From contig JANQJR010000063.1 of assembly GCA_028281525.1 (NCBI GenBank), positions 1 to 64,000 of the forward strand: a stretch of DNA of 64,000 nt. Reading direction: 5' to 3'. The notes under the pieces were generated by a model. That model did not search any database. It was not told where the DNA came from and saw only the letters and a program-made list of their open reading frames with translations. This DNA is from Magnetovibrio sp. (lineage in GTDB: Bacteria; Pseudomonadota; Alphaproteobacteria; Rhodospirillales; Magnetovibrionaceae). Each line of letters starts with the position of its first letter. Within the stretch, counting starts at the first letter, position 1. The translations under genes were made by a program, and so were the position numbers. Below are positions 1 to 64,000 of the stretch, piece by piece.

Positions 1-1
1 G

Positions 2-328
2 GCTCCCGTCGCCATCGACTGCAACGACGTTACCATGGTGTGGTCCGACAAGAATAATAAATGGGTGACCATGGGGGGCAAAGGCGTCGATATCGGCAGT
101 GGCAGTACGATCTGGATGGTCGGCACGGCCAAAGTTCCATACGAATGGGCCGATAACCGCTGGAATGGTCACGGCGGTTGCTTTAGACGCATCGATGTCG
201 ATCCCGACAACCACGCATGGGTCATCGGCTGCAAGAATAACCATATCTCCCGCTGGACCGGTACGGAGTGGGTCGAGGTGCCGGGCGACGCCCTGGACAT
301 TGCCTTGGACCCGAGAAAGAAACAGTAG
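2..328 (+). CDS. Tectonin-like beta-propeller protein, 3' end only
   Basis: The reading frame is open from base 2, so this is the C-terminal end of a larger gene that starts outside the window; the ATG at 35 is probably internal. The visible residues alternate short strands with glycine and tryptophan turns (GVDIGSGSTIWMVG, then HAWVIGCKNNHISRWTG and VEVPGDALDIALDP). This pattern of about 35 residues resembles tectonin / 'VDIGVGADGSVWALG' propeller blades, which bind sugars or other surface ligands in known members. Only about two blades are visible. It lies in the accessory-looking left edge of the window. Family call is tentative and the function is unknown. Confidence 0.5.
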   Translation, partial: APVAIDCNDVTMVWSDKNNKWVTMGGKGVDIGSGSTIWMVGTAKVPYEWADNRWNGHGGCFRRIDVDPDNHAWVIGCKNNHISRWTGTEWVEVPGDALDIALDPRKKQ

Positions 329-470
329 CCCTTTTCAAGAAACGTTCAGCTCCTTCCCATGGGGAGGGCTTGAACGGCCTCTTGGGCTTTCCGTGTTGGT
401 GTGTGGCCAAAGACGACTTGAGCCAGGGGCGATCCGGACAGCGACGCTTGACCTTGACGAGGAGGACACC

Positions 471-1004
471 ATGCAAAGGAAAGCAAGGTCAACGTTAACA
501 ACCGCCAGCTTTTTGATGATCGTAACCGTTTTTTCCACGGGTCATGCGGTGGCGGAGGAAATCTCTCCTGTACTCATTGGATGGCCATGGCACGTTGAAA
601 TCGATGCAGGGCGCTTTCATGTCGATGGCGAAGAGGTTCCGTCCGGCTGTTTGCAGCGTCTCATGACGGAGCCGAACCGCCGCGACATCATTCAATCCGT
701 CTATCTGACCGGGTCTTCAGTTCAGGGGTGCATGACGGACAGTGGTCCGGGCGAAGAGGTGAGCTATTCCATCCTTTCCCAACACATGGATAACATTTTC
801 CAACATGAGAATAATGTTTCCCAACAGGGCAGTAAGATTTCTCGACATGAAAATAATATTTTTGTCGTTGAGGTCTGCAAAAGCGCCAATAATCCCGAGG
901 GAGAGTTTTGCAATGAACTCATCTTAGAACTTCGCGCCCGCTCTTATCGTGTGGGCGATGAGGTCAAAGAAGTTCTCGTCCTTGTAAAGCTCGGCCAAAA
1001 ATAA
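471..1004 (+). CDS. Small secreted hypothetical protein
   Basis: I chose the ATG at 471, not the long upstream extension of the ORF, because a GAGGAGG-type ribosome-binding site lies a few bases upstream and the first ~28 residues form a clear signal peptide (basic start, hydrophobic TASFLMIVTVF, AVAEE cleavage region). The mature protein is about 150 residues with four cysteines that could form two disulfides. An internal imperfect repeat, FQHENNV / RHENNIF, sits near residue 110. I do not recognise the family. The gene is less GC-rich than its neighbours, and its last ~80 bases overlap the convergent gene on the minus strand. Probably periplasmic or exported; role unknown. Confidence 0.6.
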   Translation: MQRKARSTLTTASFLMIVTVFSTGHAVAEEISPVLIGWPWHVEIDAGRFHVDGEEVPSGCLQRLMTEPNRRDIIQSVYLTGSSVQGCMTDSGPGEEVSYSILSQHMDNIFQHENNVSQQGSKISRHENNIFVVEVCKSANNPEGEFCNELILELRARSYRVGDEVKEVLVLVKLGQK

Positions 1005-1295
1005 TGTGGTTTCAGGCGGAGGTTTGCGTTTGTCCACCATGATGTCGGCGCTGCCGGTCGGGCCCGGGGTCAGACGAAAGGTTTTCGGCACGGCGCGCAG
1101 TTTCTTCTCGTCCACTTCGATGCGCGCGATTATCTCCCAAGCACCGTTTGCCAGATCGATTGGAGCATCGACGGGATAGACGCGGTGTTCGCTCTTGGTG
1201 AACGCGTAGGTCTCACCGACCGTCAGGCCCGCCTCGTCGAGGCCCTGATGCGGCCGTAATCTCAAGATGTAGTTGAACTCGCAGCGGAACCCCAT
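924..1295 (-). CDS. Conserved hypothetical protein (DUF2584-like)
   Basis: The ATG at 1295 has a good GAGAGGA Shine-Dalgarno five bases upstream, so I prefer it to the TTG used by the ORF track. The 123-residue product starts GFRCEFNYILRLRP and continues with GETYAFTKSEHRVYPVDAPIDLA. This looks like a small family in which a cytosolic protein states a value or unit-like beta fold (DUF2584-like), but I recognise it only from memory. No signal peptide or membrane segment is present. The 3' end overlaps the convergent secreted-protein gene by about 80 bases. Function unknown. Confidence 0.6.
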   Translation of the reverse strand: MGFRCEFNYILRLRPHQGLDEAGLTVGETYAFTKSEHRVYPVDAPIDLANGAWEIIARIEVDEKKLRAVPKTFRLTPGPTGSADIMVDKRKPPPETTLFLAELYKDENFFDLIAHTIRAGAKF

Positions 1296-1462
1296 GCTTC
1301 CTCTCCCCAATGGTAGCGGATGAACATTTTCGGAACCCGGAAGGCAAAACCTTCAGTGGATAAATCGTAAGATGTTTCTCAAATAGGGGTCAAGAAATAG
1401 CAGCCCACGGCACTATTGGCGGACTTGGTGATGGCGGCGGTTGCTAACCACCCCAAGAACTA

Positions 1463-1486
1463 GTCCGCTTCTGGCTAGAAGCGGAC
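1463..1486. repeat. Perfect 10-bp inverted repeat
   Basis: GTCCGCTTCT and AGAAGCGGAC flank a 4-base loop (GGCT). There is no T-run on either side, so it does not look like a terminator. Hairpins of the type GTCCGCTTC...GAAGCGGAC recur, to my memory, in alphaproteobacterial intergenic regions, which would make it a dispersed repeat. Confidence 0.5.
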
Positions 1487-1619
1487 ATACGAAGCGCAAT
1501 CTGAAAAGGTCTGCTATGGAGGGCTAACCGGTCGTAAAACGGCAAAAATCACCAAAAAACGCGTTCGAAATGCAAAACCGGCCAACATGCTGATTTTCCA
1601 GGATATTGACCGGATTTGG

Positions 1620-1673
1620 TGACAGGCTAAGGCGTCGTTGTGACATTCTAAAGCCACTTATGACAAACTAAAG
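1620..1673 (-). mobile_element. Putative Tn7/Tn5053-type transposon end: three TGACA-n2-CTAA repeats
   Basis: Three direct repeats, TGACAGGCTAAGG (1620), TGACATTCTAAAG (1641) and TGACAAACTAAAG (1661), are spaced 21 and 20 bases apart, about two helical turns. Read on the minus strand the outermost one begins TGTCATAAG. Arrays of short transposase-binding sites with a TGTCA-type terminus are known at the ends of Tn7, Tn5053/Tn402 and CAST elements (TnsB/TniA sites). No transposase gene is visible in the window, so this is inferred to be one end of an element extending to the left, or a remnant. Confidence 0.4.
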
Positions 1674-1691
1674 AAAAACCGACAACAACAA

Positions 1692-1715
1692 AAAGGCTCC
1701 CGAATGGGAGCCTTT
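1692..1715 (-). terminator. Intrinsic terminator after tRNA-Gln
   Basis: A 10-bp perfect stem (AAAGGCTCCC / GGGAGCCTTT, loop GAAT) lies just downstream of the tRNA on the minus strand and is followed in that direction by TTTTTG. Confidence 0.8.
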
Positions 1716-1720
1716 CATTT

Positions 1721-1795
1721 TGGCTGGGGCGGTAGGATTCGAACCTACGGTACACGATACCAAAAACCGTTGCCTTACCACTTGGCCACGCCCCA
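1721..1795 (-). tRNA. tRNA-Gln (anticodon TTG)
   Basis: The minus strand reads TGGGGCGTGGCCAAGTGG and folds as a standard cloverleaf. The acceptor stem TGGGGCG pairs with CGCCCCA, the anticodon loop is TTTTGGT with anticodon TTG, the T-loop is TTCGAAT, and CCA is encoded. The sequence closely follows bacterial tRNA-Gln. A terminator follows directly, so it is probably transcribed alone. The putative transposon end lies about 50 bases beyond its 3' side. Confidence 0.97.
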
Positions 1796-1905
1796 CCAGA
1801 GTTCCCTTTCGGGATGGTGTGCGGGGGAAAATAAGCGGTTCCGCGCGCGGGCGCAAGCGGGGAATGACAGAAATTTGAAGCCGGGGCGGGCATGGGTGCG
1901 CGGGC

Positions 1906-2913
1906 CTAGAAATCCACTGGCGCGTCCAGCAATTCCGCCGCTTCCACCCACCACCCGGGGTGCGCCGCGGCGAGCCGCCCGGCGGCGGCCAGGGCCTCGG
2001 GTATTCGGGTGAACAGGCCGAAACAGGTCGCGCCGGAGCCGCTCATGCGCGCCAACAGGCAACCATCTTGCGCCGCCAACGCGTCCAATACGTCCTGGAT
2101 GACGGGTTCCAGCGCAATCGCCGGAGCCATGAGATCGTTGTGCCGCCCGGCCAGGATTTCGGCGAAGTGCGCCGCATCGCGGGGGTGGCCCTGGAACCGT
2201 GCGGGGTTGGAAAAATTCTCTCCTTGGGCCTCGGCACGCGCCCTGAAGACGCCGGGGGTCGAAACCGCTACGCCGGGATTGGCCAGAACCAGCCAGGCGT
2301 GGGGCAGGTGGGGGGCGAGTTCGAGTTTTTCCCCAATCCCGCCCATAAATACCGGGCGGTCCGCCAGGCACACCGGCACGTCCGCACCCAGCTCCAAGCC
2401 GATCGCGCCCAGAAGATCGGCGTCGAGATCATCTCGCCACACCTTAAACAGGGTGGAAAGCGCACGCGCGGTGTCCACATCGTCGGCGACGTCGTGGGCG
2501 ACATGGTGGATATCGTCGTCGTGCAGCTCGATTCCCCAAAAGGTGTAGAGTGCGAGCAACGCCGCCGCCGCGTCCGCCGAACCGCCACCGATGCCGGACG
2601 CCACCGGCAGGTTCTTTTCCAAAACGATGTGGGCGTTTGGCGCAACGCCCGCGTGAGCCGCCAACGCGCGCGCGGCGTGGAGCACCAAGTTGTTTTCCGA
2701 ATCATCGTTTAAGTCTTGGGCGAAAGGCCCGATGAGTTCCAGGCTCAAACCGCCCTGTCCCGCACTGACGGTGAGGGTGTCGCCGATATCGGCGAACGCC
2801 ACCAGGCTATCGAGCTCATGATAGCCGTCGTCGCGCTGGCCCGTGACGTGAAGGTAGAGGTTGATCTTGGCGCGTGCTTTGCGGGTGACGGACTTGGGCG
2901 GAGAAACGGGCAT
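1906..2913 (-). CDS. ispE: 4-diphosphocytidyl-2-C-methyl-D-erythritol kinase
   Basis: Cytosolic GHMP-family kinase that phosphorylates CDP-methylerythritol in the MEP isoprenoid pathway. The N-terminal AKINLYLHVTG motif, the ATP-binding loop PVASGIGGGSADAAAAL, and the C-terminal MSGSGATCFGLF motif are all present. I use the ATG at 2913 (MPVSPPKS) because it sits about ten bases after the stop of the upstream TPR gene; the ORF track's 2946 start would overlap that gene. At about 335 residues it is longer than the usual ~285. The extra length is an acidic, His/Asp-rich insertion (ELHDDDIHHVAHDVADDVD) ahead of the conserved GADVPVCL segment. It forms an operon with the TPR gene. Confidence 0.93.
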   Translation of the reverse strand: MPVSPPKSVTRKARAKINLYLHVTGQRDDGYHELDSLVAFADIGDTLTVSAGQGGLSLELIGPFAQDLNDDSENNLVLHAARALAAHAGVAPNAHIVLEKNLPVASGIGGGSADAAAALLALYTFWGIELHDDDIHHVAHDVADDVDTARALSTLFKVWRDDLDADLLGAIGLELGADVPVCLADRPVFMGGIGEKLELAPHLPHAWLVLANPGVAVSTPGVFRARAEAQGENFSNPARFQGHPRDAAHFAEILAGRHNDLMAPAIALEPVIQDVLDALAAQDGCLLARMSGSGATCFGLFTRIPEALAAAGRLAAAHPGWWVEAAELLDAPVDF

Positions 2914-2923
2914 GTTTGCCCCG

Positions 2924-4642
2924 TTATTCCTGGGTAGCGGCGTCAAGACCGACTGCGAGTTTGCGCTCGATCAGCTTGAGCAGCTTTTCGTCCGTTTCGA
3001 GCGTTCTGGCCCGTTCCCATTGGAACCGCGCTTCGCGTTTGCGCCCGACCTGCCACAGGGCATCGCCCAAGTGGTCATTGATGACCGGGTCGGCGGGGCG
3101 CAGCATCACCGCGCGCTCCAATTTCGTGACCGCTTTGTCGAACTGTTCCAACCGGTATAGGCCCCAGCCCAGGCTGTCGACGATGTAGCCGTCGCGGGGG
3201 CGCAGCTCCACCGCCTTTTCGATCATTTTAAGCGCCCGCTCCAGATGCATGCCCTGGTCAATCCATGAATAGCCCAAATAGTTGAGCACCAGGGGTTGGT
3301 CGGGTTCGAATTCCAACGCCTTGAGGAAATCCGCTTCGGCCTTGGGCCATTGTTGGGTCTGTTCGTAGGAGATACCGCGGGCGTAATAGATCGGCCAATG
3401 GCGGTGTTCGGGCTTGTCCAGGCGGTCCAGGGCGTCACTGTAAGCCACAATGGCTTCCTCGAAACGCTCATGGCGGCGCAGCACCCGACCCTTTTCGACC
3501 AAGGCGGTTTCTTGCTTGGGCCGTTCGCGCGCCAGAGTTTCGTAGAGCCGAATGGCCGCGTCGGTCCTGTCCATCCGGTCCAGGTTGTCGGCCAGCTGCA
3601 GCCGCGCGTTCCAACTGAGCGGAGAGGATTTCGCAATGCGCTCGTAAATGGCGGCGGCTTCGCTATGGCGGCCTTCGCTTTCGCGCGCGGCGGCGACCAC
3701 CATCTTCGCCGGTTCCAAGTCCGGACGCAGGAACAACGCCAAGTGCGCCAGCACCAAAACCCGGTCGTCGCCCGACTGGCTTTGCAAAACGCGGGCGATG
3801 TTGAACAGGCCTTCCGCCGCCCCCTCCTGAGGGGTGGTTACAGCCAATTTCGCGCGTTTCTTGGTTTTGAGGCGTTTTTCCAGCGCCGCCAGCATCGCGA
3901 GGCCCGCAAGATCGCTTTCGTTGGCGAATTTCTCATACAGTTCGCGGGCTTTGGCGGTTTCCCCGGTGTGTTCATAGTGCCGCCCCAGCAATTCCACCAG
4001 ACGCAAGGACATACCGGAATCCTGCAAAACGCGAAGGTAGTGCTGTTCAGCTTGCTGCCGATCTCCCATCATGTCGTACATCGAGGCCAGCAGGTAATTG
4101 CGCAGGATCGGCTGGCTCTTGTTGGTTTCTTCCAGGGCTTCGAGCGCGCCTTCCAAATCGTTCTGGCCGATTTGGGCCCAGGCCACCAGGGGCGGGTAGA
4201 GTAAACCCGGCAGGCTGGTCTGCCTGTCCTTGAGCAGTTCGCCGACGTTTTCATACTTGCCGATTTTAAGGGCGTGCACCGCGCGCAGCAGGTTGGCGAA
4301 GGGGGCCTTGTCTCCCAGCGATTCAATTTTTTCGAGCGCGCCCAGCGCATCGCCGATGCGCCCCTCTGTCAACGACAGGAAGTAGATGCGCCGGTACAGA
4401 TCGGATGTCACCATTTGGGTGTCCGTGGCGGCGGTGGCATAGAAGGACAGGGCGTTGGCGTCTTCGCCCACCTGTTCGGCATGGCGTCCCGCCAGATAGT
4501 GCCCAGCGGCGCTTTGGCCCAACTCAGTTGCGGCGGCTTTGACCTCGCTGGCTGGTGCGGGTGTGGACAGGGCGAAAACCGCACCGGTCAGTGCGGTGAG
4601 CATCAAGCGAGGCGGGGGAAAGCGGAATGTAAACACGGACAT
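2924..4642 (-). CDS. Tetratricopeptide-repeat protein, exported
   Basis: The 572-residue product starts with a signal-peptide-like stretch (LMLTALTGAVFALSTPAPAS) and then consists almost wholly of TPR-type helix pairs. Typical repeat signatures include AIRLYETLARERPKQ, AIVAYSDALDRL and LERALKMIEKAVELRPRDGYIVDSLGWGLYRLEQFDKA. Such proteins act as scaffolds in the periplasm or outer envelope. It lies directly upstream of ispE, ten bases away, an arrangement I associate with Rhodospirillales. No catalytic domain is visible, and the binding partner cannot be inferred. Confidence 0.85.
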   Translation of the reverse strand: MSVFTFRFPPPRLMLTALTGAVFALSTPAPASEVKAAATELGQSAAGHYLAGRHAEQVGEDANALSFYATAATDTQMVTSDLYRRIYFLSLTEGRIGDALGALEKIESLGDKAPFANLLRAVHALKIGKYENVGELLKDRQTSLPGLLYPPLVAWAQIGQNDLEGALEALEETNKSQPILRNYLLASMYDMMGDRQQAEQHYLRVLQDSGMSLRLVELLGRHYEHTGETAKARELYEKFANESDLAGLAMLAALEKRLKTKKRAKLAVTTPQEGAAEGLFNIARVLQSQSGDDRVLVLAHLALFLRPDLEPAKMVVAAARESEGRHSEAAAIYERIAKSSPLSWNARLQLADNLDRMDRTDAAIRLYETLARERPKQETALVEKGRVLRRHERFEEAIVAYSDALDRLDKPEHRHWPIYYARGISYEQTQQWPKAEADFLKALEFEPDQPLVLNYLGYSWIDQGMHLERALKMIEKAVELRPRDGYIVDSLGWGLYRLEQFDKAVTKLERAVMLRPADPVINDHLGDALWQVGRKREARFQWERARTLETDEKLLKLIERKLAVGLDAATQE

Positions 4643-4688
4643 GGGGTGAGTTTAGCTCCCCCCTGTCCGCCCCGCAACAAGGCCTGCG

Positions 4689-6326
4689 TTACATATTCGG
4701 GTAATTGGGCCCGCCCGCGCCTTCCGGCGTGACCCAGACGATATTCTGGGTTGGGTCCTTGATGTCGCAAGTTTTGCAGTGCACGCAGTTCTGGGCATTG
4801 ATTTGCAGGCGCTTTTCGCCTTCCGGCCCGCCTTCCACATCGACGAATTCGTAGACCCCCGCCGGACAAAAACGCTGCTCCGGCCCATCATAGAGCACCA
4901 AGTTGGTGTTCACCGGCACGTCCGGGTCCTTGAGCGTCAGGTGGCACGGTTGGTCTTCTTCGTGGTTGGTGTTGGAAATGAAGACCGAACTCAACTTGTC
5001 GAAAGTGATCTCGCCGTCGGGCTTGGGATAGTCGATTTGCATCGGTTTTTGCGCCCGCTGGAGCTGATCGTGGTCGGAATGGTTCTGGAACGTCCACGGC
5101 GCGCGCCCACGGAATAAATAGGTGTCGAGGGCGGAGTACGCGATGCCCAGCCACAAGCCCTTGTGGAACGACGGGCGGATGTTGCGGGCTTTGTAGAGTT
5201 CCGACCACAGCCACGATTTTTTGAGGCTTTCGGGATAGGCGTTCAGTTCCGCGGGCGCATCCACGCCCCAGTTCTGGACGATGGCGTCGGCGCATTCGAT
5301 CGCCGATTTCATCGCGGTGTGCGAGCCCTTGATGCGCGGCACGTTCATGAACCCCGCCGATGCGCCGACCAGCGCGCCGCCCGGAAACACCAGTTTAGGA
5401 ATCGACTGGAAGCCGCCTTCGTTGAGCGCGCGCGCGCCATAGGCCACGCGCCGTCCACCCTCGAAAATGGGGCGAATCTTCGGGTGGGTCTTGAAGCGCT
5501 GCATTTCATCGAACGGCGAGAGATAAGGGTTGGTGTAATCGAGTCCTACGATGAAGCCCACCGCCACCAAATTCTCGCCCAGGTGATAGAGGAAGGAACC
5601 GCCATAGACGTCGGACGTCAGCGGCCAACCCACGGTGTGCACGACAGTGCCGGGTTTATGCTTATCGGGCTGGACTTCCCACAGTTCCTTGATGCCGATG
5701 CCGTACGTCTGCGGCTGCACGCCGTCGCGCAAGTTGAAGTGTTCCATCAACTGCTGGGACAGCGATCCCCGGCAACCTTCGGCGAAAACGGTGTAGGTGG
5801 CGTGCAACTCCACGCCGGGTTCGAAATTCGGCCCTTGCTCGCCGCCCGCCGTACGGCCCATGTCGCCGGTGGCGACGCCCTTCACCCTGCCGTCCTCGTG
5901 GAATAAGACCTCCGCCGCGGCGAAACCGGGAAAGACTTCGATCTCCAACGCCTCGGCCTGTTCACCCAGCCAGCGGGTCAGTTCGCCCAAGGAAATGACG
6001 TAGTTGCCCTCGTTGTGCATCTGCGGGGGTGTGGGCAGCTTGTAGGCGCCCTTTTCGGTCAGGAACACGAACTGGTCGTCGGTGACGGGCGTGTTCAAGG
6101 GCGCGCCCTTTTCCTGCCAGTCGGGGAACAATTCGTTCAGCGCGATGGGGTCGATCACCGCGCCGGATAGGATATGCGCGCCGATTTCGGAGCCCTTCTC
6201 CAACACGCACACGGAAATGTCCTTACCCGCCGCCTGGGCCTGCTGTTTGACGCGAATCGCCGCCGTCAGCCCCGCAGGGCCGCCGCCCACCACGACCACA
6301 TCGAATTCCATCGATTCCCGTTCCAT
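4689..6326 (-). CDS. Electron transfer flavoprotein-ubiquinone oxidoreductase
   Basis: Membrane-associated ETF-QO that takes electrons from reduced ETF (etfBA in this window) and passes them to ubiquinone. The N-terminus has the FAD-binding motif [14 protein letters not shown]. The C-terminal region carries the cysteines of the 4Fe-4S cluster (FCPAGVYEF, then [17 protein letters not shown]). The 545-residue length is normal, and the MERESMEFD start matches the family. The upstream divergent region carries inverted repeat A. It probably serves acyl-CoA dehydrogenases including the mcd product. Some annotations call this gene etfD or etfQO. Confidence 0.96.
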
Positions 6327-6424
6327 GCGCCTTATGCTCCTGCTGTCTTTATTTGTTCGGGGTATCGCGTTTTCGCGTGCGTCCCAGTTTGTTGTGTAGC
6401 CCGCAATTAAACCTCACTTGGAAA

Positions 6425-6464
6425 ATTGCTGCAACTGCGAAATATATTTTTGCATCGCAGCAAT
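6425..6464. promoter_or_regulatory. Inverted repeat A between ETF-QO and uracil-DNA glycosylase
   Basis: Perfect outer arms ATTGCTGC and GCAGCAAT enclose the inner near-palindrome TGCGAAA...TTTTGCA. It lies about 100 bases upstream of the ETF-QO start and 37 bases before the glycosylase start, so it could control either. Its TGCrAAA half-sites resemble repeats B and C near etfB and ccr/ecm. Confidence 0.5.
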
Positions 6465-6488
6465 AGTTTCCTTCAAGCGCGGGGATGC

Positions 6489-6500
6489 TATGGTGCGGGC
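6489..6500 (+). promoter_or_regulatory. Possible -10 element of a leaderless promoter
   Basis: TATGGT ends six bases before the ATG at 6501, which would put the transcription start at or next to the start codon. No Shine-Dalgarno is visible. The same 14 bases, ATGGTGCGGGCATG, surround the ccrM start. Confidence 0.35.
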
Positions 6501-7379
6501 ATGGATTTGCACGACGACATGTTGGGCCACCCCGCCGACATCCTGGCTTGGTATCTGGATGCCGGCGTGGATGAGGCCATCGGGGAGGAGCCCTTGGACC
6601 GCTATGCCTTGGTTAAGGCGGCCCAGGCCCAGCGCACCGCCCAGGCGGAAGCGATGCTCAAAGAATCCCGCACCGAACAGGATGCGAAGCCGACCCCGCA
6701 AAAGCCGGGTCGGGGCACGCCCGCGCCTTCGCTTGCGCAAGTGCGCCCAGCGGATACCGGCGTGGGTGAGGAGGCGATGAAAAGCGCCGTGGACTTGGCG
6801 GGTGCGGCGAAATCCTTGGATGAGCTGCGCGAAGCCCTGGAAGGGTTTGATGGCTGTCCGTTGAAAAAGACCGCGATGAACTTGGTGTTCGGCGACGGTG
6901 ATCCGGATGCCCGCATCGTGTTCATCGGCGAGGCGCCGGGTGCGGATGAAGACCGCCAGGGCATTCCCTTTGTCGGCGCAAGCGGCCGATTGCTGGACAA
7001 GATGATCGGCTCTATCGGGCTCCAGCGCGCGGACGTATTCATCTCCAACACGGTGTTTTGGCGCCCGCCCGGCAACCGCACCCCCAACCAGGGCGAAATC
7101 GCGGTGTGTTTGCCGTTTGTGGAGCGGATCATCGAACTCATCGATCCTGCTGTCTTGATCACCGTGGGCGGACCCGCGACTCATTCTCTGTTGGCCCAGC
7201 AGGGCAGCGTGTCGCGGCTGCGTGGACGCTGGTTCACGTACGAGACCCCGCGCATGTCCCATCCCATCGCCGCCAGCGCGATCTATCACCCGGCCTATCT
7301 GCTGCGTACGCCCGCGCAAAAACGCCAAGCCTGGTCGGACATGCTGGGCATCAAGGCGAAGCTGGCGGAAAATCCCTAA
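6501..7379 (+). CDS. Family 4-like uracil-DNA glycosylase
   Basis: Removes uracil from DNA in base excision repair. The core has the family 4/5 layout: motif GEAPGADEDRQGIPFVG near residue 150, then WRPPGNRTP, and the late motif IYHPAYLLR. The first ~110 residues are a variable, proline-rich and charged arm absent from the ~200-residue archaeal and thermophile enzymes. Family 4 enzymes bind a 4Fe-4S cluster with four cysteines. Only two cysteines remain here (FDGCPLK and EIAVCLPF), so the cluster is probably lost or altered. The start at 6501 is preferred over the upstream in-frame codons; it may be leaderless. Divergent from ETF-QO. Confidence 0.88.
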   Translation: MDLHDDMLGHPADILAWYLDAGVDEAIGEEPLDRYALVKAAQAQRTAQAEAMLKESRTEQDAKPTPQKPGRGTPAPSLAQVRPADTGVGEEAMKSAVDLAGAAKSLDELREALEGFDGCPLKKTAMNLVFGDGDPDARIVFIGEAPGADEDRQGIPFVGASGRLLDKMIGSIGLQRADVFISNTVFWRPPGNRTPNQGEIAVCLPFVERIIELIDPAVLITVGGPATHSLLAQQGSVSRLRGRWFTYETPRMSHPIAASAIYHPAYLLRTPAQKRQAWSDMLGIKAKLAENP

Positions 7380-7497
7380 AACCGCCTGTCTATTGCCACA
7401 TTTGCCCGCAACACGTATAAGAAATATCAATATTTTGGGGTGAAGATGAACGCTGGATGAGCGTTCCTTTTCTTTGAGCGGAGTAGTTAAGAGCATT

Positions 7498-9324
7498 ATG
7501 GCCGTGAAAACCGCCTTTCGCGCGATTCGCCTCGCCGCGACCATGGCCTTTGCGGCCATCGTATTCCCTGTTCAGGCGACAGAGCTTGACCCGGCCCCGG
7601 AGCTGGCGTCGCTGCCGTCCATGCAGATGGGTGAGGTCAGCCTGCCGCGCGTGTTGAGCGTGGAGGACGCCAACCGCTACCGGGAGATTTTCACGCTCCA
7701 GGAAAAGGGCAAATGGAAGCAGGCGGACAAGCTGATCAAGCAACTTTCCGACCCGCTGCTCATGGGTCACGTGCAGGCGCAACGCTATTTGCACCCGACC
7801 AAATACCGCTCCAAATACAAAGAATTGAAGGCTTGGTTGGCGAAGTACAACGACCACCACTACGCCCAACAGATTTACAAACTCGCTTTGAAACGCCGCC
7901 CGGCCAATTGGAAATACCCGGCCAAGCCGCAGATCGGCCGCGCGCTCTATCAGCCGCCGCACAAATCCGCGATTTTGGATAAACCCAAACGCAAGCGTCT
8001 GACCCGCAAGGAACGCCGCCGCGTGGCGACTTTGAAGCGCATGCTCAAAAGCTATCTGCGCAAGGGTCATACCCTGTCGGCGAAGCGTCTGATCCGGTCG
8101 GCGGAAGCGAAAAAGCTGTTCGACAGCTACAACATGGATTGGGCCCAGGCGCGCTTGGCTCGAGGCTATTTCATGGATGGCCGCGACGAATGGGCCGTGA
8201 TGTGGGCGGAAAAGGCGGCCCAGCGTTCCGGCAAGTACCTGCCCAGTGCGCACTGGATCGCCGGTCTGGCGCACTGGCGGTTGGGCAATCTGGAACAGTC
8301 CGCCGCGCATTTCGAATTGTCGGCCAAGTATGACACGTCCGCCTGGGTGCACTCGGCCAGCGCGTTCTGGGCGGCGCGCGCGCACCTGTTGGCGCGCAAT
8401 CCCGAAAAGGTCACACCGCTGCTGGCCCACGCGGCGGAACATCCGCGCACCTTTTACGGCATGCTGGCGAACAAGCTTCTGGGCCAGGAGCCTGAATTCA
8501 ACTGGAATATACCGCCCATGGACGGCACGGAGGTGCGCGCCCTGCTGAACCACGATGGCGGCAAGCGGGCGTTGGCTTTGCTGCAGATCGGCCGGAACAC
8601 GCTGGCGGAAAAGGAAATGCGCCAAACCGCGCGTCTTGCCCCGCGCGAACTGGCGCACGGCATGCTGGCCATTGCCGCGCACACCGGCATGGCGGAATTG
8701 ACCATGCGCTTGGACAATATGTTGTATCCCAACGGCGGCGGGTTCGATGGCGCCTCCTATCCGCTTCCGTCTTGGGAACCGGCGGATGGTTTCAAGATCG
8801 ACCGCGCTTTGATCTACGCCCTGGTACGCCAGGAATCGCGCTTTAACCCGAAAGCCAAATCCGGCGCGGGCGCGCGTGGCCTGATGCAGTTGATGCCCGG
8901 CACCGCCAGTTTCGTGGCGCGGGACAGGACCTTCCGCTGGAATAAGCGTTCCAAACTGTTCGAGCCGGAACTGAACCTCAAGCTGGGCCAGAAGTACGTG
9001 AACATGTTGCTCACCGACAACAAAATCAACAATGATCTGTTTTTGATGGCCGCCGCCTGGAACGGCGGTCCGGGCAACCTCAACAAATGGCGGCGGCGCG
9101 TCGATGACATGGGCGACCCCTTGTTCTTCATCGAAAGCATACCGAGTCGCGAAACCCGGAACTTCATTGAACACGTGCTCACCAACCTTTGGATCTACCG
9201 CAACCGCCTGGGTCAGGACGCGCCGTCCTTGGATGCGGTTGCGTCGGGGGCGTGGCCCAGCTACAACGCGCTTGGACAAGAACCCAGACAGGTGGCGGGA
9301 AGAGTTCTAAATGTCGAAAATTGA
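7498..9324 (+). CDS. Soluble lytic murein transglycosylase
   Basis: Periplasmic enzyme that cleaves the glycan strand of peptidoglycan and forms 1,6-anhydro ends. The ATG at 7498 starts a signal peptide ([20 protein letters not shown]). A long helical superhelical domain follows, and the SLT catalytic domain is at the C-terminus with [15 protein letters not shown], predicted catalytic Glu446, and [13 protein letters not shown] and AAWNGGPGN downstream. About 608 residues is usual for Slt70-like enzymes. The 3' end overlaps the moaB start by 14 bases, implying co-transcription. The long antisense ORF over this gene is a shadow. Confidence 0.93.
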
Positions 9325-9847
9325 AGGGGAACGGGAATTTCTGCCCGTCCGTGTAGCGGTGCTGACGGTTTCGGACACGCGCACACTGGAAAACGATAAA
9401 TCCGGGGACACCTTGGTCGCGCGCATCGAAGATGCGGGCCACATCGTTGCCGCGCGCGAAATCCTCAAAGACGACGTGCCAACCCTCGTTGAACAGTTGA
9501 AAACCTGGATCGCGGATGAAAACGTGGATGTGGTGATCGCCACCGGCGGCACAGGCTTGACGGGCCGCGACGTCACGCCCGAAGCCTTCGCCCAAGTGTG
9601 CGAAAAGGACATTCCGGGCTTCGGTGAGTTGTTCCGCTGGATCAGCTACCAGAAAATCAAGACCTCGACCATTCAATCCCGCGCCACGGCGGGGCTCGCC
9701 AACGGGACCTATCTGTTCGCCCTGCCGGGCTCCACGGGTGCGTGCAAGGATGCCTGGGACGACATCTTGGTGCATCAATTTGACGCCCGCACCCGGCCGT
9801 GCAACATGGTCGAGTTGATGCCGCGTCTTAAAGAGCACCTCGTTTAA
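9311..9847 (+). CDS. moaB: Molybdenum cofactor biosynthesis protein B
   Basis: MoaB/MogA-fold enzyme of molybdopterin synthesis, acting in the adenylylation step before molybdate insertion. The fold signature is clear: [19 protein letters not shown] at the start, then [20 protein letters not shown] with the pterin-binding glycines. The 178-residue length matches MoaB. Translation starts inside the end of the transglycosylase gene. The 3' end runs 20 bases into the convergent glycosyltransferase gene. No other molybdopterin genes are nearby. Confidence 0.94.
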
Positions 9848-10418
9848 GGTCTTTGGCGCAGTCCACGTCGCTGAGCGTCTCAACGAAACCGATTTTTGCG
9901 CCAATGGGCACGTTTGCCAACGTGTCGGCAAGGGCGTGCTGCGTGGACCAGCGCACATTCTGAAATGGGTTGATCACGCACGGGCGGCGCTTGGCCCCCA
10001 CCAGCCAGTAGCCGCCGTCCGTGGCCGGGCCGAACACCAGATCGTTTTCGCCCAGGGCTTCGAACGCCGCGGCGATGTGCGATGCGGTGATGCCCGGAAT
10101 GTCGGAGCCGACGATCACCACCGGTCCCGGCGGTAAGTCCCGCCACGGGCGCAACATGCGCGCACCCAAATCGCCGCCGCCTTGGGCCAAGCGGTCCCAA
10201 CCTGTGGGCCACATATGGGTCTTAAAAATAGATTGGTCCGGCGTAACGGAAAGCCAGCAACGCCAACGGGTATCTTTCAAGTTGCGCGCCGTTTCAAACA
10301 GGGTGCGTCGGTGAAACGCCCAGGCCTTGACCAGGCCGATGTCGCGCGCCAAACGGGTTTTCACCCGCCCCATGCGCGGCGCTTTGCTCATCACCACCAG
10401 ATGGCGCATTAAATTCAT
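9828..10418 (-). CDS. TIGR04282/DUF2064 glycosyltransferase-like protein
   Basis: Nucleotide-sugar transferase fold of the DUF2064 family, often paired with a TIGR04283 glycosyltransferase and linked in annotation to arsenosugar or selenodomain systems. Signatures are [15 protein letters not shown] near the start, [10 protein letters not shown] in the middle and [15 protein letters not shown] place the start at 10418, where ATG overlaps the TGA of the upstream glycosyltransferase (ATGA), so the two are translationally coupled. The real substrate is not known from the sequence. Confidence 0.85.
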
Positions 10419-11092
10419 GCGTACAGTCTTTCGATCCAGCGCTGCGGCAGTCCCAGGAGATGTATTGTTAGGCACACCAGATTGCGCGCAGGCCTTGCCC
10501 ACCAGCCGTCCCGTTCATATTTCGCGGCGGACGTGGTGACGCTGGCATTGAGCATGCGCAAACGCATCGGCCCGATGCGGCGCACCAGATCTACGTCTTC
10601 CATCAAGTTCAGCTTGGCATTGAAGCCGCCGATGCGTTCATAAAGGTCGCGGTGGATCAACAAGCCTTGATCCCCGTAGGGCAGGGCGAATGTATTGGCG
10701 CGCCAGTTGGCGAGTGTGGCGACACGCCTTGCACTGGGCCGGGCTGTGTCGAAGGCGAGGCGGAAGTACGCTGCGCGTTCTTGGTTTTGCGGGTTGGTGA
10801 TGTAGCGGCTGACATCCTGTTCCCAGTCTTCGGGCAGGCGTGTGTCGGCATGCAAAAACAAAAGCCACGGCCCTTGTGCGCGCTTCGCCCCCAGCGCCAA
10901 CTGCCGTCCGCGTCCAGACTCCGACGCAATCAGTTTGGCGCCGTGGTCGGCTGCGATGGTCGCGGTGGCGTCCGTGGAACCGCCGTCGACCACCAGCACC
11001 TCCAACTGGGGTGGTGCGTGGGCGTGCACGCGCCCCAGGGTTTCGGCCAGGCGCGCTTCGGCATTCAAGGTGGGAATCACAATGCTCAGCAT
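10415..11092 (-). CDS. TIGR04283 family glycosyltransferase (GT2 fold)
   Basis: GT-A fold family 2 glycosyltransferase. The N-terminus MLSIVIPTLNAEARL and VVDGGSTDATATIA form the nucleotide-binding part, and FLHADTRLPEDW supplies the DxD-like metal site. About 225 residues, no clear signal peptide. It shares an ATGA overlap with the DUF2064 gene downstream, the standard pairing of this family. The family name mentions arsenosugars, but no arsenic methyltransferase or arsS gene is in view, so the product is unassigned. Confidence 0.88.
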   Translation of the reverse strand: MLSIVIPTLNAEARLAETLGRVHAHAPPQLEVLVVDGGSTDATATIAADHGAKLIASESGRGRQLALGAKRAQGPWLLFLHADTRLPEDWEQDVSRYITNPQNQERAAYFRLAFDTARPSARRVATLANWRANTFALPYGDQGLLIHRDLYERIGGFNAKLNLMEDVDLVRRIGPMRLRMLNASVTTSAAKYERDGWWARPARNLVCLTIHLLGLPQRWIERLYA

Positions 11093-11174
11093 GGGGGGAG
11101 ACTACCACGCGCCTACGCCAGGAAAAGGGCTTTGATGTTCTTTAAATGTTCTCATTTTTAAGCTACGCTGTTTC

Positions 11175-12281
11175 ATGACCGATTCCCTGCCAAATACCCC
11201 GAAACGCGGCCCTCTCAAAGGCAGGGGCGTGGTGAGCAACGCCAGCGGACGCTATGAAGCGCAGACGCGCATCCCGGTGGACGATGGCTGGGTGCTGGCG
11301 AGAGATGAGGATGCGGCCCCGAAATTGCGCACCGACGTGACCGTGGAAACGTGCAAATCGGCGTTGACCCGCAACACGTCCCCCGACATTCCCTTCGACC
11401 GCTCCTTGAACCCTTACCGGGGCTGCGAGCACGGCTGCGTTTATTGCTATGCGCGGCCGTCGCACGCCTACATGAATCTGTCCCCCGGACTGGACTTCGA
11501 AAGCAAGCTATTCATTAAGGCCAACATGGCCGAGCGGCTGGAGGCGGAACTGCGCAAACCGTCCTACAAACCCGCCCCGGTGATGATCGGGGCCAACACC
11601 GATCCCTATCAGCGCATCGAAGGGGAGTATGAAATCACGCGTTCGCTGTTGGAGGTCCTGAGCGCTTACCGCCATCCTGCCGTAATCGTCACCAAATCGT
11701 ACATGGTCACACGGGATTTAGGATTGTTGGCCGAAATGGCGGCGGACAACCTGATCTCCGTCGGCATCTCCTTGACCACAATGGACAAGGATTTGGCGCG
11801 CACCATGGAGCCCCGCGCCGCCACGCCCAAGCGCAGATTGCAGGCTATGGAAATTCTGTCCGCCGCAGGTGTGCCCACCACCGTGTTGGCCGCGCCGATG
11901 ATCCCGACGCTCAACGATTTCGAATTGGAAGGCATTTTGGAGGCCAGCCGCGACGCGGGCGCGACAACGGCGGCCTACATCCTGTTGCGCCTGCCGCTGG
12001 AGCTGAAAGACCTATTCGCCGAGTGGCTGGAGACCCATGCGCCGAACAAGGCCAAACGGGTGATGAGCCTGTTGAAGCAATCGCGCGACGGGCAGCTTTA
12101 CGTTTCCGAATTCGGCACACGCATGACCGGCACCGGGGTGCACGCCAAGCTGCTCAATCAACGCTTTCATCTGGCGTGCAAGAAGCTGGGCCTGCGCCCC
12201 GCCGAACCCGCCGCGTTTCCGCTCAATTCCAGCGCCTTCACCCGTCCGCCCCGGGTGGGGGATCAATTGGGGTTATTCTGA
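11175..12281 (+). CDS. PA0069-family radical SAM protein
   Basis: Radical SAM enzyme with the CxxxCxxC cluster motif in NPYRGCEHGCVYCYARPSH (Cys84, Cys88, Cys91). The family is related to spore photoproduct lyase (SplB-like) but has no settled function in Gram-negative bacteria. The 368-residue length is typical. It is divergent from the glycosyltransferase pair, with an AT-rich 80-base gap. Substrate is unknown; a DNA or tRNA repair role is only a family-based guess. Confidence 0.87.
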   Translation: MTDSLPNTPKRGPLKGRGVVSNASGRYEAQTRIPVDDGWVLARDEDAAPKLRTDVTVETCKSALTRNTSPDIPFDRSLNPYRGCEHGCVYCYARPSHAYMNLSPGLDFESKLFIKANMAERLEAELRKPSYKPAPVMIGANTDPYQRIEGEYEITRSLLEVLSAYRHPAVIVTKSYMVTRDLGLLAEMAADNLISVGISLTTMDKDLARTMEPRAATPKRRLQAMEILSAAGVPTTVLAAPMIPTLNDFELEGILEASRDAGATTAAYILLRLPLELKDLFAEWLETHAPNKAKRVMSLLKQSRDGQLYVSEFGTRMTGTGVHAKLLNQRFHLACKKLGLRPAEPAAFPLNSSAFTRPPRVGDQLGLF

Positions 12282-12291
12282 ACTTGTAAAC

Positions 12292-12321
12292 TTGTGCGTG
12301 CTTCCCATTTCTTCATATAAT
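12292..12321 (+). promoter_or_regulatory. Sigma-70-type promoter for the 124-residue protein gene
   Basis: TTGTGC and a perfect TATAAT are separated by 18 bases. The expected start of transcription is near 12328, about 48 bases before the ATG at 12376. Confidence 0.5.
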
Positions 12322-12375
12322 TGAGACAAGCTAAAAAATGCGGCTCAGGGCGCCAAACTGAGAACGCAGGCAGAT

Positions 12376-12750
12376 ATGCTCATTGAGGTACGAAAGCTGG
12401 TCTTCACCGACGACCTGTTGCAACAGGCTCTGTTGGACCATTGTGAGGCGGAGGGGGTGGACGTCCCCAATTCCCAGATGCAAAAGGTGCGTTTCATCGG
12501 CAAACCCGGAAAGGCCGCGTCGGTAGTGGTCGAATTCGTCACCGCCGATCCCGACCGGCCGTTTGAGCGCCACTTGAACGAGGATTTTGTGCTCGCTGCC
12601 ATGATCCGGGCGTGCAAGGACAACCGTGTGCCTTTGCCGCGCGACGCCACCAAGAAGCTTCAGGTGACCGACCAAGGCCTCGCGATGACCGTTTCCATGA
12701 AGGTCAACACCACCGCACCGCCGCCGCCCATGCAAAGAGCCGCGAGCTAA
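12376..12750 (+). CDS. Conserved hypothetical protein, 124 residues
   Basis: I do not recognise a named family. The protein has no signal peptide or membrane segment. It reads as a compact alpha/beta fold (MLIEVRKLVFTDDLLQQALLDHC, then VVVEFVTADPDRP and DFVLAAMIRACKDNRVPLPRDATK) with a proline-rich tail. The phrase 'VPLPRDATKKL' suggests a DNA- or protein-binding helix-turn, but that is a guess. It has its own promoter and lies 80 bases before rnhB. It might be a flagellar or regulatory small protein typical of alphaproteobacteria. Confidence 0.6.
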   Translation: MLIEVRKLVFTDDLLQQALLDHCEAEGVDVPNSQMQKVRFIGKPGKAASVVVEFVTADPDRPFERHLNEDFVLAAMIRACKDNRVPLPRDATKKLQVTDQGLAMTVSMKVNTTAPPPPMQRAAS

Positions 12751-12827
12751 AATCCGGCACCTAAACCTTTGCAAACATCGCCCAAAGACGGACAATGGCC
12801 CCATCGCGAATCCGGGGACCCGAGCCG

Positions 12828-13453
12828 ATGCCCGACTTTTCCATCGAATTGAGCAAAACCGGCCCAAATGTGCGTATCGTCTGCGGCGTGGACGAAGCGG
12901 GGCGCGGCCCGTGGGCCGGGCCGGTGGTGGCCGGCGCGGCGGTTTTGGATCCGCATACCCTGCCGGCGGATCTGGCCGCCGATCTGGACGATTCCAAAAA
13001 ATTGAAGGCGGAAAAACGCGAAGCGCTGTTGTCCCGCCTGCAGGACGTGGGCGCGGTGCTGGGCGTCGGCATCGCCTCCGCGCAGGAAATCGATGAGATC
13101 AACATCCTGCAAGCCACCATGAGGGCCATGGTCCGCGCGGTGGCGGACCTTTCCCCAAAATTGGAAAGACCGCCGGATTTCGCGTTGATCGACGGCAACC
13201 GCGTGCCGGGCGGTTTGCCTTGTGGGGCGGAAGCGGTGGTGAAGGGGGATGGGCGCTCATTGTCCATTGCCGCCGCCTCCATCGTCGCCAAGGTCACCCG
13301 CGACCGGATGATGGCAGAACTGGACGCCCAGTACCCGGGATACGGTTGGACGTCCAACGCCGGATACGGCACCAAGGCCCACCAGGAGGGATTATCGAGG
13401 TTGGGAATCACCCCCGAACATCGAAAAAGTTTTGCGCCAATTCGCAAGATGTT

Positions 13454-13472
<19 letters not shown>
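12828..13472 (+). CDS. rnhB: Ribonuclease HII
   Basis: Cleaves RNA in RNA-DNA hybrids and removes single ribonucleotides from DNA. The motif VDEAGRGPWAGPVVAGAAVL holds the first catalytic Asp-Glu pair, LIDGNRVPG the next acidic residue, and SIAAASIVAKVTRDRMM the family helix. I start at 12828 (MPDFSIEL), the position usual for the family; the ATG at 12795 is an alternative. The gene precedes ccrM, a common alphaproteobacterial order. Its last codons contain the first two GANTC sites of the ccrM control region. Confidence 0.94.
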
Positions 13473-14642
<1,170 letters not shown>

Positions 14643-14833
14643 TAAACGTTTGGGGGCTTGGCCTCCGTACCAAGATCATATCGGGGGCTTAGCCCCTATA
14701 CCCCCGGGGCACTCACAGTTCCAGGTCGCAGAGGAACACCGCCCCGGGGGCCAATTTAAACGTCTTCTTCCCTTGCGAATCGCCAAGCCTCCGCCTACAA
14801 CCAAAGGATCGTTAGATTTGCCCGGAGGCCCAA
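14643..14833. repeat. GC-rich hairpin-forming intergenic repeats
   Basis: These 190 bases between ccrM and the dCMP deaminase gene hold GGGGGCTTGGCCTCC and GGGGGCTTAGCCCC units and a larger hairpin, CCCCCGGGGC (about 14700) with GCCCCGGGGG, enclosing an inner GTTCC/GGAAC pair. Similar 'gggggcttngcccc' units are widespread in proteobacterial intergenic DNA. They may act as ccrM transcript ends. There is no T-run. Confidence 0.5.
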
Positions 14834-15316
14834 ATGACCAGCAAATGGGATGCCCGTTTTGTGCGACTGGCGCGGGAAGTCGCATCGTGGTCCAAGGACC
14901 GTTCGACCCGTGTCGGCGCGGTCATCGTGGCCGAGGACAAGACGCCGAGTTCCTACGGCTACAACGGCTTTCCCCGCGACATCGACGACGACGCGGCGGA
15001 GCGCCACGAACGCCCCGACAAATACGACTGGACCGAACATGCGGAGCGCAACGCCATCTACAACGCCACGCGCACCGGTCAAACGTTGCTGAACAATACG
15101 ATTTATGTGACCCACATTCCCTGTCCCGACTGCGCGCGTGCCATCTTGCAGGTGGGCATCAAGCGGGTGGTGATCGATCAGGCGTCTAAGGGCGACGACG
15201 ATTTCCAGCAGCGTTGGGACGAAAAAGGCCAGTTTTCCCAGCGTATGTTCGAGGAAGCGGGGGTGGAAGTGGCCTACGCCGAGGCGCTCAGCGAAGACCA
15301 GATTCGCGGCGAATGA
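14834..15316 (+). CDS. dCMP deaminase family protein
   Basis: Zinc-dependent cytidine/deoxycytidylate deaminase, likely converting dCMP to dUMP for thymidylate synthesis. The zinc site is HAE (His69, Glu71 catalytic) with PCPDC (Cys97, Cys100). The 160-residue length and the GYNGFPRDIDD substrate segment fit the dCMP/ComEB group more than tRNA or cytosine deaminases. It stands alone on the plus strand, convergent with olsA 15 bases away. Confidence 0.9.
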   Translation: MTSKWDARFVRLAREVASWSKDRSTRVGAVIVAEDKTPSSYGYNGFPRDIDDDAAERHERPDKYDWTEHAERNAIYNATRTGQTLLNNTIYVTHIPCPDCARAILQVGIKRVVIDQASKGDDDFQQRWDEKGQFSQRMFEEAGVEVAYAEALSEDQIRGE

Positions 15317-15330
15317 TCACTCGGCGTCCT

Positions 15331-16221
15331 TTATTGCGCACCGATGGCAGGCACGGGCTCAGCCAGCAAATCATCAGATAAGGCCGGCGAAACCATACCG
15401 GATGCAGGCTCTTCGGTGGCGGCGCTGACGACGGGGGGCAATTCTTCGAGTTTTCCCACGGTTTCGATCAGGTGTTTGGCCACCGCATGCTCGCAGGTCT
15501 TGGCGAGCAGTTTGCGGTCCTCGAATTCGGACGCCAAGAGCGGTTCGTGGAACATCACTTCGACCTCGCAGCCGCGCATGCCCATCACGTTGATCAGATG
15601 CGGGGCCAGCGTCATGTCGCCGAACCACGTGTACAGCTCGCGCTGGTTCTGGTTCAACGGTTGACCGTCGCGGCTGCGCGCATAAACCACGCCGACGGGC
15701 TGCACCCAGGCGTCGTGCTCCACGTCCTCAAGTGCAGCGAACAGCGAGCTTTTGAAGCGCTTGACGACGGAGCCGTCGGTCGACGTGCCCTCGGGGAACA
15801 GGATCAAGCGCGATCCCCGGTTCATGCGTTCCGCCAACAGGGTGCGTTGCTGCTTGGCTTCGGCGCTGTTGCGGCTGATGAAGATGGTGCGCGAGAGGCG
15901 CGCGAGAAAACCGAACAACGGCCAATCGGCCACTTCACTTTTGGCGACAAACACGCCGCCGCCAATCACAGCCCCCAGTATCGGGATATCCAGGTACGAG
16001 CAATGATTTCCGGCAAACAGTACGGTTCGGGGGTCGGGGCGGCCCTTAAGCGTAAGCTTGAGGCCGGTCAGCTTGAGGCAGCCTTTGAAATAGGCCTGGG
16101 CGATCACGTAGCGTTTTTTCGGTGCGACGATCAGCATCACGACGTAGGGGCCCAACAGGGCCCCTACCAATCCCAGAAACAGCCCGAGATTCACACCCGC
16201 GCGGATAGCGGAAGTGTTCAT
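15331..16221 (-). CDS. olsA: Lyso-ornithine lipid O-acyltransferase
   Basis: PlsC-superfamily membrane acyltransferase that adds the second acyl chain to lyso-ornithine lipid. It has the NHCSYLD block (HX4D, His73/Asp78) and the LILFPEGTSTDGS block. An N-terminal hydrophobic segment anchors it in the inner membrane. Pairing with olsB by a 4-base ATGA overlap is the main reason to prefer OlsA over a general lysophosphatidate acyltransferase. A second PlsC homologue is at 46-47 kb. Confidence 0.85.
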   Translation of the reverse strand: MNTSAIRAGVNLGLFLGLVGALLGPYVVMLIVAPKKRYVIAQAYFKGCLKLTGLKLTLKGRPDPRTVLFAGNHCSYLDIPILGAVIGGGVFVAKSEVADWPLFGFLARLSRTIFISRNSAEAKQQRTLLAERMNRGSRLILFPEGTSTDGSVVKRFKSSLFAALEDVEHDAWVQPVGVVYARSRDGQPLNQNQRELYTWFGDMTLAPHLINVMGMRGCEVEVMFHEPLLASEFEDRKLLAKTCEHAVAKHLIETVGKLEELPPVVSAATEEPASGMVSPALSDDLLAEPVPAIGAQ

Positions 16222-17048
16222 GCGGCGTTGTCCCGCCGGGCCTGCATAACGTCCGTTGTTTGTTCCGCGGGCGCATGGTCGCGGGTGTAGTGGTTGAGAT
16301 ATTTGGCCGTGACGTTTTCGGTTTCCACGATGATGTTCACGTCCGTGGTGTTGAAATCGTAATCGATCACGGCGCCGTCGCCGACCACGCCGCCGACGCG
16401 GAGATATCCTTTGATCAACGGCGGCAATTCGCGCAGCGCCTGACCGACGTCGATGGTGTCTTTGTCCATCATGTTCATGTCGACGTAGCGTTCATCCAGT
16501 GCGTTGGTGCGGATGTGCTCGGGCGCCAGGTGATAGTGGTAAAGGTATGCGAGCGGCAGGCGCATGGTCGCCGGGTCGGTGCCGGGGATCGACGCGCAAC
16601 CGAACATGAAGCGGATGGAGTGGGTGAAAACGTAGTCCGCAATGCCGCGCCACAACAACTGCATGGTGCCGCGTGAGCGGTAGTCGCTGTCGATGCAGGA
16701 CCGCCCCAACTCCAGCACTTCGCCGGAACGCTTGATCAGCGGCTCCAGTTCATATTCGCCTTCGGAATAGAAGCCCGCATGCTCGTCCGCGACTTCACCG
16801 CGCAGCAGGCGGTAGGTACCGACCACGCACGGCTCCTTGGTGGTGCCGCGTTCGCGGTCGATGACCAGCATGTGGTCGCAGAACTCATCGTACGGGTCGA
16901 AGTCGCGCTCGGTCTTCAAGACGCGCGGTGAGGGCTTCGCACCCATTTCGTTGTAGAAGATGTTGTAACGCAGGGCCAAGGAGGCGTCGATTTCGCGCTC
17001 GGACTCGGCCAGACGGATTTCCATGTTGTTTACGATCAGAGGCTTCAC
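16218..17048 (-). CDS. olsB: L-ornithine N-alpha-acyltransferase
   Basis: GNAT-fold enzyme that moves a 3-hydroxyacyl group from acyl carrier protein to the alpha-amino group of ornithine, the first step of ornithine lipid synthesis. It has the autoinducer-synthase-like core typical of OlsB: LALRYNIFYNEMGAKP, DEFCDHMLVID, then VVGTYRLLR and VLELGRSCIDSDYRSRGTMQLLW. The length of 276 fits. With olsA it forms a two-gene operon. Ornithine lipids are phosphate-free and often rise under phosphate limitation, but I see no clear Pho box upstream. Confidence 0.9.
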   Translation of the reverse strand: MKPLIVNNMEIRLAESEREIDASLALRYNIFYNEMGAKPSPRVLKTERDFDPYDEFCDHMLVIDRERGTTKEPCVVGTYRLLRGEVADEHAGFYSEGEYELEPLIKRSGEVLELGRSCIDSDYRSRGTMQLLWRGIADYVFTHSIRFMFGCASIPGTDPATMRLPLAYLYHYHLAPEHIRTNALDERYVDMNMMDKDTIDVGQALRELPPLIKGYLRVGGVVGDGAVIDYDFNTTDVNIIVETENVTAKYLNHYTRDHAPAEQTTDVMQARRDNAA

Positions 17049-17358
17049 AGCGCCAATCCTTTTACGGGTCTCATACTAAATGCCCGGAGGATCGGTGATT
17101 CTCATGATGGCGGCATGACGGGGCCGTGAATCTTAAGCGTCAGCGACATTGCGAAATTATGTCAACGGGCGGCGGAATATTGGGGCGCATGATCACCCAG
17201 CTGCCATCGCCAGACGCGTTGAAAAACGTGAAAAGGTTGGATTTGGACAGGCCACAAAGCCGTATCAACAGTTCAGAATCATTTTAACATAAAGTTATTG
17301 TATTAATTGCTCGATATGTGATGATCTCCACCTTGTTGGCTCATAAGGGATCATCGTT
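17049..17358. other. 310-base divergent intergenic region between olsB and ubiT
   Basis: No coding sequence is supported. The right part is AT-rich (AACATAAAGTTATTGTATTAATT) and probably holds the ubiT promoter. I looked for the FNR consensus TTGAT-N4-ATCAA, which would fit an anaerobic operon, and did not find a good match. Confidence 0.5.
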
Positions 17359-17970
17359 GTGTTTCCTTCACATGGAAAACCACCGCCGTTATCGCCGGTG
17401 TTGTTGGCGGGGCTTGTTTCCAGACCGTTGCCGCCACGTTTGTTGCAGCCCGTGCTGGACGCCGTTTTCAAACGGGTGATGAGAAAGCACCCGGATTTGT
17501 TCGATCGCCTGTCGGGCTTGGGCAATCCGGTGTATTTGATCGATCCCACGGATTTGCCGTTTTCATTTTTGCTGAATGCCGACCCGGCCCGGCCCCGAAT
17601 GTTGGTCACAGTCGATGGCCGTGACGGGGTGGGGAACATGTGCGCTTCGGCCACCGTTCGCGGGCCTTTGCGGTCGTTGATCGATTTGCTGGAAGGCCGT
17701 ATGGATGGCGATGCGTTGTTTTTTTCACGGTCTTTGAACATCGAAGGCGATACCGAGGCCGTGGTCGCGTTGCGCAACGCCGTCGACGACGCCAATGTGC
17801 AATTGACGGATGATGTTCTGGCCTCTTTGGGCCCGTTTTCCGGCCCGGCGCGCCGAGCTCTCAAATTGGGTGAGCAGCTTTATCACCGCCTCGATCAGGA
17901 CTTGGAAATCGTACGGGCGTCCGTTCACGCCCATCCTGGGGGGCAAGCGGTTAAAGGTCCAAAAGTATGA
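17359..17970 (+). CDS. ubiT: Ubiquinone accessory factor UbiT (SCP2 domain)
   Basis: SCP2-domain lipid carrier that supports oxygen-independent ubiquinone synthesis. The start is GTG at 17359 with AGGGA about nine bases upstream. The N-terminus PLPPRLLQPVLDAVFKRVM is amphipathic, followed by the SCP2 core (VYLIDPTDLPFSFLLN, then ALFFSRSLNIEGDTEAVVALRNAVD). The last bases overlap ubiU (ATGA). The gene order ubiT-ubiU-ubiV supports the call. SCP2 proteins alone are weakly specific. Confidence 0.9.
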   Translation: MFPSHGKPPPLSPVLLAGLVSRPLPPRLLQPVLDAVFKRVMRKHPDLFDRLSGLGNPVYLIDPTDLPFSFLLNADPARPRMLVTVDGRDGVGNMCASATVRGPLRSLIDLLEGRMDGDALFFSRSLNIEGDTEAVVALRNAVDDANVQLTDDVLASLGPFSGPARRALKLGEQLYHRLDQDLEIVRASVHAHPGGQAVKGPKV

Positions 17971-18953
17971 GCACGCTTGAACTGGTTTGTCCTGCCGGAA
18001 CGCCGGCGGCATTGAAGGCCGCTGTCGCCAGCGGTGCGGACGCCGTATATCTGGGCTTTCGGGACGCGACCAACGCACGCAATTTTCCCGGGCTCAATTT
18101 TTCACGCGCCGAATTGGAACAAGGCATATTTCATGCCCATGCCCAGGGCTGCAAAATCTTTCTCGCCATAAACACGTTTCCCACCGCGGGCGATCCTGAA
18201 CCCTGGCACAAAGCCGTAGATGACGGCGCCGCGTTGGGGGTGGATGCGGTGATCCTTGCGGACATTGGCTTGCTTGATTACGCCGCCAGGAATCATCCAG
18301 ATCTCCGCCGCCATTTGTCGGTACAGGCCTCGGCCTCCAATCCGGAATCGATCCGCTTTTACCAGGAAGCCTTCGACGTGAAGCGGGTGGTGTTGCCACG
18401 TGTTCTCAGCGTCGCTGAAATCGCTGCGTTGAACGATGAAATCAATGTGGAAACCGAGGTTTTCGTGTTTGGCGGTCTGTGCGTCATGGCGGAAGGGCGG
18501 TGTGCGTTGTCTTCGTATGTCACGGGGGAATCGCCCAACACCAACGGGGTGTGTTCGCCTGCCTGTGCGGTCCGCTATGAGGAAGACGATGGTGGCACCA
18601 TGGCGTCCAAACTGGGCGATTTTACCATCAACGCCTTTGCGCCGGGCGAGGCGGCGGGGTACCCGACACTGTGCAAAGGCCGTTTCGTCGCCAAAGGCGA
18701 GGCATCGTACCTGTTCGAAGATCCGGTCAGTCTCAACGCCGCATCGATTTTGCCGGAACTTGCCGCGGCAGGCGTGACGGGGTTGAAGATTGAAGGCCGT
18801 CAACGCGGCAAGGCGTATATCGCCGAAGTCGTGTCGTCGTTTCGCCAGGCGGTGGATTCCATGGACGATGGTGGTGCGATCAAAGCCGATTTAATCAACG
18901 TGACCGAGGGTCAGCGCAAGACCGCCGGCGCTTATCAAAAGACATGGCGTTGA
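17967..18953 (+). CDS. ubiU: Anaerobic ubiquinone biosynthesis protein UbiU (U32 family)
   Basis: Peptidase U32-family iron-sulfur protein. With UbiV it carries out oxygen-independent ring hydroxylation in ubiquinone synthesis, using prephenate as the oxygen source in E. coli. The start LELVCPAGTPAALKAAVASGADAVYLGF is the typical UbiU N-terminus. Four cysteines fit the 4Fe-4S site: GLCVMAEGRC (two candidates), GVCSPAC, and CKGRF. Length of 328 is normal. Central gene of the operon, with an ATGA overlap to ubiT. Confidence 0.95.
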   Translation: MSTLELVCPAGTPAALKAAVASGADAVYLGFRDATNARNFPGLNFSRAELEQGIFHAHAQGCKIFLAINTFPTAGDPEPWHKAVDDGAALGVDAVILADIGLLDYAARNHPDLRRHLSVQASASNPESIRFYQEAFDVKRVVLPRVLSVAEIAALNDEINVETEVFVFGGLCVMAEGRCALSSYVTGESPNTNGVCSPACAVRYEEDDGGTMASKLGDFTINAFAPGEAAGYPTLCKGRFVAKGEASYLFEDPVSLNAASILPELAAAGVTGLKIEGRQRGKAYIAEVVSSFRQAVDSMDDGGAIKADLINVTEGQRKTAGAYQKTWR

Positions 18954-18990
18954 AGACTGGACGCTGATCATGACAGAACAAGAGAATGCA

Positions 18991-19887
18991 ATGAACGCAA
19001 CACTGGTGATGGGACCGGTTCTGTTCAACTGGAAGCCTGAAACGTGGCGGGATTATTATTTTCGCATTGCCGACGAAGCGGACGTGGATGAGGTCTGTGT
19101 TGGTGAGGTGGTGTGCTCCAAACGCGCACCGTTTTTCGAGCCTTACCTGCCCGAAGTCATAGAACGCCTTCAGGCCGCAAACAAAAAAGTGATTCTTTCC
19201 ACCCTGGCGCTGATTATGAATAAGCGAGAAATGAACGGTGTGCGCGACGTGGCGGAAATTATCGATGACGGCATACAGGTTGAGGCCAATGATGTTTCCG
19301 CCACGGCGCTTTTGCGCGGAAAACCCCATACGGTTGGCCCTTTCGTCAACGTCTACAACGAAGGGACATTGTCTTATCTGGTTGAAAACGGTGCCCAATC
19401 CGTCTGCTTACCGGTCGAATTGGGGCTGGATGCTTTAACCGCTCTCGCCAAGGAAAGTTCTGCACAGCTTGAGATCCTGGTTTTCGGGCGTTTGCCGCTG
19501 GCGATTTCAGCGCGCTGTTATCATGCCCGCGCCCACGGCTTGCACAAAGACAGCTGCAAGTACGTCTGTGAACAGGACCCGGATGGCATGGACGTCGAAA
19601 CGCTCGATGGCGAAGCTTTTCTGGCTGTAAATGGCGTACAGACTTTGTCCCATGCTTATGGCGAGTTGAGTGTGTCAATTCAGGATTTGCTGAAGATCGG
19701 CATTCGCCGTTTGCGTCTGTCACCCCATGCTCGCGTCGATATGGTTGCGGTGGCGGATGCCTATCGTGCGGTGGCGAACGGCACGATGGATGGAGAACAG
19801 GCGCATGCCCATCTCGCCGGGATGCTCAAGGGCGCGGACATGTGTAATGGTTATATCCGCGGGCGGAACGGCCATATCTACAGCTAG
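18991..19887 (+). CDS. ubiV: Anaerobic ubiquinone biosynthesis protein UbiV (U32 family)
   Basis: Partner of UbiU in oxygen-independent ubiquinone hydroxylation. The start MNATLVMGPVLFNWKPETWRDYY aligns in layout with known UbiV starts, and an AAGAG lies seven bases upstream; the ATG at 18970 is a possible alternative. The iron-sulfur cysteines are GEVVCSKR near the N-terminus and CYHARAHGLHKDSCKYVC. The gene ends at a strong bidirectional terminator. With a cell carrying ubiTUV, ubiquinone can be made without oxygen. Confidence 0.94.
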   Translation: MNATLVMGPVLFNWKPETWRDYYFRIADEADVDEVCVGEVVCSKRAPFFEPYLPEVIERLQAANKKVILSTLALIMNKREMNGVRDVAEIIDDGIQVEANDVSATALLRGKPHTVGPFVNVYNEGTLSYLVENGAQSVCLPVELGLDALTALAKESSAQLEILVFGRLPLAISARCYHARAHGLHKDSCKYVCEQDPDGMDVETLDGEAFLAVNGVQTLSHAYGELSVSIQDLLKIGIRRLRLSPHARVDMVAVADAYRAVANGTMDGEQAHAHLAGMLKGADMCNGYIRGRNGHIYS

Positions 19888-19899
19888 GCGCTTCTGAGT

Positions 19900-19950
19900 G
19901 CTCAACGAAAAACCGCCCGACTTTCGTGGGGCGGCTTTGATGTGTTGAGC
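19900..19950. terminator. Bidirectional terminator between ubiV and hbd
   Basis: Nested stems: outer GCTCAAC/GTTGAGC, inner AACCGCCC/GGGCGGCTT. A-run on the left and T-run on the right give T-tracts on both strands, fitting the convergent genes. Confidence 0.75.
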
Positions 19951-20058
19951 TGTATATGCTGGCCCGCCAACTCCTGGGCGAAAATACCAGCAAAAGATGT
20001 TCCTGCAAGACACCTGTGCCGGGAGCGTGGATTACGTATTGCTTTAACCTTTGCGCAC

Positions 20059-20140
20059 GTCATTGCGAGCGTAGCGAAGCAATCCAGAATGTCTCTACCA
20101 AAAGTATGGATTGCTTCGTCACTCTGTTCCTCGCAATGAC
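20059..20140. repeat. Dispersed palindromic element, GTCATTGCGAGC type
   Basis: GTCATTGCGAG at 20059 and CTCGCAATGAC at 20130 form the ends, with GAAGCAATCCA and TGGATTGCTTC inside, so the 82-base unit folds on itself. Near-identical sequences are known to me from many unrelated bacteria as a short dispersed repeat without coding capacity. It lies just beyond the hbd stop codon. Confidence 0.75.
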
Positions 20141-20151
20141 ACCGGGGAGGT

Positions 20152-21036
20152 TTAGCGCGTCGGCACCGGCTCCTCGCCGGAATAGTCGTAGAACCCCTTG
20201 CCGGTCTTCTTGCCGAGCCATCCGGCCTCGACGTACTTCACCAGCAGCGGGCAGGGGCGGTACTTGGAATCCGCCAAGCCTTCGTGCAGCACGTTCATCA
20301 CCGCGAGGCACGTATCCAGGCCGATGAAGTCGGCCAGTTGCAGCGGGCCCATGGGGTGGTTCGCGCCGAGCCGCATGGCGTTGTCGATGGCGGCCACGGT
20401 GCCAACCCCTTCATACAGGGTGTAGACCGCTTCGTTGATCATCGGCATCAGCATGCGGTTTACAATGAAGGCCGGGAAGTCTTCCGCCGGAACCGGGGTC
20501 TTATCCATGCGTTCGGCGAGCGCCGAGACGGTCTTGAAGGTCTTTTCCTCGGTGGCGATGCCACGGATCATTTCCACCAGTTCCATGGCCGGTACCGGGT
20601 TCATGAAGTGCATGCCGACGAACTGGCCCGGTCGGTCGGTCTGTGCCGCCAAACGGGTGATGGAGATGGACGACGTGTTGGTGGCGATGATGGCCTCAGG
20701 CTTCAAGACGGGACAAAGATCCTTCAAGATTGCCTTTTTGACGTCTTCGTTTTCGGTGGCGGCTTCGATCACCAAATCACAGTCGGAAAAGGTCGCCGTG
20801 TCGGTGCCGGTTTGAATGCGCGGCAGCGCCCCGTCCATATCGGCCTGGGCGATTTTTTCCTTTTTCACCTGGCGGGCCATGTAAGCCTTGATGTTTTCCA
20901 TCGCCGCGTCCAAGGCATCGGCGTTGGTGTCCATCAACTGCACGTTATACCCAGCCAACGCGGAGACGTGGGCGATGCCGCGCCCCATTTGCCCCGCACC
21001 GATCACCCCGATCATTTTGATATCGTCCACAGACAT
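20152..21036 (-). CDS. 3-hydroxybutyryl-CoA dehydrogenase
   Basis: NAD(P)-dependent short-chain 3-hydroxyacyl-CoA dehydrogenase interconverting acetoacetyl-CoA and 3-hydroxybutyryl-CoA. The Rossmann motif [15 protein letters not shown] is at residue ~9, NTSSISIT follows, then the catalytic-His segment [15 protein letters not shown] and the C-terminal [18 protein letters not shown] dimer helix. Length of 294 matches. Third gene of the run etfB-etfA-hbd on the minus strand; the 42-base gap to etfA suggests one transcript. Such an enzyme feeds the ethylmalonyl-CoA pathway or PHB metabolism. Commonly named hbd or paaH. Confidence 0.93.
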
Positions 21037-21078
21037 AGCGTTCCTCGTTCCCTTGCTCGTTCTTATGAGGGTCGTTGA

Positions 21079-22005
21079 TTAGAGAGAGTCGGCCAATTCA
21101 GGCAACACATCGAACAGATCAGCGACCAACCCGTAATCGGCAACCTGGAAGATGGGAGCCTCTTCATCCTTGTTGATGGCGACGATGACCTTGCTGTCCT
21201 TCATTCCCGCCAAGTGCTGAATCGCGCCGGAAATGCCGACCGCAATGTATAGCTCGGGCGCCACGACCTTGCCGGTTTGGCCAACTTGGTAGTCGTTGGG
21301 GACAAAGCCAGCGTCCACCGCCGCGCGCGATGCGCCGACCGCTGCACCCAGTTTGTCCGCCACGGTTTCCAAAAGATGGAAGTTCTCGCCCGACGCCATG
21401 CCGCGTCCACCCGAAATGATCACGGAGGCCGCCGTCAATTCGGGGCGTTCCGATTGGGTCAGCTCCGCACCGACGAAGGTGGAGATACCGGGGTCTTGCG
21501 CCGCGTCAATGGATTCCACAGTAGCCGATCCGCCTTCCGCCGCCGCCGCTTCAAACGCAGTGGTGCGCACGGTGATCACCTTGGTGGCGTCCGTGCTTTT
21601 GACCGTGGCGATGGCGTTGCCCGCATAGATGGGCCGTTTGAAGGTGTCTGCGTTCACCACGGCGGTGATGTCGGAAATTTGCTGTACGTCCAACAGCGCG
21701 CTCGCGCGCGGCAAGATGTTCTTACCAGTGGTGGTCGCGGCAGCCATCAACACGTCGTAATCGCCAGCCAGGCGGACGAGCAGAGGTGCGATGGTTTCAG
21801 CCAGTGCATGTTCGTAAAGCGGCGCGTCGGCCACCAGGACCTTCGTCACGCCATCGATTTTGGCGGCGGCATCGGCCACGGACTGACAGCCCGCGCCCGC
21901 GACCAGGATTGTGACATCACCAAGCGCTTTACCCGCCGTCACGGCGTTCAGGGTTTGCGCTTTGAGTTCCGAATTGTCGTGTTCGGCAAGGATCAGGACG
22001 CTCAT
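21079..22005 (-). CDS. etfA: Electron transfer flavoprotein subunit alpha
   Basis: FAD-carrying large subunit of soluble ETF, which accepts electrons from acyl-CoA dehydrogenases and passes them to ETF-QO. The FAD-binding C-terminal domain has GAAVGASRAAVDAGFVPNDYQVGQTGKVVAPELYIA and GISGAIQHLAGM. The start codon shares a base with the etfB stop (TGATG). At 308 residues it is normal for the electron-transfer (group I) type, not the bifurcating type. Confidence 0.97.
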   Translation of the reverse strand: MSVLILAEHDNSELKAQTLNAVTAGKALGDVTILVAGAGCQSVADAAAKIDGVTKVLVADAPLYEHALAETIAPLLVRLAGDYDVLMAAATTTGKNILPRASALLDVQQISDITAVVNADTFKRPIYAGNAIATVKSTDATKVITVRTTAFEAAAAEGGSATVESIDAAQDPGISTFVGAELTQSERPELTAASVIISGGRGMASGENFHLLETVADKLGAAVGASRAAVDAGFVPNDYQVGQTGKVVAPELYIAVGISGAIQHLAGMKDSKVIVAINKDEEAPIFQVADYGLVADLFDVLPELADSL

Positions 22006-22754
22006 CAGATCACCTTTGCCTCGTTCTTGAGTTTGTTCACCAGCTCCGCCACGTCAGCGACGATCACGCCGGCTTCGCGGCCTGCGGGTTCTTCCACGCC
22101 GAGCACTTCCAGGCGCGGCGCCACGTCGACACCCAGCTCATCCGTGGTGAGCTTGTCGATGGGTTTCTTCTTCGCCTTCATGATATTGGGCAGCGAAGCA
22201 TAACGCGGCTCGTTCAGGCGCAAGTCGGTGCTCACCACGCAGGGCACGTTGAGACCCACGGTTTCCAAGCCGCCGTCGATTTCGCGCGTCACGTTGGCCT
22301 TGCCGTCCACAAGCTCCAGCTTGGAGGCGAAAGTGCCCTGGGGCCAGCCCAGAAGAGCGGCGAGCATCTGGCCGGTCTGGTTGCTGTCATCGTCGATGGC
22401 CTGTTTGCCCATCACCACCAGATCAGGATTTTCCTTTTCGACCAGCGCCTTGAGCAGTTTGGCGACGGCCAGCGGTTCCAGCACTGCGTCGGTTTCCACA
22501 TGGATGCCCCGATCCGCGCCCATGGCAAGGGCGGTGCGGATGGTTTCCTGGGCTTGGCTCACGCCCAGCGAAACGGCGACGATTTCTTCTGCCGCGCCTG
22601 ATTCTTTCAAGCGTACGGCTTCTTCGACGGCGATTTCGTCGAAGGGATTCATGGACATTTTAACGCCTGTGGTCTCGACGTCCGTCCCATCCGTTTTGAC
22701 ACGGATTTTGACGTTGTAGTCGACCACCCGTTTGACGGCGACCAAAACTTTCAT
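22005..22754 (-). CDS. etfB: Electron transfer flavoprotein subunit beta
   Basis: AMP-binding small subunit of ETF. The protein begins [20 protein letters not shown], has [12 protein letters not shown] and [25 protein letters not shown], and ends with the [10 protein letters not shown] recognition-loop region and RE-rich tail. The 249-residue length matches. The upstream gap to the adenosyltransferase gene carries inverted repeat B. Electrons delivered here would come from enzymes such as the methylsuccinyl-CoA dehydrogenase encoded 4 kb away. Confidence 0.97.
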
Positions 22755-22861
22755 ATGCGTATTTCCGGCTTTCGTTTGTTGTGTTTCCGGTTCCCTGTCG
22801 GCTGGGTCCGCCTTTCATGGGCGGGTGCGCAGCCGGACGAAGAGCTTAGGCAAGTTTCGCC

Positions 22862-22888
22862 GCACCTGCAAACTCTTTTCGCAGGTGC
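22862..22888. promoter_or_regulatory. Inverted repeat B upstream of etfB
   Basis: Perfect arms GCACCTGC and GCAGGTGC flank AAACTCTTTTC, giving TGCAAA...TTTTCGCA. It lies 108 bases before the etfB start. The downstream side has no T-run, so it does not look like a terminator for the preceding gene. Confidence 0.5.
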
Positions 22889-22931
22889 ACAATAAGAAAT
22901 TTATCCAATGATAGTTTATCACCATTAAAAA

Positions 22932-23492
22932 TCACGCGTTGCCACCCGGTTTCCATAGGATGTCGTTTTCGCCTAAGTTGTTCTCGGCCCGAGCGAGCTG
23001 GAACAAAAGGTCGGATAGGCGGTTCAAATACTTAAGAATTTCTGGGTTCAGCGGGCTTTGGGCGTGGAGCGCCACCACGGTGCGTTCCGAACGGCGTACA
23101 AGGGTGCGGGCCAAATGCAGCCGCGCCGCCGTTTCTGTGCCGCCAGGCAGCACGAAGCTTGTAAGCGGGCCCAGTTTGTCGCTCAAGGCATCGATTTCGG
23201 CCTCCAACGCCGCCGCACGGCCTTCGGCGAGTCTGAGTGCGCCTTCCACTTCACCGGGAGTCGCCAGGTCCGCGCCCAGGTCAAACAGGTCATTTTGCAC
23301 GCGAGCCAGGAACTGATCGGCGGCGGACCCATTTTCGAGCGCGACGCGCGCGAAACCGATTGCGGCGTTGGCTTCGTCCACGTCGCCGATGGCGGAAAAG
23401 CGGACATGATCCTTGGCGAGCCGCGAGCCGTCCACCAAGCCGCTTTCGCCGCCGTCGCCGCTGCGGGTGTAGATTTTGTTGAGTTTGACCAT
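22932..23492 (-). CDS. Cob(I)alamin adenosyltransferase, PduO type
   Basis: Transfers the adenosyl group of ATP to cob(I)alamin to make adenosylcobalamin. The ATP-binding N-terminus KIYTRSGDGGESGLVDGSR and the helical-bundle motifs IGDVDEANAAIGFAR, RLHLARTLVRRSERTVVAL and LKYLNRLSDLLFQLARAEN are all present in 186 residues. Adenosylcobalamin is the cofactor of the ethylmalonyl-CoA mutase (ecm) and the ribonucleotide reductase (nrdJ) in this window. It precedes etfB on the same strand with 177 bases between. Confidence 0.93.
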   Translation of the reverse strand: MVKLNKIYTRSGDGGESGLVDGSRLAKDHVRFSAIGDVDEANAAIGFARVALENGSAADQFLARVQNDLFDLGADLATPGEVEGALRLAEGRAAALEAEIDALSDKLGPLTSFVLPGGTETAARLHLARTLVRRSERTVVALHAQSPLNPEILKYLNRLSDLLFQLARAENNLGENDILWKPGGNA

Positions 23493-23585
23493 GTTTTACC
23501 CCGGTTGGTTCTCTTGCTTATCAGATTATTCGTAAATAGCTGTTGCGCAAGGCGAATGCTAATCGTTTTGACGGAGGTCGTACAA

Positions 23586-23672
23586 ATGGACAAGTTGCGC
23601 TTCGGTGGAGCGGACGCTACCCTTTCCCGGTCCGGTCGCACCCCCCCGACCGGATGTTTAAGAAAAGTGTGA
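23586..23672 (+). CDS. Candidate 28-residue small ORF in kinase leader
   Basis: The ATG at 23586 follows a strong GGAGG by eight bases. The frame encodes MDKLRFGGADATLSRSGRTPPTGCLRKV and stops 36 bases before the kinase start. A 7-bp stem CCGGTCG/CGACCGG overlaps the last codons. It may be a leader peptide or a chance ORF; no homology could be judged. Confidence 0.3.
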   Translation: MDKLRFGGADATLSRSGRTPPTGCLRKV

Positions 23673-23708
23673 TCTTGAGCGGGAACCTCATGCGAGGATG
23701 GAGCGGGC

Positions 23709-26606
23709 ATGGTGTCCGGCAAAGAAAGTGTTGAGCCGGTCAACGGCCTTCAGGCAGAGCATGTCGCACGGGAACTCAGCGACGCCAAGGCATCCGTTGA
23801 CGCTTCCGGCACCGGTTTGGTGCAGGAATACGAAAAGTTTTTCCAAGCGGTCGAGGCCAGCCCGTCCAGTGTGATCATCACGGATGCAAACGGGGCGATC
23901 GAATACGTCAATGAACAGTTCGAACTGAGCACCGGTTACACCCGCGAGCAGGTGGTGGGACGCAAGCCCAGTCTGCTTAAATCCGGTGTGACCGACGCCT
24001 CTGTCTACAAGGAATTGTGGGCGACCATCACCGCAGGCAAGATCTGGCGCGGTGAGCTGTGCAACCGCCGGCGCAACGGGGAACTCTATTGGGAAGCCAC
24101 CGCCATTGCGCCGATATTGGATGGTACCGGCAAACCCGCTCACTTCGTCGCCGTCAAGGAAGACATCACCAAACGCCGCGAAGCGGAAGACGAACTCAAA
24201 CGTCGCCAAGAGCGCGACGCCGTCATCACCCAGGTCACCCAGGCGTTATTGGCCGAAGCTTCGGATGCGGCGGTGTGTAAAGCCTTGCGGCATTTGTGTA
24301 CCGCGCTTGATGCCGATCGGGGGTTTTTGTTCCGCACTTCGGCTGAGGAAACGCTGATCACCAACACCCACGAATGGTGTGCGGACGGTGTGCCGTCGCG
24401 CCAGGAACACTTTGTCGGTGTGCCGTGCGAACGTTACGCCTGGTGCATCGATCAATACCGCGACGGGCAAACCGTTGCCGTCGACAATGCCGGCGATCTG
24501 CCCAGTGACGCGGGCCCGTTCAAAACCCTGTTGCTCAGGGCGGGCATTCAGTCCAACTTGACGGCGCCAATCTTCATCGCAGGGCGCTTCGCCGGTTTTG
24601 CCGGTGTGGACGTTGAACGCACGCAACGCCCCTGGACACACGATGATCGAGAATTGCTGAACCGGGTGGCGGAGACTATCGGTTTGGCCTTGACGCGGCT
24701 GGATGCGGAAGAACAGTTGCGCGAAGCCCGCGACCGTGCCACACGCGCGGAACAAAACCTTATGGACGCCATCGAAAGCATGCCCGAAGGTTTGGTCATG
24801 TATGACCAAGACGGCAAATTGATGGTGTGCAATTCGCGCTTCCGCAATGATTACGGCTACACTCCGGAGCAAGCCCAGCCCGGTGTCCATTTCATGGATT
24901 TAGGGCTTATCGACGTGCTGCACGGCAACGTCAGCGTGCCTGAAGGCTATAAGGATGCAGACGCCTATCTGCAGGCCAAACTGAAATATCGCATCAAACT
25001 GGAAGGCACCTTTCCGGTGCAATTGAAAGACGGGCGCCATCTGCTCACAAGGGATCGCCGTACATCCCACGGTGGTTTGGTCAGCGTGCAGACCGATATC
25101 ACCAAGATCAAACAGACCGAAGAAGCATTGCGCGCTTCCGAGCGCAAGTTTTGGAGCGTTTTCCACGCCAGTCCCAGCCTGATGAGCATCAGTTCCGCCA
25201 AGGACGGACGCCTTTTGGACGTCAACGCCAAATGGGTGGAGGTCATCGGTTACGACTACACCGAAGCCATCGGCAAAACAGCGGACAAGTTGAACGTCTG
25301 GCCGAGTTCCCTGGCACGCGAACGCATGCTGCAGGCCTTCAACGGCGATGGCATTCTCAGCAATTTTGAAGCAAAACTACGGCTGCGCGGCGGTGAAATG
25401 CGCGATTTTCTCATGTCCGGGGTGCGCATGTCGTCCGATGGTGAAGAGGCGTTGTTGCTGGTCAGCCACGACATTACCAAGCGCAAGACCATGGAAATTG
25501 CCCTGAAGCAGTCCGAGGCCGAGGTGCGTACCATCCTCGACAACATTGCCGAAACGTTTTTCCGCACCGACAGTGACAGTAACTTGGTGATGGTTTCGGC
25601 CGCCGCGCAGAACCTATTGGGATACGGCATCGACCAGTTGATCGGGATGGCGGTGCGTGATCTCTATGTGGATCCCAAGGACCATGACACCTTGCTCGAA
25701 GCCGTTCGAATCGGTGGCGGGGAATTGCGTGATTTCGAAGTGCGCTTGAAACGAAAGGGCGGCAAGCAAATTTGGATAGCAGTCAATGCGCGGTTCATTT
25801 ATGACCGGGATGACAACATCAGCGGTTTGGAAGGCACGGTGCGCGATATTACGTGGCGCAAGGAGGCTGAGCGCGAATTGCTGTTGGCCAAGGAGCATGC
25901 CGAACGTTTGAACGCCGCGAAATCCGAATTCTTGTCCGGCATGAGCCATGAATTGCGCACGCCCTTGAACGCCATCATCGGTTTTTCTCAGATGATGGAA
26001 TTAAAAGGCGAGTCGAACCTGACCGCAAAGCAGCGTGATTATCTGGATGTCATTCAGCGTTCCGGCGAGCATTTGTTGACTTTGATCAACGAAATTCTCG
26101 ATCTTGCCCGGGTCGAAGCGGGCCGCATGGAAGTGCGCCGCCAAGCGGTCGGTATCAAAGGCATGATCGATGATTGCATTCACTTGACCCGGCCGCTCGC
26201 GGAAGAGAAACAGGTCGTGTTTTCGGTGCAACCGTTCGACGGCGCCAGCCCGCAAATTCTGGTGGACCGCACCAAATTCAAGCAAGTGCTCCTCAACTTG
26301 ATGAGCAACGCAGTGAAGTACAACATCAAGCGGGGACGGGTCAAAATCTCCACCAAGCTGGAAGACGGCAGATTCTTACGTATCGATGTCACAGATACGG
26401 GGCACGGCATGACGGCGGAAGACACCGCGTCGCTGTTCGAGCCGTTCCAACGTCTCGGTGCGGAACGATCCGGCGTGCAAGGCACGGGACTGGGATTGGT
26501 GCTCGCCAAACGCATGATCGAGGCGATGGGCGGCGATATTCGCGTCACCAGCGCGCCGGGCATGGGTTCGACCTTTACGCTGCGCGTGCCGCTCGCCGGA
26601 GCCTGA
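23709..26606 (+). CDS. Multi-PAS/GAF sensor histidine kinase
   Basis: Cytosolic histidine kinase without membrane segments. Domain order: PAS (about 40-155), GAF (about 170-335), three more PAS/PAC units (about 360-475, 490-605, 615-730), then HisKA with SGMSHELRTPLNAIIGF (phospho-acceptor His747) and HATPase (NLMSNAVKYN, DTGHGM, GTGLGLVLAKRM). No receiver domain and no response-regulator gene nearby, so its partner is elsewhere. The GAF is rich in cysteine near residues 220-255 (EWCADG, PCERYAWC), which could matter for redox or ligand sensing; that is a guess. Translation starts with GGAG about six bases upstream. Confidence 0.92.
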   Translation: MVSGKESVEPVNGLQAEHVARELSDAKASVDASGTGLVQEYEKFFQAVEASPSSVIITDANGAIEYVNEQFELSTGYTREQVVGRKPSLLKSGVTDASVYKELWATITAGKIWRGELCNRRRNGELYWEATAIAPILDGTGKPAHFVAVKEDITKRREAEDELKRRQERDAVITQVTQALLAEASDAAVCKALRHLCTALDADRGFLFRTSAEETLITNTHEWCADGVPSRQEHFVGVPCERYAWCIDQYRDGQTVAVDNAGDLPSDAGPFKTLLLRAGIQSNLTAPIFIAGRFAGFAGVDVERTQRPWTHDDRELLNRVAETIGLALTRLDAEEQLREARDRATRAEQNLMDAIESMPEGLVMYDQDGKLMVCNSRFRNDYGYTPEQAQPGVHFMDLGLIDVLHGNVSVPEGYKDADAYLQAKLKYRIKLEGTFPVQLKDGRHLLTRDRRTSHGGLVSVQTDITKIKQTEEALRASERKFWSVFHASPSLMSISSAKDGRLLDVNAKWVEVIGYDYTEAIGKTADKLNVWPSSLARERMLQAFNGDGILSNFEAKLRLRGGEMRDFLMSGVRMSSDGEEALLLVSHDITKRKTMEIALKQSEAEVRTILDNIAETFFRTDSDSNLVMVSAAAQNLLGYGIDQLIGMAVRDLYVDPKDHDTLLEAVRIGGGELRDFEVRLKRKGGKQIWIAVNARFIYDRDDNISGLEGTVRDITWRKEAERELLLAKEHAERLNAAKSEFLSGMSHELRTPLNAIIGFSQMMELKGESNLTAKQRDYLDVIQRSGEHLLTLINEILDLARVEAGRMEVRRQAVGIKGMIDDCIHLTRPLAEEKQVVFSVQPFDGASPQILVDRTKFKQVLLNLMSNAVKYNIKRGRVKISTKLEDGRFLRIDVTDTGHGMTAEDTASLFEPFQRLGAERSGVQGTGLGLVLAKRMIEAMGGDIRVTSAPGMGSTFTLRVPLAGA

Positions 26607-26612
26607 AACGAA

Positions 26613-26636
26613 AAAGGAGGGCCGAAGCCCTCCTTT
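26613..26636. terminator. Bidirectional terminator, kinase / mcd
   Basis: AAAGGAGGGC and GCCCTCCTTT pair perfectly around CGAA, with short A and T runs at the ends, between two convergent genes. Confidence 0.8.
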
Positions 26637-26657
26637 GCGAAAACCTGATATGGATGT

Positions 26658-28313
26658 CTACGGCTTCAGCAACCCGCGCGCGATCACGTGGGCCTGAATT
26701 TCCGCGGCGCCTTCGAAAATGTTGAGGATGCGCGCATCCACCAGAACGCGGGAAATCGGATATTCTAGCGCGTAACCGTTGCCGCCGTGAACCTGCAGCG
26801 CATTGTCGGCGTTGGACCACGCCACCCGTGCAGCCAGCAGCTTGGCCATGCCCGCTTCGATATCGGTGCGGTGTTCCAAATCCTTTTCACGTGCGGCGAA
26901 GAAGGAGATTTGGCGTGCGATCTGCGTTTCCACGGCCATCCAGCCCAGTTTCGCCGCGACACGTGGGAACTTGATGATGGTATGGCCGAATTGGATGCGT
27001 TCGTGCGCGTAGCGCAGACCCAGTTCCAAGGCGTTGGCGGCGACGCCGACGGCGCGGGCCGCCGTTTGGATGCGTGCAGCTTCGAAGGTTGACATCAACT
27101 GTTTGAAGCCCTGGCCTTCTTGGCCGCCCAGCAGCGCGGAGGCGGGGACTTCCAGGTTGTCGAAGGCCAACTCGTATTCCTTCATGCCGCGATAGCCCAG
27201 CACTTCGATTTCCGTGCCGGTCATACCGGGCAGCGGGAACGGATCGTCTTGTGTGCCGCGCGGCTTTTCGATCAGAAACATGGACAGGCCCTTGTAGCCC
27301 GGCTCGTCCGGATCGGTGCGCGCCAGCAGCGTCATCATGTCGGAACGCGCCGCATGGGTGATCCAGGTCTTGTTGCCGGTGATGCGGTAGACATCGCCGT
27401 CCCGGACTGCGCGGGTCTTGAGCGACGCCAGATCGGAGCCGGTGTTGGGCTCGGTGAACACCGCGGTGGGCAGAAGTTCACCGGACGCAAGCAGCGGCAG
27501 GTACTTTTCCTTCTGCTCCGGTGTGCCGCCGATGTTGATCAATTCGCCCGCGATTTCGGAACGCGTGCCGAGCGAGCCTACGCCGATATAGCCGCGCGAC
27601 AGCTCCTCGGTGACCACGCACATGGCGGTCTTGCCCATGTCCAAACCGCCAAACTCTTCGGGAATGGTCAGGCCGAACACGCCCAATTCCGCCATCTGGG
27701 TGATGATTTCGTCCGGGATCAGGACGTCGTTGTCATGCCAAGCCGGTGCGTTGGGGGCGACCTCCTCGGCGGCGAAACGGCGGAACTGTTCTTGGATCAT
27801 GTCCAGCGTTTCGTCGCCTAAGGCGTCGTTGCCGAACATTTGGGTGTTGACGTCCAGCAGTTCCGCGATGCGCACGCGGGCGTGCGCGGAATTGCCCTCC
27901 TGGATCAGCTTGGTCACGGCGTCGGTGTGGAAATCGCGCGCCTTGACGTGCCCGACACCCAAATCGCGCGGACGCACCACCTCCACCTGGCTCATGGGGA
28001 TGCCGCCGGCCATCTGGCTTAAGTATTCGGCGCAGCCCACCTGCAGGGTCAGTTGCTCCAGTTCGCCGAATTGGCTTTCAGCCTCCAGGCGCTCGGCCCA
28101 GTGCACCAACTGTTCGATGGCCCGCGCGTAGGTTTGCAGCCATGCAAAGCCGTGGGCGGCGAACTGTTCCCGGTCCAAGGCCGCGCTGTCGATTTTGCCA
28201 TCCTTGACGATCTTCGCCTGCACGCCTTCACGCGCGGCGTCGACGAGAATGGCGGTGTCCTTCGCAGCCTGCTGGCAGAGCGCCAGCAGGCCATCGAGTT
28301 TGTAATCACTCAT
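26658..28313 (-). CDS. mcd: (2S)-methylsuccinyl-CoA dehydrogenase
   Basis: Acyl-CoA dehydrogenase family flavoprotein of the ethylmalonyl-CoA pathway, oxidising methylsuccinyl-CoA to mesaconyl-CoA and passing electrons to ETF. The acyl-CoA dehydrogenase core is clear (FGLTIPEEFGGLDMG, TEPNTGSDLASLKTRA, ITGNKTWITHAARSDMMTLLARTD, QVHGGNGYALEYPISRVLVDARILNIFEG). An N-terminal extension of about 150 residues precedes it, a feature of Mcd that separates it from ordinary acyl-CoA dehydrogenases (~380-390 residues). I use ATG 28313 (MSDYKLDG). It follows ccr by 26 bases on the same strand, which strongly supports the assignment. Confidence 0.9.
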   Translation of the reverse strand: MSDYKLDGLLALCQQAAKDTAILVDAAREGVQAKIVKDGKIDSAALDREQFAAHGFAWLQTYARAIEQLVHWAERLEAESQFGELEQLTLQVGCAEYLSQMAGGIPMSQVEVVRPRDLGVGHVKARDFHTDAVTKLIQEGNSAHARVRIAELLDVNTQMFGNDALGDETLDMIQEQFRRFAAEEVAPNAPAWHDNDVLIPDEIITQMAELGVFGLTIPEEFGGLDMGKTAMCVVTEELSRGYIGVGSLGTRSEIAGELINIGGTPEQKEKYLPLLASGELLPTAVFTEPNTGSDLASLKTRAVRDGDVYRITGNKTWITHAARSDMMTLLARTDPDEPGYKGLSMFLIEKPRGTQDDPFPLPGMTGTEIEVLGYRGMKEYELAFDNLEVPASALLGGQEGQGFKQLMSTFEAARIQTAARAVGVAANALELGLRYAHERIQFGHTIIKFPRVAAKLGWMAVETQIARQISFFAAREKDLEHRTDIEAGMAKLLAARVAWSNADNALQVHGGNGYALEYPISRVLVDARILNIFEGAAEIQAHVIARGLLKP

Positions 28314-28339
28314 GGCTCCGTTCCTCAGTCTTGGAGGCC

Positions 28340-29641
28340 TCAGTCTTCGAGGCAATCTTCGACGGTGCGCCGTCCCGGCTGCATCGCCTGGACCAGAACC
28401 GCCATGTTGCCGGGCTTGTGTTCGTTGCGGCGCATTTTCATGTGCGCTTCGGGAATTTCAGCCCATGGGAACACTTCGCTCATGCACGGATCGATGCGCC
28501 GCTCGATGACCAGTTTGTTGGCCTGGGCGGCTTGCTTCAAGTGGGCGAAGTGGCTGCCCTGGATGCGCTTTTGGCGCATCCACACGAAGCGCGCGTCAAA
28601 CGTGATGTTGAAACCCGTGGTGCCCGCGCAAAACACCACCATGCCGCCGCGTTTGACCACGAAGCAGGACACCGGGAAAGTCGATTCGCCCGGGTGTTCG
28701 AAGACCATGCCGACGTCGTTGCCCTTGCCGGTGATGGCCCAGATGGCTTTGCCGAATTCACGCGAGCGCTTCATGTAGTCTTTGTAGTTTTCCTGGTCGT
28801 CGACGTCGGGCAATTGACCCCAGCAGTCGAAATTCTTGCGGTTGATGACGCCCTTGGCGCCCATGCTCATGACGAAATCTTTCTTGTCGTCTTCGGAAAT
28901 GATGCCGATGGCGTTGGCGCCGGCGGTGGCGATCAACTGGATGGCCATGGAGCCCAGGCCGCCCGAAGCACCCCAAACCAAAACGTTGTGGCCCGGGCGC
29001 AGGATGTGCGGACGGTGGCCAAACAGCATGCGGTAAGCGGTCGCCAGCGTCAGGGTGTAGCACGCGCTTTCTTCCCAGGTGAGGTGCCTGGGTCGTTCCA
29101 GGAGCTGTTGCGCCTGCACGCGGGTGAACTGCGCGAAGGAACCGTCCGGCGTTTCATAGCCCCAGATGCGCTGGGTCGGCGAGAACATCGGATCGCCGCC
29201 GTTGCACTCTTCATCGTCGCCGTCGTCCTGATTGCAGTGAATCACGACTTCGTCGCCGACTTTCCAGCGGGTGACCTTGGAGCCCACTTTCCAGATGATG
29301 CCGGATGCGTCCGAGCCGGCTACGTGGAAGTCGGCCTTGTGGGAATCGAAGGGTGAAATCGGCAGGCCCAAAGAAGCCCAGATGCCGTTGTAATTGACGC
29401 CCGCGGCCATCACCAGGACCAGAACTTCGTGGCTGTCGATGTCCGGGGTGTCGACCACTTCGACCTGCATGGCCTCTGTGGGTTCGCCATGGCGTTCGCG
29501 GCGGATCGCCCAGGCGTACATCTGCTTGGGCACGTGACCCAACGGCGGGAATTCGCCCATTTCGTACAAATCTTTTTTGGGCTGGTTCGCCAGCACGTCT
29601 GCCATACCGCCCGTGGTTTCGTCTACGTTGGCCTGAGCCAT
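28340..29641 (-). CDS. ccr: Crotonyl-CoA carboxylase/reductase
   Basis: NADPH-dependent reductive carboxylase that converts crotonyl-CoA and CO2 to (2S)-ethylmalonyl-CoA, the defining enzyme of the ethylmalonyl-CoA pathway. It is an MDR-fold protein with the Ccr-specific stretches YAWAIRRERHGEPTEAMQVEVVD, NYNGIWASLGLPISPFDSHK, and the NADPH-binding WGASGGLGSMAIQLIATAGAN. The length of 433 is normal. First gene of a ccr-mcd operon, divergent from ecm across a 255-base region that carries inverted repeat C. Confidence 0.96.
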   Translation of the reverse strand: MAQANVDETTGGMADVLANQPKKDLYEMGEFPPLGHVPKQMYAWAIRRERHGEPTEAMQVEVVDTPDIDSHEVLVLVMAAGVNYNGIWASLGLPISPFDSHKADFHVAGSDASGIIWKVGSKVTRWKVGDEVVIHCNQDDGDDEECNGGDPMFSPTQRIWGYETPDGSFAQFTRVQAQQLLERPRHLTWEESACYTLTLATAYRMLFGHRPHILRPGHNVLVWGASGGLGSMAIQLIATAGANAIGIISEDDKKDFVMSMGAKGVINRKNFDCWGQLPDVDDQENYKDYMKRSREFGKAIWAITGKGNDVGMVFEHPGESTFPVSCFVVKRGGMVVFCAGTTGFNITFDARFVWMRQKRIQGSHFAHLKQAAQANKLVIERRIDPCMSEVFPWAEIPEAHMKMRRNEHKPGNMAVLVQAMQPGRRTVEDCLED

Positions 29642-29775
29642 GATGAGCCTCCATTCGTTCGTCCAGGCCCGCCCCGGTTATTGCGTTCCCTGTGTGCGGT
29701 TTTTGCGTCCAAACGGACGCGATTGGGGAGGACCGCTTTTGTTGGACCGATAGTCTAGGCTCAAGTTGAAAAATA

Positions 29776-29806
29776 TTGCAATGCACAAAATTTTCCGCAC
29801 TTGCGA
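29776..29806. promoter_or_regulatory. Inverted repeat C between ccr and ecm
   Basis: Half-sites GCAATGCACAAAA and TTTTCCGCACTTGC meet back to back; reverse-complemented, the second is GCAAGTGCGGAAAA, a close match to the first. It lies about 135 bases from the ccr start and 91 bases from the ecm start, the expected place for a shared operator. Confidence 0.5.
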
Positions 29807-29896
29807 AAAAATGCTTGTTGAGGGACAATTGCTCCGCAAAACCGTCCAGAAGCGCAAAGCGTCCATAAGGCGGTCCCAGGACACAGGGAGAGCAAA

Positions 29897-31906
29897 ATGA
29901 CCCGCGATACCGCAGATGCGAAAAGTGCAGCCGTGCCTAAGGACGCCCCGAAAAAGGATCGTCCGTGGCTGTTTCGCACCTATTCCGGCCACTCTTCGGC
30001 CAAGGCTTCGAACGAATTGTACCGCACGAATCTCGGCCGCGGCCAAAGCGGCCTGTCGGTTGCGTTCGATTTGCCGACGCAGACCGCGCTCGATTCCGAC
30101 GATATCCTGGCGCGCGGCGAAGTGGGCAAGGTGGGCGTGCCGATTTCGCATCTGGGCGATATGCAAACTTTGTTCGACGGCATTCCGCTGGAGCAGATGA
30201 ACACCTCGATGACCATCAATGCCGCCGCCCCATGGCTGCTGTCGTTGTTGATCGCGACCGCCGAATCCCAGGGCGCGGACCGCTCTCAGCTGGCCGGAAC
30301 CACCCAAAACGACATCATCAAGGAGTATTTGTCGCGCGGCACCTACATTTTCCCGCCCGCGCCGTCCATGCGTTTGGAAACGGATGTGATCGCATTCACG
30401 ACCCGGGAAATGCCCAAGTGGAATCCCATGAACGTATGCTCGTACCACCTTCAAGAAGCGGGCGCGGAGCCGGCGGAGGAACTGGCCTTTGCCATGGCCA
30501 ACGCCATCACCGTATTGGACATGGTCAAAGACCGCGGCGGCGTCGCGGATGAGGACTTCGCAGCCGTGGTGGGGCGCATCAGCTTTTTCCTGAATGCCGG
30601 CATTCGCTTTGTGACGGAGCTGTGCAAGGCCCGCGCGTTCGCGGAGCTGTGGGACGAAATCACGTTGCAGCGCTACGGCGTCGAAGACCCGAAGCTGCGC
30701 CGTTTCCGCTATGGGGTGCAGGTGAACTCGCTGGGTCTCACCGAAGCGCAGCCGGAAAACAACGTTTACCGCATCATGATCGAAATGCTCTCCGTGGTGC
30801 TGTCGAAAAACGCCCGCGCCCGCGCCGTGCAGTTGCCCGCGTGGAACGAAGCCTTGGGCTTGCCGCGCCCATGGGATCAGCAGTGGTCCTTGCGTTTGCA
30901 GCAGATTATGGCGTTCGAAACGGATCTTTTGGAATACGGCGACATTTTCGACGGCTCGGCAGAAATCACCGCCAAGGTCGAAGCGCTCAAAGCCCAGGCG
31001 CGCGAAGAGCTCACGCGCCTGGATGAAATGGGCGGCGTGATCAAGGCGGTGGAACAGGGATACATGAAGCAGCGTCTGGTGGAATCCAACGCCAAGCGCC
31101 TGGCCGCCATCCAGGCGGGCGAATCGACCGTGGTCGGCGTCAACAAGTTCGCCGAAGGCGAACCGTCGCCATTGGTGTCCGGCGCGGAAACGTTCCTGAC
31201 CCCGGATGCGGAGGCGGAAAACAACCAAATCGAAAACTTGAAGGCTTGGCGCGCTCGCCGCGACAACGCGGTGGTCGAAGTGGCCTTAGCCCAATTGGAA
31301 GCTGCGGCCAAGAGCGGCGAAAACATCATGGAAAGCTCCATCGCTTGTGCCAAAGCGGGCGTCACCACCGGTGAGTGGGGCGGCAAACTGCGCGAAGTAT
31401 TCGGCGAATACCGCGCACCCACCGGCATCGCCGGGGCGGCGCGTGCGCCGGTGGTCGATGCCGACGATGTACGCACTCAAATCAACAAGCTCAGTGACAC
31501 TATGGGCACGCGCCCGCGCTTGTTGGTTGCCAAACCCGGCCTGGATGGGCACTCCAACGGGGCGGAGCAGGTGGCCTTGGCCGCACGCGATGCGGGCTTT
31601 GAAGTGATCTACGAAGGCATCCGCCAGACGCCCGCCGAAATCGTCTCCGCCGCATTGCAGGAAGGTGTGCACGCCGTGGGGCTGTCGGTGCTGTCCGGTT
31701 CGCACCTGACCTTGGTCGAGGACGTGATTTCGGGTCTCAAAGAAAAAGGCGCACAAGATATTCCTGTGATTGTCGGCGGCATCATCCCGGAGCGTGATAT
31801 GGAGGCTCTCAGGGGACTGGGCGTGGCGCGCGTGTTCACGCCTAAGGATTTCGAAATGAGCGCAATGCTGGCGGAAATCGCCGGTGTGGTGGAAACGCGG
31901 ATTTAA
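29897..31906 (+). CDS. ecm: Ethylmalonyl-CoA mutase
   Basis: Adenosylcobalamin-dependent mutase that rearranges (2R)-ethylmalonyl-CoA to methylsuccinyl-CoA. The substrate-binding barrel is recognisable (LFRTYSGHSSAKASNELYRTNLGRGQSGLSVAFDLPTQTALDSD) and the C-terminal B12 domain has KPGLDGHSNGAEQVALAARDAGFEV, with the DGHxxG histidine ligand, and SVLSGSHL. At 669 residues it is a single-chain mutase. It differs from methylmalonyl-CoA mutase in the N-terminal sequence, and the divergent ccr-mcd pair makes the ethylmalonyl role near certain. Also known as meaA. Confidence 0.95.
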   Translation: MTRDTADAKSAAVPKDAPKKDRPWLFRTYSGHSSAKASNELYRTNLGRGQSGLSVAFDLPTQTALDSDDILARGEVGKVGVPISHLGDMQTLFDGIPLEQMNTSMTINAAAPWLLSLLIATAESQGADRSQLAGTTQNDIIKEYLSRGTYIFPPAPSMRLETDVIAFTTREMPKWNPMNVCSYHLQEAGAEPAEELAFAMANAITVLDMVKDRGGVADEDFAAVVGRISFFLNAGIRFVTELCKARAFAELWDEITLQRYGVEDPKLRRFRYGVQVNSLGLTEAQPENNVYRIMIEMLSVVLSKNARARAVQLPAWNEALGLPRPWDQQWSLRLQQIMAFETDLLEYGDIFDGSAEITAKVEALKAQAREELTRLDEMGGVIKAVEQGYMKQRLVESNAKRLAAIQAGESTVVGVNKFAEGEPSPLVSGAETFLTPDAEAENNQIENLKAWRARRDNAVVEVALAQLEAAAKSGENIMESSIACAKAGVTTGEWGGKLREVFGEYRAPTGIAGAARAPVVDADDVRTQINKLSDTMGTRPRLLVAKPGLDGHSNGAEQVALAARDAGFEVIYEGIRQTPAEIVSAALQEGVHAVGLSVLSGSHLTLVEDVISGLKEKGAQDIPVIVGGIIPERDMEALRGLGVARVFTPKDFEMSAMLAEIAGVVETRI

Positions 31907-31926
31907 GGGCGGGTCCCCTAAAGAAA

Positions 31927-32349
31927 CTAGCGTTTTGCCAGGGGGGGGATCACCGGGACCGGCTCGGCCTTGGGATTGAAGTCGTTCGACGGCACCAGGG
32001 TCTTGAATTGCTCCTGGATGTATCTGACCACGCCGGCACGGAATTCTTCTTTGACGAGCGCCCACGCGACGAACAATCCGCCGTTCTTTTCATATTCGAC
32101 GACTTCGGTGTTGGCGGCGACCAAGTGATGGAAGGCGGCTGCCAAATCCTTGGTGTGTCCGGCGTAGACCCACTCGGGGCGCATGCCGGCGTGCCAGATG
32201 AGATACACGCCGCCGACGCCGCTCAGCCCCAATTCTTCCGGATCCAAGGAAAGAAACGGTAAAAATCCGCCTTCGGGGGTGCGGACCCAATTGGGGTCCA
32301 CCGGCTCCGTAAATTGCGGCGTATCGTCGTCTGATCCAAAAAGCCCCAT
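31927..32349 (-). CDS. Degenerate GIY-YIG-like small protein
   Basis: About 140 residues. The start at 32349 (MGLFGSDDD) has AAGAG ten bases upstream, better than the ORF track's 32373. The middle reads GVGGVYLIW...WVYAGHTKDLAAAFHHL, which resembles the GIY-YIG nuclease core: GVYLI then VYAGHT-DL. The usual catalytic arginine that follows (KDLRRRL) is replaced by Ala, so nuclease activity is unlikely. The tail is proline-rich (PKAEPVPVIPPLAKR). Might be a structural or binding relic of that fold. Convergent with ecm. Confidence 0.5.
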   Translation of the reverse strand: MGLFGSDDDTPQFTEPVDPNWVRTPEGGFLPFLSLDPEELGLSGVGGVYLIWHAGMRPEWVYAGHTKDLAAAFHHLVAANTEVVEYEKNGGLFVAWALVKEEFRAGVVRYIQEQFKTLVPSNDFNPKAEPVPVIPPLAKR

Positions 32350-32479
32350 ATTATCATGCTCTTGCGTTAACATTACGCATTGGTTTGTGACCGTTATTCA
32401 ACCTTATGGCGATGTCTCAAAGCGCAAACAGGCAGAATTATATGTACAACCCGTTTCACTTCAAAAGCGTTAATTTTTG

Positions 32480-34297
32480 TTACAAAGGCGCCGTTGCAAT
32501 TTTAAGCCAACGCCGCGTCTTTTCGTCCACAAGCGGGCTCAATTCATCCCAAACGTGTGCATGATACGCATCGACCCAGGCGTGTTCCGTTTGCGACAGC
32601 AATGCTGTGTCGATCAGGTTGCGGTCGATGGGGGCGAGGGTCAACGGTTCGAACCCCATCATTTCACGTTCCGCCCCTTTAGGTGCGGGCTGGCCGATGA
32701 CGGTGATCAGGTTTTCGATGCGAATGCCGAACGCGCCTTCCTTATAGTATCCGGGTTCATTCGACAGCACCATACCCGCGGCCAATTCGGGACCCTGGCC
32801 GCGTTTGGAAATGCTTTGCGGGCCTTCATGTACACCTAAGTAGGTGCCGACGCCGTGTCCGGTGCCGTGGTCGTAGTCAAGGCCGGCCTCCCACAAAGCG
32901 CGGCGCGCCAGCACGTCCAACTCCTGACCCCGGGTGCCGCGCGGGAAGCGCTGGGTGGAGATGGCGATATGGCCCTTGAGCACGCGGGTGAAGCGGTCCT
33001 GCATCTCCGCCGTGGGTTTGGCCGAAGCCCCGCCCACCAATACGGTGCGGGTCACGTCAGTGGTCCCGTCCAGGTATTGTGCGCCGGAATCGACCAGATA
33101 AAGCTCCCCGGTCCGAAGCGGGCGGTTCGTCCGCTCGGAAACCCGGTAGTGCACGATCGCGCCGTTCGGTCCAGCTCCGGAAATGGTTGGGAAGCTCAAA
33201 CCCCGGAAATGATCGTTTTGGGCGCGCAGTTCATCCAGTTTGGCGGCGGCGGACAGCTCCGTCACTGCGCCTTTGGGTGCTTCGCGTTCCAGCCATGCAA
33301 GAAACGCCACCAATGCCTTGCCGTCGCGTTTGTGAGCGGCCTTGACCCCTTCGATCTCCGCCGGATTCTTTTTCGCCTTGGGCAGTTGGCAAGGATCTTG
33401 GCCCGCCTGAATGCGCGCGCCCGCTGCGTTCAGACGCTGCACGATCCACGCGGGCGTTGCTTGCCTGGCAACGCGCACGCTGGTTTTGGCCGCACCCAGG
33501 GCCTCCAACTCAGGGCCGAAGCGTTCCGGGGGCAAGACTTCGACGTCTTCTCCCAAATGTGCGCGGGCGGCGGCGTTCAGGCGGTCGGGATCGATAAAAA
33601 GTTTCGCTCGGCTATCCGCGAACAGCAGCGCATAGGCCAGAACCAGCGGTGTGAACGGTACGTCATCGGCGCGGATATTGAAAACCCAAGAAATGGAATC
33701 CCCGGCGCTCAACACCGCTACGTCGGCTTTGGCCTTGGTCAGGTCCGCCGCCACCAGATCGCGTTTGGCCTTGGACGTCAGGGGCGCGAACGGGGCGTCG
33801 AGGATTTCGACCGGGCTGGAAGGCGGCGTGGGACGCTCGGTCCACAATGTGTCGATGGGGTTGTCGTCCACCGCCACCAACTGGGCGTCCACATCGTCGC
33901 AAAGCGTTTGATAAGCCTCGACTTGCGATGACGTGAACAGCCACGGGTCGTAAGCCAGGCGGTCCTGGGCCTTGAGCCGCGGGCGCAGCCAGTCCTGAGG
34001 TGTGGTGGTGGCGATGGGTTGGGGGTCGAAAACCTTGGTATCGACCTCATCCTTCACTTGCAAAGTATAGCGCCCATCGACGAACACGGCGGCTTCGTCG
34101 ACCAGCACCACGGCGGCGCCCGCCGATCCGGTGAAGCCCGTAAGCCGCGCCAAGCGCTCGGCGCTGGGCGGCAGGTATTCGCTCTGGTTCGCATCCGCGT
34201 GCGGCACCAGGAACCCCGCCCAGCCTTCGGCCTGCATGCGGTTACGCAGCTTGGCGATCAGGGTGGGATCATGTGAGGTGCCGGGGGCGGTGTCCAT
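32480..34297 (-). CDS. Xaa-Pro aminopeptidase P family (M24B)
   Basis: Manganese metallopeptidase that removes an N-terminal residue before proline. The N-terminal domains resemble creatinase (GFLVPHADANQSEYLPPSAERLARLTGFTGSAG). The pita-bread catalytic domain has metal ligands in LYLVDSGAQYLDGTTDVTRT, GTGHGVGTYLGVHEGPQ and NEPGYYKEGAFGIRIENLITV. About 605 residues from the ATG at 34297 (MDTAPGTSH) fits the long, three-domain aminopeptidase P type. Upstream codons in the same frame are not supported by a ribosome site. Probably cytosolic. Confidence 0.92.
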   Translation of the reverse strand: MDTAPGTSHDPTLIAKLRNRMQAEGWAGFLVPHADANQSEYLPPSAERLARLTGFTGSAGAAVVLVDEAAVFVDGRYTLQVKDEVDTKVFDPQPIATTTPQDWLRPRLKAQDRLAYDPWLFTSSQVEAYQTLCDDVDAQLVAVDDNPIDTLWTERPTPPSSPVEILDAPFAPLTSKAKRDLVAADLTKAKADVAVLSAGDSISWVFNIRADDVPFTPLVLAYALLFADSRAKLFIDPDRLNAAARAHLGEDVEVLPPERFGPELEALGAAKTSVRVARQATPAWIVQRLNAAGARIQAGQDPCQLPKAKKNPAEIEGVKAAHKRDGKALVAFLAWLEREAPKGAVTELSAAAKLDELRAQNDHFRGLSFPTISGAGPNGAIVHYRVSERTNRPLRTGELYLVDSGAQYLDGTTDVTRTVLVGGASAKPTAEMQDRFTRVLKGHIAISTQRFPRGTRGQELDVLARRALWEAGLDYDHGTGHGVGTYLGVHEGPQSISKRGQGPELAAGMVLSNEPGYYKEGAFGIRIENLITVIGQPAPKGAEREMMGFEPLTLAPIDRNLIDTALLSQTEHAWVDAYHAHVWDELSPLVDEKTRRWLKIATAPL

Positions 34298-34475
34298 GGT
34301 CGGTCTCGAGCGGTTTGAAAGATGGTGCTGCGTGCACGGCGTTGAAAACAAAGCTCTCCTTGAAAGCTAGGGGTCCCCGTGCCGGATGGCAAGGGCGTGG
34401 CCGCGAAACACAAGGTATGCATAAAACGCATATCAATGGCGTGTTTTTGGCAATTTTTTACCCGAATTAAATGCA

Positions 34476-34481
34476 TATAAT
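34476..34481 (+). promoter_or_regulatory. TATAAT-type -10 upstream of small protein gene
   Basis: A perfect TATAAT lies inside the palindrome ATGCATATAATGCAT, 75 bases before the 34556 start. No good -35 is visible, so an activator or other factor may be needed. Confidence 0.3.
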
Positions 34482-34555
34482 GCATGCCTTACCCCGAAAC
34501 CAATGGACCGTCCCCCGAAAATCACAACGGCGGCCAATTCTGAGGAGTGGTGACA

Positions 34556-34765
34556 ATGTATATGACCGGTGATCGCGCTGAACGCGAACAGATCGATGCG
34601 GCCATCCGCAAGGCCCGCCGGATGCGCGCGGAAGCGTTTGCAGCTTTTTTCAAATTCTTGCAGGTTTGGCTGGTGCAACGCGCCAATGCCGCCAAGAACG
34701 CCTCAAGGGTAGGCCTTAAGCTCGGCGGTTTGAGCCACGATTTCAAGACCGAAGTGCTGTCCTGA
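34556..34765 (+). CDS. Small conserved protein, 69 residues (RSP_7527-like)
   Basis: The ATG at 34556 follows a GAGGAG ribosome site by about eight bases. The protein is basic and helical: MYMTGDRAEREQIDAAIRKARRMRAEAFAAFFKFLQVWLV, and it then has a basic tail ending in DFKTEVLS. The central FAAFFKFLQVWLV is amphipathic, not a full membrane span. I associate it with the short RSP_7527-like proteins of alphaproteobacteria, from memory only. It has its own promoter and ends at a strong hairpin. Confidence 0.6.
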   Translation: MYMTGDRAEREQIDAAIRKARRMRAEAFAAFFKFLQVWLVQRANAAKNASRVGLKLGGLSHDFKTEVLS

Positions 34766-34772
34766 AGCTAAG

Positions 34773-34802
34773 GGCATGGCCCGGATTTATCCGGGCCATG
34801 CC
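34773..34802. terminator. 14-bp perfect hairpin between convergent genes
   Basis: GGCATGGCCCGGAT and ATCCGGGCCATGCC flank a TT loop. It covers the last codons of the minus-strand gene. There is no T-run, so it may act as a transcript-stabilising hairpin or Rho-assisted end. Confidence 0.55.
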
Positions 34803-35785
34803 AATTCCACCACCACCGGGGCGTGGTAGGATTCCGGCGCGCCGGTCACGGCGGCAGGGCTGCCCACCTCGTCATGCAGCGCTTCGTTGTGGCATTCCAC
34901 GTGCCCCAGCCACCCCATCAATTGACCCGACAGCAAGATGTGATCGGCCATATGCGGCCGGCCCCGGTGAATCACCGAGAAGCGCTGGCTTTCCGGGAGG
35001 CCCCGCTCCGCCGCCACCAGCATGCGCGGGGCGAATTCACCGCTGCCGGTGTCTTCCTCATCGCCCTTGATGATGCGCACCGGCGCTTGGGTGTCGTCGG
35101 AGTTGAAATCCCCCACTACCGCGACCAAGGCATCGCCATCCAGATCGAACAGGCGGTCGAGGAAGGTGCGGACCTCCAGCGCCTGCCCCGCCGCCTTGAC
35201 GGTGGCGAGGAAATAGCCTTCCGCCCACCCCGGCATGCTTTTCCAACTGTGCCGGTCATGCTTTTGGCCGGGCACGTAGGCGGCCCTGGGCGCGCGCAAA
35301 TGGACGTTGATCACCACCAGTTTCCGTTCATCGCCCAATTCGATATCGGTGTAAAGGAACGGGCGATCCCATTCGACCGGTTGCGGTCCGTCCTGGGGCG
35401 GATCGGAGGTGGCGCATTGGAACAGGGGCGGGTCGACCAGATGGTTCCACACTTCGTCCGCGCCCAAAATGGGAAAGCGCGTCAGGGTCACCAGGTTGTG
35501 GCGGTCGCGCACGCCGCGCCTGGACGGGCTTTTCGTTACCGCGCGGTGGTAATGTTCGTATGGCGTGCCGGCCAGCAATTTGTCCAGGGCGCGCAGCGTG
35601 CGTTCGGTGCCATCCGCGTTCAATTGGCCGTTCACTTCCTGTAGGCATAAAATGTCCGCGCGCAGCCGTTTGATTTGAGGGCGCAATGCGGCGATGCGGC
35701 TTTCCAGAGAGGTGCGTGCGCGTGGCGGCTCGTCCAGGCTTTCCATGTTGAACGTGGCGATACGGATCGGGTTGCGAGAGTTCAT
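34787..35785 (-). CDS. Endonuclease/exonuclease/phosphatase family protein
   Basis: EEP-fold metal-dependent phosphodiesterase or phosphatase. The usual blocks are present: IRIATFNMESLD, ADILCLQEVNGQ with the metal-binding Glu, VVINVHLRAPR, VAVVGDFNSDD and the final RPHMADHILLS region with catalytic His. No signal peptide is visible, which suggests a cytosolic enzyme, though substrates in this family range from DNA to phospholipid. The 332-residue length is ordinary. It ends inside the shared hairpin with the small protein gene. Confidence 0.85.
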   Translation of the reverse strand: MNSRNPIRIATFNMESLDEPPRARTSLESRIAALRPQIKRLRADILCLQEVNGQLNADGTERTLRALDKLLAGTPYEHYHRAVTKSPSRRGVRDRHNLVTLTRFPILGADEVWNHLVDPPLFQCATSDPPQDGPQPVEWDRPFLYTDIELGDERKLVVINVHLRAPRAAYVPGQKHDRHSWKSMPGWAEGYFLATVKAAGQALEVRTFLDRLFDLDGDALVAVVGDFNSDDTQAPVRIIKGDEEDTGSGEFAPRMLVAAERGLPESQRFSVIHRGRPHMADHILLSGQLMGWLGHVECHNEALHDEVGSPAAVTGAPESYHAPVVVELAWPG

Positions 35786-35818
35786 CTGACGAGTGTAGCA
35801 GATCGATTGATCAATGGA

Positions 35819-38587
35819 TTAGCCGATCAAGCGGTCCTGAGGAATGAGCACCGAAACCGTGGTGCCTTCATTGGGTGCGGATTGAATGCGCAGTTTGCCG
35901 CCATGGAGTTCGACGAAGCTTTTGGTGAGCGGCAGCCCCAGACCCGTGCCTTCGAATTTGCGCGCCAGTTTGCTGTCAACCTGGCCGAAGGGCGTTAACG
36001 CGGTTTCGATGTCTTCCTCGGCTATGCCGATGCCGCTGTCCTTGATGGCGATCACCAGCTCCCCGGATTTGTTGAGGGAAGCGCGAACCGTCACCTTGCC
36101 GCCGCTGGGCGTGAACTTAACGGCGTTGGACAGAATGTTCAGCAGGACCTGTTTGATGCGTTGAGGATCGACCATCAGGTCCGGTAGACCTTTGTCGATG
36201 CGCCGGGTCAAGGACAGACCGGCTTCATGGGCGCGGTCGCGAATCAAGCGTATGCTGGTATCGAGCAAATCGTCGATATCAATACGTTCGGGATGCAGGT
36301 CCATGCGGCCCGCCTCAATGCGCGAAACGTCAAGAATGTCGTTGATCACGGCCAACAGGTGCGAACCGGAATCGCGGATGTTTTCGATGTACTCCTGGTA
36401 ACGCGTTTCGACTGCTCCGAACAGTCCTGAGAGCATCACATCGGAAAAGCCGATGATGGCATTGAGTGGCGTGCGCAGTTCATGGGAGATGTTGGCGAGA
36501 AACTCGGTCTTGACCCGGTTGGCGATTTCGGCGCGTTCCTTGGCTTCGATAAGCTGATGTTGAAATTCGATGCGATCCGTGATGTCGCCCACAGAGCCGG
36601 CCATACGGAAAACCCAACCGGCTTTGTCGCGCAACGCCATGCCGGAAATGCGAATCCAGCGCGCCCCGCCGTCTTTGTGGCGCAACCGGCATTCGGTGAA
36701 GAAAAACGGCGTTTCCCCTTTCAAGTGGCGGATCAGGCGTTGTTGATACTCGACCCGGTCATCGGGGTGGATCAGGCGCAGCCACGATGTGGCTTTGATA
36801 TGGCTGGTTTTATAGCCGGTCAAATCTTGTAACTTGGCAGAGATGTAGAGCTGGTCCGAATGCATGTCCCAGTCCCAAATGCCTTCGCCCGCGCCGCTGA
36901 TGGCGAGTTCGAAGCGTTCGCGGCTTTCGCGCAGTTTAGCCTCGGCCGCCTTGCGTTCGGTGATGTCGCGCACCACGCCAATGAACAGGGAGCGTCCATC
37001 GCGCTTCAATTCACTGACCGATAGGTCCAAGGGAAAGACCGAGCCGTCCTTGCGTTTACCCTCGACCTCTCGCCCGATACCGATGATGTGCGGCTTACCT
37101 TCCGCGAGATAACGCTTCATGTGTGCGTCATGTTCCGACATGTAAGGGTCCGGCATCAACATATTGACGTTGCGGCCCAGAACTTCATGGGCTTGGTAAC
37201 CGAATATCCTTTCCGCCGCCGGATTGAAGGATTGCACCAGGCCGCGTTCGTCGATGGTGACGATACCGTCGAGGACGGTTTCCATGATGCCTTGCAGTTG
37301 GACGTCCCGGTTGATCAAGGCCTCGGCGGCGCGTTTACGCTCCGATGTGTCGCGCGCCACCAGCATCACCGTTTTCAAGCCGCGTTCCGAAAATGGCAGG
37401 GCGGACAGCTCCGCGTCGATGGTGACGCCGTCGCAACGCGTCATGCGCAACGGCATCCATTCTTCGTTGAAGAGGTGCTCCACGCCTTCCTGTAGAACCG
37501 CGTGAAAATCCGGATGGATATAGTTTTCGAATGATTTGCCGATGAACTCTGCGGGATCGTCGGCCTTGAGCATTTTGGCGCCTGCGGAATTCATCAAGGT
37601 GATCATGCCGTCGGTCACCACGCACGTCAGGTCGGGGGCCATTTCCACCAGCCGGCGGTAACGCGTTTCGGCGTCCAGCAGCGAAGCTTCCATATCCTTG
37701 ATGTGGGTGATGTCGGTGTGCAGGCTGAGCACTTGACCCTCGCGGGTGCGCTGTTCGTGAATGCGCCACCACCGTCCGCCGCGGAAGATTTCGTGATGCG
37801 TGGGTTGTGGATTGAGGCGTTCTTCCAGCTTGTCATCGACCCAATCATCCAAGCGGCCTTGGGCCTCCTTGATGTCGAGACGCTGAGCCGCTTCGGTGAG
37901 GATCTCACGCAAGGTGGTGCCGGGCAGGATCATGTCGCCCAGGGCCGGGTAAAGCGCCGCGTAGCCCTCGCTTGCGGCCATCAGGTTGCCGTCATGGTCG
38001 TATATGACGAAGGCTTCGCTGAGACCGCCGGGGCTGGCGGCTGCGTTGGCGGCATGTTTGAGCGCGTCGGTGCGGCTCACTTCGGCGATGCCGCCGGGGC
38101 TGGCGGTGCCGTGCTTGACCTTGTGGTAGCGCCGTTGGCTTTCCAATTGTGGGGTGATGTTGTGGGCCGCGCCGCGATAGCCGCGGAACATGTGATTGTC
38201 GCTGTAAAACGGGATTCCGGACAAGGTGAAATGCAGCACTTCTCCATCCGCGGACAGTAGGGAACAGGCGATATCAGAAAATGGTTCGCGGTGCTCCAGG
38301 GTGAACACCACCGGGTTGTCCTGCCCGCCGGCACTGTCGTCGGCCAGCACGACTTGTTGGAGGGTTTTGCCTTTGAGCACTTCCGGCGCGAGACCGGTGG
38401 TCTCCATGAAGCGGTCGGAAACAAAGGTCAATTCCAGGATTTCATTGGTTTCCCAGATCCAGTCGCCAACGGTGGAGACGATGTCATGCAGGCGCTGTTC
38501 GGGGCTGTCCGGGCGCGGCGGCATCTTGATGCGCCGTGGGGCGGCATCGCCGCTGGAGGCGATCAAGGGCTTTGGTTTACGTGTCAT
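35819..38587 (-). CDS. Multi-PAS histidine kinase with a FixL-like haem PAS domain
   Basis: Cytosolic sensor kinase, 922 residues, no membrane spans. Five PAS units precede the kinase core: about 30-150, 190-300, 305-420, 425-545 and 550-670. HisKA carries ANISHELRTPLNAIIGF (His702); the HATPase has NILSNAVKFTP, DSGIGI and GTGLGLPLTKSF. The fourth PAS has PYMSEHDAHMKRYLAEGKPH followed by IIGIGRE. Aligned with Bradyrhizobium FixL it keeps the haem-ligand His200 (here His486), Arg206, Tyr207, His214, Ile215 and Arg220 (here Arg506). An oxygen-sensing role is therefore plausible. No response regulator is adjacent. Confidence 0.9.
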   Translation of the reverse strand: MTRKPKPLIASSGDAAPRRIKMPPRPDSPEQRLHDIVSTVGDWIWETNEILELTFVSDRFMETTGLAPEVLKGKTLQQVVLADDSAGGQDNPVVFTLEHREPFSDIACSLLSADGEVLHFTLSGIPFYSDNHMFRGYRGAAHNITPQLESQRRYHKVKHGTASPGGIAEVSRTDALKHAANAAASPGGLSEAFVIYDHDGNLMAASEGYAALYPALGDMILPGTTLREILTEAAQRLDIKEAQGRLDDWVDDKLEERLNPQPTHHEIFRGGRWWRIHEQRTREGQVLSLHTDITHIKDMEASLLDAETRYRRLVEMAPDLTCVVTDGMITLMNSAGAKMLKADDPAEFIGKSFENYIHPDFHAVLQEGVEHLFNEEWMPLRMTRCDGVTIDAELSALPFSERGLKTVMLVARDTSERKRAAEALINRDVQLQGIMETVLDGIVTIDERGLVQSFNPAAERIFGYQAHEVLGRNVNMLMPDPYMSEHDAHMKRYLAEGKPHIIGIGREVEGKRKDGSVFPLDLSVSELKRDGRSLFIGVVRDITERKAAEAKLRESRERFELAISGAGEGIWDWDMHSDQLYISAKLQDLTGYKTSHIKATSWLRLIHPDDRVEYQQRLIRHLKGETPFFFTECRLRHKDGGARWIRISGMALRDKAGWVFRMAGSVGDITDRIEFQHQLIEAKERAEIANRVKTEFLANISHELRTPLNAIIGFSDVMLSGLFGAVETRYQEYIENIRDSGSHLLAVINDILDVSRIEAGRMDLHPERIDIDDLLDTSIRLIRDRAHEAGLSLTRRIDKGLPDLMVDPQRIKQVLLNILSNAVKFTPSGGKVTVRASLNKSGELVIAIKDSGIGIAEEDIETALTPFGQVDSKLARKFEGTGLGLPLTKSFVELHGGKLRIQSAPNEGTTVSVLIPQDRLIG

Positions 38588-38768
38588 GCAGCGTTCGCGC
38601 TATGCCATTTATTTTAAGTGTTGGGGGAATCGAACAGGCGCCCGCGATCCGGTGGAATGCGGATCGATATATCCCGTGCACTATCCTCTTCGTCCCCGAG
38701 TGTTTCGTTTTATCAGGGAAAGTTGTCCGTGATCAATAAACTCTGGACATTGTGGCCCGCGCCCGTGT

Positions 38769-39368
38769 TCAGCGCGGGGACAGGGTCTTGACCAAATAGT
38801 CCACGGTTTCCGGTTCATCCCATTCCAAAATGCCCAGCACGCGGCCCGCGATCTGACCGCTGGCGTCGATCAAGATCGTGGTCGGCAGGCCCTCGACGCC
38901 GACTTTACGGCCCAATTGGCTCTTTTTGTCGAAATAGAGCTCAAGGTTTTTCAGATCATTGGCAGCGAAGAATGGAGGGACCTTTTTGAGCGCCTTGCGG
39001 TCCTGAGAAACCGCAATGACCGCCACGCCGGTGCCTTCCAGTTTTTCGCTGAGACGGTCAAGCGCCGGCATCTCGCGCACGCAGGGCGCGCACCAGGTCG
39101 CCCAGAAGTTCATCACCACACCCCGGCCTTTCAGGGACTTAATCGTGATTTCCTCTTCCAAGGCATTGTAAAAAGGCGTATCTAACGCCCCTTCGCCGGT
39201 TACGGCGGGTCTGAGCTTGTTGGCCAGTTCGAGCGGCATCGCCACCTCTTCGGCCTGGGCACTTGCAACCGGCCCGGATATCACGACAATGGCGCAAACG
39301 CCCAGGCAAACGGCGCGAAACGACGCAAACAGCCGGGTCATCAAGGGTTTGTTATTTTTACGGTCCAT
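38769..39368 (-). CDS. tlpA: TlpA/ResA-type thiol:disulfide oxidoreductase
   Basis: Periplasmic thioredoxin-fold reductase used in cytochrome c or cytochrome oxidase maturation. The N-terminus is a membrane anchor or signal sequence ([19 protein letters not shown]), and the active site is [14 protein letters not shown] with Cys93 and Cys96, followed by [20 protein letters not shown] with the cis-proline. It is divergent from argH, 24 bases apart between start codons, a common alphaproteobacterial arrangement. Length 199 is typical. Confidence 0.92.
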
Positions 39369-39392
39369 TTTGGGCCTTTGAGTTCAGTTATC

Positions 39393-40802
39393 ATGAGCAA
39401 CGACGACAACACTTCCAACACCACCAGCACCATTTGGGGCGGGCGCTTCAAGGCGGGCCCGTCCGCGGTGATGGAGGAAATCAACGCCTCCATCGGCTTT
39501 GATAAGCGCTTGTATGCCCAGGATATCCGGGGCTCGCGCGCACATGCCAAAATGCTGGCGGCTCAGGGTATTTTAACCGAAGCGGACGTGGATGCCATCC
39601 TTCAAGGATTAAGCGAAATCGAGGGCGAAATTGAGGCGGGCTCGTTTGAATTCTCCCGCGCCCTGGAAGATATCCACATGAACGTGGAAAACCGGCTGCG
39701 TGAAAAGATCGGCGACGCGGCCGGACGGCTGCACACCGCCCGGTCGCGCAACGACCAGGTCGCCACGGATTTGCGCCTGTGGGTGCGCGACGCTCTGGAT
39801 GGGCTCGACGGCGCGCTCAAAGACTTGCAAGCCGCCCTTATCGAGCGCGCGCAAGAGCACGCAGGTTCCGTGATGCCGGGGTTCACCCATTTGCAGGCCG
39901 CCCAGCCGGTGACGCTGGGCCACCATTTGCTGGCGTATACGGAAATGCTGGGCCGGGATCGTTCCAGGGTCCGGGACTGCCGGGCGCGGCTCAACGAATG
40001 TCCGTTGGGCGCGGCGGCGCTGGCGGGCACGTCCTTTCCCATTGACCGGGACATGACGGCGCATGCGCTCGATTTCCACGGTCCCACGCAAAATTCCCTG
40101 GATTCCGTTTCCGATCGGGATTTTGCGCTGGAATATCTGAGCGTGCTGTCCATCTTGGCGGTGCATCTGTCGCGCATGGCCGAGGAAATGGTCATTTGGG
40201 CCTCCCAGCAATTCGCCTTTGTGCGGGTGGCGGACGATTTCTCCACCGGCAGCTCGATCATGCCGCAGAAGCGCAACCCCGATGCGGCGGAACTGGTGCG
40301 CGGCAAGGCCGGCCGGGTGTTCGGCGCGTTGATGGGGCTGCTCGCGGTGATGAAAGGCCTGCCGTTGACCTACGGCAAGGACATGCAGGAAGACAAGGAG
40401 CCGGTGTTCGATGCTCACGACACCATGGAATTGTGCGTCACCGCCATGACCGGAATGTTTCGGGGCGCGATTTTCGATGTGGAGCGCATGAAGGCCGATG
40501 CGGGCAAAGGCTTCACCACCGCGACCGATCTGGCCGACTGGCTGGTGCGGGTGGCGGGATTGCCGTTCCGCGATGCCCACCACGTCACCGGCGCTTTGGT
40601 GGCGGTGGCCGAAGACAAGGGTTGCGGCCTGGAAGATTTGTCGCTGCAAGAGATGCAAAACGTCAACGCCGACATCACCGAGGATATCTTCGACGTTCTG
40701 GGCGTGGAAAATTCCGTCGCCAGCCGCACCTCGTTGGGCGGCACCGCGCCGGACAACGTTAAGGCCCAGGCGGCCCAAGCGCGTGAAAGGTTTTTGAAAT
40801 GA
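39393..40802 (+). CDS. argH: Argininosuccinate lyase
   Basis: Last enzyme of arginine synthesis; splits argininosuccinate to arginine and fumarate. The fumarase/aspartase-superfamily signature [22 protein letters not shown], the [17 protein letters not shown] segment and the [17 protein letters not shown] segment are intact. I use ATG 39393 (MSNDDNTS), as the ORF track start is a TTG with no support. About 469 residues. The last base overlaps the start of the small lipoprotein gene (ATGA), so argH, lptM and lysA look like one operon. Confidence 0.97.
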
Positions 40803-40939
40803 CCCGTTCCGCTTTGATTCGGTTCTGTACGATTGCCGTGACCCTGGTGATGATTGCGGGCACGTTGACGGCGTGCGGGCGCAAGGGCGATCCCGAAGCC
40901 CCACCGGGTTCGACCTATCCACGCGAATACCCTGGTTAG
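40799..40939 (+). CDS. lptM: Small lipoprotein, LptM/YifL-like
   Basis: Too short for the ORF track (46 residues). It begins inside the argH stop (ATGA). The sequence is a lipoprotein signal, [20 protein letters not shown], then a lipobox LTAC and a [12 protein letters not shown] segment. That matches the small lipoprotein usually found between argH and lysA, called LptM, which helps assemble the LptDE lipopolysaccharide translocon in E. coli. The assignment rests on the lipobox, the CGxKGxP start and gene order. Confidence 0.82.
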
Positions 40940-40963
40940 AAGCCTGATTTTAAAGGTAAACCC

Positions 40964-42238
40964 ATGGACCATTTCACTTACCGGAACGGTCGGCTTCATG
41001 CCGAAGACGTGGCGATTGCCGATATGGCGCAGCAGATCGGCACGCCGTTCTACGCGTATTCCACGGCCACTTTGGAGCGCCATTTCAACGTTTTCGCGGG
41101 CGCGCTAGACGGCCTGGATGCGTTGGTGTGCTTTGCCGTCAAGGCCAATTCCAACCAGGCCGTGATCAAAACCCTGGCGAACCTGGGCGCGGGTGCGGAC
41201 GTGGTGTCGGGCGGCGAATTGGCCCGTGCGCTGCAAGCCGGTGTTGCGGCGGACAAAATCGTCTTTTCCGGGGTCGGCAAGACGGATGAGGAAATCCGTC
41301 TGGCCCTGGAAACGGGCATCAGACAGCTCAACGTGGAATCGGAACCGGAGCTTGAACGCATCAGCGCCATCGCGTGCGAAATGGGGGTAAACGCGCCGGT
41401 GACGCTGCGCGTCAATCCCGACGTGGACGCGCAGACGCATGAAAAAATTTCCACCGGCAAGCTGGAAAACAAATTCGGCATCGAATGGACCCGCGTGCAC
41501 GACGTGTACGGCAAAGGGGCGAATCTGCCGGGTATTCAGATGCGCGGCCTGTCGATGCACATCGGCTCGCAGTTGATGGACCTGCAGCCCTTCCGCGACG
41601 CCTATACCCGTGCGGGCGATTTGGTCGCCATGTTGCGCGCCGACGGGCACACGATCGAGGTCTTGGACATCGGTGGAGGTCTGGGCATTCCCTATTTCGA
41701 AGATGAGGAAGCCCTGGCCCCCAGCCCGGCGGATTACGCCCAAGTGGTGCGCGAAACCCTGGGTGGGCTGGATGTGGAACTGGTGCTGGAACCCGGACGC
41801 ATGATCGCGGGCAATTCCGGCATCCTGGTCACCCGCGTGATCTATGTGAAGGAGGGGGCGACGCGCACCTTCCTGATCGTGGACGCGGGTATGAACGATT
41901 TGGCCCGCCCGACGCTTTACAGCGCGTTTCACAAAATCGAACCGGAAGCCGAACCCGCCCCGGGGACGGATCTGATCGACGCCGACATCGTCGGCCCCAT
42001 TTGCGAAACCGGCGACACCTTCGCCAAGGACCGCCGTTTACCCCCGGTCAAGGCGGGGGATTTGCTGGTGATGCGCACGGCGGGGGCTTACGGCGCGGTG
42101 CAGGCGGGCACGTACAACACCCGCCCGCTGATTGCCGAAGTGATGGTCAACGGCGCCGCGTTCGCGGTGGTGCGCGAGCGTATGGATGTGGAAGACATCA
42201 TCGCACTGGACCGCCTGCCGGACTGGCTGGAAGATTAA
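40964..42238 (+). CDS. lysA: Diaminopimelate decarboxylase
   Basis: PLP-dependent enzyme producing lysine from meso-diaminopimelate. It has the N-terminal barrel with the PLP lysine in CFAVKANSN (Lys60), HIGSQL, DIGGGLGIPY, and ELVLEPGRMIAGNSG; the C-terminal part has ICETGDTFAKDR with the substrate cysteine and DAGAYGAVQAGTYN-type ending (TAGAYGAVQAGTYNTRPLIAEV). The 424-residue length is normal. It is the third gene of argH-lptM-lysA. Confidence 0.97.
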   Translation: MDHFTYRNGRLHAEDVAIADMAQQIGTPFYAYSTATLERHFNVFAGALDGLDALVCFAVKANSNQAVIKTLANLGAGADVVSGGELARALQAGVAADKIVFSGVGKTDEEIRLALETGIRQLNVESEPELERISAIACEMGVNAPVTLRVNPDVDAQTHEKISTGKLENKFGIEWTRVHDVYGKGANLPGIQMRGLSMHIGSQLMDLQPFRDAYTRAGDLVAMLRADGHTIEVLDIGGGLGIPYFEDEEALAPSPADYAQVVRETLGGLDVELVLEPGRMIAGNSGILVTRVIYVKEGATRTFLIVDAGMNDLARPTLYSAFHKIEPEAEPAPGTDLIDADIVGPICETGDTFAKDRRLPPVKAGDLLVMRTAGAYGAVQAGTYNTRPLIAEVMVNGAAFAVVRERMDVEDIIALDRLPDWLED

Positions 42239-42270
42239 TCGACTGAATTTAAAAGAAAATATATCTAGGC

Positions 42271-43326
42271 TTATTGCCCACCGCCGTCGCCAGCCGCCGT
42301 CGCCTCTTCTTCGGGCGTTGCGAAACCCAGTGTCATAGAGCGCGCGGTGCCGGGCGGATTTTCAAACTCGACCGAGAACGGTACGGTTTCGCCCGGTTCC
42401 AATTGGGTGACGCCTAGGTCTTGCAGTTGGGTGCGGATCGCATTGCCGTCGGTGTTGGTCAGTTCGACCTTGAGCATCGGCACGGCGACCGGCTGATCGA
42501 CGATGTTGGCGACGTTGCCTTCGATGATCAGGTAGTCGATGCCATTGCGTACGTCGCGGCGCGGCTTGACGTCTTGGTGGGTCAGGCCGTCGCCCGGTTC
42601 GACCTTGTGCAGGCCCACGGCCTCATAAATGCCCTGGGCGTCCGGATACATTTCAATGACCGTATCCTTCATGGCGACGCCACCCCCGGCCACCCCGATG
42701 AACAGCACGGCGAAGATGATGCCGATGATGAGGCCCACCGGTTTTTTCGGTTCCGGCGGCGGTTTCTTGAAATGCGGGCGGCCGACGGGAATTTCGTCGT
42801 CTTCCAGTTCCGGAAGGGGCTCGCTCAGGCTTTCGGGGATCGGTTCTTGCTCATCCTCATCGACCTCGACCTCGATGGTCTCCGCCTCTTCCTCGTCGAT
42901 GTTGCCGTCGACCATGGATTCGATGGGCGGCGGGGCGTCGTCTTCGCCGAACAGATTGTCGAGCTCGTCCTGGGACAGGGGCTCTTCTTCCGGTTCTGGT
43001 TCTTCCTCCGGCTCTGGCTCGGGTTCCGGCTCCGGCTCGGGTTCCGGCATCGGCTCGGGCTCGGGTTCTTCTTCCGGCTCGGGTTCCGGTGGCGGTGGTG
43101 GAGGCGGTGCGGCGGGCGCATCCGCGACGACCATGGGCTCCGACGGGACGGCCATTTGCGCGGGCGTGGGGATGGTCACTTGCTGCTCGCGCACTTCAAC
43201 CGAATGGATTACAGACTGCTGCCATGTGTAGCCGCAGCGCGCACAGCGCATCATGGACCCGGTCGGCGAAATCGCCTCCGGTTTGACGTCATAGTGCGTT
43301 CCACAATTCGGACAGGTGATAATCAT
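42271..43326 (-). CDS. MJ0042 zinc-ribbon / DUF3426 membrane protein
   Basis: Starts with a zinc ribbon, MIITCPNCGTHYDVKPEAISPTGSMMRCARCGYTW (four cysteines in two CxxC pairs), a family found beside ftsEX in alphaproteobacteria. A long proline/glutamate-rich linker follows (PEPEPEPEPEP, residues about 75-120), then SQDELDNLFGEDDAPP, a stretch of acid residues, a single membrane span VGLIIGIIFAVLFIGVAGGGVAM, and a C-terminal DUF3426-type beta domain (EGNVANIVDQPVAVPMLKVELTN). The short motif SQDELDNLF recalls the N-terminus of FliM/FliN-type proteins. Probable inner-membrane protein, divergent from ftsE. Confidence 0.85.
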   Translation of the reverse strand: MIITCPNCGTHYDVKPEAISPTGSMMRCARCGYTWQQSVIHSVEVREQQVTIPTPAQMAVPSEPMVVADAPAAPPPPPPPEPEPEEEPEPEPMPEPEPEPEPEPEPEEEPEPEEEPLSQDELDNLFGEDDAPPPIESMVDGNIDEEEAETIEVEVDEDEQEPIPESLSEPLPELEDDEIPVGRPHFKKPPPEPKKPVGLIIGIIFAVLFIGVAGGGVAMKDTVIEMYPDAQGIYEAVGLHKVEPGDGLTHQDVKPRRDVRNGIDYLIIEGNVANIVDQPVAVPMLKVELTNTDGNAIRTQLQDLGVTQLEPGETVPFSVEFENPPGTARSMTLGFATPEEEATAAGDGGGQ

Positions 43327-43531
43327 CGCGACACAGCATGTGTTAACCTCTTGCCTTTATAGGTGTTTCGAAGATTCAACGCAAGCAAGGCGCAACGCGC
43401 CCGTCTTGGTCTTGTTGTGGACGAATCGGGCCGAGCCGTGCCATCGTAAGGCCCGCCGCCGATCCGGCCCGGATTACGCCCCTCAAGTGAGGGAATCCGG
43501 CTGTATATAAATGCATTTAAGGACTCGCTTC

Positions 43532-44257
43532 GTGGACATTGATCCCACCGCCAGTATTGCCCGATTCGAAAACGTTGGCTTGCGCTACGGCCTTGGCCCG
43601 GAAGTGTTGCAGGACGTGACGTTCGAACTGATGCCCGGCTCATATCACTTCCTGGTGGGGCCGTCCGGCGCGGGCAAGTCGTCGCTGTTGAAGCTGATGT
43701 ATCTGGCTTTGCGCCCGTCGCGTGGTTTGGTGCATCTGTTCGGGCGTGACATCGCCACCACGGCGCGCGATGACCTGCCGGCTTTGCGCCGCGCCGTGGG
43801 CGTGGTGTTTCAGGAGTACCGTCTGCTGGAACACCTCTCTACCTTTGACAATGTGGCGTTGCCGCTCCGCGTCGCCGGACTGCGCGAAGCCGATATCAAA
43901 CGCCATGTGGAGGAGCTTTTGGTGTGGGTTGGGCTGCAGGATCATATGAACGCCCGCCCGCCGACGCTGTCGGGTGGGCAGAAGCAGCGTGCCTCCATCG
44001 CGCGCGCCGTGATCGCGCGTCCAAACCTGCTGCTGGCGGACGAACCCACCGGCAATGTGGATGAGCGCATGGGCTATCGTTTGATGCACCTGTTCGAAGA
44101 GCTCAACAAGCTCGGCACCACCGTGGTGGTTGCAACCCACAACGAGGCCATGGTGCGCGAACTGGGCCATCCCGTGATGCGGCTCGATGGCGGCCACATG
44201 AGCGTGAGTCACGGCACCAAATACCAGACCAGCAACGTCCAGATGGGGGAATTTTAG
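43532..44257 (+). CDS. ftsE: Cell division ATP-binding protein FtsE
   Basis: ABC-type ATPase that with FtsX controls peptidoglycan hydrolases at the septum. Walker [13 protein letters not shown], the Q-loop FQEYRLL, signature [14 protein letters not shown] and Walker [13 protein letters not shown] are all present, and the H-loop is THNEAM. I favour the GTG at 43532, which has AAGGA eight bases upstream, over the ATG at 43511. FtsE-like proteins run ~220-240 residues, which the GTG start (~241) fits. It ends one base before the ftsX ATG. Confidence 0.95.
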
Positions 44258-45142
44258 ATGTTTTCCCGGCGCACCGATCTGCCCTTGGATAAAGACGCGC
44301 TCAGCGGTTTCTTGCCGTGGTTGATTGCGTTCATGGTGTTTCTGGCGGCCCTGGCCCAGGCGGGCCTGATCGGCTTGGATGAACTGGCGCGGCGTTGGGA
44401 TAGCGGCATGGCGGCGCAATTGACGGTGCAAATCCCGTCCGATTCTGAGGCGAGCGGTGCTACGGACACCCGGCGTTTGCAAAAGGCGCTCAACATGATT
44501 TCCGAAACGCCGGGTGTGATGCATGCCGAAGTGGTCAGCGAGAATCAGGTCCTGAAACTGCTAAGCCCCTGGTTGGGCGTGGTTCAGGCGACCGACGTGC
44601 CGCTGCCGCGCCTGATCGATGTGGAGTTGGAGCCCGACGTGAAATTCGATGCGCGGGTGTTGCAGCAAAAATTGGCGCGCACCATTCCTGGCACCCAAGT
44701 GGATGACCACGGGGTATGGCTGGCGCGCTTGATCCAGATGGTGCGCACCTTGGAAGCGCTCGCTGCCGGAGTGTTGGCTTTGATCCTGACCGCCGCCACC
44801 GCGACGGTGGTGTTCACCACGCGCACCGGCCTGACCGTGCACCGTGAAGCGATCGAAGTGTTGCACCTGACCGGCGCGCATGACCGCTATATCGCCAAAC
44901 AATTCGCCGCACGCGCCTGGGCGTTGGGGCTCAAGGGCGGGCTTTTCGGCCTAGCGCTGGCCGCGCCGACCCTGTTTGTGTTGGGCTATGTGGCGGACCG
45001 TCTGCAGGCGGGCATGTTGCCCGACATGTCCTTGCCGCCGCTGGGCTGGGCGTCGTTGCTGGTGCTGCCGTTGGCCGCAGGCCTGGTCGCCGGCTTGACT
45101 GCGCGTTATACCGTGATGCGCAATCTGAGAAGGATGTTGTAG
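44258..45142 (+). CDS. ftsX: Cell division protein FtsX
   Basis: Membrane partner of FtsE. The N-terminus has a span (LPWLIAFMVFLAALAQAGLIGL), followed by a periplasmic domain (residues about 45-165, where FtsX contacts hydrolase activators), and then three C-terminal spans (VRTLEALAAGVLALILTAATATVVF, GLFGLALAAPTLFVLGYV, LPPLGWASLLVLPLAAGLVAGL). Length of 294 and the position directly after ftsE are typical. The gene ends inside the boundary of the MITE-like element at 45141. Confidence 0.94.
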   Translation: MFSRRTDLPLDKDALSGFLPWLIAFMVFLAALAQAGLIGLDELARRWDSGMAAQLTVQIPSDSEASGATDTRRLQKALNMISETPGVMHAEVVSENQVLKLLSPWLGVVQATDVPLPRLIDVELEPDVKFDARVLQQKLARTIPGTQVDDHGVWLARLIQMVRTLEALAAGVLALILTAATATVVFTTRTGLTVHREAIEVLHLTGAHDRYIAKQFAARAWALGLKGGLFGLALAAPTLFVLGYVADRLQAGMLPDMSLPPLGWASLLVLPLAAGLVAGLTARYTVMRNLRRML

Positions 45143-45406
45143 GGCCTGGTCTCATTATTCTGTTGCGTTTGGTTTGCGAAAACCGTTTCCTGACAAGGAA
45201 AAGGCGCGCCGGAAGTGTGGCACCACTTTCAAGAGCCTTTGACGCCGTTCAGGGAACATTTTTCGCAAATCCCTTGGACGGGGCGCTTTTTCACCTGGAC
45301 GTTGTTCGCAAGCCCTTGTAATGAATTGCATTGCGGCGGTCTTACCGCCTCGTCCAGGTGAAAAATCACCACCGCCAAATGCATCACAATAATGGGATCA
45401 GGCCCT
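45141..45406. mobile_element. MITE-like element with 31-base inverted ends
   Basis: The ends AGGGCCTGGTCTCATTATTC and the reverse complement of AATAATGGGATCAGGCCCT pair with few mismatches, giving terminal inverted repeats of about 31 bases on a 266-base unit. It has no coding sequence. Inside is a second perfect inverted pair TTTTTCACCTGGACG (45287) and CGTCCAGGTGAAAAA (45351), and several small hairpins (GGCGGTcttACCGCC). The ends match the ftsX stop and the ydcF start closely. It may have inserted there or may be a structured untranslated region. Confidence 0.6.
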
Positions 45407-45407
45407 C

Positions 45408-46025
45408 ATGTCTCGTCCGCCGCTGCGCCGTCATACGGGCCGCACCATCAGCCGCTTTGGCGGCTTGTTGATCCTGCTCGCGGGTGTGTGGGGGGCGGGG
45501 CTGTTCCGCTATGCCGATCAAATCCCGACCCGGGTTTACGACACGGACACCCAAACCGACGCCATTGTGGTGCTCACCGGTGGCAGCGGGCGGCTCGACG
45601 AAGGACTCAAGCTTCTCGAAACGGGGGCGGCGAAGAAGCTTTTCATTTCGGGGGTTTACAAGGGTGTGGATATGCAATACCTGCTCGAGGCCTATCGCCA
45701 GAACCCCCAAGATCTGAATTGCTGCGTCGATATCGGGCACGCGGAGGACACCATCGCCAACGCCACCGAAACCCGCGATTGGGTGCGTGAGAACAATATC
45801 CATAGCGTGCGATTGGTTACGTCGGGCTATCATATGCCGCGTTCCGTCCTGGAATTCGAGCACGCGCTTCCGGATGTCGAGTTGCTGCCCCATCCTGTGT
45901 TCCCCGCCCATGTCAAGCAAGAGCAATGGTGGGCCTGGCCTGGCACCACCGGCCTGATCGTCGGCGAATACAATAAATTCCTGCTCGCCTGGATGCGCCA
46001 TAAGCTGATGGCGCTGTTGAGTTAG
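45408..46025 (+). CDS. YdcF family (DUF218) membrane protein
   Basis: Starts with a membrane span (RFGGLLILLAGVWGAGLF), then a DUF218 domain: DAIVVLTGGSGRLDEGLKLLETGAA, the AEDTIANATETRDWV segment, and LVTSGYHMPRSVLEFEHALP. The family includes SanA/ElyC-type proteins linked to envelope integrity and polyprenyl carrier metabolism. Positioned in the ftsEX-ydcF-plsC block, a common alphaproteobacterial order, suggesting cell envelope work. Its start codon lies two bases after the MITE-like element, so its translation signals come from that element. Confidence 0.87.
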   Translation: MSRPPLRRHTGRTISRFGGLLILLAGVWGAGLFRYADQIPTRVYDTDTQTDAIVVLTGGSGRLDEGLKLLETGAAKKLFISGVYKGVDMQYLLEAYRQNPQDLNCCVDIGHAEDTIANATETRDWVRENNIHSVRLVTSGYHMPRSVLEFEHALPDVELLPHPVFPAHVKQEQWWAWPGTTGLIVGEYNKFLLAWMRHKLMALLS

Positions 46026-46047
46026 GTTTAGGCGTTAAGGATCTCCC

Positions 46048-46818
46048 ATGACCGCAGTGCGCTCATTCCTGTTCAATACGATGTTTTTCGTCGGCGGCTT
46101 CATCATCGCCATGGCTTTGCTGCCGGTTCTGTTGATGCCGCGCCGCGCCGCTCAAGCAGGGCTCAAGGCCTGGGGCGGAGCCATGATGTGGTTTTTGAAG
46201 GTGATCGCGGGCTTGAGCTACGAAGTGCGCGGTCTGGAAAACCTGCCGGACGGCGCCTGTGTGTTCGCTTGCAAGCATCAAAGCGCCTGGGAAACGGGGA
46301 TTTTCCACCAACTGGTGCACGACCCGGCCTATGTGCTGAAAAAAGAACTGCTGTCCATTCCATTCTTTGGCTGGTATCTGGCGCGCGGCGGGGCCATCGC
46401 CATCGACCGCAAGGCCGGCGCCTCGGCCCTGAAGCTCATGGTCCGGGGGGCTTCGGACCGCTTGGGGCGCGGCCAGAACGTGGTGATTTTTCCCGAAGGC
46501 ACACGTTCCGCGCCCGGCAAACCCGGAACCTATCATCCGGGTGTGGCGGCGATTTACAAAGGCGTGGACGCGCCATTGGTGCCGGTGGCGCTGAACTCGG
46601 GCCTGTTTTGGCAGCGGCGCAGTTTCCTCAAACGCGCCGGGCGCATCACCCTTGAAATCCTTCCCCCGATCGCGCCGGGACTGGACCGCAAGGCCTTTAT
46701 GAAAGAGCTTCAAGAGCGCATCGAAAGCGCGTCCAACCGCTTGATCGAAGAGGCGCGCGCCAATTATCCGCACGCGCTTCCAGCAGACTCGCAGGAAGAA
46801 AAAGAAGAGCACGGCTGA
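46048..46818 (+). CDS. plsC: 1-acyl-sn-glycerol-3-phosphate acyltransferase (PlsC family)
   Basis: Inner-membrane acyltransferase that makes phosphatidic acid from lysophosphatidate. The N-terminus is a membrane span (FFVGGFIIAMALLPVLLM). The catalytic block is CKHQSAWET, where the usual NHX4D is replaced by HX4E (His77, Glu82), a variant I have seen in alphaproteobacterial members. The later FPEGTRSAPGKP and the VPVALNSGLFW segment are intact. About 256 residues. Third gene after ftsEX and ydcF. Distinguish from olsA at 15-16 kb, which keeps HX4D. Confidence 0.87.
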   Translation: MTAVRSFLFNTMFFVGGFIIAMALLPVLLMPRRAAQAGLKAWGGAMMWFLKVIAGLSYEVRGLENLPDGACVFACKHQSAWETGIFHQLVHDPAYVLKKELLSIPFFGWYLARGGAIAIDRKAGASALKLMVRGASDRLGRGQNVVIFPEGTRSAPGKPGTYHPGVAAIYKGVDAPLVPVALNSGLFWQRRSFLKRAGRITLEILPPIAPGLDRKAFMKELQERIESASNRLIEEARANYPHALPADSQEEKEEHG

Positions 46819-47207
46819 AGCTCTTTCTTGCCTTCAACCGACTATAGCAAGCCATTGAATTCGCCGCGCTTTCACCCTGTGGATAAATTCGTGGACTCTT
46901 TCACTCGGGTACTCTTTGATGTTTTCCACAGACCGCGTGGGATAAGTGGATAAGATGGCGCGTGCCAAAAAAGCCCGGATGTGTAGGATGCATCCCCACA
47001 GAGGGTTGGGCCCCGGCCAGGGCCGAAACATAACAAGAACATTTATTGACCAAAACCGCTTCCGGGCGTAAACTAGGAAATCTGAAGCCTGAAAAATCCT
47101 TATTGGTTTCAGGGTCTTATGAAATCGCTCTTTTGCTCATTGCGCTTTCGACACAAGTTGCGCGGTGCGCCCAATGCGGACCCGCAACGTTATGTGGCAG
47201 GACAGGA
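46819..47207. other. Non-coding region before nrdJ
   Basis: About 390 bases. The left half holds the DnaA-box cluster. The right half (47046-47207) is open in frame with nrdJ but begins at a TTG without a ribosome site, and the peptide it would encode looks unlike the RNR start. I found no cobalamin riboswitch core and no clear NrdR box. Confidence 0.5.
46878..46953. promoter_or_regulatory. Cluster of DnaA boxes upstream of nrdJ
   Basis: TGTGGATAA (46878, a perfect TTATCCACA on the minus strand), TTTTCCACA (46922, one mismatch) and AGTGGATAA (46945, one mismatch) lie within 76 bases. A weaker ATCCCCACA is at 46993. DnaA regulates the nrdAB promoter in E. coli, so control of nrdJ by DnaA is plausible. 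Confidence 0.6.
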
Positions 47208-49628
47208 ATGACGACGTCCATGGTAAGCATGCCCCCCATTTCCCAACACATCTGGGATATGAAGTACCGCTTCAAAGGCGCGGACGGGCGGCCTGTGGAC
47301 AAAAGCGTCGAGGAGACCTGGGCGCGCGTCGCCAAGGCCCTGGCCGCGCCGGAAAAAGACCCGGATTTCTGGGAAGAACACTTCTTCCAAATCATGAACG
47401 ATTTCCACTTCCTGCCGGCCGGCAGGATCATCGCGGGCGCAGGCGTGGAGCGCAACGTGACGCTGTTCAACTGCTTCGTCATGGGGGACATTCCCGATTC
47501 CATGGCTGGGATTTTCGAACAGCTGACCGAAGCCGCGCTGACCATGCAGCAGGGCGGCGGCATCGGTTACGATTTTTCGACGCTGAGACCCAAGGGCGCG
47601 CGAGTCAAAAAGATCGGCGCGGATGCGTCGGGCCCTTTAAGCTTCATGGATGTGTGGGACTCCATGTGCCGCACCATCATGTCCGCCGGGTCGCGCCGCG
47701 GGGCGATGATGGGGGTGATGCGTTGCGACCACCCGGATATCGAAGCCTTCATCGAAGCCAAGCAGGAACCCGGCCGGTTGCGCATGTTCAACTTGTCGGT
47801 GCTGGTCACGGACGCCTTCATGGGCGCGGTCAAGGCAAACGATAGCTGGCAATTGAAGTTCGGGGACGAGATCTACAAGACCGTTCCGGCGCGCGATCTG
47901 TGGGATAAGATCATGCACGCCACCTATGCTTATGCGGAACCGGGCGTGATCTTCATCGACCGCATCAACCGGCTCAACAACTTGAATTATGTGGAGACCA
48001 TCCACGCCACCAACCCCTGCGGCGAACAGCCGCTACCTCCGTATGGAGCGTGCCTGCTGGGCTCGGTCAATCTGGCGCGGCTGGTGGTGGAGCCGTTCAC
48101 GGACCAGGCCGCCATCGATTTGGACAAGCTTGGCGAATTGGTGAAAACCGCGGTGCGTCTGATGGACAACGTCATCGATGTGTCGCGCTTCCCGCTCGAG
48201 GAGCAGGAAAACGAGGCCAAGGCCAAACGCCGCATCGGGCTCGGCGTGACCGGGCTGGCGGATGCGCTGATCCTGTGCGGCGCGCGCTATGGCTCCGAAA
48301 AGGCGGTGAAACTAACCGAAACCTGGATGGCGGCGGTTGAGCGCGCGGCCTATCTGGCGTCGGGCGAACTGGCCCGCGAAAAGGGCGCGTTCCCGCTCTA
48401 TGACGCCGACAAATATCTGACCGGTGAGATGATCCAGCGCCTCGATTCGGATGTGCAGGATGCCATCCGCGACCATGGAATCCGCAACGCGCTGGTCACT
48501 TCCATCGCGCCGACCGGCACCATTTCGTTGTTCGCGGGCAATGTGTCCAGCGGGCTGGAGCCGGTGTTCAGCTTCAAATACACCCGCCACGTGCTGCAGC
48601 CGGACGGCACGCGCAAGGAAGAAGAGGTTTCGGACTACGCCTACCGCCTCTACCGCCAGACCTTCGGCGAAAACGCGGCGCTGACCGACGCCTTTGTGGA
48701 CGCTCAGCAGCTAAGCCCGCAGGATCATCTGGTGATGCAAGCCGCCGTGCAGCGTCACATCGACAGCTCCATTTCCAAAACCATCAATTGCCCGGAAGAC
48801 ATCTCGTTCGACGCCTTCAAGGACGTCTATATGGAGGCCTTCGATCTGGGGCTCAAGGGGTGCACCACGTATCGGCCCAATGACGTCACCGGCGCGGTGC
48901 TGGAGGTCAAGGGGGCCAAAAAGAAAGAAGCGGATCCCAAGCAGGAAGTCCTGCCGTTTGATAAGCCCGTCGAAAAGAAGCCCAAACCGGCCCAGAGTGC
49001 GCCCGGCGAGGTCCACCATCTGACCCAGCCGCTGGAGCGTCCCGGAGGCTTGCAGGGCCACACCTACAAACTGGTCTGGCCGCAGAGCGAGCACGCGCTC
49101 TACGTCACCATCAACGACATCGTGGACGATTCGGGCCGTGTGCGCCCGTTCGAGATTTTCATCAACTCGAAAGACGTGGAACACTTCGCCTGGACGGTGG
49201 CGTTGTGCCGCATGATCTCCGCGGTGTTCCGCCGGGGCGGCGACGTGTCGTTCGTGGTGGAGGAACTGAAAAACGTGTTCGATCCGCGCGGCGGCAACTG
49301 GGTCGCGGGCAAGTACGTGCCCTCGCTCCTGGCCGCGCTCGGTGAAGTGATCGAACGCCATATGGTGGCGATTGGGTTCTTGAAGGACGGCGGTGGATTT
49401 CATGAGCCGGAGGCCGAGGCCCAAGTTCAAGCTCAAGTGGTCAACCTGAACGCGTCTCCGGCGTTGGAAGGGCCCGTCGGGGACGGCAATCCCGCGAACA
49501 TCCACAGCCACGACGGTCATGTCCACGATTCCCGCATGCGCTTTTGCCCCAAATGCAGTCAACCTGGCCTGATCCGCCAGGAAGGCTGCGACACCTGCCT
49601 GGAGTGCGGGTATTCCAAGTGCGGGTGA
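47208..49628 (+). CDS. nrdJ: Adenosylcobalamin-dependent ribonucleotide reductase
   Basis: Class II RNR that makes deoxyribonucleotides with or without oxygen. The ATG at 47208 (MTTSMVSMPPISQHIWDMKYRF) has AGGA upstream, and the MKYRF start matches the family. The catalytic barrel contains TLFNCFVMG, QGGGIGYDFSTLRP, TNPCGEQPLPPYGACLLGSVNLARLV (conserved active-site Cys) and SIAPTGTISLFAGNVSSGLEPVF. The C-terminal tail has a zinc-like CPKCSQPGLIRQEGCDTCLECGYSKCG. About 806 residues. It lies behind the DnaA-box region and is alone on its transcript. Confidence 0.94.
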   Translation: MTTSMVSMPPISQHIWDMKYRFKGADGRPVDKSVEETWARVAKALAAPEKDPDFWEEHFFQIMNDFHFLPAGRIIAGAGVERNVTLFNCFVMGDIPDSMAGIFEQLTEAALTMQQGGGIGYDFSTLRPKGARVKKIGADASGPLSFMDVWDSMCRTIMSAGSRRGAMMGVMRCDHPDIEAFIEAKQEPGRLRMFNLSVLVTDAFMGAVKANDSWQLKFGDEIYKTVPARDLWDKIMHATYAYAEPGVIFIDRINRLNNLNYVETIHATNPCGEQPLPPYGACLLGSVNLARLVVEPFTDQAAIDLDKLGELVKTAVRLMDNVIDVSRFPLEEQENEAKAKRRIGLGVTGLADALILCGARYGSEKAVKLTETWMAAVERAAYLASGELAREKGAFPLYDADKYLTGEMIQRLDSDVQDAIRDHGIRNALVTSIAPTGTISLFAGNVSSGLEPVFSFKYTRHVLQPDGTRKEEEVSDYAYRLYRQTFGENAALTDAFVDAQQLSPQDHLVMQAAVQRHIDSSISKTINCPEDISFDAFKDVYMEAFDLGLKGCTTYRPNDVTGAVLEVKGAKKKEADPKQEVLPFDKPVEKKPKPAQSAPGEVHHLTQPLERPGGLQGHTYKLVWPQSEHALYVTINDIVDDSGRVRPFEIFINSKDVEHFAWTVALCRMISAVFRRGGDVSFVVEELKNVFDPRGGNWVAGKYVPSLLAALGEVIERHMVAIGFLKDGGGFHEPEAEAQVQAQVVNLNASPALEGPVGDGNPANIHSHDGHVHDSRMRFCPKCSQPGLIRQEGCDTCLECGYSKCG

Positions 49629-49743
49629 GGTGCGTCCACTCAACGATCAATGGCGCATACATCTAACCTGACACCGCGTTTTTTGCTGACGCTTGGCACA
49701 ATATCGAAATAGGCAAACTTGGGAAACGATGCGTGAACGCCGG

Positions 49744-49914
49744 TTATCGGTTCCCTTGTTCCGCGGTGACGGCATTCATGTGATCCACTTCATAAGCAGC
49801 GGTGATCTGGCGGATGAGGGATCGTTTCAGTTGCTTGAATGCCGGCTGATGGATGTATGAGTATTCATTATCCAAAAGTTCCACCCACTCAAGGATGTCC
49901 TTGTTGTTTGGCAT
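49744..49914 (-). CDS. Small hypothetical protein, 56 residues
   Basis: The ATG at 49914 has AAGGGAGAG a few bases upstream, an excellent ribosome site, and gives MPNNKDILEWVELLDNEYSYIHQPAFKQLKRSLIRQITAAYEVDHMNAVTAEQGNR. The protein is helical, acidic then basic, with no membrane span. I recognise no family. The ORF track's longer start at 49959 lacks that ribosome site. Confidence 0.6.
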   Translation of the reverse strand: MPNNKDILEWVELLDNEYSYIHQPAFKQLKRSLIRQITAAYEVDHMNAVTAEQGNR

Positions 49915-50004
49915 AAGTGCTCTCCCTTGTGCTCGTTCTCCTTCTGTACGCAGCATCAAGGCGTTTGGATCAGGTATGAAAGCAAAAATCCGTGGCGGGC
50001 CGCT

Positions 50005-51381
50005 TTATCGGGGCAGGGCTTGCAAAAGATTGGCGAGGAAGCGTTCCTGATCCCAGGACCAGCTGTGCATGGACAGTCCTAAGCGCACCACCACCAGATC
50101 GCGGGACGGAATGATGGTGACGATCTGGCCCCAATGTCCGACGGCGAAAAACGCGTCTTTCGGCAGGGCCGGACGCTCGCCATCCCGGTTGTAATAGGAA
50201 GGCGGCACCTTCAGCCAGAAATGCGCGCCGTAGATGTGATCCGTGGACTGGGGGGTGGGACGGGTGAGGTATGCGACCCAGCCCTCGGGCAAAATCCGTT
50301 TGCCGTTCCACACGCCGTCGCTTAACAGCAGCAGGCCCCAGCGCGCCCAATCGCGCGCCGTGGCGTACATGAACGTCGCCCCGCCGAAGGTGCCCGCGGC
50401 ATCAGGCTCGATCACGGCGGTTGTCATGCCCAGCGGTTCGAACAACGCGCGGCGTGGAAAGGCGAAGTAAGCGTTCGCATCGTCGTCCAGAGCCGCCCGC
50501 AGCGCCCGGGCCAAGATGGTGGTGGTGGCGCTGGAATAATTCCAGTGGCTGCCGGGGGGATGCGCCAGCGGACGCTCCGCCGCGAAGGCCGCCATGTCGT
50601 CCCGCCCCCAAGACAGCGCCAGGACCTCGGAAAAGGGGCTAACGTAGTTTTCGCGCCACGCCAGCCCGTCCGTCATGCGCAGCAGGTGATCCAAGGTGAT
50701 GGCGGATCGTGGGTCGTCCGTTTGTCGCCAGATGTCCACGGGGTCGTGCAAGGCCAGCCGTCCTTGGCGCACCAGTGCCCCGGTGAGGGTCCCCATCACG
50801 CTTTTGGTCATGGACCAGCCGTGCAGCGGGGTATCCGGACCGATCCCCGGCGCATAGCGCTCTGCAACAATGCGCCCCTGGTGCACGACCACCACCGCGC
50901 GGGTGCGCCTGAGGCGTTCCGGGTCCGGCTCGGCGAAGGCGTCGTCCACCACCGCCTGCAGTTTTTTCATGTCGACACCGAAATTTTCTGCCGGGCGGTC
51001 GAAAGGGTCCGGGGCGGTGTTCGTTGATGGCGTCAACGCCTGCGGGCGTAACGCGGCCGGTCCTTTGGGTCCGGCGAGTGTGCAGCCGAGACCCGGGCGA
51101 AACAGCGCGTGGCGTTCGATAAAACCGGCAAATGTTCCGGTCACGGTTTGGGCGCCGTGATCGATTTGGGTGCCGGCCAGATGCAGGATAGGTTGGCTGT
51201 CCACCTTGAGTTCATGCGCCAAGACATCCTCGACGCTGCGTTGCGACACAAACACGCCTGTGCACAGGGTCTTGGCCTTGTATCCCGCAGCAATGGGTCC
51301 TAGGCGACACGCGAGGAACAGACAAAGCCCCAAGAACCCCAAAAGGATTACGGCCGGTACGGCGATTTTGATGCGGCTCAT
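50005..51381 (-). CDS. Beta-lactamase-family serine hydrolase
   Basis: Class C beta-lactamase/penicillin-binding-protein fold with an N-terminal membrane anchor (IAVPAVILLGFLGLCLFLACRL). The SxxK box is GWSMTKSVMGTL, the second box is NYSSATTT (YxS form), and HWGQIV sits in the position of the KTG triad. Family members act as esterases, D-aminopeptidases or carboxypeptidases; the substrate cannot be deduced. About 458 residues from the ATG at 51381. The decayed cytochrome b fragment begins six bases upstream of it. Confidence 0.87.
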   Translation of the reverse strand: MSRIKIAVPAVILLGFLGLCLFLACRLGPIAAGYKAKTLCTGVFVSQRSVEDVLAHELKVDSQPILHLAGTQIDHGAQTVTGTFAGFIERHALFRPGLGCTLAGPKGPAALRPQALTPSTNTAPDPFDRPAENFGVDMKKLQAVVDDAFAEPDPERLRRTRAVVVVHQGRIVAERYAPGIGPDTPLHGWSMTKSVMGTLTGALVRQGRLALHDPVDIWRQTDDPRSAITLDHLLRMTDGLAWRENYVSPFSEVLALSWGRDDMAAFAAERPLAHPPGSHWNYSSATTTILARALRAALDDDANAYFAFPRRALFEPLGMTTAVIEPDAAGTFGGATFMYATARDWARWGLLLLSDGVWNGKRILPEGWVAYLTRPTPQSTDHIYGAHFWLKVPPSYYNRDGERPALPKDAFFAVGHWGQIVTIIPSRDLVVVRLGLSMHSWSWDQERFLANLLQALPR

Positions 51382-51386
51382 GGCAC

Positions 51387-51470
51387 TCAACTCAAGCTGC
51401 TGAAATTCCAGGTCGCGCCGGCGAGCGGGAACATGCTCTGCGCCACCATGACCAAGTCGAAAATAATCCC
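51387..51470 (-). pseudogene. Remnant 3' end of a cytochrome b-like gene
   Basis: On the minus strand the bases encode FDLVMVAQSMFPLAGATWNFSSLS followed by a stop. This matches the C-terminus of the cytochrome b fusion protein at 51887 (GVAMVALGVFLLIGAAWNFSSLS). DNA identity is high over about 75 bases but not complete, so it is a diverged paralogue. The rest of the gene is missing and there is no start. Confidence 0.7.
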
Positions 51471-51481
51471 GTTACTTTAGG

Positions 51482-51793
51482 CTAAGCTGCGAGAATTTTG
51501 CAGACGCAATGGCTGCTGCCAAATTGTGCGACAAACCGATCGCTTTCGATTGGGTCTTCAAACATGACCTGAATAATTTTACGGATGAAGTCGGCGTCCT
51601 CAAACCCGACCAGCCGAATGTCCCAAATTTCGCTACAGTTTTCTTCAAGCCATTCCACGACGGGAAGAACGGGCTGGTCTGTGATGAATGTCACCACATG
51701 ACAGGTTCGTCTGCGTTCAGGAGATCCGGGCCGTGGCAAACGCCGTCTGTCGCCTCTTCGCTCCCGACCCCATTTGAGAGTGTAGTCAGACAT
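51482..51793 (-). CDS. Hypothetical protein, 103 residues
   Basis: No family recognised. The N-terminal third is strongly basic (LKWGRERRGDRRRLPRPGSPERRR). The rest looks folded: CHVVTFITDQPVLPVVEWLEENCSEIWDIRLVGFEDADFIRKIIQVMFEDPIESDRFVAQFG. It has three cysteines and lies between the cytochrome b remnant and the intact cytochrome gene, all on the minus strand. Confidence 0.45.
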   Translation of the reverse strand: MSDYTLKWGRERRGDRRRLPRPGSPERRRTCHVVTFITDQPVLPVVEWLEENCSEIWDIRLVGFEDADFIRKIIQVMFEDPIESDRFVAQFGSSHCVCKILAA

Positions 51794-51886
51794 TTTAAGT
51801 GCTTATGCCAGATCGGAACATGAACACAGTATAATGCCATATGGATGCTCAACGTATGATGCGCGTCACAGCGTTGGCCGTACCGC

Positions 51887-53308
51887 TCAGCTCAAGCTGC
51901 TGAAGTTCCACGCCGCGCCGATCAGCAGGAACACGCCCAGCGCCACCATGGCGACGCCGAACAGGAAGTAGACCGCCTGCACCGCGCGGGGCGGTTGCTC
52001 GACGATCAACTCGTCGACCCGGCCATCCGCTTCCAGGCGCGCGATCCACTCGGGGTGTTCGTGGCGCAGCGTTTCCAGATCGGCCGCGCCGTGAAACACA
52101 TGGTCGTTGAGTGGAAAGGCGCGGGGGCGGTAGCTTTCGATAAAGAAGTGCACGATGAAAATGTGCGCCATGGCGAGCAACGCTTCGATCTTGTGGATCC
52201 AGCGCGCCACATTGAGCGTCCAGCCGGGCAGATACTCTGACGTGAGCACCGGATCGAACATCACCAAGCCAGTGACGCCGACGATCAGGGTGCCCCACCA
52301 CACTGCCCAGTAATCGAACTTCTGCCACCACGCCCAGCGGTCGAATGCGGGGTGTTCGGCCATGCCCGCCAGCCACTTCAGATGATGCCAAAAGGCGCGG
52401 AAATCCGCCCATTTCCACACCAAGCTGTCCGGCCCCGTAAGCCCGCCCGGGTCTTGGCGGCGCGCCATGTGCAGGATGTAGAACAGATGCAGGACGAACA
52501 CGCACATCAGCACCAGGCCGACCCAGCGGTGTGCCCAGATCGCGCCTTGGTAATTGCCGAACAGGCTGGCGAGAAATTGGCCGAACCCGGTTTCGATGAA
52601 CATCCAGGCCAGACCGGTGACGGACAGCACCATGAAACAGATGGCCAGAACGGTGTGGAACAGGCGTTCCGTCAGGCTGAAGCGTTCGATATGGGGGCCG
52701 GGGGCCGGCATTTGCGTCGCGGGTTTGAGAATCAAGCGCACCTCGCGCACCGCCCAAGCCGCCACATAAGGTGCGAACACGGCGAACACACCCACCGCCA
52801 GGATCACCATGGTCCAGGCGGACCAAAACAGCGCCGGGAATGCGCTGCGGGTGCTAGCTGCGAACGGTACGGGCTCGTGGATCACGTATTCGGCCATGGA
52901 CAGGGTCGCGCCTTGGTGACACTCGGCGCACACCTTTTCGGCGCGGTGCTCAGAAAACATGGTCGCGGCGGGATTGCGGATGCCCGCGAGCGGACGGCTG
53001 ATGTGACAGGTCTTGCACTGCACATCGGTGCGTGCGTAGTGCAGGTTCTTATCTTGACCCACGTGGCACGACAGGCAATAGCGCGCGTGGGCGAAACCCT
53101 CGACGCCACGGTGCACGTCCGCCTTGGTGGAGTTTTTGCGCACCGGTGCATTGGCGGGGCCGATCCGGTCCCAAAACCTCGAACCCTGGTCCGGGTTAGC
53201 CATGAACAACTCCGGCGCGTCTGGGTCCGCGTCCGCGGCCTGCACGGATGCCGGGACCGATGGGCCGCTCATCACCGCGAAAATGAGTAAGATCCAAAGA
53301 CCGCGCAT
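51887..53308 (-). CDS. Triheme cytochrome c fused to a cytochrome b domain
   Basis: Secreted N-terminus (signal MRGLWILLIFAVMSGPSVPASVQA) carries three CxxCH haem sites: CLSCH (78-82), CKTCH (98-102) and CAECH (127-131). The rest is a membrane cytochrome b of the formate-dehydrogenase gamma (FdnI) type with five or so spans and paired His (ERLFHTVLAICFMVL, HRWVGLVLMCVFVLHLFYILH, AMAHIFIVHFF). The start at 53308 follows GGAGG. It probably moves electrons between the quinone pool and a periplasmic partner, but no dehydrogenase gene is nearby. About 473 residues. Confidence 0.85.
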   Translation of the reverse strand: MRGLWILLIFAVMSGPSVPASVQAADADPDAPELFMANPDQGSRFWDRIGPANAPVRKNSTKADVHRGVEGFAHARYCLSCHVGQDKNLHYARTDVQCKTCHISRPLAGIRNPAATMFSEHRAEKVCAECHQGATLSMAEYVIHEPVPFAASTRSAFPALFWSAWTMVILAVGVFAVFAPYVAAWAVREVRLILKPATQMPAPGPHIERFSLTERLFHTVLAICFMVLSVTGLAWMFIETGFGQFLASLFGNYQGAIWAHRWVGLVLMCVFVLHLFYILHMARRQDPGGLTGPDSLVWKWADFRAFWHHLKWLAGMAEHPAFDRWAWWQKFDYWAVWWGTLIVGVTGLVMFDPVLTSEYLPGWTLNVARWIHKIEALLAMAHIFIVHFFIESYRPRAFPLNDHVFHGAADLETLRHEHPEWIARLEADGRVDELIVEQPPRAVQAVYFLFGVAMVALGVFLLIGAAWNFSSLS

Positions 53309-53328
53309 TTTACCACCCTCCACACGTT

Positions 53329-53871
53329 TCAGGTGGCGAGTTTTTGCGCCATGTCCAATACTTTATGCAGATCAGTGTCTTCGATGCCCAATTCGTCGAT
53401 ATGGCGCACGGTGTTTTCCAGGTACGCCAGCGCCGTGCCTTTTTCGCCCACGCCCTGGGCGACCAGTTCGGCCTGTTCTTCCAAGCTGAGATACCCTGCG
53501 TACTGTTCGTGTTCGCGGCGCACGACGAAGGTGTAAGCCTTCACCCAACGGCCGTCGATCAGGCGGGTCTCAAAAAAATGTGGGCAATATACTTTTGTCA
53601 CCTGTTCGCGTTCGTCCAGGTAAGCGACGATGTCGTTGACGTTTTCAGGCGCGATGCGAAACACACGGCCGCAGCATGAATCGCCTTTATCCAGTCCCAG
53701 CACCAGACCCGGGTGCTCCGGCGTGCCGCGATAGATGGTGGACAACACGCTGAGGCTGCGTTGGTAGCCGTTGATGTTGCCGGCAATGGCTTCTTCATAG
53801 GCGAAGCCTGGATCCCACATCAGGGAACCGTAGGCGAAAATCCAGAAATCTTCGGTGGCGGCGCTCATCAT
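53329..53871 (-). CDS. chaC: Gamma-glutamylcyclotransferase (ChaC-like)
   Basis: Cleaves glutathione or gamma-glutamyl peptides to 5-oxoproline. The ChaC start FWIFAYGSLMWDPGF, the substrate-binding RGTPEHPGLVLGLD and the catalytic-Glu YLDEREQ are present. At 180 residues it fits the ChaC group. It lies 20 bases upstream of the cytochrome fusion gene, on the same strand. Confidence 0.9.
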   Translation of the reverse strand: MMSAATEDFWIFAYGSLMWDPGFAYEEAIAGNINGYQRSLSVLSTIYRGTPEHPGLVLGLDKGDSCCGRVFRIAPENVNDIVAYLDEREQVTKVYCPHFFETRLIDGRWVKAYTFVVRREHEQYAGYLSLEEQAELVAQGVGEKGTALAYLENTVRHIDELGIEDTDLHKVLDMAQKLAT

Positions 53872-53956
53872 AGCGGCATGCTATCTTGATTCCCCAAGGC
53901 CCTCAACGGGGCTCTCAACGCTTCGGTAACCACCCTACGGTATAAGACTACGGGTC

Positions 53957-55156
53957 ATGGCCATTTTCGACAGACACCGGCACTATCGCAAAGTGAAAAG
54001 CGGTTTGGAGGATTTCGATCACCCGGCGTTGAGCTATAAGAAGCCCAAGCAGCTTCGGCGCTTTCAGCTGGTGGTGTCGTTCATCGCCAGCGCCGCGCTG
54101 GTGTTCGGGCTGTGGTCGTTCGCGTGGTACGCCATGTCGTCTTGGGTCAAGGCCGAGATCGCCGGCTGGGTGGACCAGCAGATGGACAGCGGCGCGGTCG
54201 CCGAGTTCACGAACATGAAAACCGGCGGTTTTCCCAACCGCATCGTAGTGTCGCTGAGCGAACCCCATTACGACGGCCCAGCGTTCGGCCAAAGCATCGC
54301 TTGGCGCGGAGAAATGCTGGTGATCACCGCCAAACCGTGGACGCCTTGGAGCCTGCGCATTGAAGCACCGGGCAAGCACGAATTGAACATTGGCGGGCGC
54401 TGGCAGTTCGATGGCGCGGCGGAACGCTTGGTTGCGGACGTCAACCTTGGTGAGGTGTGGCCCGATGAACTGGACTTGGACGTTCAGGGCCTGTCCATGA
54501 ACGGCAGCGCGCCCCTGGCCGCGGGACGGCTGCGCATCAATGCCGAGCACAATCCGGATGCCCAGGCCAGCGAAACGGGCCTGAGCCTGCGCATCCAGGG
54601 GGACGGCATCATTTGGCCGGGGGGGCTGCCGCAGCCCTTGGGCGATCGCATCGCTGCGCTGGACGTGGTGGCGCGTTTGAGCGGGAACGTCAATCCCGGC
54701 CCCTTGGGTGAACGCTTGACGGCGTGGCAGGAGAGCGGAGGGGTTCTGGATGTGGAACGGCTCAGGTTCCGGGGAGGGCCACTGGGTGTCGCGGCCGGGG
54801 GCAATTTGGTTTTGGACAAGCAGCTGCAGCCCGAAGTCACCTTCACCGCCAAGTTCGAGGGCCTGTTCCAAGTGGTGGAAATCCTTCGCGCCAAGGGCCT
54901 GATGAAGCCCGGCGATGCGGTGGTTGCGACCATGGCGCTTTCGGCCTTGAGCCGGCGGTCCGATGACGGCGGTGCGTCGAGCATCAACGTCGGCGTGTCG
55001 GTGCGGGACGGTGTGCTGCGTCTCGGCCCCTTGGAAGTCATGGAGATGCCGCACATTGATTGGGGCATTCCCGCCCCGACGGCAGACCAGCCCTCGCCTG
55101 AGGCGGACCCTGAGCCTCCGAAACGCGACTACAAGGACGTTCCGCCGGTTCTCTGA
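53957..55156 (+). CDS. DUF2125 domain membrane protein
   Basis: A basic N-terminus and one span (LVVSFIASAALVFGLWSFAWYAM, about residues 37-60) lead to a periplasmic domain of beta repeats typical of DUF2125, an alphaproteobacterial family of unknown function (for example VITAKPWTPWSLRIEAPGKHELN). The C-terminal tail is proline and acidic rich (EADPEPPKRDYKDVPPVL). About 399 residues. It lies on the plus strand, convergent with tyrA. Confidence 0.85.
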   Translation: MAIFDRHRHYRKVKSGLEDFDHPALSYKKPKQLRRFQLVVSFIASAALVFGLWSFAWYAMSSWVKAEIAGWVDQQMDSGAVAEFTNMKTGGFPNRIVVSLSEPHYDGPAFGQSIAWRGEMLVITAKPWTPWSLRIEAPGKHELNIGGRWQFDGAAERLVADVNLGEVWPDELDLDVQGLSMNGSAPLAAGRLRINAEHNPDAQASETGLSLRIQGDGIIWPGGLPQPLGDRIAALDVVARLSGNVNPGPLGERLTAWQESGGVLDVERLRFRGGPLGVAAGGNLVLDKQLQPEVTFTAKFEGLFQVVEILRAKGLMKPGDAVVATMALSALSRRSDDGGASSINVGVSVRDGVLRLGPLEVMEMPHIDWGIPAPTADQPSPEADPEPPKRDYKDVPPVL

Positions 55157-55184
55157 GCGTCTCTAGCTTTAGGGGGGCTGGCTC

Positions 55185-56105
55185 CTAATCCTCGCCGTCC
55201 GGTTTGACGTCAGGAATATGCTGCTTGGCGTCGATGATGGAACGCCGGATCGCGCGGGTGCGCTCGAACGTCTCAATCAGCATCGCCGCGTCGCCTTTGC
55301 GGATGGCGCGCTGCATGGCGGTCAGGTCTTCGGTGAAACGGCCGAGGATTTCCAGCACCGCATCGCGGTTGTTCAGGAACACATCGCGCCACATCACCGG
55401 ATCGGATGCGGCGATGCGGGTGAAGTCGCGAAACCCCGACGCGGAAAACTTGATCACTTCCTGCTTGGTGTCGTCTTCCAACTGATCGGCGGTGTCGACG
55501 ATGGTGTATGCGATCAGGTGCGGCAGATGGGAGGTGATGCCCAACACCCGGTCATGGTGGCCGGGGCTCATCACTTCGACGATGGAACCGCATCCTTCCC
55601 ACAACGCCTTGACCTTGGCGACGGCCTGTTCGTCGGTGTTTTCGGACGGGGTCAAAATGGTCCAGTGGCCGGGGAACAATTCGGCATAGCCCGCCTCGGG
55701 ACCCGAATGTTCCGTGCCCGCGACGGGGTGCCCCGGCACCAGATGCACGCCCGCAGGCAGGTGTGGGGCCAGATCGCGGATGGCGGACGTCTTGACCGAA
55801 CCCACGTCGGAAACGACTGCACCCGGTTTCAGGGCGGCCGCGATGGATTTCGCCACTGTTTCGTACGCGCCCATGGGTGTACAGATGACCACCAGATCCG
55901 CGTCTTCGACGGCATCCGCAGCAACCAGTGAATAACTGTCACCCAGGTTCAATCCCTGAGCCGTGTCCAAAGTTTCCTGGCGCCGCGTGGACACCGCGAT
56001 GTGCCCGGCGAGGCCGTGCTTTTTCATCGCCAGGGCGAGCGAAGAGCCGATCAGACCGATGCCGATCAGCGCCACGCGGTTAAACAGCGGGAAAACGGTG
56101 GTCAT
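55185..56105 (-). CDS. tyrA: Prephenate/arogenate dehydrogenase family protein
   Basis: NAD(P)-dependent oxidation of prephenate or arogenate in tyrosine synthesis. The Rossmann start ALIGIGLIGSSLALAMKKHG, VVSDVGSVK, PGHPVAGTEHSGP (catalytic His) and SHLPHLIAYTIVD are intact. 306 residues without a chorismate mutase or ACT domain, so it is the monofunctional type common in alphaproteobacteria. It follows hisC by three bases on the same strand. Cofactor and substrate preference cannot be read from sequence. Also annotated tyrC. Confidence 0.92.
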   Translation of the reverse strand: MTTVFPLFNRVALIGIGLIGSSLALAMKKHGLAGHIAVSTRRQETLDTAQGLNLGDSYSLVAADAVEDADLVVICTPMGAYETVAKSIAAALKPGAVVSDVGSVKTSAIRDLAPHLPAGVHLVPGHPVAGTEHSGPEAGYAELFPGHWTILTPSENTDEQAVAKVKALWEGCGSIVEVMSPGHHDRVLGITSHLPHLIAYTIVDTADQLEDDTKQEVIKFSASGFRDFTRIAASDPVMWRDVFLNNRDAVLEILGRFTEDLTAMQRAIRKGDAAMLIETFERTRAIRRSIIDAKQHIPDVKPDGED

Positions 56106-56108
56106 GGC

Positions 56109-57197
56109 TCAGCCTCCCGTAAACGCGGCCATGGCGTCGATGAAGGCTTGCATTTCATCCTCCGCACCGATGGAGATACGCAAGCTGTCGGGCAGGCCGT
56201 AGCCTGCCACGCGGCGCACGATGATGCCGCGCTCGCGCAGGAACGCATCGGCCTTTTCCGCCGTGCTCACGGCGCCGAAGCGCGCCAGGATGAAGTTGCC
56301 GACGCTGGCTGTGGTGGCGATGCCCAAATCGTTCAAGGCGCGTTCTGTCTTCGCCACCCAGTCCAGATTGTGTGCGATCACCCGGTCTTGGAATCCCAAG
56401 TCCTTGAGGGATGCGACAGCGGCCGCTTGCCCCGGAGCGGAAACGTTGAAGGGGTCGCGCACGCGGTTCATCACGTCGGCGATTTCAGATGGAAAATACC
56501 CCCAACCGACGCGCAGGCCGCCCAGCGCGAATAGTTTTGAGAATGTGCGCGTCATCACCGTGTTCTGAGCTGCGTTGACCAGTTCCAGGCCGGGAGAATA
56601 ATCGTTTTTGGTGACGAATTCGGCGTACGCCGCGTCGATCACCAACAGCACGTCTTCGGGTAGGCCCGCGCGCAGCATGGTCAGCTCGGCGTGGCTCAAG
56701 TACGTGCCCGTCGGGTTGTTGGGGTTGGCGACGAACACGATGCGGGTGTTGTCCGTGACTGCGTCGAGAAGTGCGCTCACATCTGCCTTTAAATCCGTTT
56801 CCGGGGCTTTGACCGGCGTTGCGCCCGCAGCTTTGGCGGCGATGGGGTACATCAAAAAACCATGTTCCGTATAAAGCACTTCGTCGCCGGGACCGGCGTA
56901 AGTATAGGTGAGCAGGCTGATCAATTCGTCCGATCCGGCGCCGCAAACGATGCGCTCCGCATCCAACCCGAAGCGCTTGGCGATGGCGTCGCGCAACGCC
57001 TTGGCCCCGCCGTCGGGGTAACGGTGCATGGTTTTGGCGGCTTGCTCCATGGCCTCAACGGCCTTGGGCGAGGGGCCGAAGGGGCCTTCGTTGGAGGAGA
57101 GCTTGATGATGCGCTCCACGCCTTGGATTTTCGATTCGCCGCCGACGTAAGCATCGATGTCGAGCACGCCGGGACGCGGAGTGACGGTGAGGGCCAT
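56109..57197 (-). CDS. hisC: Histidinol-phosphate/aromatic aminotransferase
   Basis: Class I/II PLP aminotransferase. I use ATG 57197 (MALTVTPRPGVLDIDAY), not the ORF track's far upstream start, which runs through the neighbouring gene. SNEGPFGPSPKAVEAM, VANPNNPTGTYLSHAEL, and TRTFSKLFALGGLRVGWGYFP (PLP Lys) identify HisC. Because it is next to chorismate mutase and tyrA, it may also act on prephenate or phenylpyruvate, like some HisC2 proteins. About 362 residues. Confidence 0.93.
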   Translation of the reverse strand: MALTVTPRPGVLDIDAYVGGESKIQGVERIIKLSSNEGPFGPSPKAVEAMEQAAKTMHRYPDGGAKALRDAIAKRFGLDAERIVCGAGSDELISLLTYTYAGPGDEVLYTEHGFLMYPIAAKAAGATPVKAPETDLKADVSALLDAVTDNTRIVFVANPNNPTGTYLSHAELTMLRAGLPEDVLLVIDAAYAEFVTKNDYSPGLELVNAAQNTVMTRTFSKLFALGGLRVGWGYFPSEIADVMNRVRDPFNVSAPGQAAAVASLKDLGFQDRVIAHNLDWVAKTERALNDLGIATTASVGNFILARFGAVSTAEKADAFLRERGIIVRRVAGYGLPDSLRISIGAEDEMQAFIDAMAAFTGG

Positions 57198-57205
57198 GGC
57201 GCGCC

Positions 57206-58063
57206 TCAATCCAGTTCTTCGTCGGGTACCGGCAGGGCGTAACCGCCGATGGTGACGGCGTATTCGGTGGCGCCGTCGAAGACGTCCTTGAGTTGAGCGA
57301 TGCGTGCATCGCCGGGGGCGATGAAGCCGTCCACCTCGACCAGGATTTGCCAGATTTCCGGGCGGTTGACGTCGTGTGCGTCGGTGGAAAAAATCAAATC
57401 CAGGCCCGCTTCCGACAACCCCTTTTGCAATTGGGTCGGGGTCAGGTGTTGGGTGCTTTCCAACACGATATAGGTGCGGTCGCGCCCAGTCTGTTCCTGC
57501 GGTACCGGGGAAATCACCAGGGCTTCCTGGCCTTCGGGCCGGGCGTTGGACCCGCCGACGAAGGGCAGGCGCGCAATCACGCGGGGCACGTCGTCGCCTT
57601 CGAACGCCATGCGCCGCCACCATGCGTCCACGTCGCCTCGTCCGGGCAGCGGGAGGATGCCGACGGTGACCTCTTGCTTTTGCACCGCTTCGATGATGCG
57701 GCGTGTGGACGGAAAGCGGGCCATTTGGGTGAAGCTGCCGTACTGATCGCGGGCCAAATCCCAAAAATCCGCGCCTTCTTCGTCGGCGAACACGCCCGCG
57801 GAGAACGGACCTTCCATGCTCAGCGTGGCGACGATCAGCTCACGCCAAATACGGAACAGTTCGCGTTTGGGAAACTTTCCGTCATGCTGGGCGAACAGGC
57901 GGTAAATGATCTCCGCCTCGCGCCCGGGGCGGATTTTGACCCGGTCGTTTTCCTTGAAAGCGCGCACTTCCTCGACAATCTTCGTGCGTTGCTTCAACAA
58001 CGCATGAATCTGATCGTCAATGGCGTCGATATCGCGCCTCAGCTCGGACAGGTCCCGCACCAT
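57206..58063 (-). CDS. Chorismate mutase with a prephenate-dehydratase-like C-terminus
   Basis: N-terminal AroQ chorismate mutase (about residues 1-90: LRRDIDAIDDQIHALLKQRTKIVEEVRAFK). The C-terminal ~190 residues (FADEEGADFWDLARDQYGSF onward) resemble a PheA/prephenate dehydratase layout but lack the usual TRF and ESRP motifs. It could be a pseudo-dehydratase or another domain. It starts the chorismate mutase-hisC-tyrA block and is divergent from metX. About 285 residues from ATG 58063. Function beyond the mutase is uncertain. Confidence 0.82.
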   Translation of the reverse strand: MVRDLSELRRDIDAIDDQIHALLKQRTKIVEEVRAFKENDRVKIRPGREAEIIYRLFAQHDGKFPKRELFRIWRELIVATLSMEGPFSAGVFADEEGADFWDLARDQYGSFTQMARFPSTRRIIEAVQKQEVTVGILPLPGRGDVDAWWRRMAFEGDDVPRVIARLPFVGGSNARPEGQEALVISPVPQEQTGRDRTYIVLESTQHLTPTQLQKGLSEAGLDLIFSTDAHDVNRPEIWQILVEVDGFIAPGDARIAQLKDVFDGATEYAVTIGGYALPVPDEELD

Positions 58064-58148
58064 GAAATATCCTAAATACCTCTGTTTCCCTGGGCCCGGA
58101 AGGTAAAGAGAAACGTCCCAGAAATCAAAGGGGAAATCAAAGAAAACA

Positions 58149-58177
58149 TTGACACTTAAGGGGTGCAAACTTAGCAA
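58149..58177 (+). promoter_or_regulatory. Sigma-70-type promoter for metX
   Basis: TTGACA and TAGCAA are 17 bases apart, with the expected start near 58184, some 40 bases before the metX ATG. I looked for a SAM-II riboswitch in the leader and did not see one. Confidence 0.5.
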
Positions 58178-58225
58178 TGGGTCTCTTATGTATAGCCCTG
58201 GAAAGCTTCAGAACCGAAAGCCCAT

Positions 58226-59422
58226 ATGACCGCTGACGACACCCCCCCGGCCGGCTCCGACCTGGCCTATGCAAACGGCGAATGGACCCTGCCGGGCGAA
58301 CGCGTGCGCTTGGCCAAGGGTGCGCCTTTGCGCCTGGACAGTGGTGTGGAATTGCACGACGTGCATGTTGCCTACCAAACCTGGGGGGAACTGAACGCCG
58401 AGAAATCCAATGCGATCTTGGTTTGTCATGCGCTTACCGGCGATCACTACATGGTCGAGGACCATCCCGTCACCGGCAAGGCCGGGTGGTGGAGCCAAGT
58501 GGTCGGACCCGGCCGTGTGATCGATACGGACCGGTATTTCGTTATTTGTTCTAATATCCTAGGCGGTTGCATGGGCACCACCGGACCGCAGGACATCAAC
58601 CCCGATACGGGCAAAGAATGGGGCCTGGACTTCCCGGTGATCACCATTGGCGACATGGTGCGTGCGCAAAAGTTGCTGATCGATCATCTGGGGATCAAGA
58701 GCCTGTTCGCCGTAATCGGCGGCTCCATGGGTGGCATGCAGGTGTTGGAGTGGGCCTGCCAATTTCCGGACAATGTGTTTGCGGCGATTCCCATCGCCAC
58801 CGCCGCGCGCCATTCGGCGCAAAACATCGCGTTCAACGAAGTGGGGCGTCAGGCGATCATGTCGGATCCCGATTGGTGCGGCGGTAACTACCATGCCGAA
58901 GGCAAGCGCCCGCACCGGGGTTTGGCCGTAGCGCGCATGGCCGCGCACATCACCTATCTTTCGGAAGCGGCGCTGACGCGGAAATTCGGGCGCAACCTGC
59001 AGGACCGCGACGCCGTGACCTATGGCTTCGATGCGGATTTCCAAGTGGAAAGCTACCTGCGCCACCAGGGCAGTACTTTCGTCGACCGGTTTGACGCCAA
59101 CGCGTACCTCTACATCACCCGCGCGATGGATTATTTCGATATCGCTCAGCGCCACGGCGGGCATCTGTCCGATGCCTTCACGGACACCCCGGTGCGCTTT
59201 TTGGTGATGTCGTTCACCTCGGACTGGCTGTATCCGACCCGCGACAACCGCGAGATCGTGCACGCCTTGAACGCGGGCGCGGCCAACGTCAGCTTTGTCG
59301 AAATCGCATCGGACAAAGGCCACGACGCCTTTTTGCTGGATGAGCCGGAATTCCACAAAGTCCTGGAAGGTTTCCTGGAAGGCTGCGCCGAGCACCGGGG
59401 ATTGCGGAGGAAGTCACCATGA
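58226..59422 (+). CDS. metX: Homoserine O-acetyltransferase
   Basis: Alpha/beta-hydrolase that acetylates homoserine in methionine synthesis. The [10 protein letters not shown] region, the nucleophile elbow [25 protein letters not shown]-like core ([14 protein letters not shown]) and the catalytic [11 protein letters not shown] are intact. Length 398. The final base of the gene overlaps metW, and the two form the standard metXW pair. Some members prefer succinyl-CoA, and the sequence alone does not settle this. Confidence 0.95.
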
Positions 59423-60042
59423 TGACGCCGGCCAACCCCAAAGGCATCCGCGTCGATCTGCAATTGATCGCCGACATGATCGAACCGGGCACACGTGTTC
59501 TGGACGCGGGTTGCGGCCATGGCGATCTGCTGGAATACCTGTGGCGCTTCAAGCAAGTCGATGCGCGCGGTATCGAAATCAGCACCCAAGGCGTGCAGGC
59601 CTGTGTATCCGCCGGTCTGTCGGTGGTCCAAGGCGACGTGGAGACGGATTTGAAGGACTATCCCGACGATGCCTTCGACTACGTGATCTTGAGCCAAACG
59701 CTGCAGGCCATGCATGAGCCCCGCGAGGTGTTGGGGCAAATGATGCGCATCGGCAAACACGCCATCGTCTCGCTGCCGAACTTCGCGTACTGGCGCCTGA
59801 GGCTCTATCTGATGCTCAAGGGCCGCATGCCCATGAGCGAAAGCTTGCCGTACGAATGGTACAACACGCCCAACATCCACTTCTGCACCATCCGCGACTT
59901 CGTCGCCCTGGTGGGAGAGATGGGCCTGACCATCGAGCAGAGCCTGTTCCTGGACGAAGAGGGCACGTCCAAGACCATCGGCAACTCCGTCGCCGTGGCC
60001 AACTGGTTCGGCGAACAGGGCGTGTTTTTGCTTAGGAAATGA
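59419..60042 (+). CDS. metW: Methionine biosynthesis protein MetW
   Basis: Small methyltransferase-fold protein that works with MetX. The AdoMet motif [46 protein letters not shown] and the [20 protein letters not shown] segment are typical. The start overlaps metX (ATGA). The role of MetW is to support MetX activity in known species. Length 207. The 3' end overlaps the convergent SDR gene by 11 bases. Confidence 0.95.
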
Positions 60043-60832
60043 TCGTTTCGATCCCGCGTACGACCTCTTCGCATTTTTGGGGATCGAGGGCATCGGCATG
60101 GGGCGGGGCGAAGCGGCCGGAATCGTTGTCGAAGTATTGACCGTTTGCGTCCTTAAATTCATCCGATAGCGCCGCACGCACCAGGATGGCCGCGCCGATG
60201 TCGACGCCGCCCCTGGCTTGACCGAAGGCTTCCTTGACCATTTTGCTATCCAACAGCGATCCGGGATTGACCGCGACGATGACCGGGCCGCTCTCTTTGA
60301 GCGTAAGCGCCATATGGCGCGACCACATGATCAGCGCCAGTTTGCTTTGTGCATAGGCGTCAAAGTCATCGGACAGATGAACCCGCCCGGTCAATGCGTC
60401 CGGGTCGACCGGCGCCTGCGCGGCGGACGACAGGTTGATTACCCGCCCGGACGCGTCCATCAACGTCAAAAGCCGTTGGGTCAGCAGATAGGGTGCGATG
60501 GTGTTGACGGCGAAGCGGACATCGAAACCGTCCGGCGTGATGGGGGCGGGGGTCTTGAAGATACCTGCGTTGTTGATCAACACATCCAGTTTGTCGTGCT
60601 TTTCACGCACGGCTTTCACCAGGCCTTCGACGTCGTCCATGCGCGACAGATCGGCCATGTGGCTTTCGACTTGCCCGCCGTTGGCAAGGCCGGAAAGCTG
60701 CTGCACCACGGTCTCCAATTTTTCCGGGTTGCGCCCGTGCAGCAAAACGCGGTGGCCTTGCGCGGTCAACATCTTAGCCGTTGCCAGCCCGATGCCATCG
60801 GTGGCGCCGGTGAGAAGAATGGTTTTTGGCAT
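60032..60832 (-). CDS. Short-chain dehydrogenase/reductase
   Basis: Classical-type SDR of the retinol-dehydrogenase-like group. TGATDGIG cofactor motif, HGRNPEKLE with a basic residue that suggests NADP(H), NNAGIF, the catalytic Ser in VINLSSAAQ and YAQSK. Length 266. Substrate not deducible; neighbours give no strong hint. Confidence 0.88.
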   Translation of the reverse strand: MPKTILLTGATDGIGLATAKMLTAQGHRVLLHGRNPEKLETVVQQLSGLANGGQVESHMADLSRMDDVEGLVKAVREKHDKLDVLINNAGIFKTPAPITPDGFDVRFAVNTIAPYLLTQRLLTLMDASGRVINLSSAAQAPVDPDALTGRVHLSDDFDAYAQSKLALIMWSRHMALTLKESGPVIVAVNPGSLLDSKMVKEAFGQARGGVDIGAAILVRAALSDEFKDANGQYFDNDSGRFAPPHADALDPQKCEEVVRGIETIIS

Positions 60833-60911
60833 GGCTTCAGCTCTCTTATCCAGAAATATCCGTAGTCGCGAAGTTCGAAAGGACCTCGCCAGCCAGGCGT
60901 TTCAGCGCCCT

Positions 60912-61652
60912 CTACTCACTTTTCCGGTGCGCCCGGTTGGTGCCGCCGCCCGGCGGCGCCAAGGCGTAGGTGCGCCTGGGTTCGCGTTCCGTCGTCAATT
61001 GTCCGGCATAGATTTCCTTGGCCGCCTCCACCATCACGATGCCGCCGAACGCCGGGAACAAACGTCGCCCAAGTTGCTCGATGGCGGGTGCTGCGCCCAA
61101 GATCAGGCGCGTCTTGGTCGGCGGCACGTAAAGTCCAATGTCGGAACGGATCGGCGTGAACATGTTGTCGCGCAGCATGCGCGAGAGCTGGGTCGGGGAA
61201 TAGGGCTGGCCGTGAGCGAAGGGGCTGCGTTCCAAGCGCGCCCAGATGCCGCGTCGGTTGGGTGCGATTACGACCAGCCGTCCGCTGTCCGACATCACGC
61301 GCCAGACTTCGCGCAACATGTGGCGCAGACGCTCGGACGATTCCACCGCGTGCACCATCACCACCCGGTCCATGGACAGATCTGGAAACGGCAGTTCGTC
61401 CTCGTGCACCAAGGCGGTCAGGCCTGGCTCCCCCGGCGGCCAGTGCAGCACGCCCTGGCGTGCGGGCATGGCGGCGACGGTGCGTTCAGCCTCAGGCCGA
61501 AAGAGTCCGAGATAAGGCGTGGCGTAACCGACGCCCAGCACGTTCAGGCCCGTGACGTCCGGCCACATCAGGCGCAGCCGCTGACGGATCACGCGCTGCG
61601 CCACCCGTCCGGTGGGCGCGTTGTAAAACTCCCGTAAATCAACGGCATCCAT
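60912..61652 (-). CDS. Class I SAM-dependent methyltransferase
   Basis: The AdoMet-binding motif is VTGLNVLGVGYATPYL, with acidic and VVMVHAVESSERLRHMLREVWRVMSDSGRLVVIAPN following, as in many methyltransferase_11 proteins. It begins VDLREFYNAPTGRVAQRVIRQRL, a start common to a family located divergent from gloB in alphaproteobacteria. Target unknown. About 246 residues from ATG 61652. Confidence 0.82.
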   Translation of the reverse strand: MDAVDLREFYNAPTGRVAQRVIRQRLRLMWPDVTGLNVLGVGYATPYLGLFRPEAERTVAAMPARQGVLHWPPGEPGLTALVHEDELPFPDLSMDRVVMVHAVESSERLRHMLREVWRVMSDSGRLVVIAPNRRGIWARLERSPFAHGQPYSPTQLSRMLRDNMFTPIRSDIGLYVPPTKTRLILGAAPAIEQLGRRLFPAFGGIVMVEAAKEIYAGQLTTEREPRRTYALAPPGGGTNRAHRKSE

Positions 61653-61775
61653 CCACATACGGTCAGTCTATCAGAGCCGTCAAAAAGTGAAATGACAGAT
61701 GCGGCGCCGGGGGGGAGATGGTACCCTCTGCCCCAGTGGGCGAGATGGGTGGAACCAAAAGAGGGATAACCCCGC

Positions 61776-62546
61776 ATGAGCAATCTTGACGTCCGGATGG
61801 TTCCGGTTCTGTCCGACAACTACGTACATTTGATCCATGACACCTTTTCCGGCAAAACCGCCTGTGTCGATCCGGCCGTCGGCGGTCCGGTGATCGATGC
61901 CGTGCGCGATTTGGGTTGGGAGATTTCGCACGTTCTCATCACCCACCCCCATTACGATCACACCGACGGCGTACCCGACATCGTCGAGGCCTTCGGCGCT
62001 GAAGTGTACGGTTCGCGTCGCGACTACGGCCAAATCCCCAAGTGCGACCACGGCGTCATGCAAGGCGATTTGATCGAATTGGGTAAATCCATCGCCAAGG
62101 TGTTGGAGGTGCCGGGCCACACCGTGCATCACATTGCCTATTATTTCGAGCAGGAGCGCCTGTTGTTTCCGGGCGACACGCTGTTTTCTCTGGGATGCGG
62201 GCGATTGTTTGGCGGAACGGCTGAACAGATGTGGAGCTCGCTCAAGAAACTCCGCGCGCTGCCGGCGGATACTCAGGTTTACTGCGCACATGAATACACC
62301 AACGCCAATGCCGATTTTGCGCTGAGCGTCGATCCCGACAACGCGGATTTGAAAGCCCGCGCGGACGAGGTGCAAAGCCTGCGCGAGCAGGGCCTGCCGA
62401 CCCTTCCCAGCACCCTGGACTCCGAAGCGCGCTGTAACCCGTTTCTGCGCTGCGACATTCCGGCGTTCAAGGCGTCGCTGGACTTGGGCGAGCGCGAGGC
62501 GGAGCAGGTCTTCGCCGAAATCCGCAGACGCAAAGATCATTTTTAG
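61776..62546 (+). CDS. gloB: Hydroxyacylglutathione hydrolase (glyoxalase II)
   Basis: Zinc metallo-hydrolase of methylglyoxal detoxification, cleaving S-lactoylglutathione. The metal motif THPHYDHTDG (THxHxDH type), GHTVHHIAYY and HEYTNANADFALSVD with the C-terminal RCDIPAFKASL are typical. GAGGGA lies upstream of the ATG at 61776. Length 256. A glutathione S-transferase gene follows, 25 bases later. Confidence 0.95.
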   Translation: MSNLDVRMVPVLSDNYVHLIHDTFSGKTACVDPAVGGPVIDAVRDLGWEISHVLITHPHYDHTDGVPDIVEAFGAEVYGSRRDYGQIPKCDHGVMQGDLIELGKSIAKVLEVPGHTVHHIAYYFEQERLLFPGDTLFSLGCGRLFGGTAEQMWSSLKKLRALPADTQVYCAHEYTNANADFALSVDPDNADLKARADEVQSLREQGLPTLPSTLDSEARCNPFLRCDIPAFKASLDLGEREAEQVFAEIRRRKDHF

Positions 62547-62571
62547 GGGATTATCTTAAGGGGGAATTTCG

Positions 62572-63174
62572 ATGAGGCTGTATACATCCCTGACGTCGCC
62601 ATACGGGCGCAAGTGCCGCATGGCGGCGAAGGTCGCCGGGGTCGGCGATCAGGTGCAAATCATGGACATCGATTACAAGGCGGAGAGTTACCGTGAACTC
62701 AATCCGCTTGGCAAAGTGCCGGCGCTGGAGCGCGCTGATGGTTCGGTGCTGATCGATTCGCCCGTAATCAGCGCTTATCTGGCAAGCCAAGGAGACGAAG
62801 CGGCGGTCTTGCCGCCTGATCCGGATGCGCGCTGGAACGCCTTGTGCCTGGAGGCCTTGGCCGACGGCATATCGGATGCGGGCGTGGCGGTATACCTGGA
62901 AAACAAACGCGACCCGTCACACCGCTCCCAGGATTGGCTTGACGCCCAGACGTCCAAGATCAACCTCGGCTTGGATGCGTTGGAGGCGGTGGCGGGGGAA
63001 TTCGCGGGCAGCACTCACATCGGCATTCTGGCGGTGATCGCTTCCGTGAGTTGGTTGGAGTTCCGCACCGTCGTGCCCGACATCCGCACCGGCCGCCCGC
63101 AGTTGTCGGTGTGGCTGGACGCGGTCGTGGGCGAAAACCACGTGCGCGACACCGCACCGCCCGTGGGCGCTTAA
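62572..63174 (+). CDS. Glutathione S-transferase family protein
   Basis: Two-domain GST: thioredoxin-like N-terminus MRLYTSLTSPYGRKCRMAAKVAG, conserved NPLGKVPALERADGSVLIDSPVI (glutathione-binding cis-Pro and Ser region), and an all-helical C-terminus. Length 200. In operon with gloB and the cupin gene. Substrate unknown. Confidence 0.88.
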   Translation: MRLYTSLTSPYGRKCRMAAKVAGVGDQVQIMDIDYKAESYRELNPLGKVPALERADGSVLIDSPVISAYLASQGDEAAVLPPDPDARWNALCLEALADGISDAGVAVYLENKRDPSHRSQDWLDAQTSKINLGLDALEAVAGEFAGSTHIGILAVIASVSWLEFRTVVPDIRTGRPQLSVWLDAVVGENHVRDTAPPVGA

Positions 63175-63190
63175 AAGGAGCGCTGGCAGC

Positions 63191-63631
63191 ATGGACAGCT
63201 TTCACGGTTTGAGTGCGGATCAAGTGATCGAGGCGCTCGATCTTCAGCCCCATCCCGAAGGCGGGCATTTCAAGGAAGTTTACCGCCATGCGGCCCCGGA
63301 TGGCGCGCGCGGGGCGGTGACCACCATCTACTTCCTGCTGCGTGCGGGCGAGAGGTCCCACTGGCATCGGGTGTTGGACGCCGATGAAATCTGGTGCTGG
63401 CATGCGGGCGCACCGTTGGAGCTGTCCATTCACGGCGAAGGCGGTCCGCGCGAGACCCATATCCTCGGCATGGATTTGGGGTCGGACCAGCGCCCCCAGG
63501 CGGTGGTGCCTACCAATGCGTGGCAGGCGGCGAAGTCTTTGGGGGACTGGACCCTAGTCGGTTGTCAGGTCGCGCCCGCGTTCGAGTTCAGCAATTTTGA
63601 GTTGGCGGAGCCGGGTTTCGAGCCGAATTGA
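63191..63631 (+). CDS. DUF985 (cupin_5) family protein
   Basis: Small cupin-fold protein. The DUF985 start LQPHPEGGHFKEVYRHAAPDG and the WHRVLDADEIWCWHAGAPLELSIH metal-site-like region are characteristic. Possible metal-binding residues are in SHWHRV and DEIW. Length 146. Third gene of gloB-gst-cupin. Function unknown. Confidence 0.85.
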   Translation: MDSFHGLSADQVIEALDLQPHPEGGHFKEVYRHAAPDGARGAVTTIYFLLRAGERSHWHRVLDADEIWCWHAGAPLELSIHGEGGPRETHILGMDLGSDQRPQAVVPTNAWQAAKSLGDWTLVGCQVAPAFEFSNFELAEPGFEPN

Positions 63632-63741
63632 ATTATTCTTCGAAACAGTCATTTTCGATTTAGATGGATTATCGCAAAACCAGCGACCAATTATCTTAGG
63701 GTTCAGAGATCAACGCCCCGAAAGGAAAAGGAACCCGAGCC

Positions 63742-64000
63742 ATGAAGGTCGTCGCTTTTGCCGCCACCAATTCATCCAAGTCCATCAACAAGCAACTGGT
63801 CAGCTACGCCGTGTCTTTCGTGGAAGATGCCGAGGTGGAGATTTTGGACTTGAACGATTTCGAGTTGCCGTTGTTCAGCGAGGACCGGGAAGCCGAGCTG
63901 GGCCAACCACAATTGGCAAAGGATTTTCTGGCGAAACTGGCGGGCGCGGACGCCATCGTCGTTTCGTTTGCCGAGCACAATGGCTCCTACACGGCGGCGT
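63742..64000 (+). CDS. NADPH-dependent FMN reductase family, 5' part only
   Basis: Cut by the window edge. The visible 86 residues start MKVVAFAATNSSKSINKQLVSY, the FMN-binding segment of flavodoxin-like NADPH:FMN/quinone reductases, followed by DLNDFELPLFSEDRE and ADAIVVSFAEHNGSYTAA. Probably an azoreductase-like or chromate-reductase-like flavoprotein. The start has AAAGG-type ribosome signals upstream. Confidence 0.82.
   Translation, partial: MKVVAFAATNSSKSINKQLVSYAVSFVEDAEVEILDLNDFELPLFSEDREAELGQPQLAKDFLAKLAGADAIVVSFAEHNGSYTAA

Follow-up and report, generated by a model that had tools for sequence, protein, structure and literature searches.

Three promoter regions of an acyl-CoA and electron-transfer route in a marine Magnetovibrio-like bacterium carry paired palindromic boxes of two classes, GC-N3-GC and GC-N4-GC (TTYGCA-NN-TGCRAA), hereafter N3 and N4. 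N4 boxes occur in all three sites, and the composition is N4+N4 at etfB, N3+N4 at ETF-QO and N4+N3 at ccr. From comparison of the sequences we consider it probable (about 0.6) that these are paired operators of ETF-QO, etfBA-hbd and ccr, in which the N3 boxes are sites of PhaR and the N4 boxes belong to a regulon with a second factor. Throughout, the window is the whole stretch of DNA that was analysed, 64 kb in length.

The gene names given for the three loci in the preliminary description (ETF, ETF-QO, hbd, ccr-mcd and ecm) were borne out by family searches. The genes are as follows.

4689-6326, minus strand: ETF-quinone oxidoreductase-like FAD oxidoreductase (ETF-QO), matching FixC-type families below the curated cut-off
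22005-22754, minus strand: etfB (ETF beta), followed by etfA (21079-22005) and hbd (20152-21036)
26658-28355, minus strand: acyl-CoA dehydrogenase, taken as mcd from the family search
28340-29641, minus strand: ccr, crotonyl-CoA carboxylase/reductase (TIGR01751, 607.5 bits; cut-off 378.6)
29897-31906, plus strand: acyl-CoA mutase of the ethylmalonyl-CoA mutase type, taken as ecm from the family search and divergent from ccr

Of 60 genomes of the order, 56 have an orthologue of the ETF-QO-like gene. The ecm product shares 38% identity with the genome's separate methylmalonyl-CoA mutase (mcm). Judged by ccr, Magnetovibrio blakemorei and a Magnetovibrio MAG are the closest named genomes. A gene for a cobalamin adenosyltransferase of the PduO type (window 22932-23492, minus strand) has its end 178 bp ahead of etfB, which is on the same strand; the enzyme would serve the pathway's B12-dependent mutases. 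A few hundred bases separate ubiU and ubiV, genes for oxygen-independent ubiquinone synthesis (window 17967-19887), from the etf operon at its hbd end.

The three inverted repeats described earlier upstream of these genes were all found in place: site B at 22862-22869/22881-22888, site A at 6425-6464 and site C at 29776-29808. Site B, CGCACCTGCAAACTCTTTTCGCAGGTGCA (22861-22889), is 107 bp from the etfB start and site A, ATTGCTGCAACTGCGAAATATATTTTTGCATCGCAGCAAT (6425-6464), 99 bp from the ETF-QO start, both on the upstream side; site C, TTGCAATGCACAAAATTTTCCGCACTTGCGAAA (29776-29808), lies in the region that separates ccr from the acyl-CoA mutase gene divergent from it. The half-site that had been proposed for them, YGCANNTGCRAAA, was enriched both in the window, with four matches against 0.49 expected (0 of 100 shuffles reached four), and in the whole genome, where 42 strand-matches compare with 11 for the reversed pattern used as control. 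Three of the four window matches are sites A, B and C, one each. The fourth, CGCAGATGCGAAA (29911-29923), falls within the first codons of ecm; M. blakemorei has a related sequence, TGCAGATGCGAA. The motif YGCANNTGCRAAA is itself palindromic (YGCA-NN-TGCR) and not half of one palindrome; each site accordingly consists of two palindromic boxes, and it is this pairing that makes the sites resemble single inverted repeats. The TGCAAA...TTTTCGCA core on which attention had been placed is not the signal, as TGCRAA-N3..8-TTYGCA gave 16 strand-matches genome-wide against 14 in the control; the signal is the YGCANNTGCR box. The idea of a single motif is likewise not supported as it was put: sites A and C hold in addition the differently spaced N3 box. 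The boxes and the promoters predicted beside them are listed below.

6406-6434, minus strand: predicted ETF-QO promoter, -35 TTGCAG (6429-6434), 17 bp spacer, -10 TTTAAT (6406-6411)
6430-6442, plus strand: site A proximal N4 box, TGCAACTGCGAAA, overlapping the predicted ETF-QO -35; ATTTCGCAGTTGCAGCA is invariant in the genus
6448-6464, minus strand: site A distal box, PhaR-type GC-N3-GC, ATTGCTGCGATGCAAAA on the minus strand, with TGCATCGCAGCA at 6451-6462 on the plus strand; conserved in the genus
22843-22871, minus strand: predicted etfB promoter, -35 TTGCAG (22866-22871), 17 bp spacer, -10 TAAGCT (22843-22848)
22861-22872, minus strand: site B proximal N4 box, CGCACCTGCAAA on the plus strand, overlapping the predicted etfB -35; centres of the two site B boxes 19 bp apart
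22878-22889, minus strand: site B distal N4 box, TGCACCTGCGAA on the minus strand, the first of two upstream of etfB; conserved in congeners
29752-29781, minus strand: predicted ccr promoter, -35 TTGCAA (29776-29781), 18 bp spacer, -10 TAGACT (29752-29757)
29776-29788, plus strand: site C ccr-proximal PhaR-type GC-N3-GC box, TTGCAATGCACAA, an exact match to the PhaR consensus TGCRNYGCASMA, overlapping the predicted ccr -35
29796-29808, plus strand: site C distal N4 box, CGCACTTGCGAAA; its centre is 19.5 bp from that of the PhaR-type box

The gene-proximal box of each pair overlaps the predicted -35 (TTGCAG or TTGCAA), and the predicted -10 (TAAGCT, TTTAAT or TAGACT) follows after a spacer of 17-18 bp. 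In the genus, the centres of the paired boxes lie 19-20.5 bp apart at all three promoters, or roughly two turns of the helix. The mcm promoter on contig C56 likewise carries an N4+N3 pair, at 19.5 bp.

The sites are conserved in orthologous promoters. Alignment of three congener genomes gave near-identical islands, namely TGCGAAAAGAGTTTGCAGG at etfB, ATTTCGCAGTTGCAGCA at ETF-QO and TTTCGCAAGTGCG...ATTGTGCATTGCAATAT at ccr; the etfB promoter CTTGCCTAAGCTC is invariant across three congeners but for one base, and the ETF-QO promoter GGTTTAATT is invariant in the genus. In the ETF-QO upstream regions compared outside the genus, neither the site A pair nor its PhaR-type box was kept; the proximal N4 box is kept in part in another genus of the family (L192). 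Conservation of the site C distal N4 box is limited to Magnetovibrio (L109, L110), and N4 boxes at etfB are also present in other families of the order. We regard it as very improbable that the sites are chance inverted repeats or transcription terminators. Site B does lie 43-71 bp past the adenosyltransferase stop and an 8-bp stem is possible there, but no T-run follows the stem, the half-site enrichment and the conservation footprints are strong, and the boxes stand at fixed promoter positions with the downstream genes forming one pathway. Enrichment and conservation thus uphold the original view of related sites in promoter regions that would form a common regulon of the acyl-CoA/ETF route.

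One box of site A and one of site C fit a published consensus. The PhaR consensus of Bradyrhizobium diazoefficiens, established by footprints and gel shifts, is TGCRNYGCASMA (PMC6201568), and the core of Sinorhizobium meliloti PhaR is YGCRNYGCR (PMC12542648). Both are matched by TGCATCGCAGCA (6451-6462, site A) and TGCAATGCACAA (29777-29788, site C), while both boxes of site B, and the remaining box of A and of C, fail to match TGCRNYGCASMA. These exact matches left the suggestion of a single RamB/ScfR-type regulator unsupported. Genome-wide, TGCRNYGCASMA gave 100 strand-matches against 38 for the control. Its count in the window, three against 1.27 expected, is not significant, and the argument therefore rests on box position and conservation.

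The genome has one phaR gene (PF07879, E 1.1e-29; C23:66680-66862), located on the contig that holds the window, 2.7 kb after the window ends, next to genes for a thiolase and a short-chain reductase that were taken as phaA and phaB. A PhaR box, TTGCACTGCACAA, lies upstream of phaR (L041:2532), and the phasin promoter has two (L048:1166 and 1196) around a TTGACC -35, an arrangement also described for phaP1 and phaP2 of S. meliloti (PMC12542648). Across the order, the phaR promoters carry an N3 box in 20 of 21 cases (2.2 expected) and an N4 box in 4 of 21 (1.9 expected). Further PhaR-type boxes of the genome (L247, L248, L261 and L243) precede an ADP-forming acyl-CoA synthetase-like gene that is accompanied by an AcuC-type deacetylase, two AMP-forming acyl-CoA synthetase genes and a malate/lactate dehydrogenase gene.

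In 80 ccr loci drawn from Rhodospirillales, Rhodobacterales and other Alphaproteobacteria, a PhaR-type box was present upstream of ccr in 73, where dinucleotide shuffles predict 2.5 and the coding control has 13 of 80. Almost all of these boxes have the same orientation. The commonest best -10 positions are 30-31 bp from the box start, which places the box over the ccr -35. The phaR gene was present in 21 of 21 ccr-bearing genomes tested. Seven ccr loci have no PhaR box; loss of phaR was rejected as the cause, as the genomes checked among them do have the gene.

From the sequence and position of the N3 boxes, one in A and one in C, we infer that they are bound by PhaR, a regulator that also binds polyhydroxybutyrate (PHB) granules. 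Repression of phasin genes by PhaR lasts until the granules titrate it (PMC12542648). By analogy, PhaR at ccr would hold the pathway back until crotonyl-CoA and PHB precursors are in excess. Covering the ccr -35, it would most likely act as a repressor; with acetyl-CoA abundant and PHB accumulating, it would be titrated onto the granules, and the ethylmalonyl-CoA pathway and the electron carriers would be released. Activation at ccr is also conceivable, because PhaR activates some targets, pckA and pdhA, in related bacteria (PMC6201568). A PhaR box in about nine tenths of the sampled alphaproteobacterial ccr loci would tie PHB storage directly to ccr, the branch point at which crotonyl-CoA leaves the PHB cycle.

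The arrangement is similar to the PhaR/AniA regulon of B. diazoefficiens and S. meliloti in the sequence of the A and C boxes, in the boxes of the phaR and phasin promoters, in having two boxes per promoter and in its central-carbon targets (PMC6201568, PMC12542648). It differs in that ccr, ecm, etf and ETF-QO are absent from the targets reported, and N4 boxes are undescribed, in the available parts of those accounts. Searches of open full texts gave no report of PhaR acting at ccr or etf, and an earlier prediction of this regulon may stand in subscription papers or in RegPrecise; the main text of the M. extorquens phaR transcriptome paper discusses acetyl-CoA partitioning and not ccr (PMC6520949).

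Strict N4 palindromes, TTYGCANNTGCRAA, were located among the loci extracted upstream of pccB (a carboxyl transferase gene, followed by a biotin carboxylase gene), a CoA-lyase/mesaconyl-CoA hydratase operon, mcm, pckA (GTP-type PEP carboxykinase) and coaX; one more strict match falls inside an ORF. The lyase was called malyl-CoA lyase (mcl) by a reading of its sequence and its position beside the mesaconyl-CoA hydratase gene. The N4-linked genes are those of the ethylmalonyl-CoA and methylmalonyl-CoA route plus electron carriers and exit, and the N4 boxes most likely mark a corresponding regulon of etf, ETF-QO, ccr, pccB, mcl-mch, mcm, pckA and coaX. The box of coaX (type III pantothenate kinase) lies about 55 bp upstream of the gene (L044:2674, C46), which suggests that CoA supply may be coupled to the same regulon.

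The N4 class extends beyond the genus at some of these genes. An N4 box was present in 12 of 30 mcm promoters (0.9 expected), and the pckA boxes were not kept beyond the genus. At etfB, a box of either class was found in 37 of 50 upstream regions of the order (3.9 expected). The etfB promoter of most families reads TTGACA-N17-TATTGT and is directly followed by GC-N3-GC (13 genomes) or GC-N4-GC (10 genomes, with further N4 examples one base away). The N4 boxes of mcm and pckA stand upstream of -35 elements that are poor or normal, a position that would suit an activator, whereas the etfB boxes of other families, just after the -10, would suit a repressor. Control through N4 could accordingly be of either sign.

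PhaR alone might read every box, tolerating 3 or 4 bp, and A, B and C would then be tandem PhaR operators two turns apart. N3 and N4 swap at the identical etfB promoter position across families, as a one-base indel would have it, which does suggest one regulator tolerating both spacings; N3 is paired with N4 at about 20 bp in site A, site C and mcm, and alternative PhaR sites with other gap lengths have been suggested (PMC10888616). The etfB promoter box is also absent in four phaR-less genomes, with one stray match at -236 in G008, but this is weak evidence, since the phaR-bearing relative G053 has no etfB box either. Other observations separate the classes. An N4 box at mcm is seen where etfB has N4 and not where it has N3 (10 of 14 genomes against 0 of 6; Fisher ~0.005, kinship between genomes ignored), and at etfB all N4 boxes keep a GCGAA flank on the right that the N3 boxes do not. 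Because published PhaR boxes are GC-N3-GC, phaR promoters carry N3 and not N4, and N4 boxes keep this TGCGAA flank, we think it rather unlikely that PhaR reads every box. The N4 boxes are probably read by a second regulator distinct from PhaR, and for those in A, B and C a second transcription factor is the most likely reader.

The RamB/ScfR family named in the preliminary description was considered both for all boxes and for N4 only. The genome has a single ScfR gene, on a contig other than that of the window (C43:35035; L001 ORF 1423-3054, minus strand). Its product is RamB-like, at 390 bits against a cut-off of 700, and contains an insert between the HTH and the C-terminal domain that is weakly similar to histidine-kinase dimerisation segments. 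ScfR sites have the form TTTGC(A/G)AA, which the TGCRAA/TTYGCA half-sites resemble (PMC6765138), and in G058 the sequence TTTGCGAA-GCCC-TTCGCAA stands beside a PccR-like ScfR gene and pccB. Nevertheless, the N3 boxes at A and C are of the PhaR type, and the one at C is kept far beyond the genus. The ScfR gene of the genome is unlinked to the targets, and its own promoter carries no such box. The N4 palindrome TTYGCA-NN-TGCRAA is arranged differently from the tandem TTTGCAAA-N4-TTTGCAAA, which none of the sites shows, the inner TGCRAA-N5-TTYGCA of site B being one base longer. We therefore hold it improbable that one RamB/ScfR-type regulator reads all three sites. An ScfR-type protein as the reader of N4 boxes is possible, because their TGCGAA half-site equals the TGCGAA/TTCGCA in G058.

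PccR (R. sphaeroides), RamB (P. denitrificans) and PrpR (M. tuberculosis) control propionyl-CoA/acetyl-CoA assimilation, PrpR and PccR have TGCRAA half-sites, and boxes are paired as here; the half-site arrangement is different, no ScfR gene adjoins the regulon, and RamB of P. denitrificans activates the glyoxylate cycle (PMC10370305, PMC6765138, PMC12632250). The switch-on of the ethylmalonyl-CoA pathway in bacteria without the glyoxylate cycle is poorly understood, and the open papers covered by the search show no regulator for the pathway as a whole. In Methylobacterium extorquens, CcrR is a TetR-type activator of ccr, likewise a regulator of the entry enzyme. Our tentative view, held with a little less than even confidence, is that the TTYGCANNTGCRAA box marks a dedicated, undescribed Rhodospirillales regulon for the whole ethylmalonyl-CoA pathway with its own regulator, possibly the RamB-like ScfR with the kinase-like insert. 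This regulon would be layered with PhaR control of ccr, a storage-polymer sensor gating the entry step across Alphaproteobacteria. The N4 box offers a handle for finding the pathway-wide regulator, and both boxes bear on the engineering of PHB and dicarboxylic acid production.

The mcm neighbourhoods of 20 genomes of the order contained no regulon-linked regulator, and an ScfR gene stood beside mcm/pccBA only in G058. A GcrA-family gene, the only common regulator neighbour, was near mcm in 16 of the 20 (L343-L361). This cell-cycle regulator was rejected as the linked N4 regulator, as it neighbours mcm in genomes with and without N4 boxes. An intergenic palindromic cluster in the genome, GATGCAAACTGCAAACGCATCTTTGCATTTTGCAGTGC (L043:2289-2306; C13:14288), has no gene assigned to it and belongs to neither box class.
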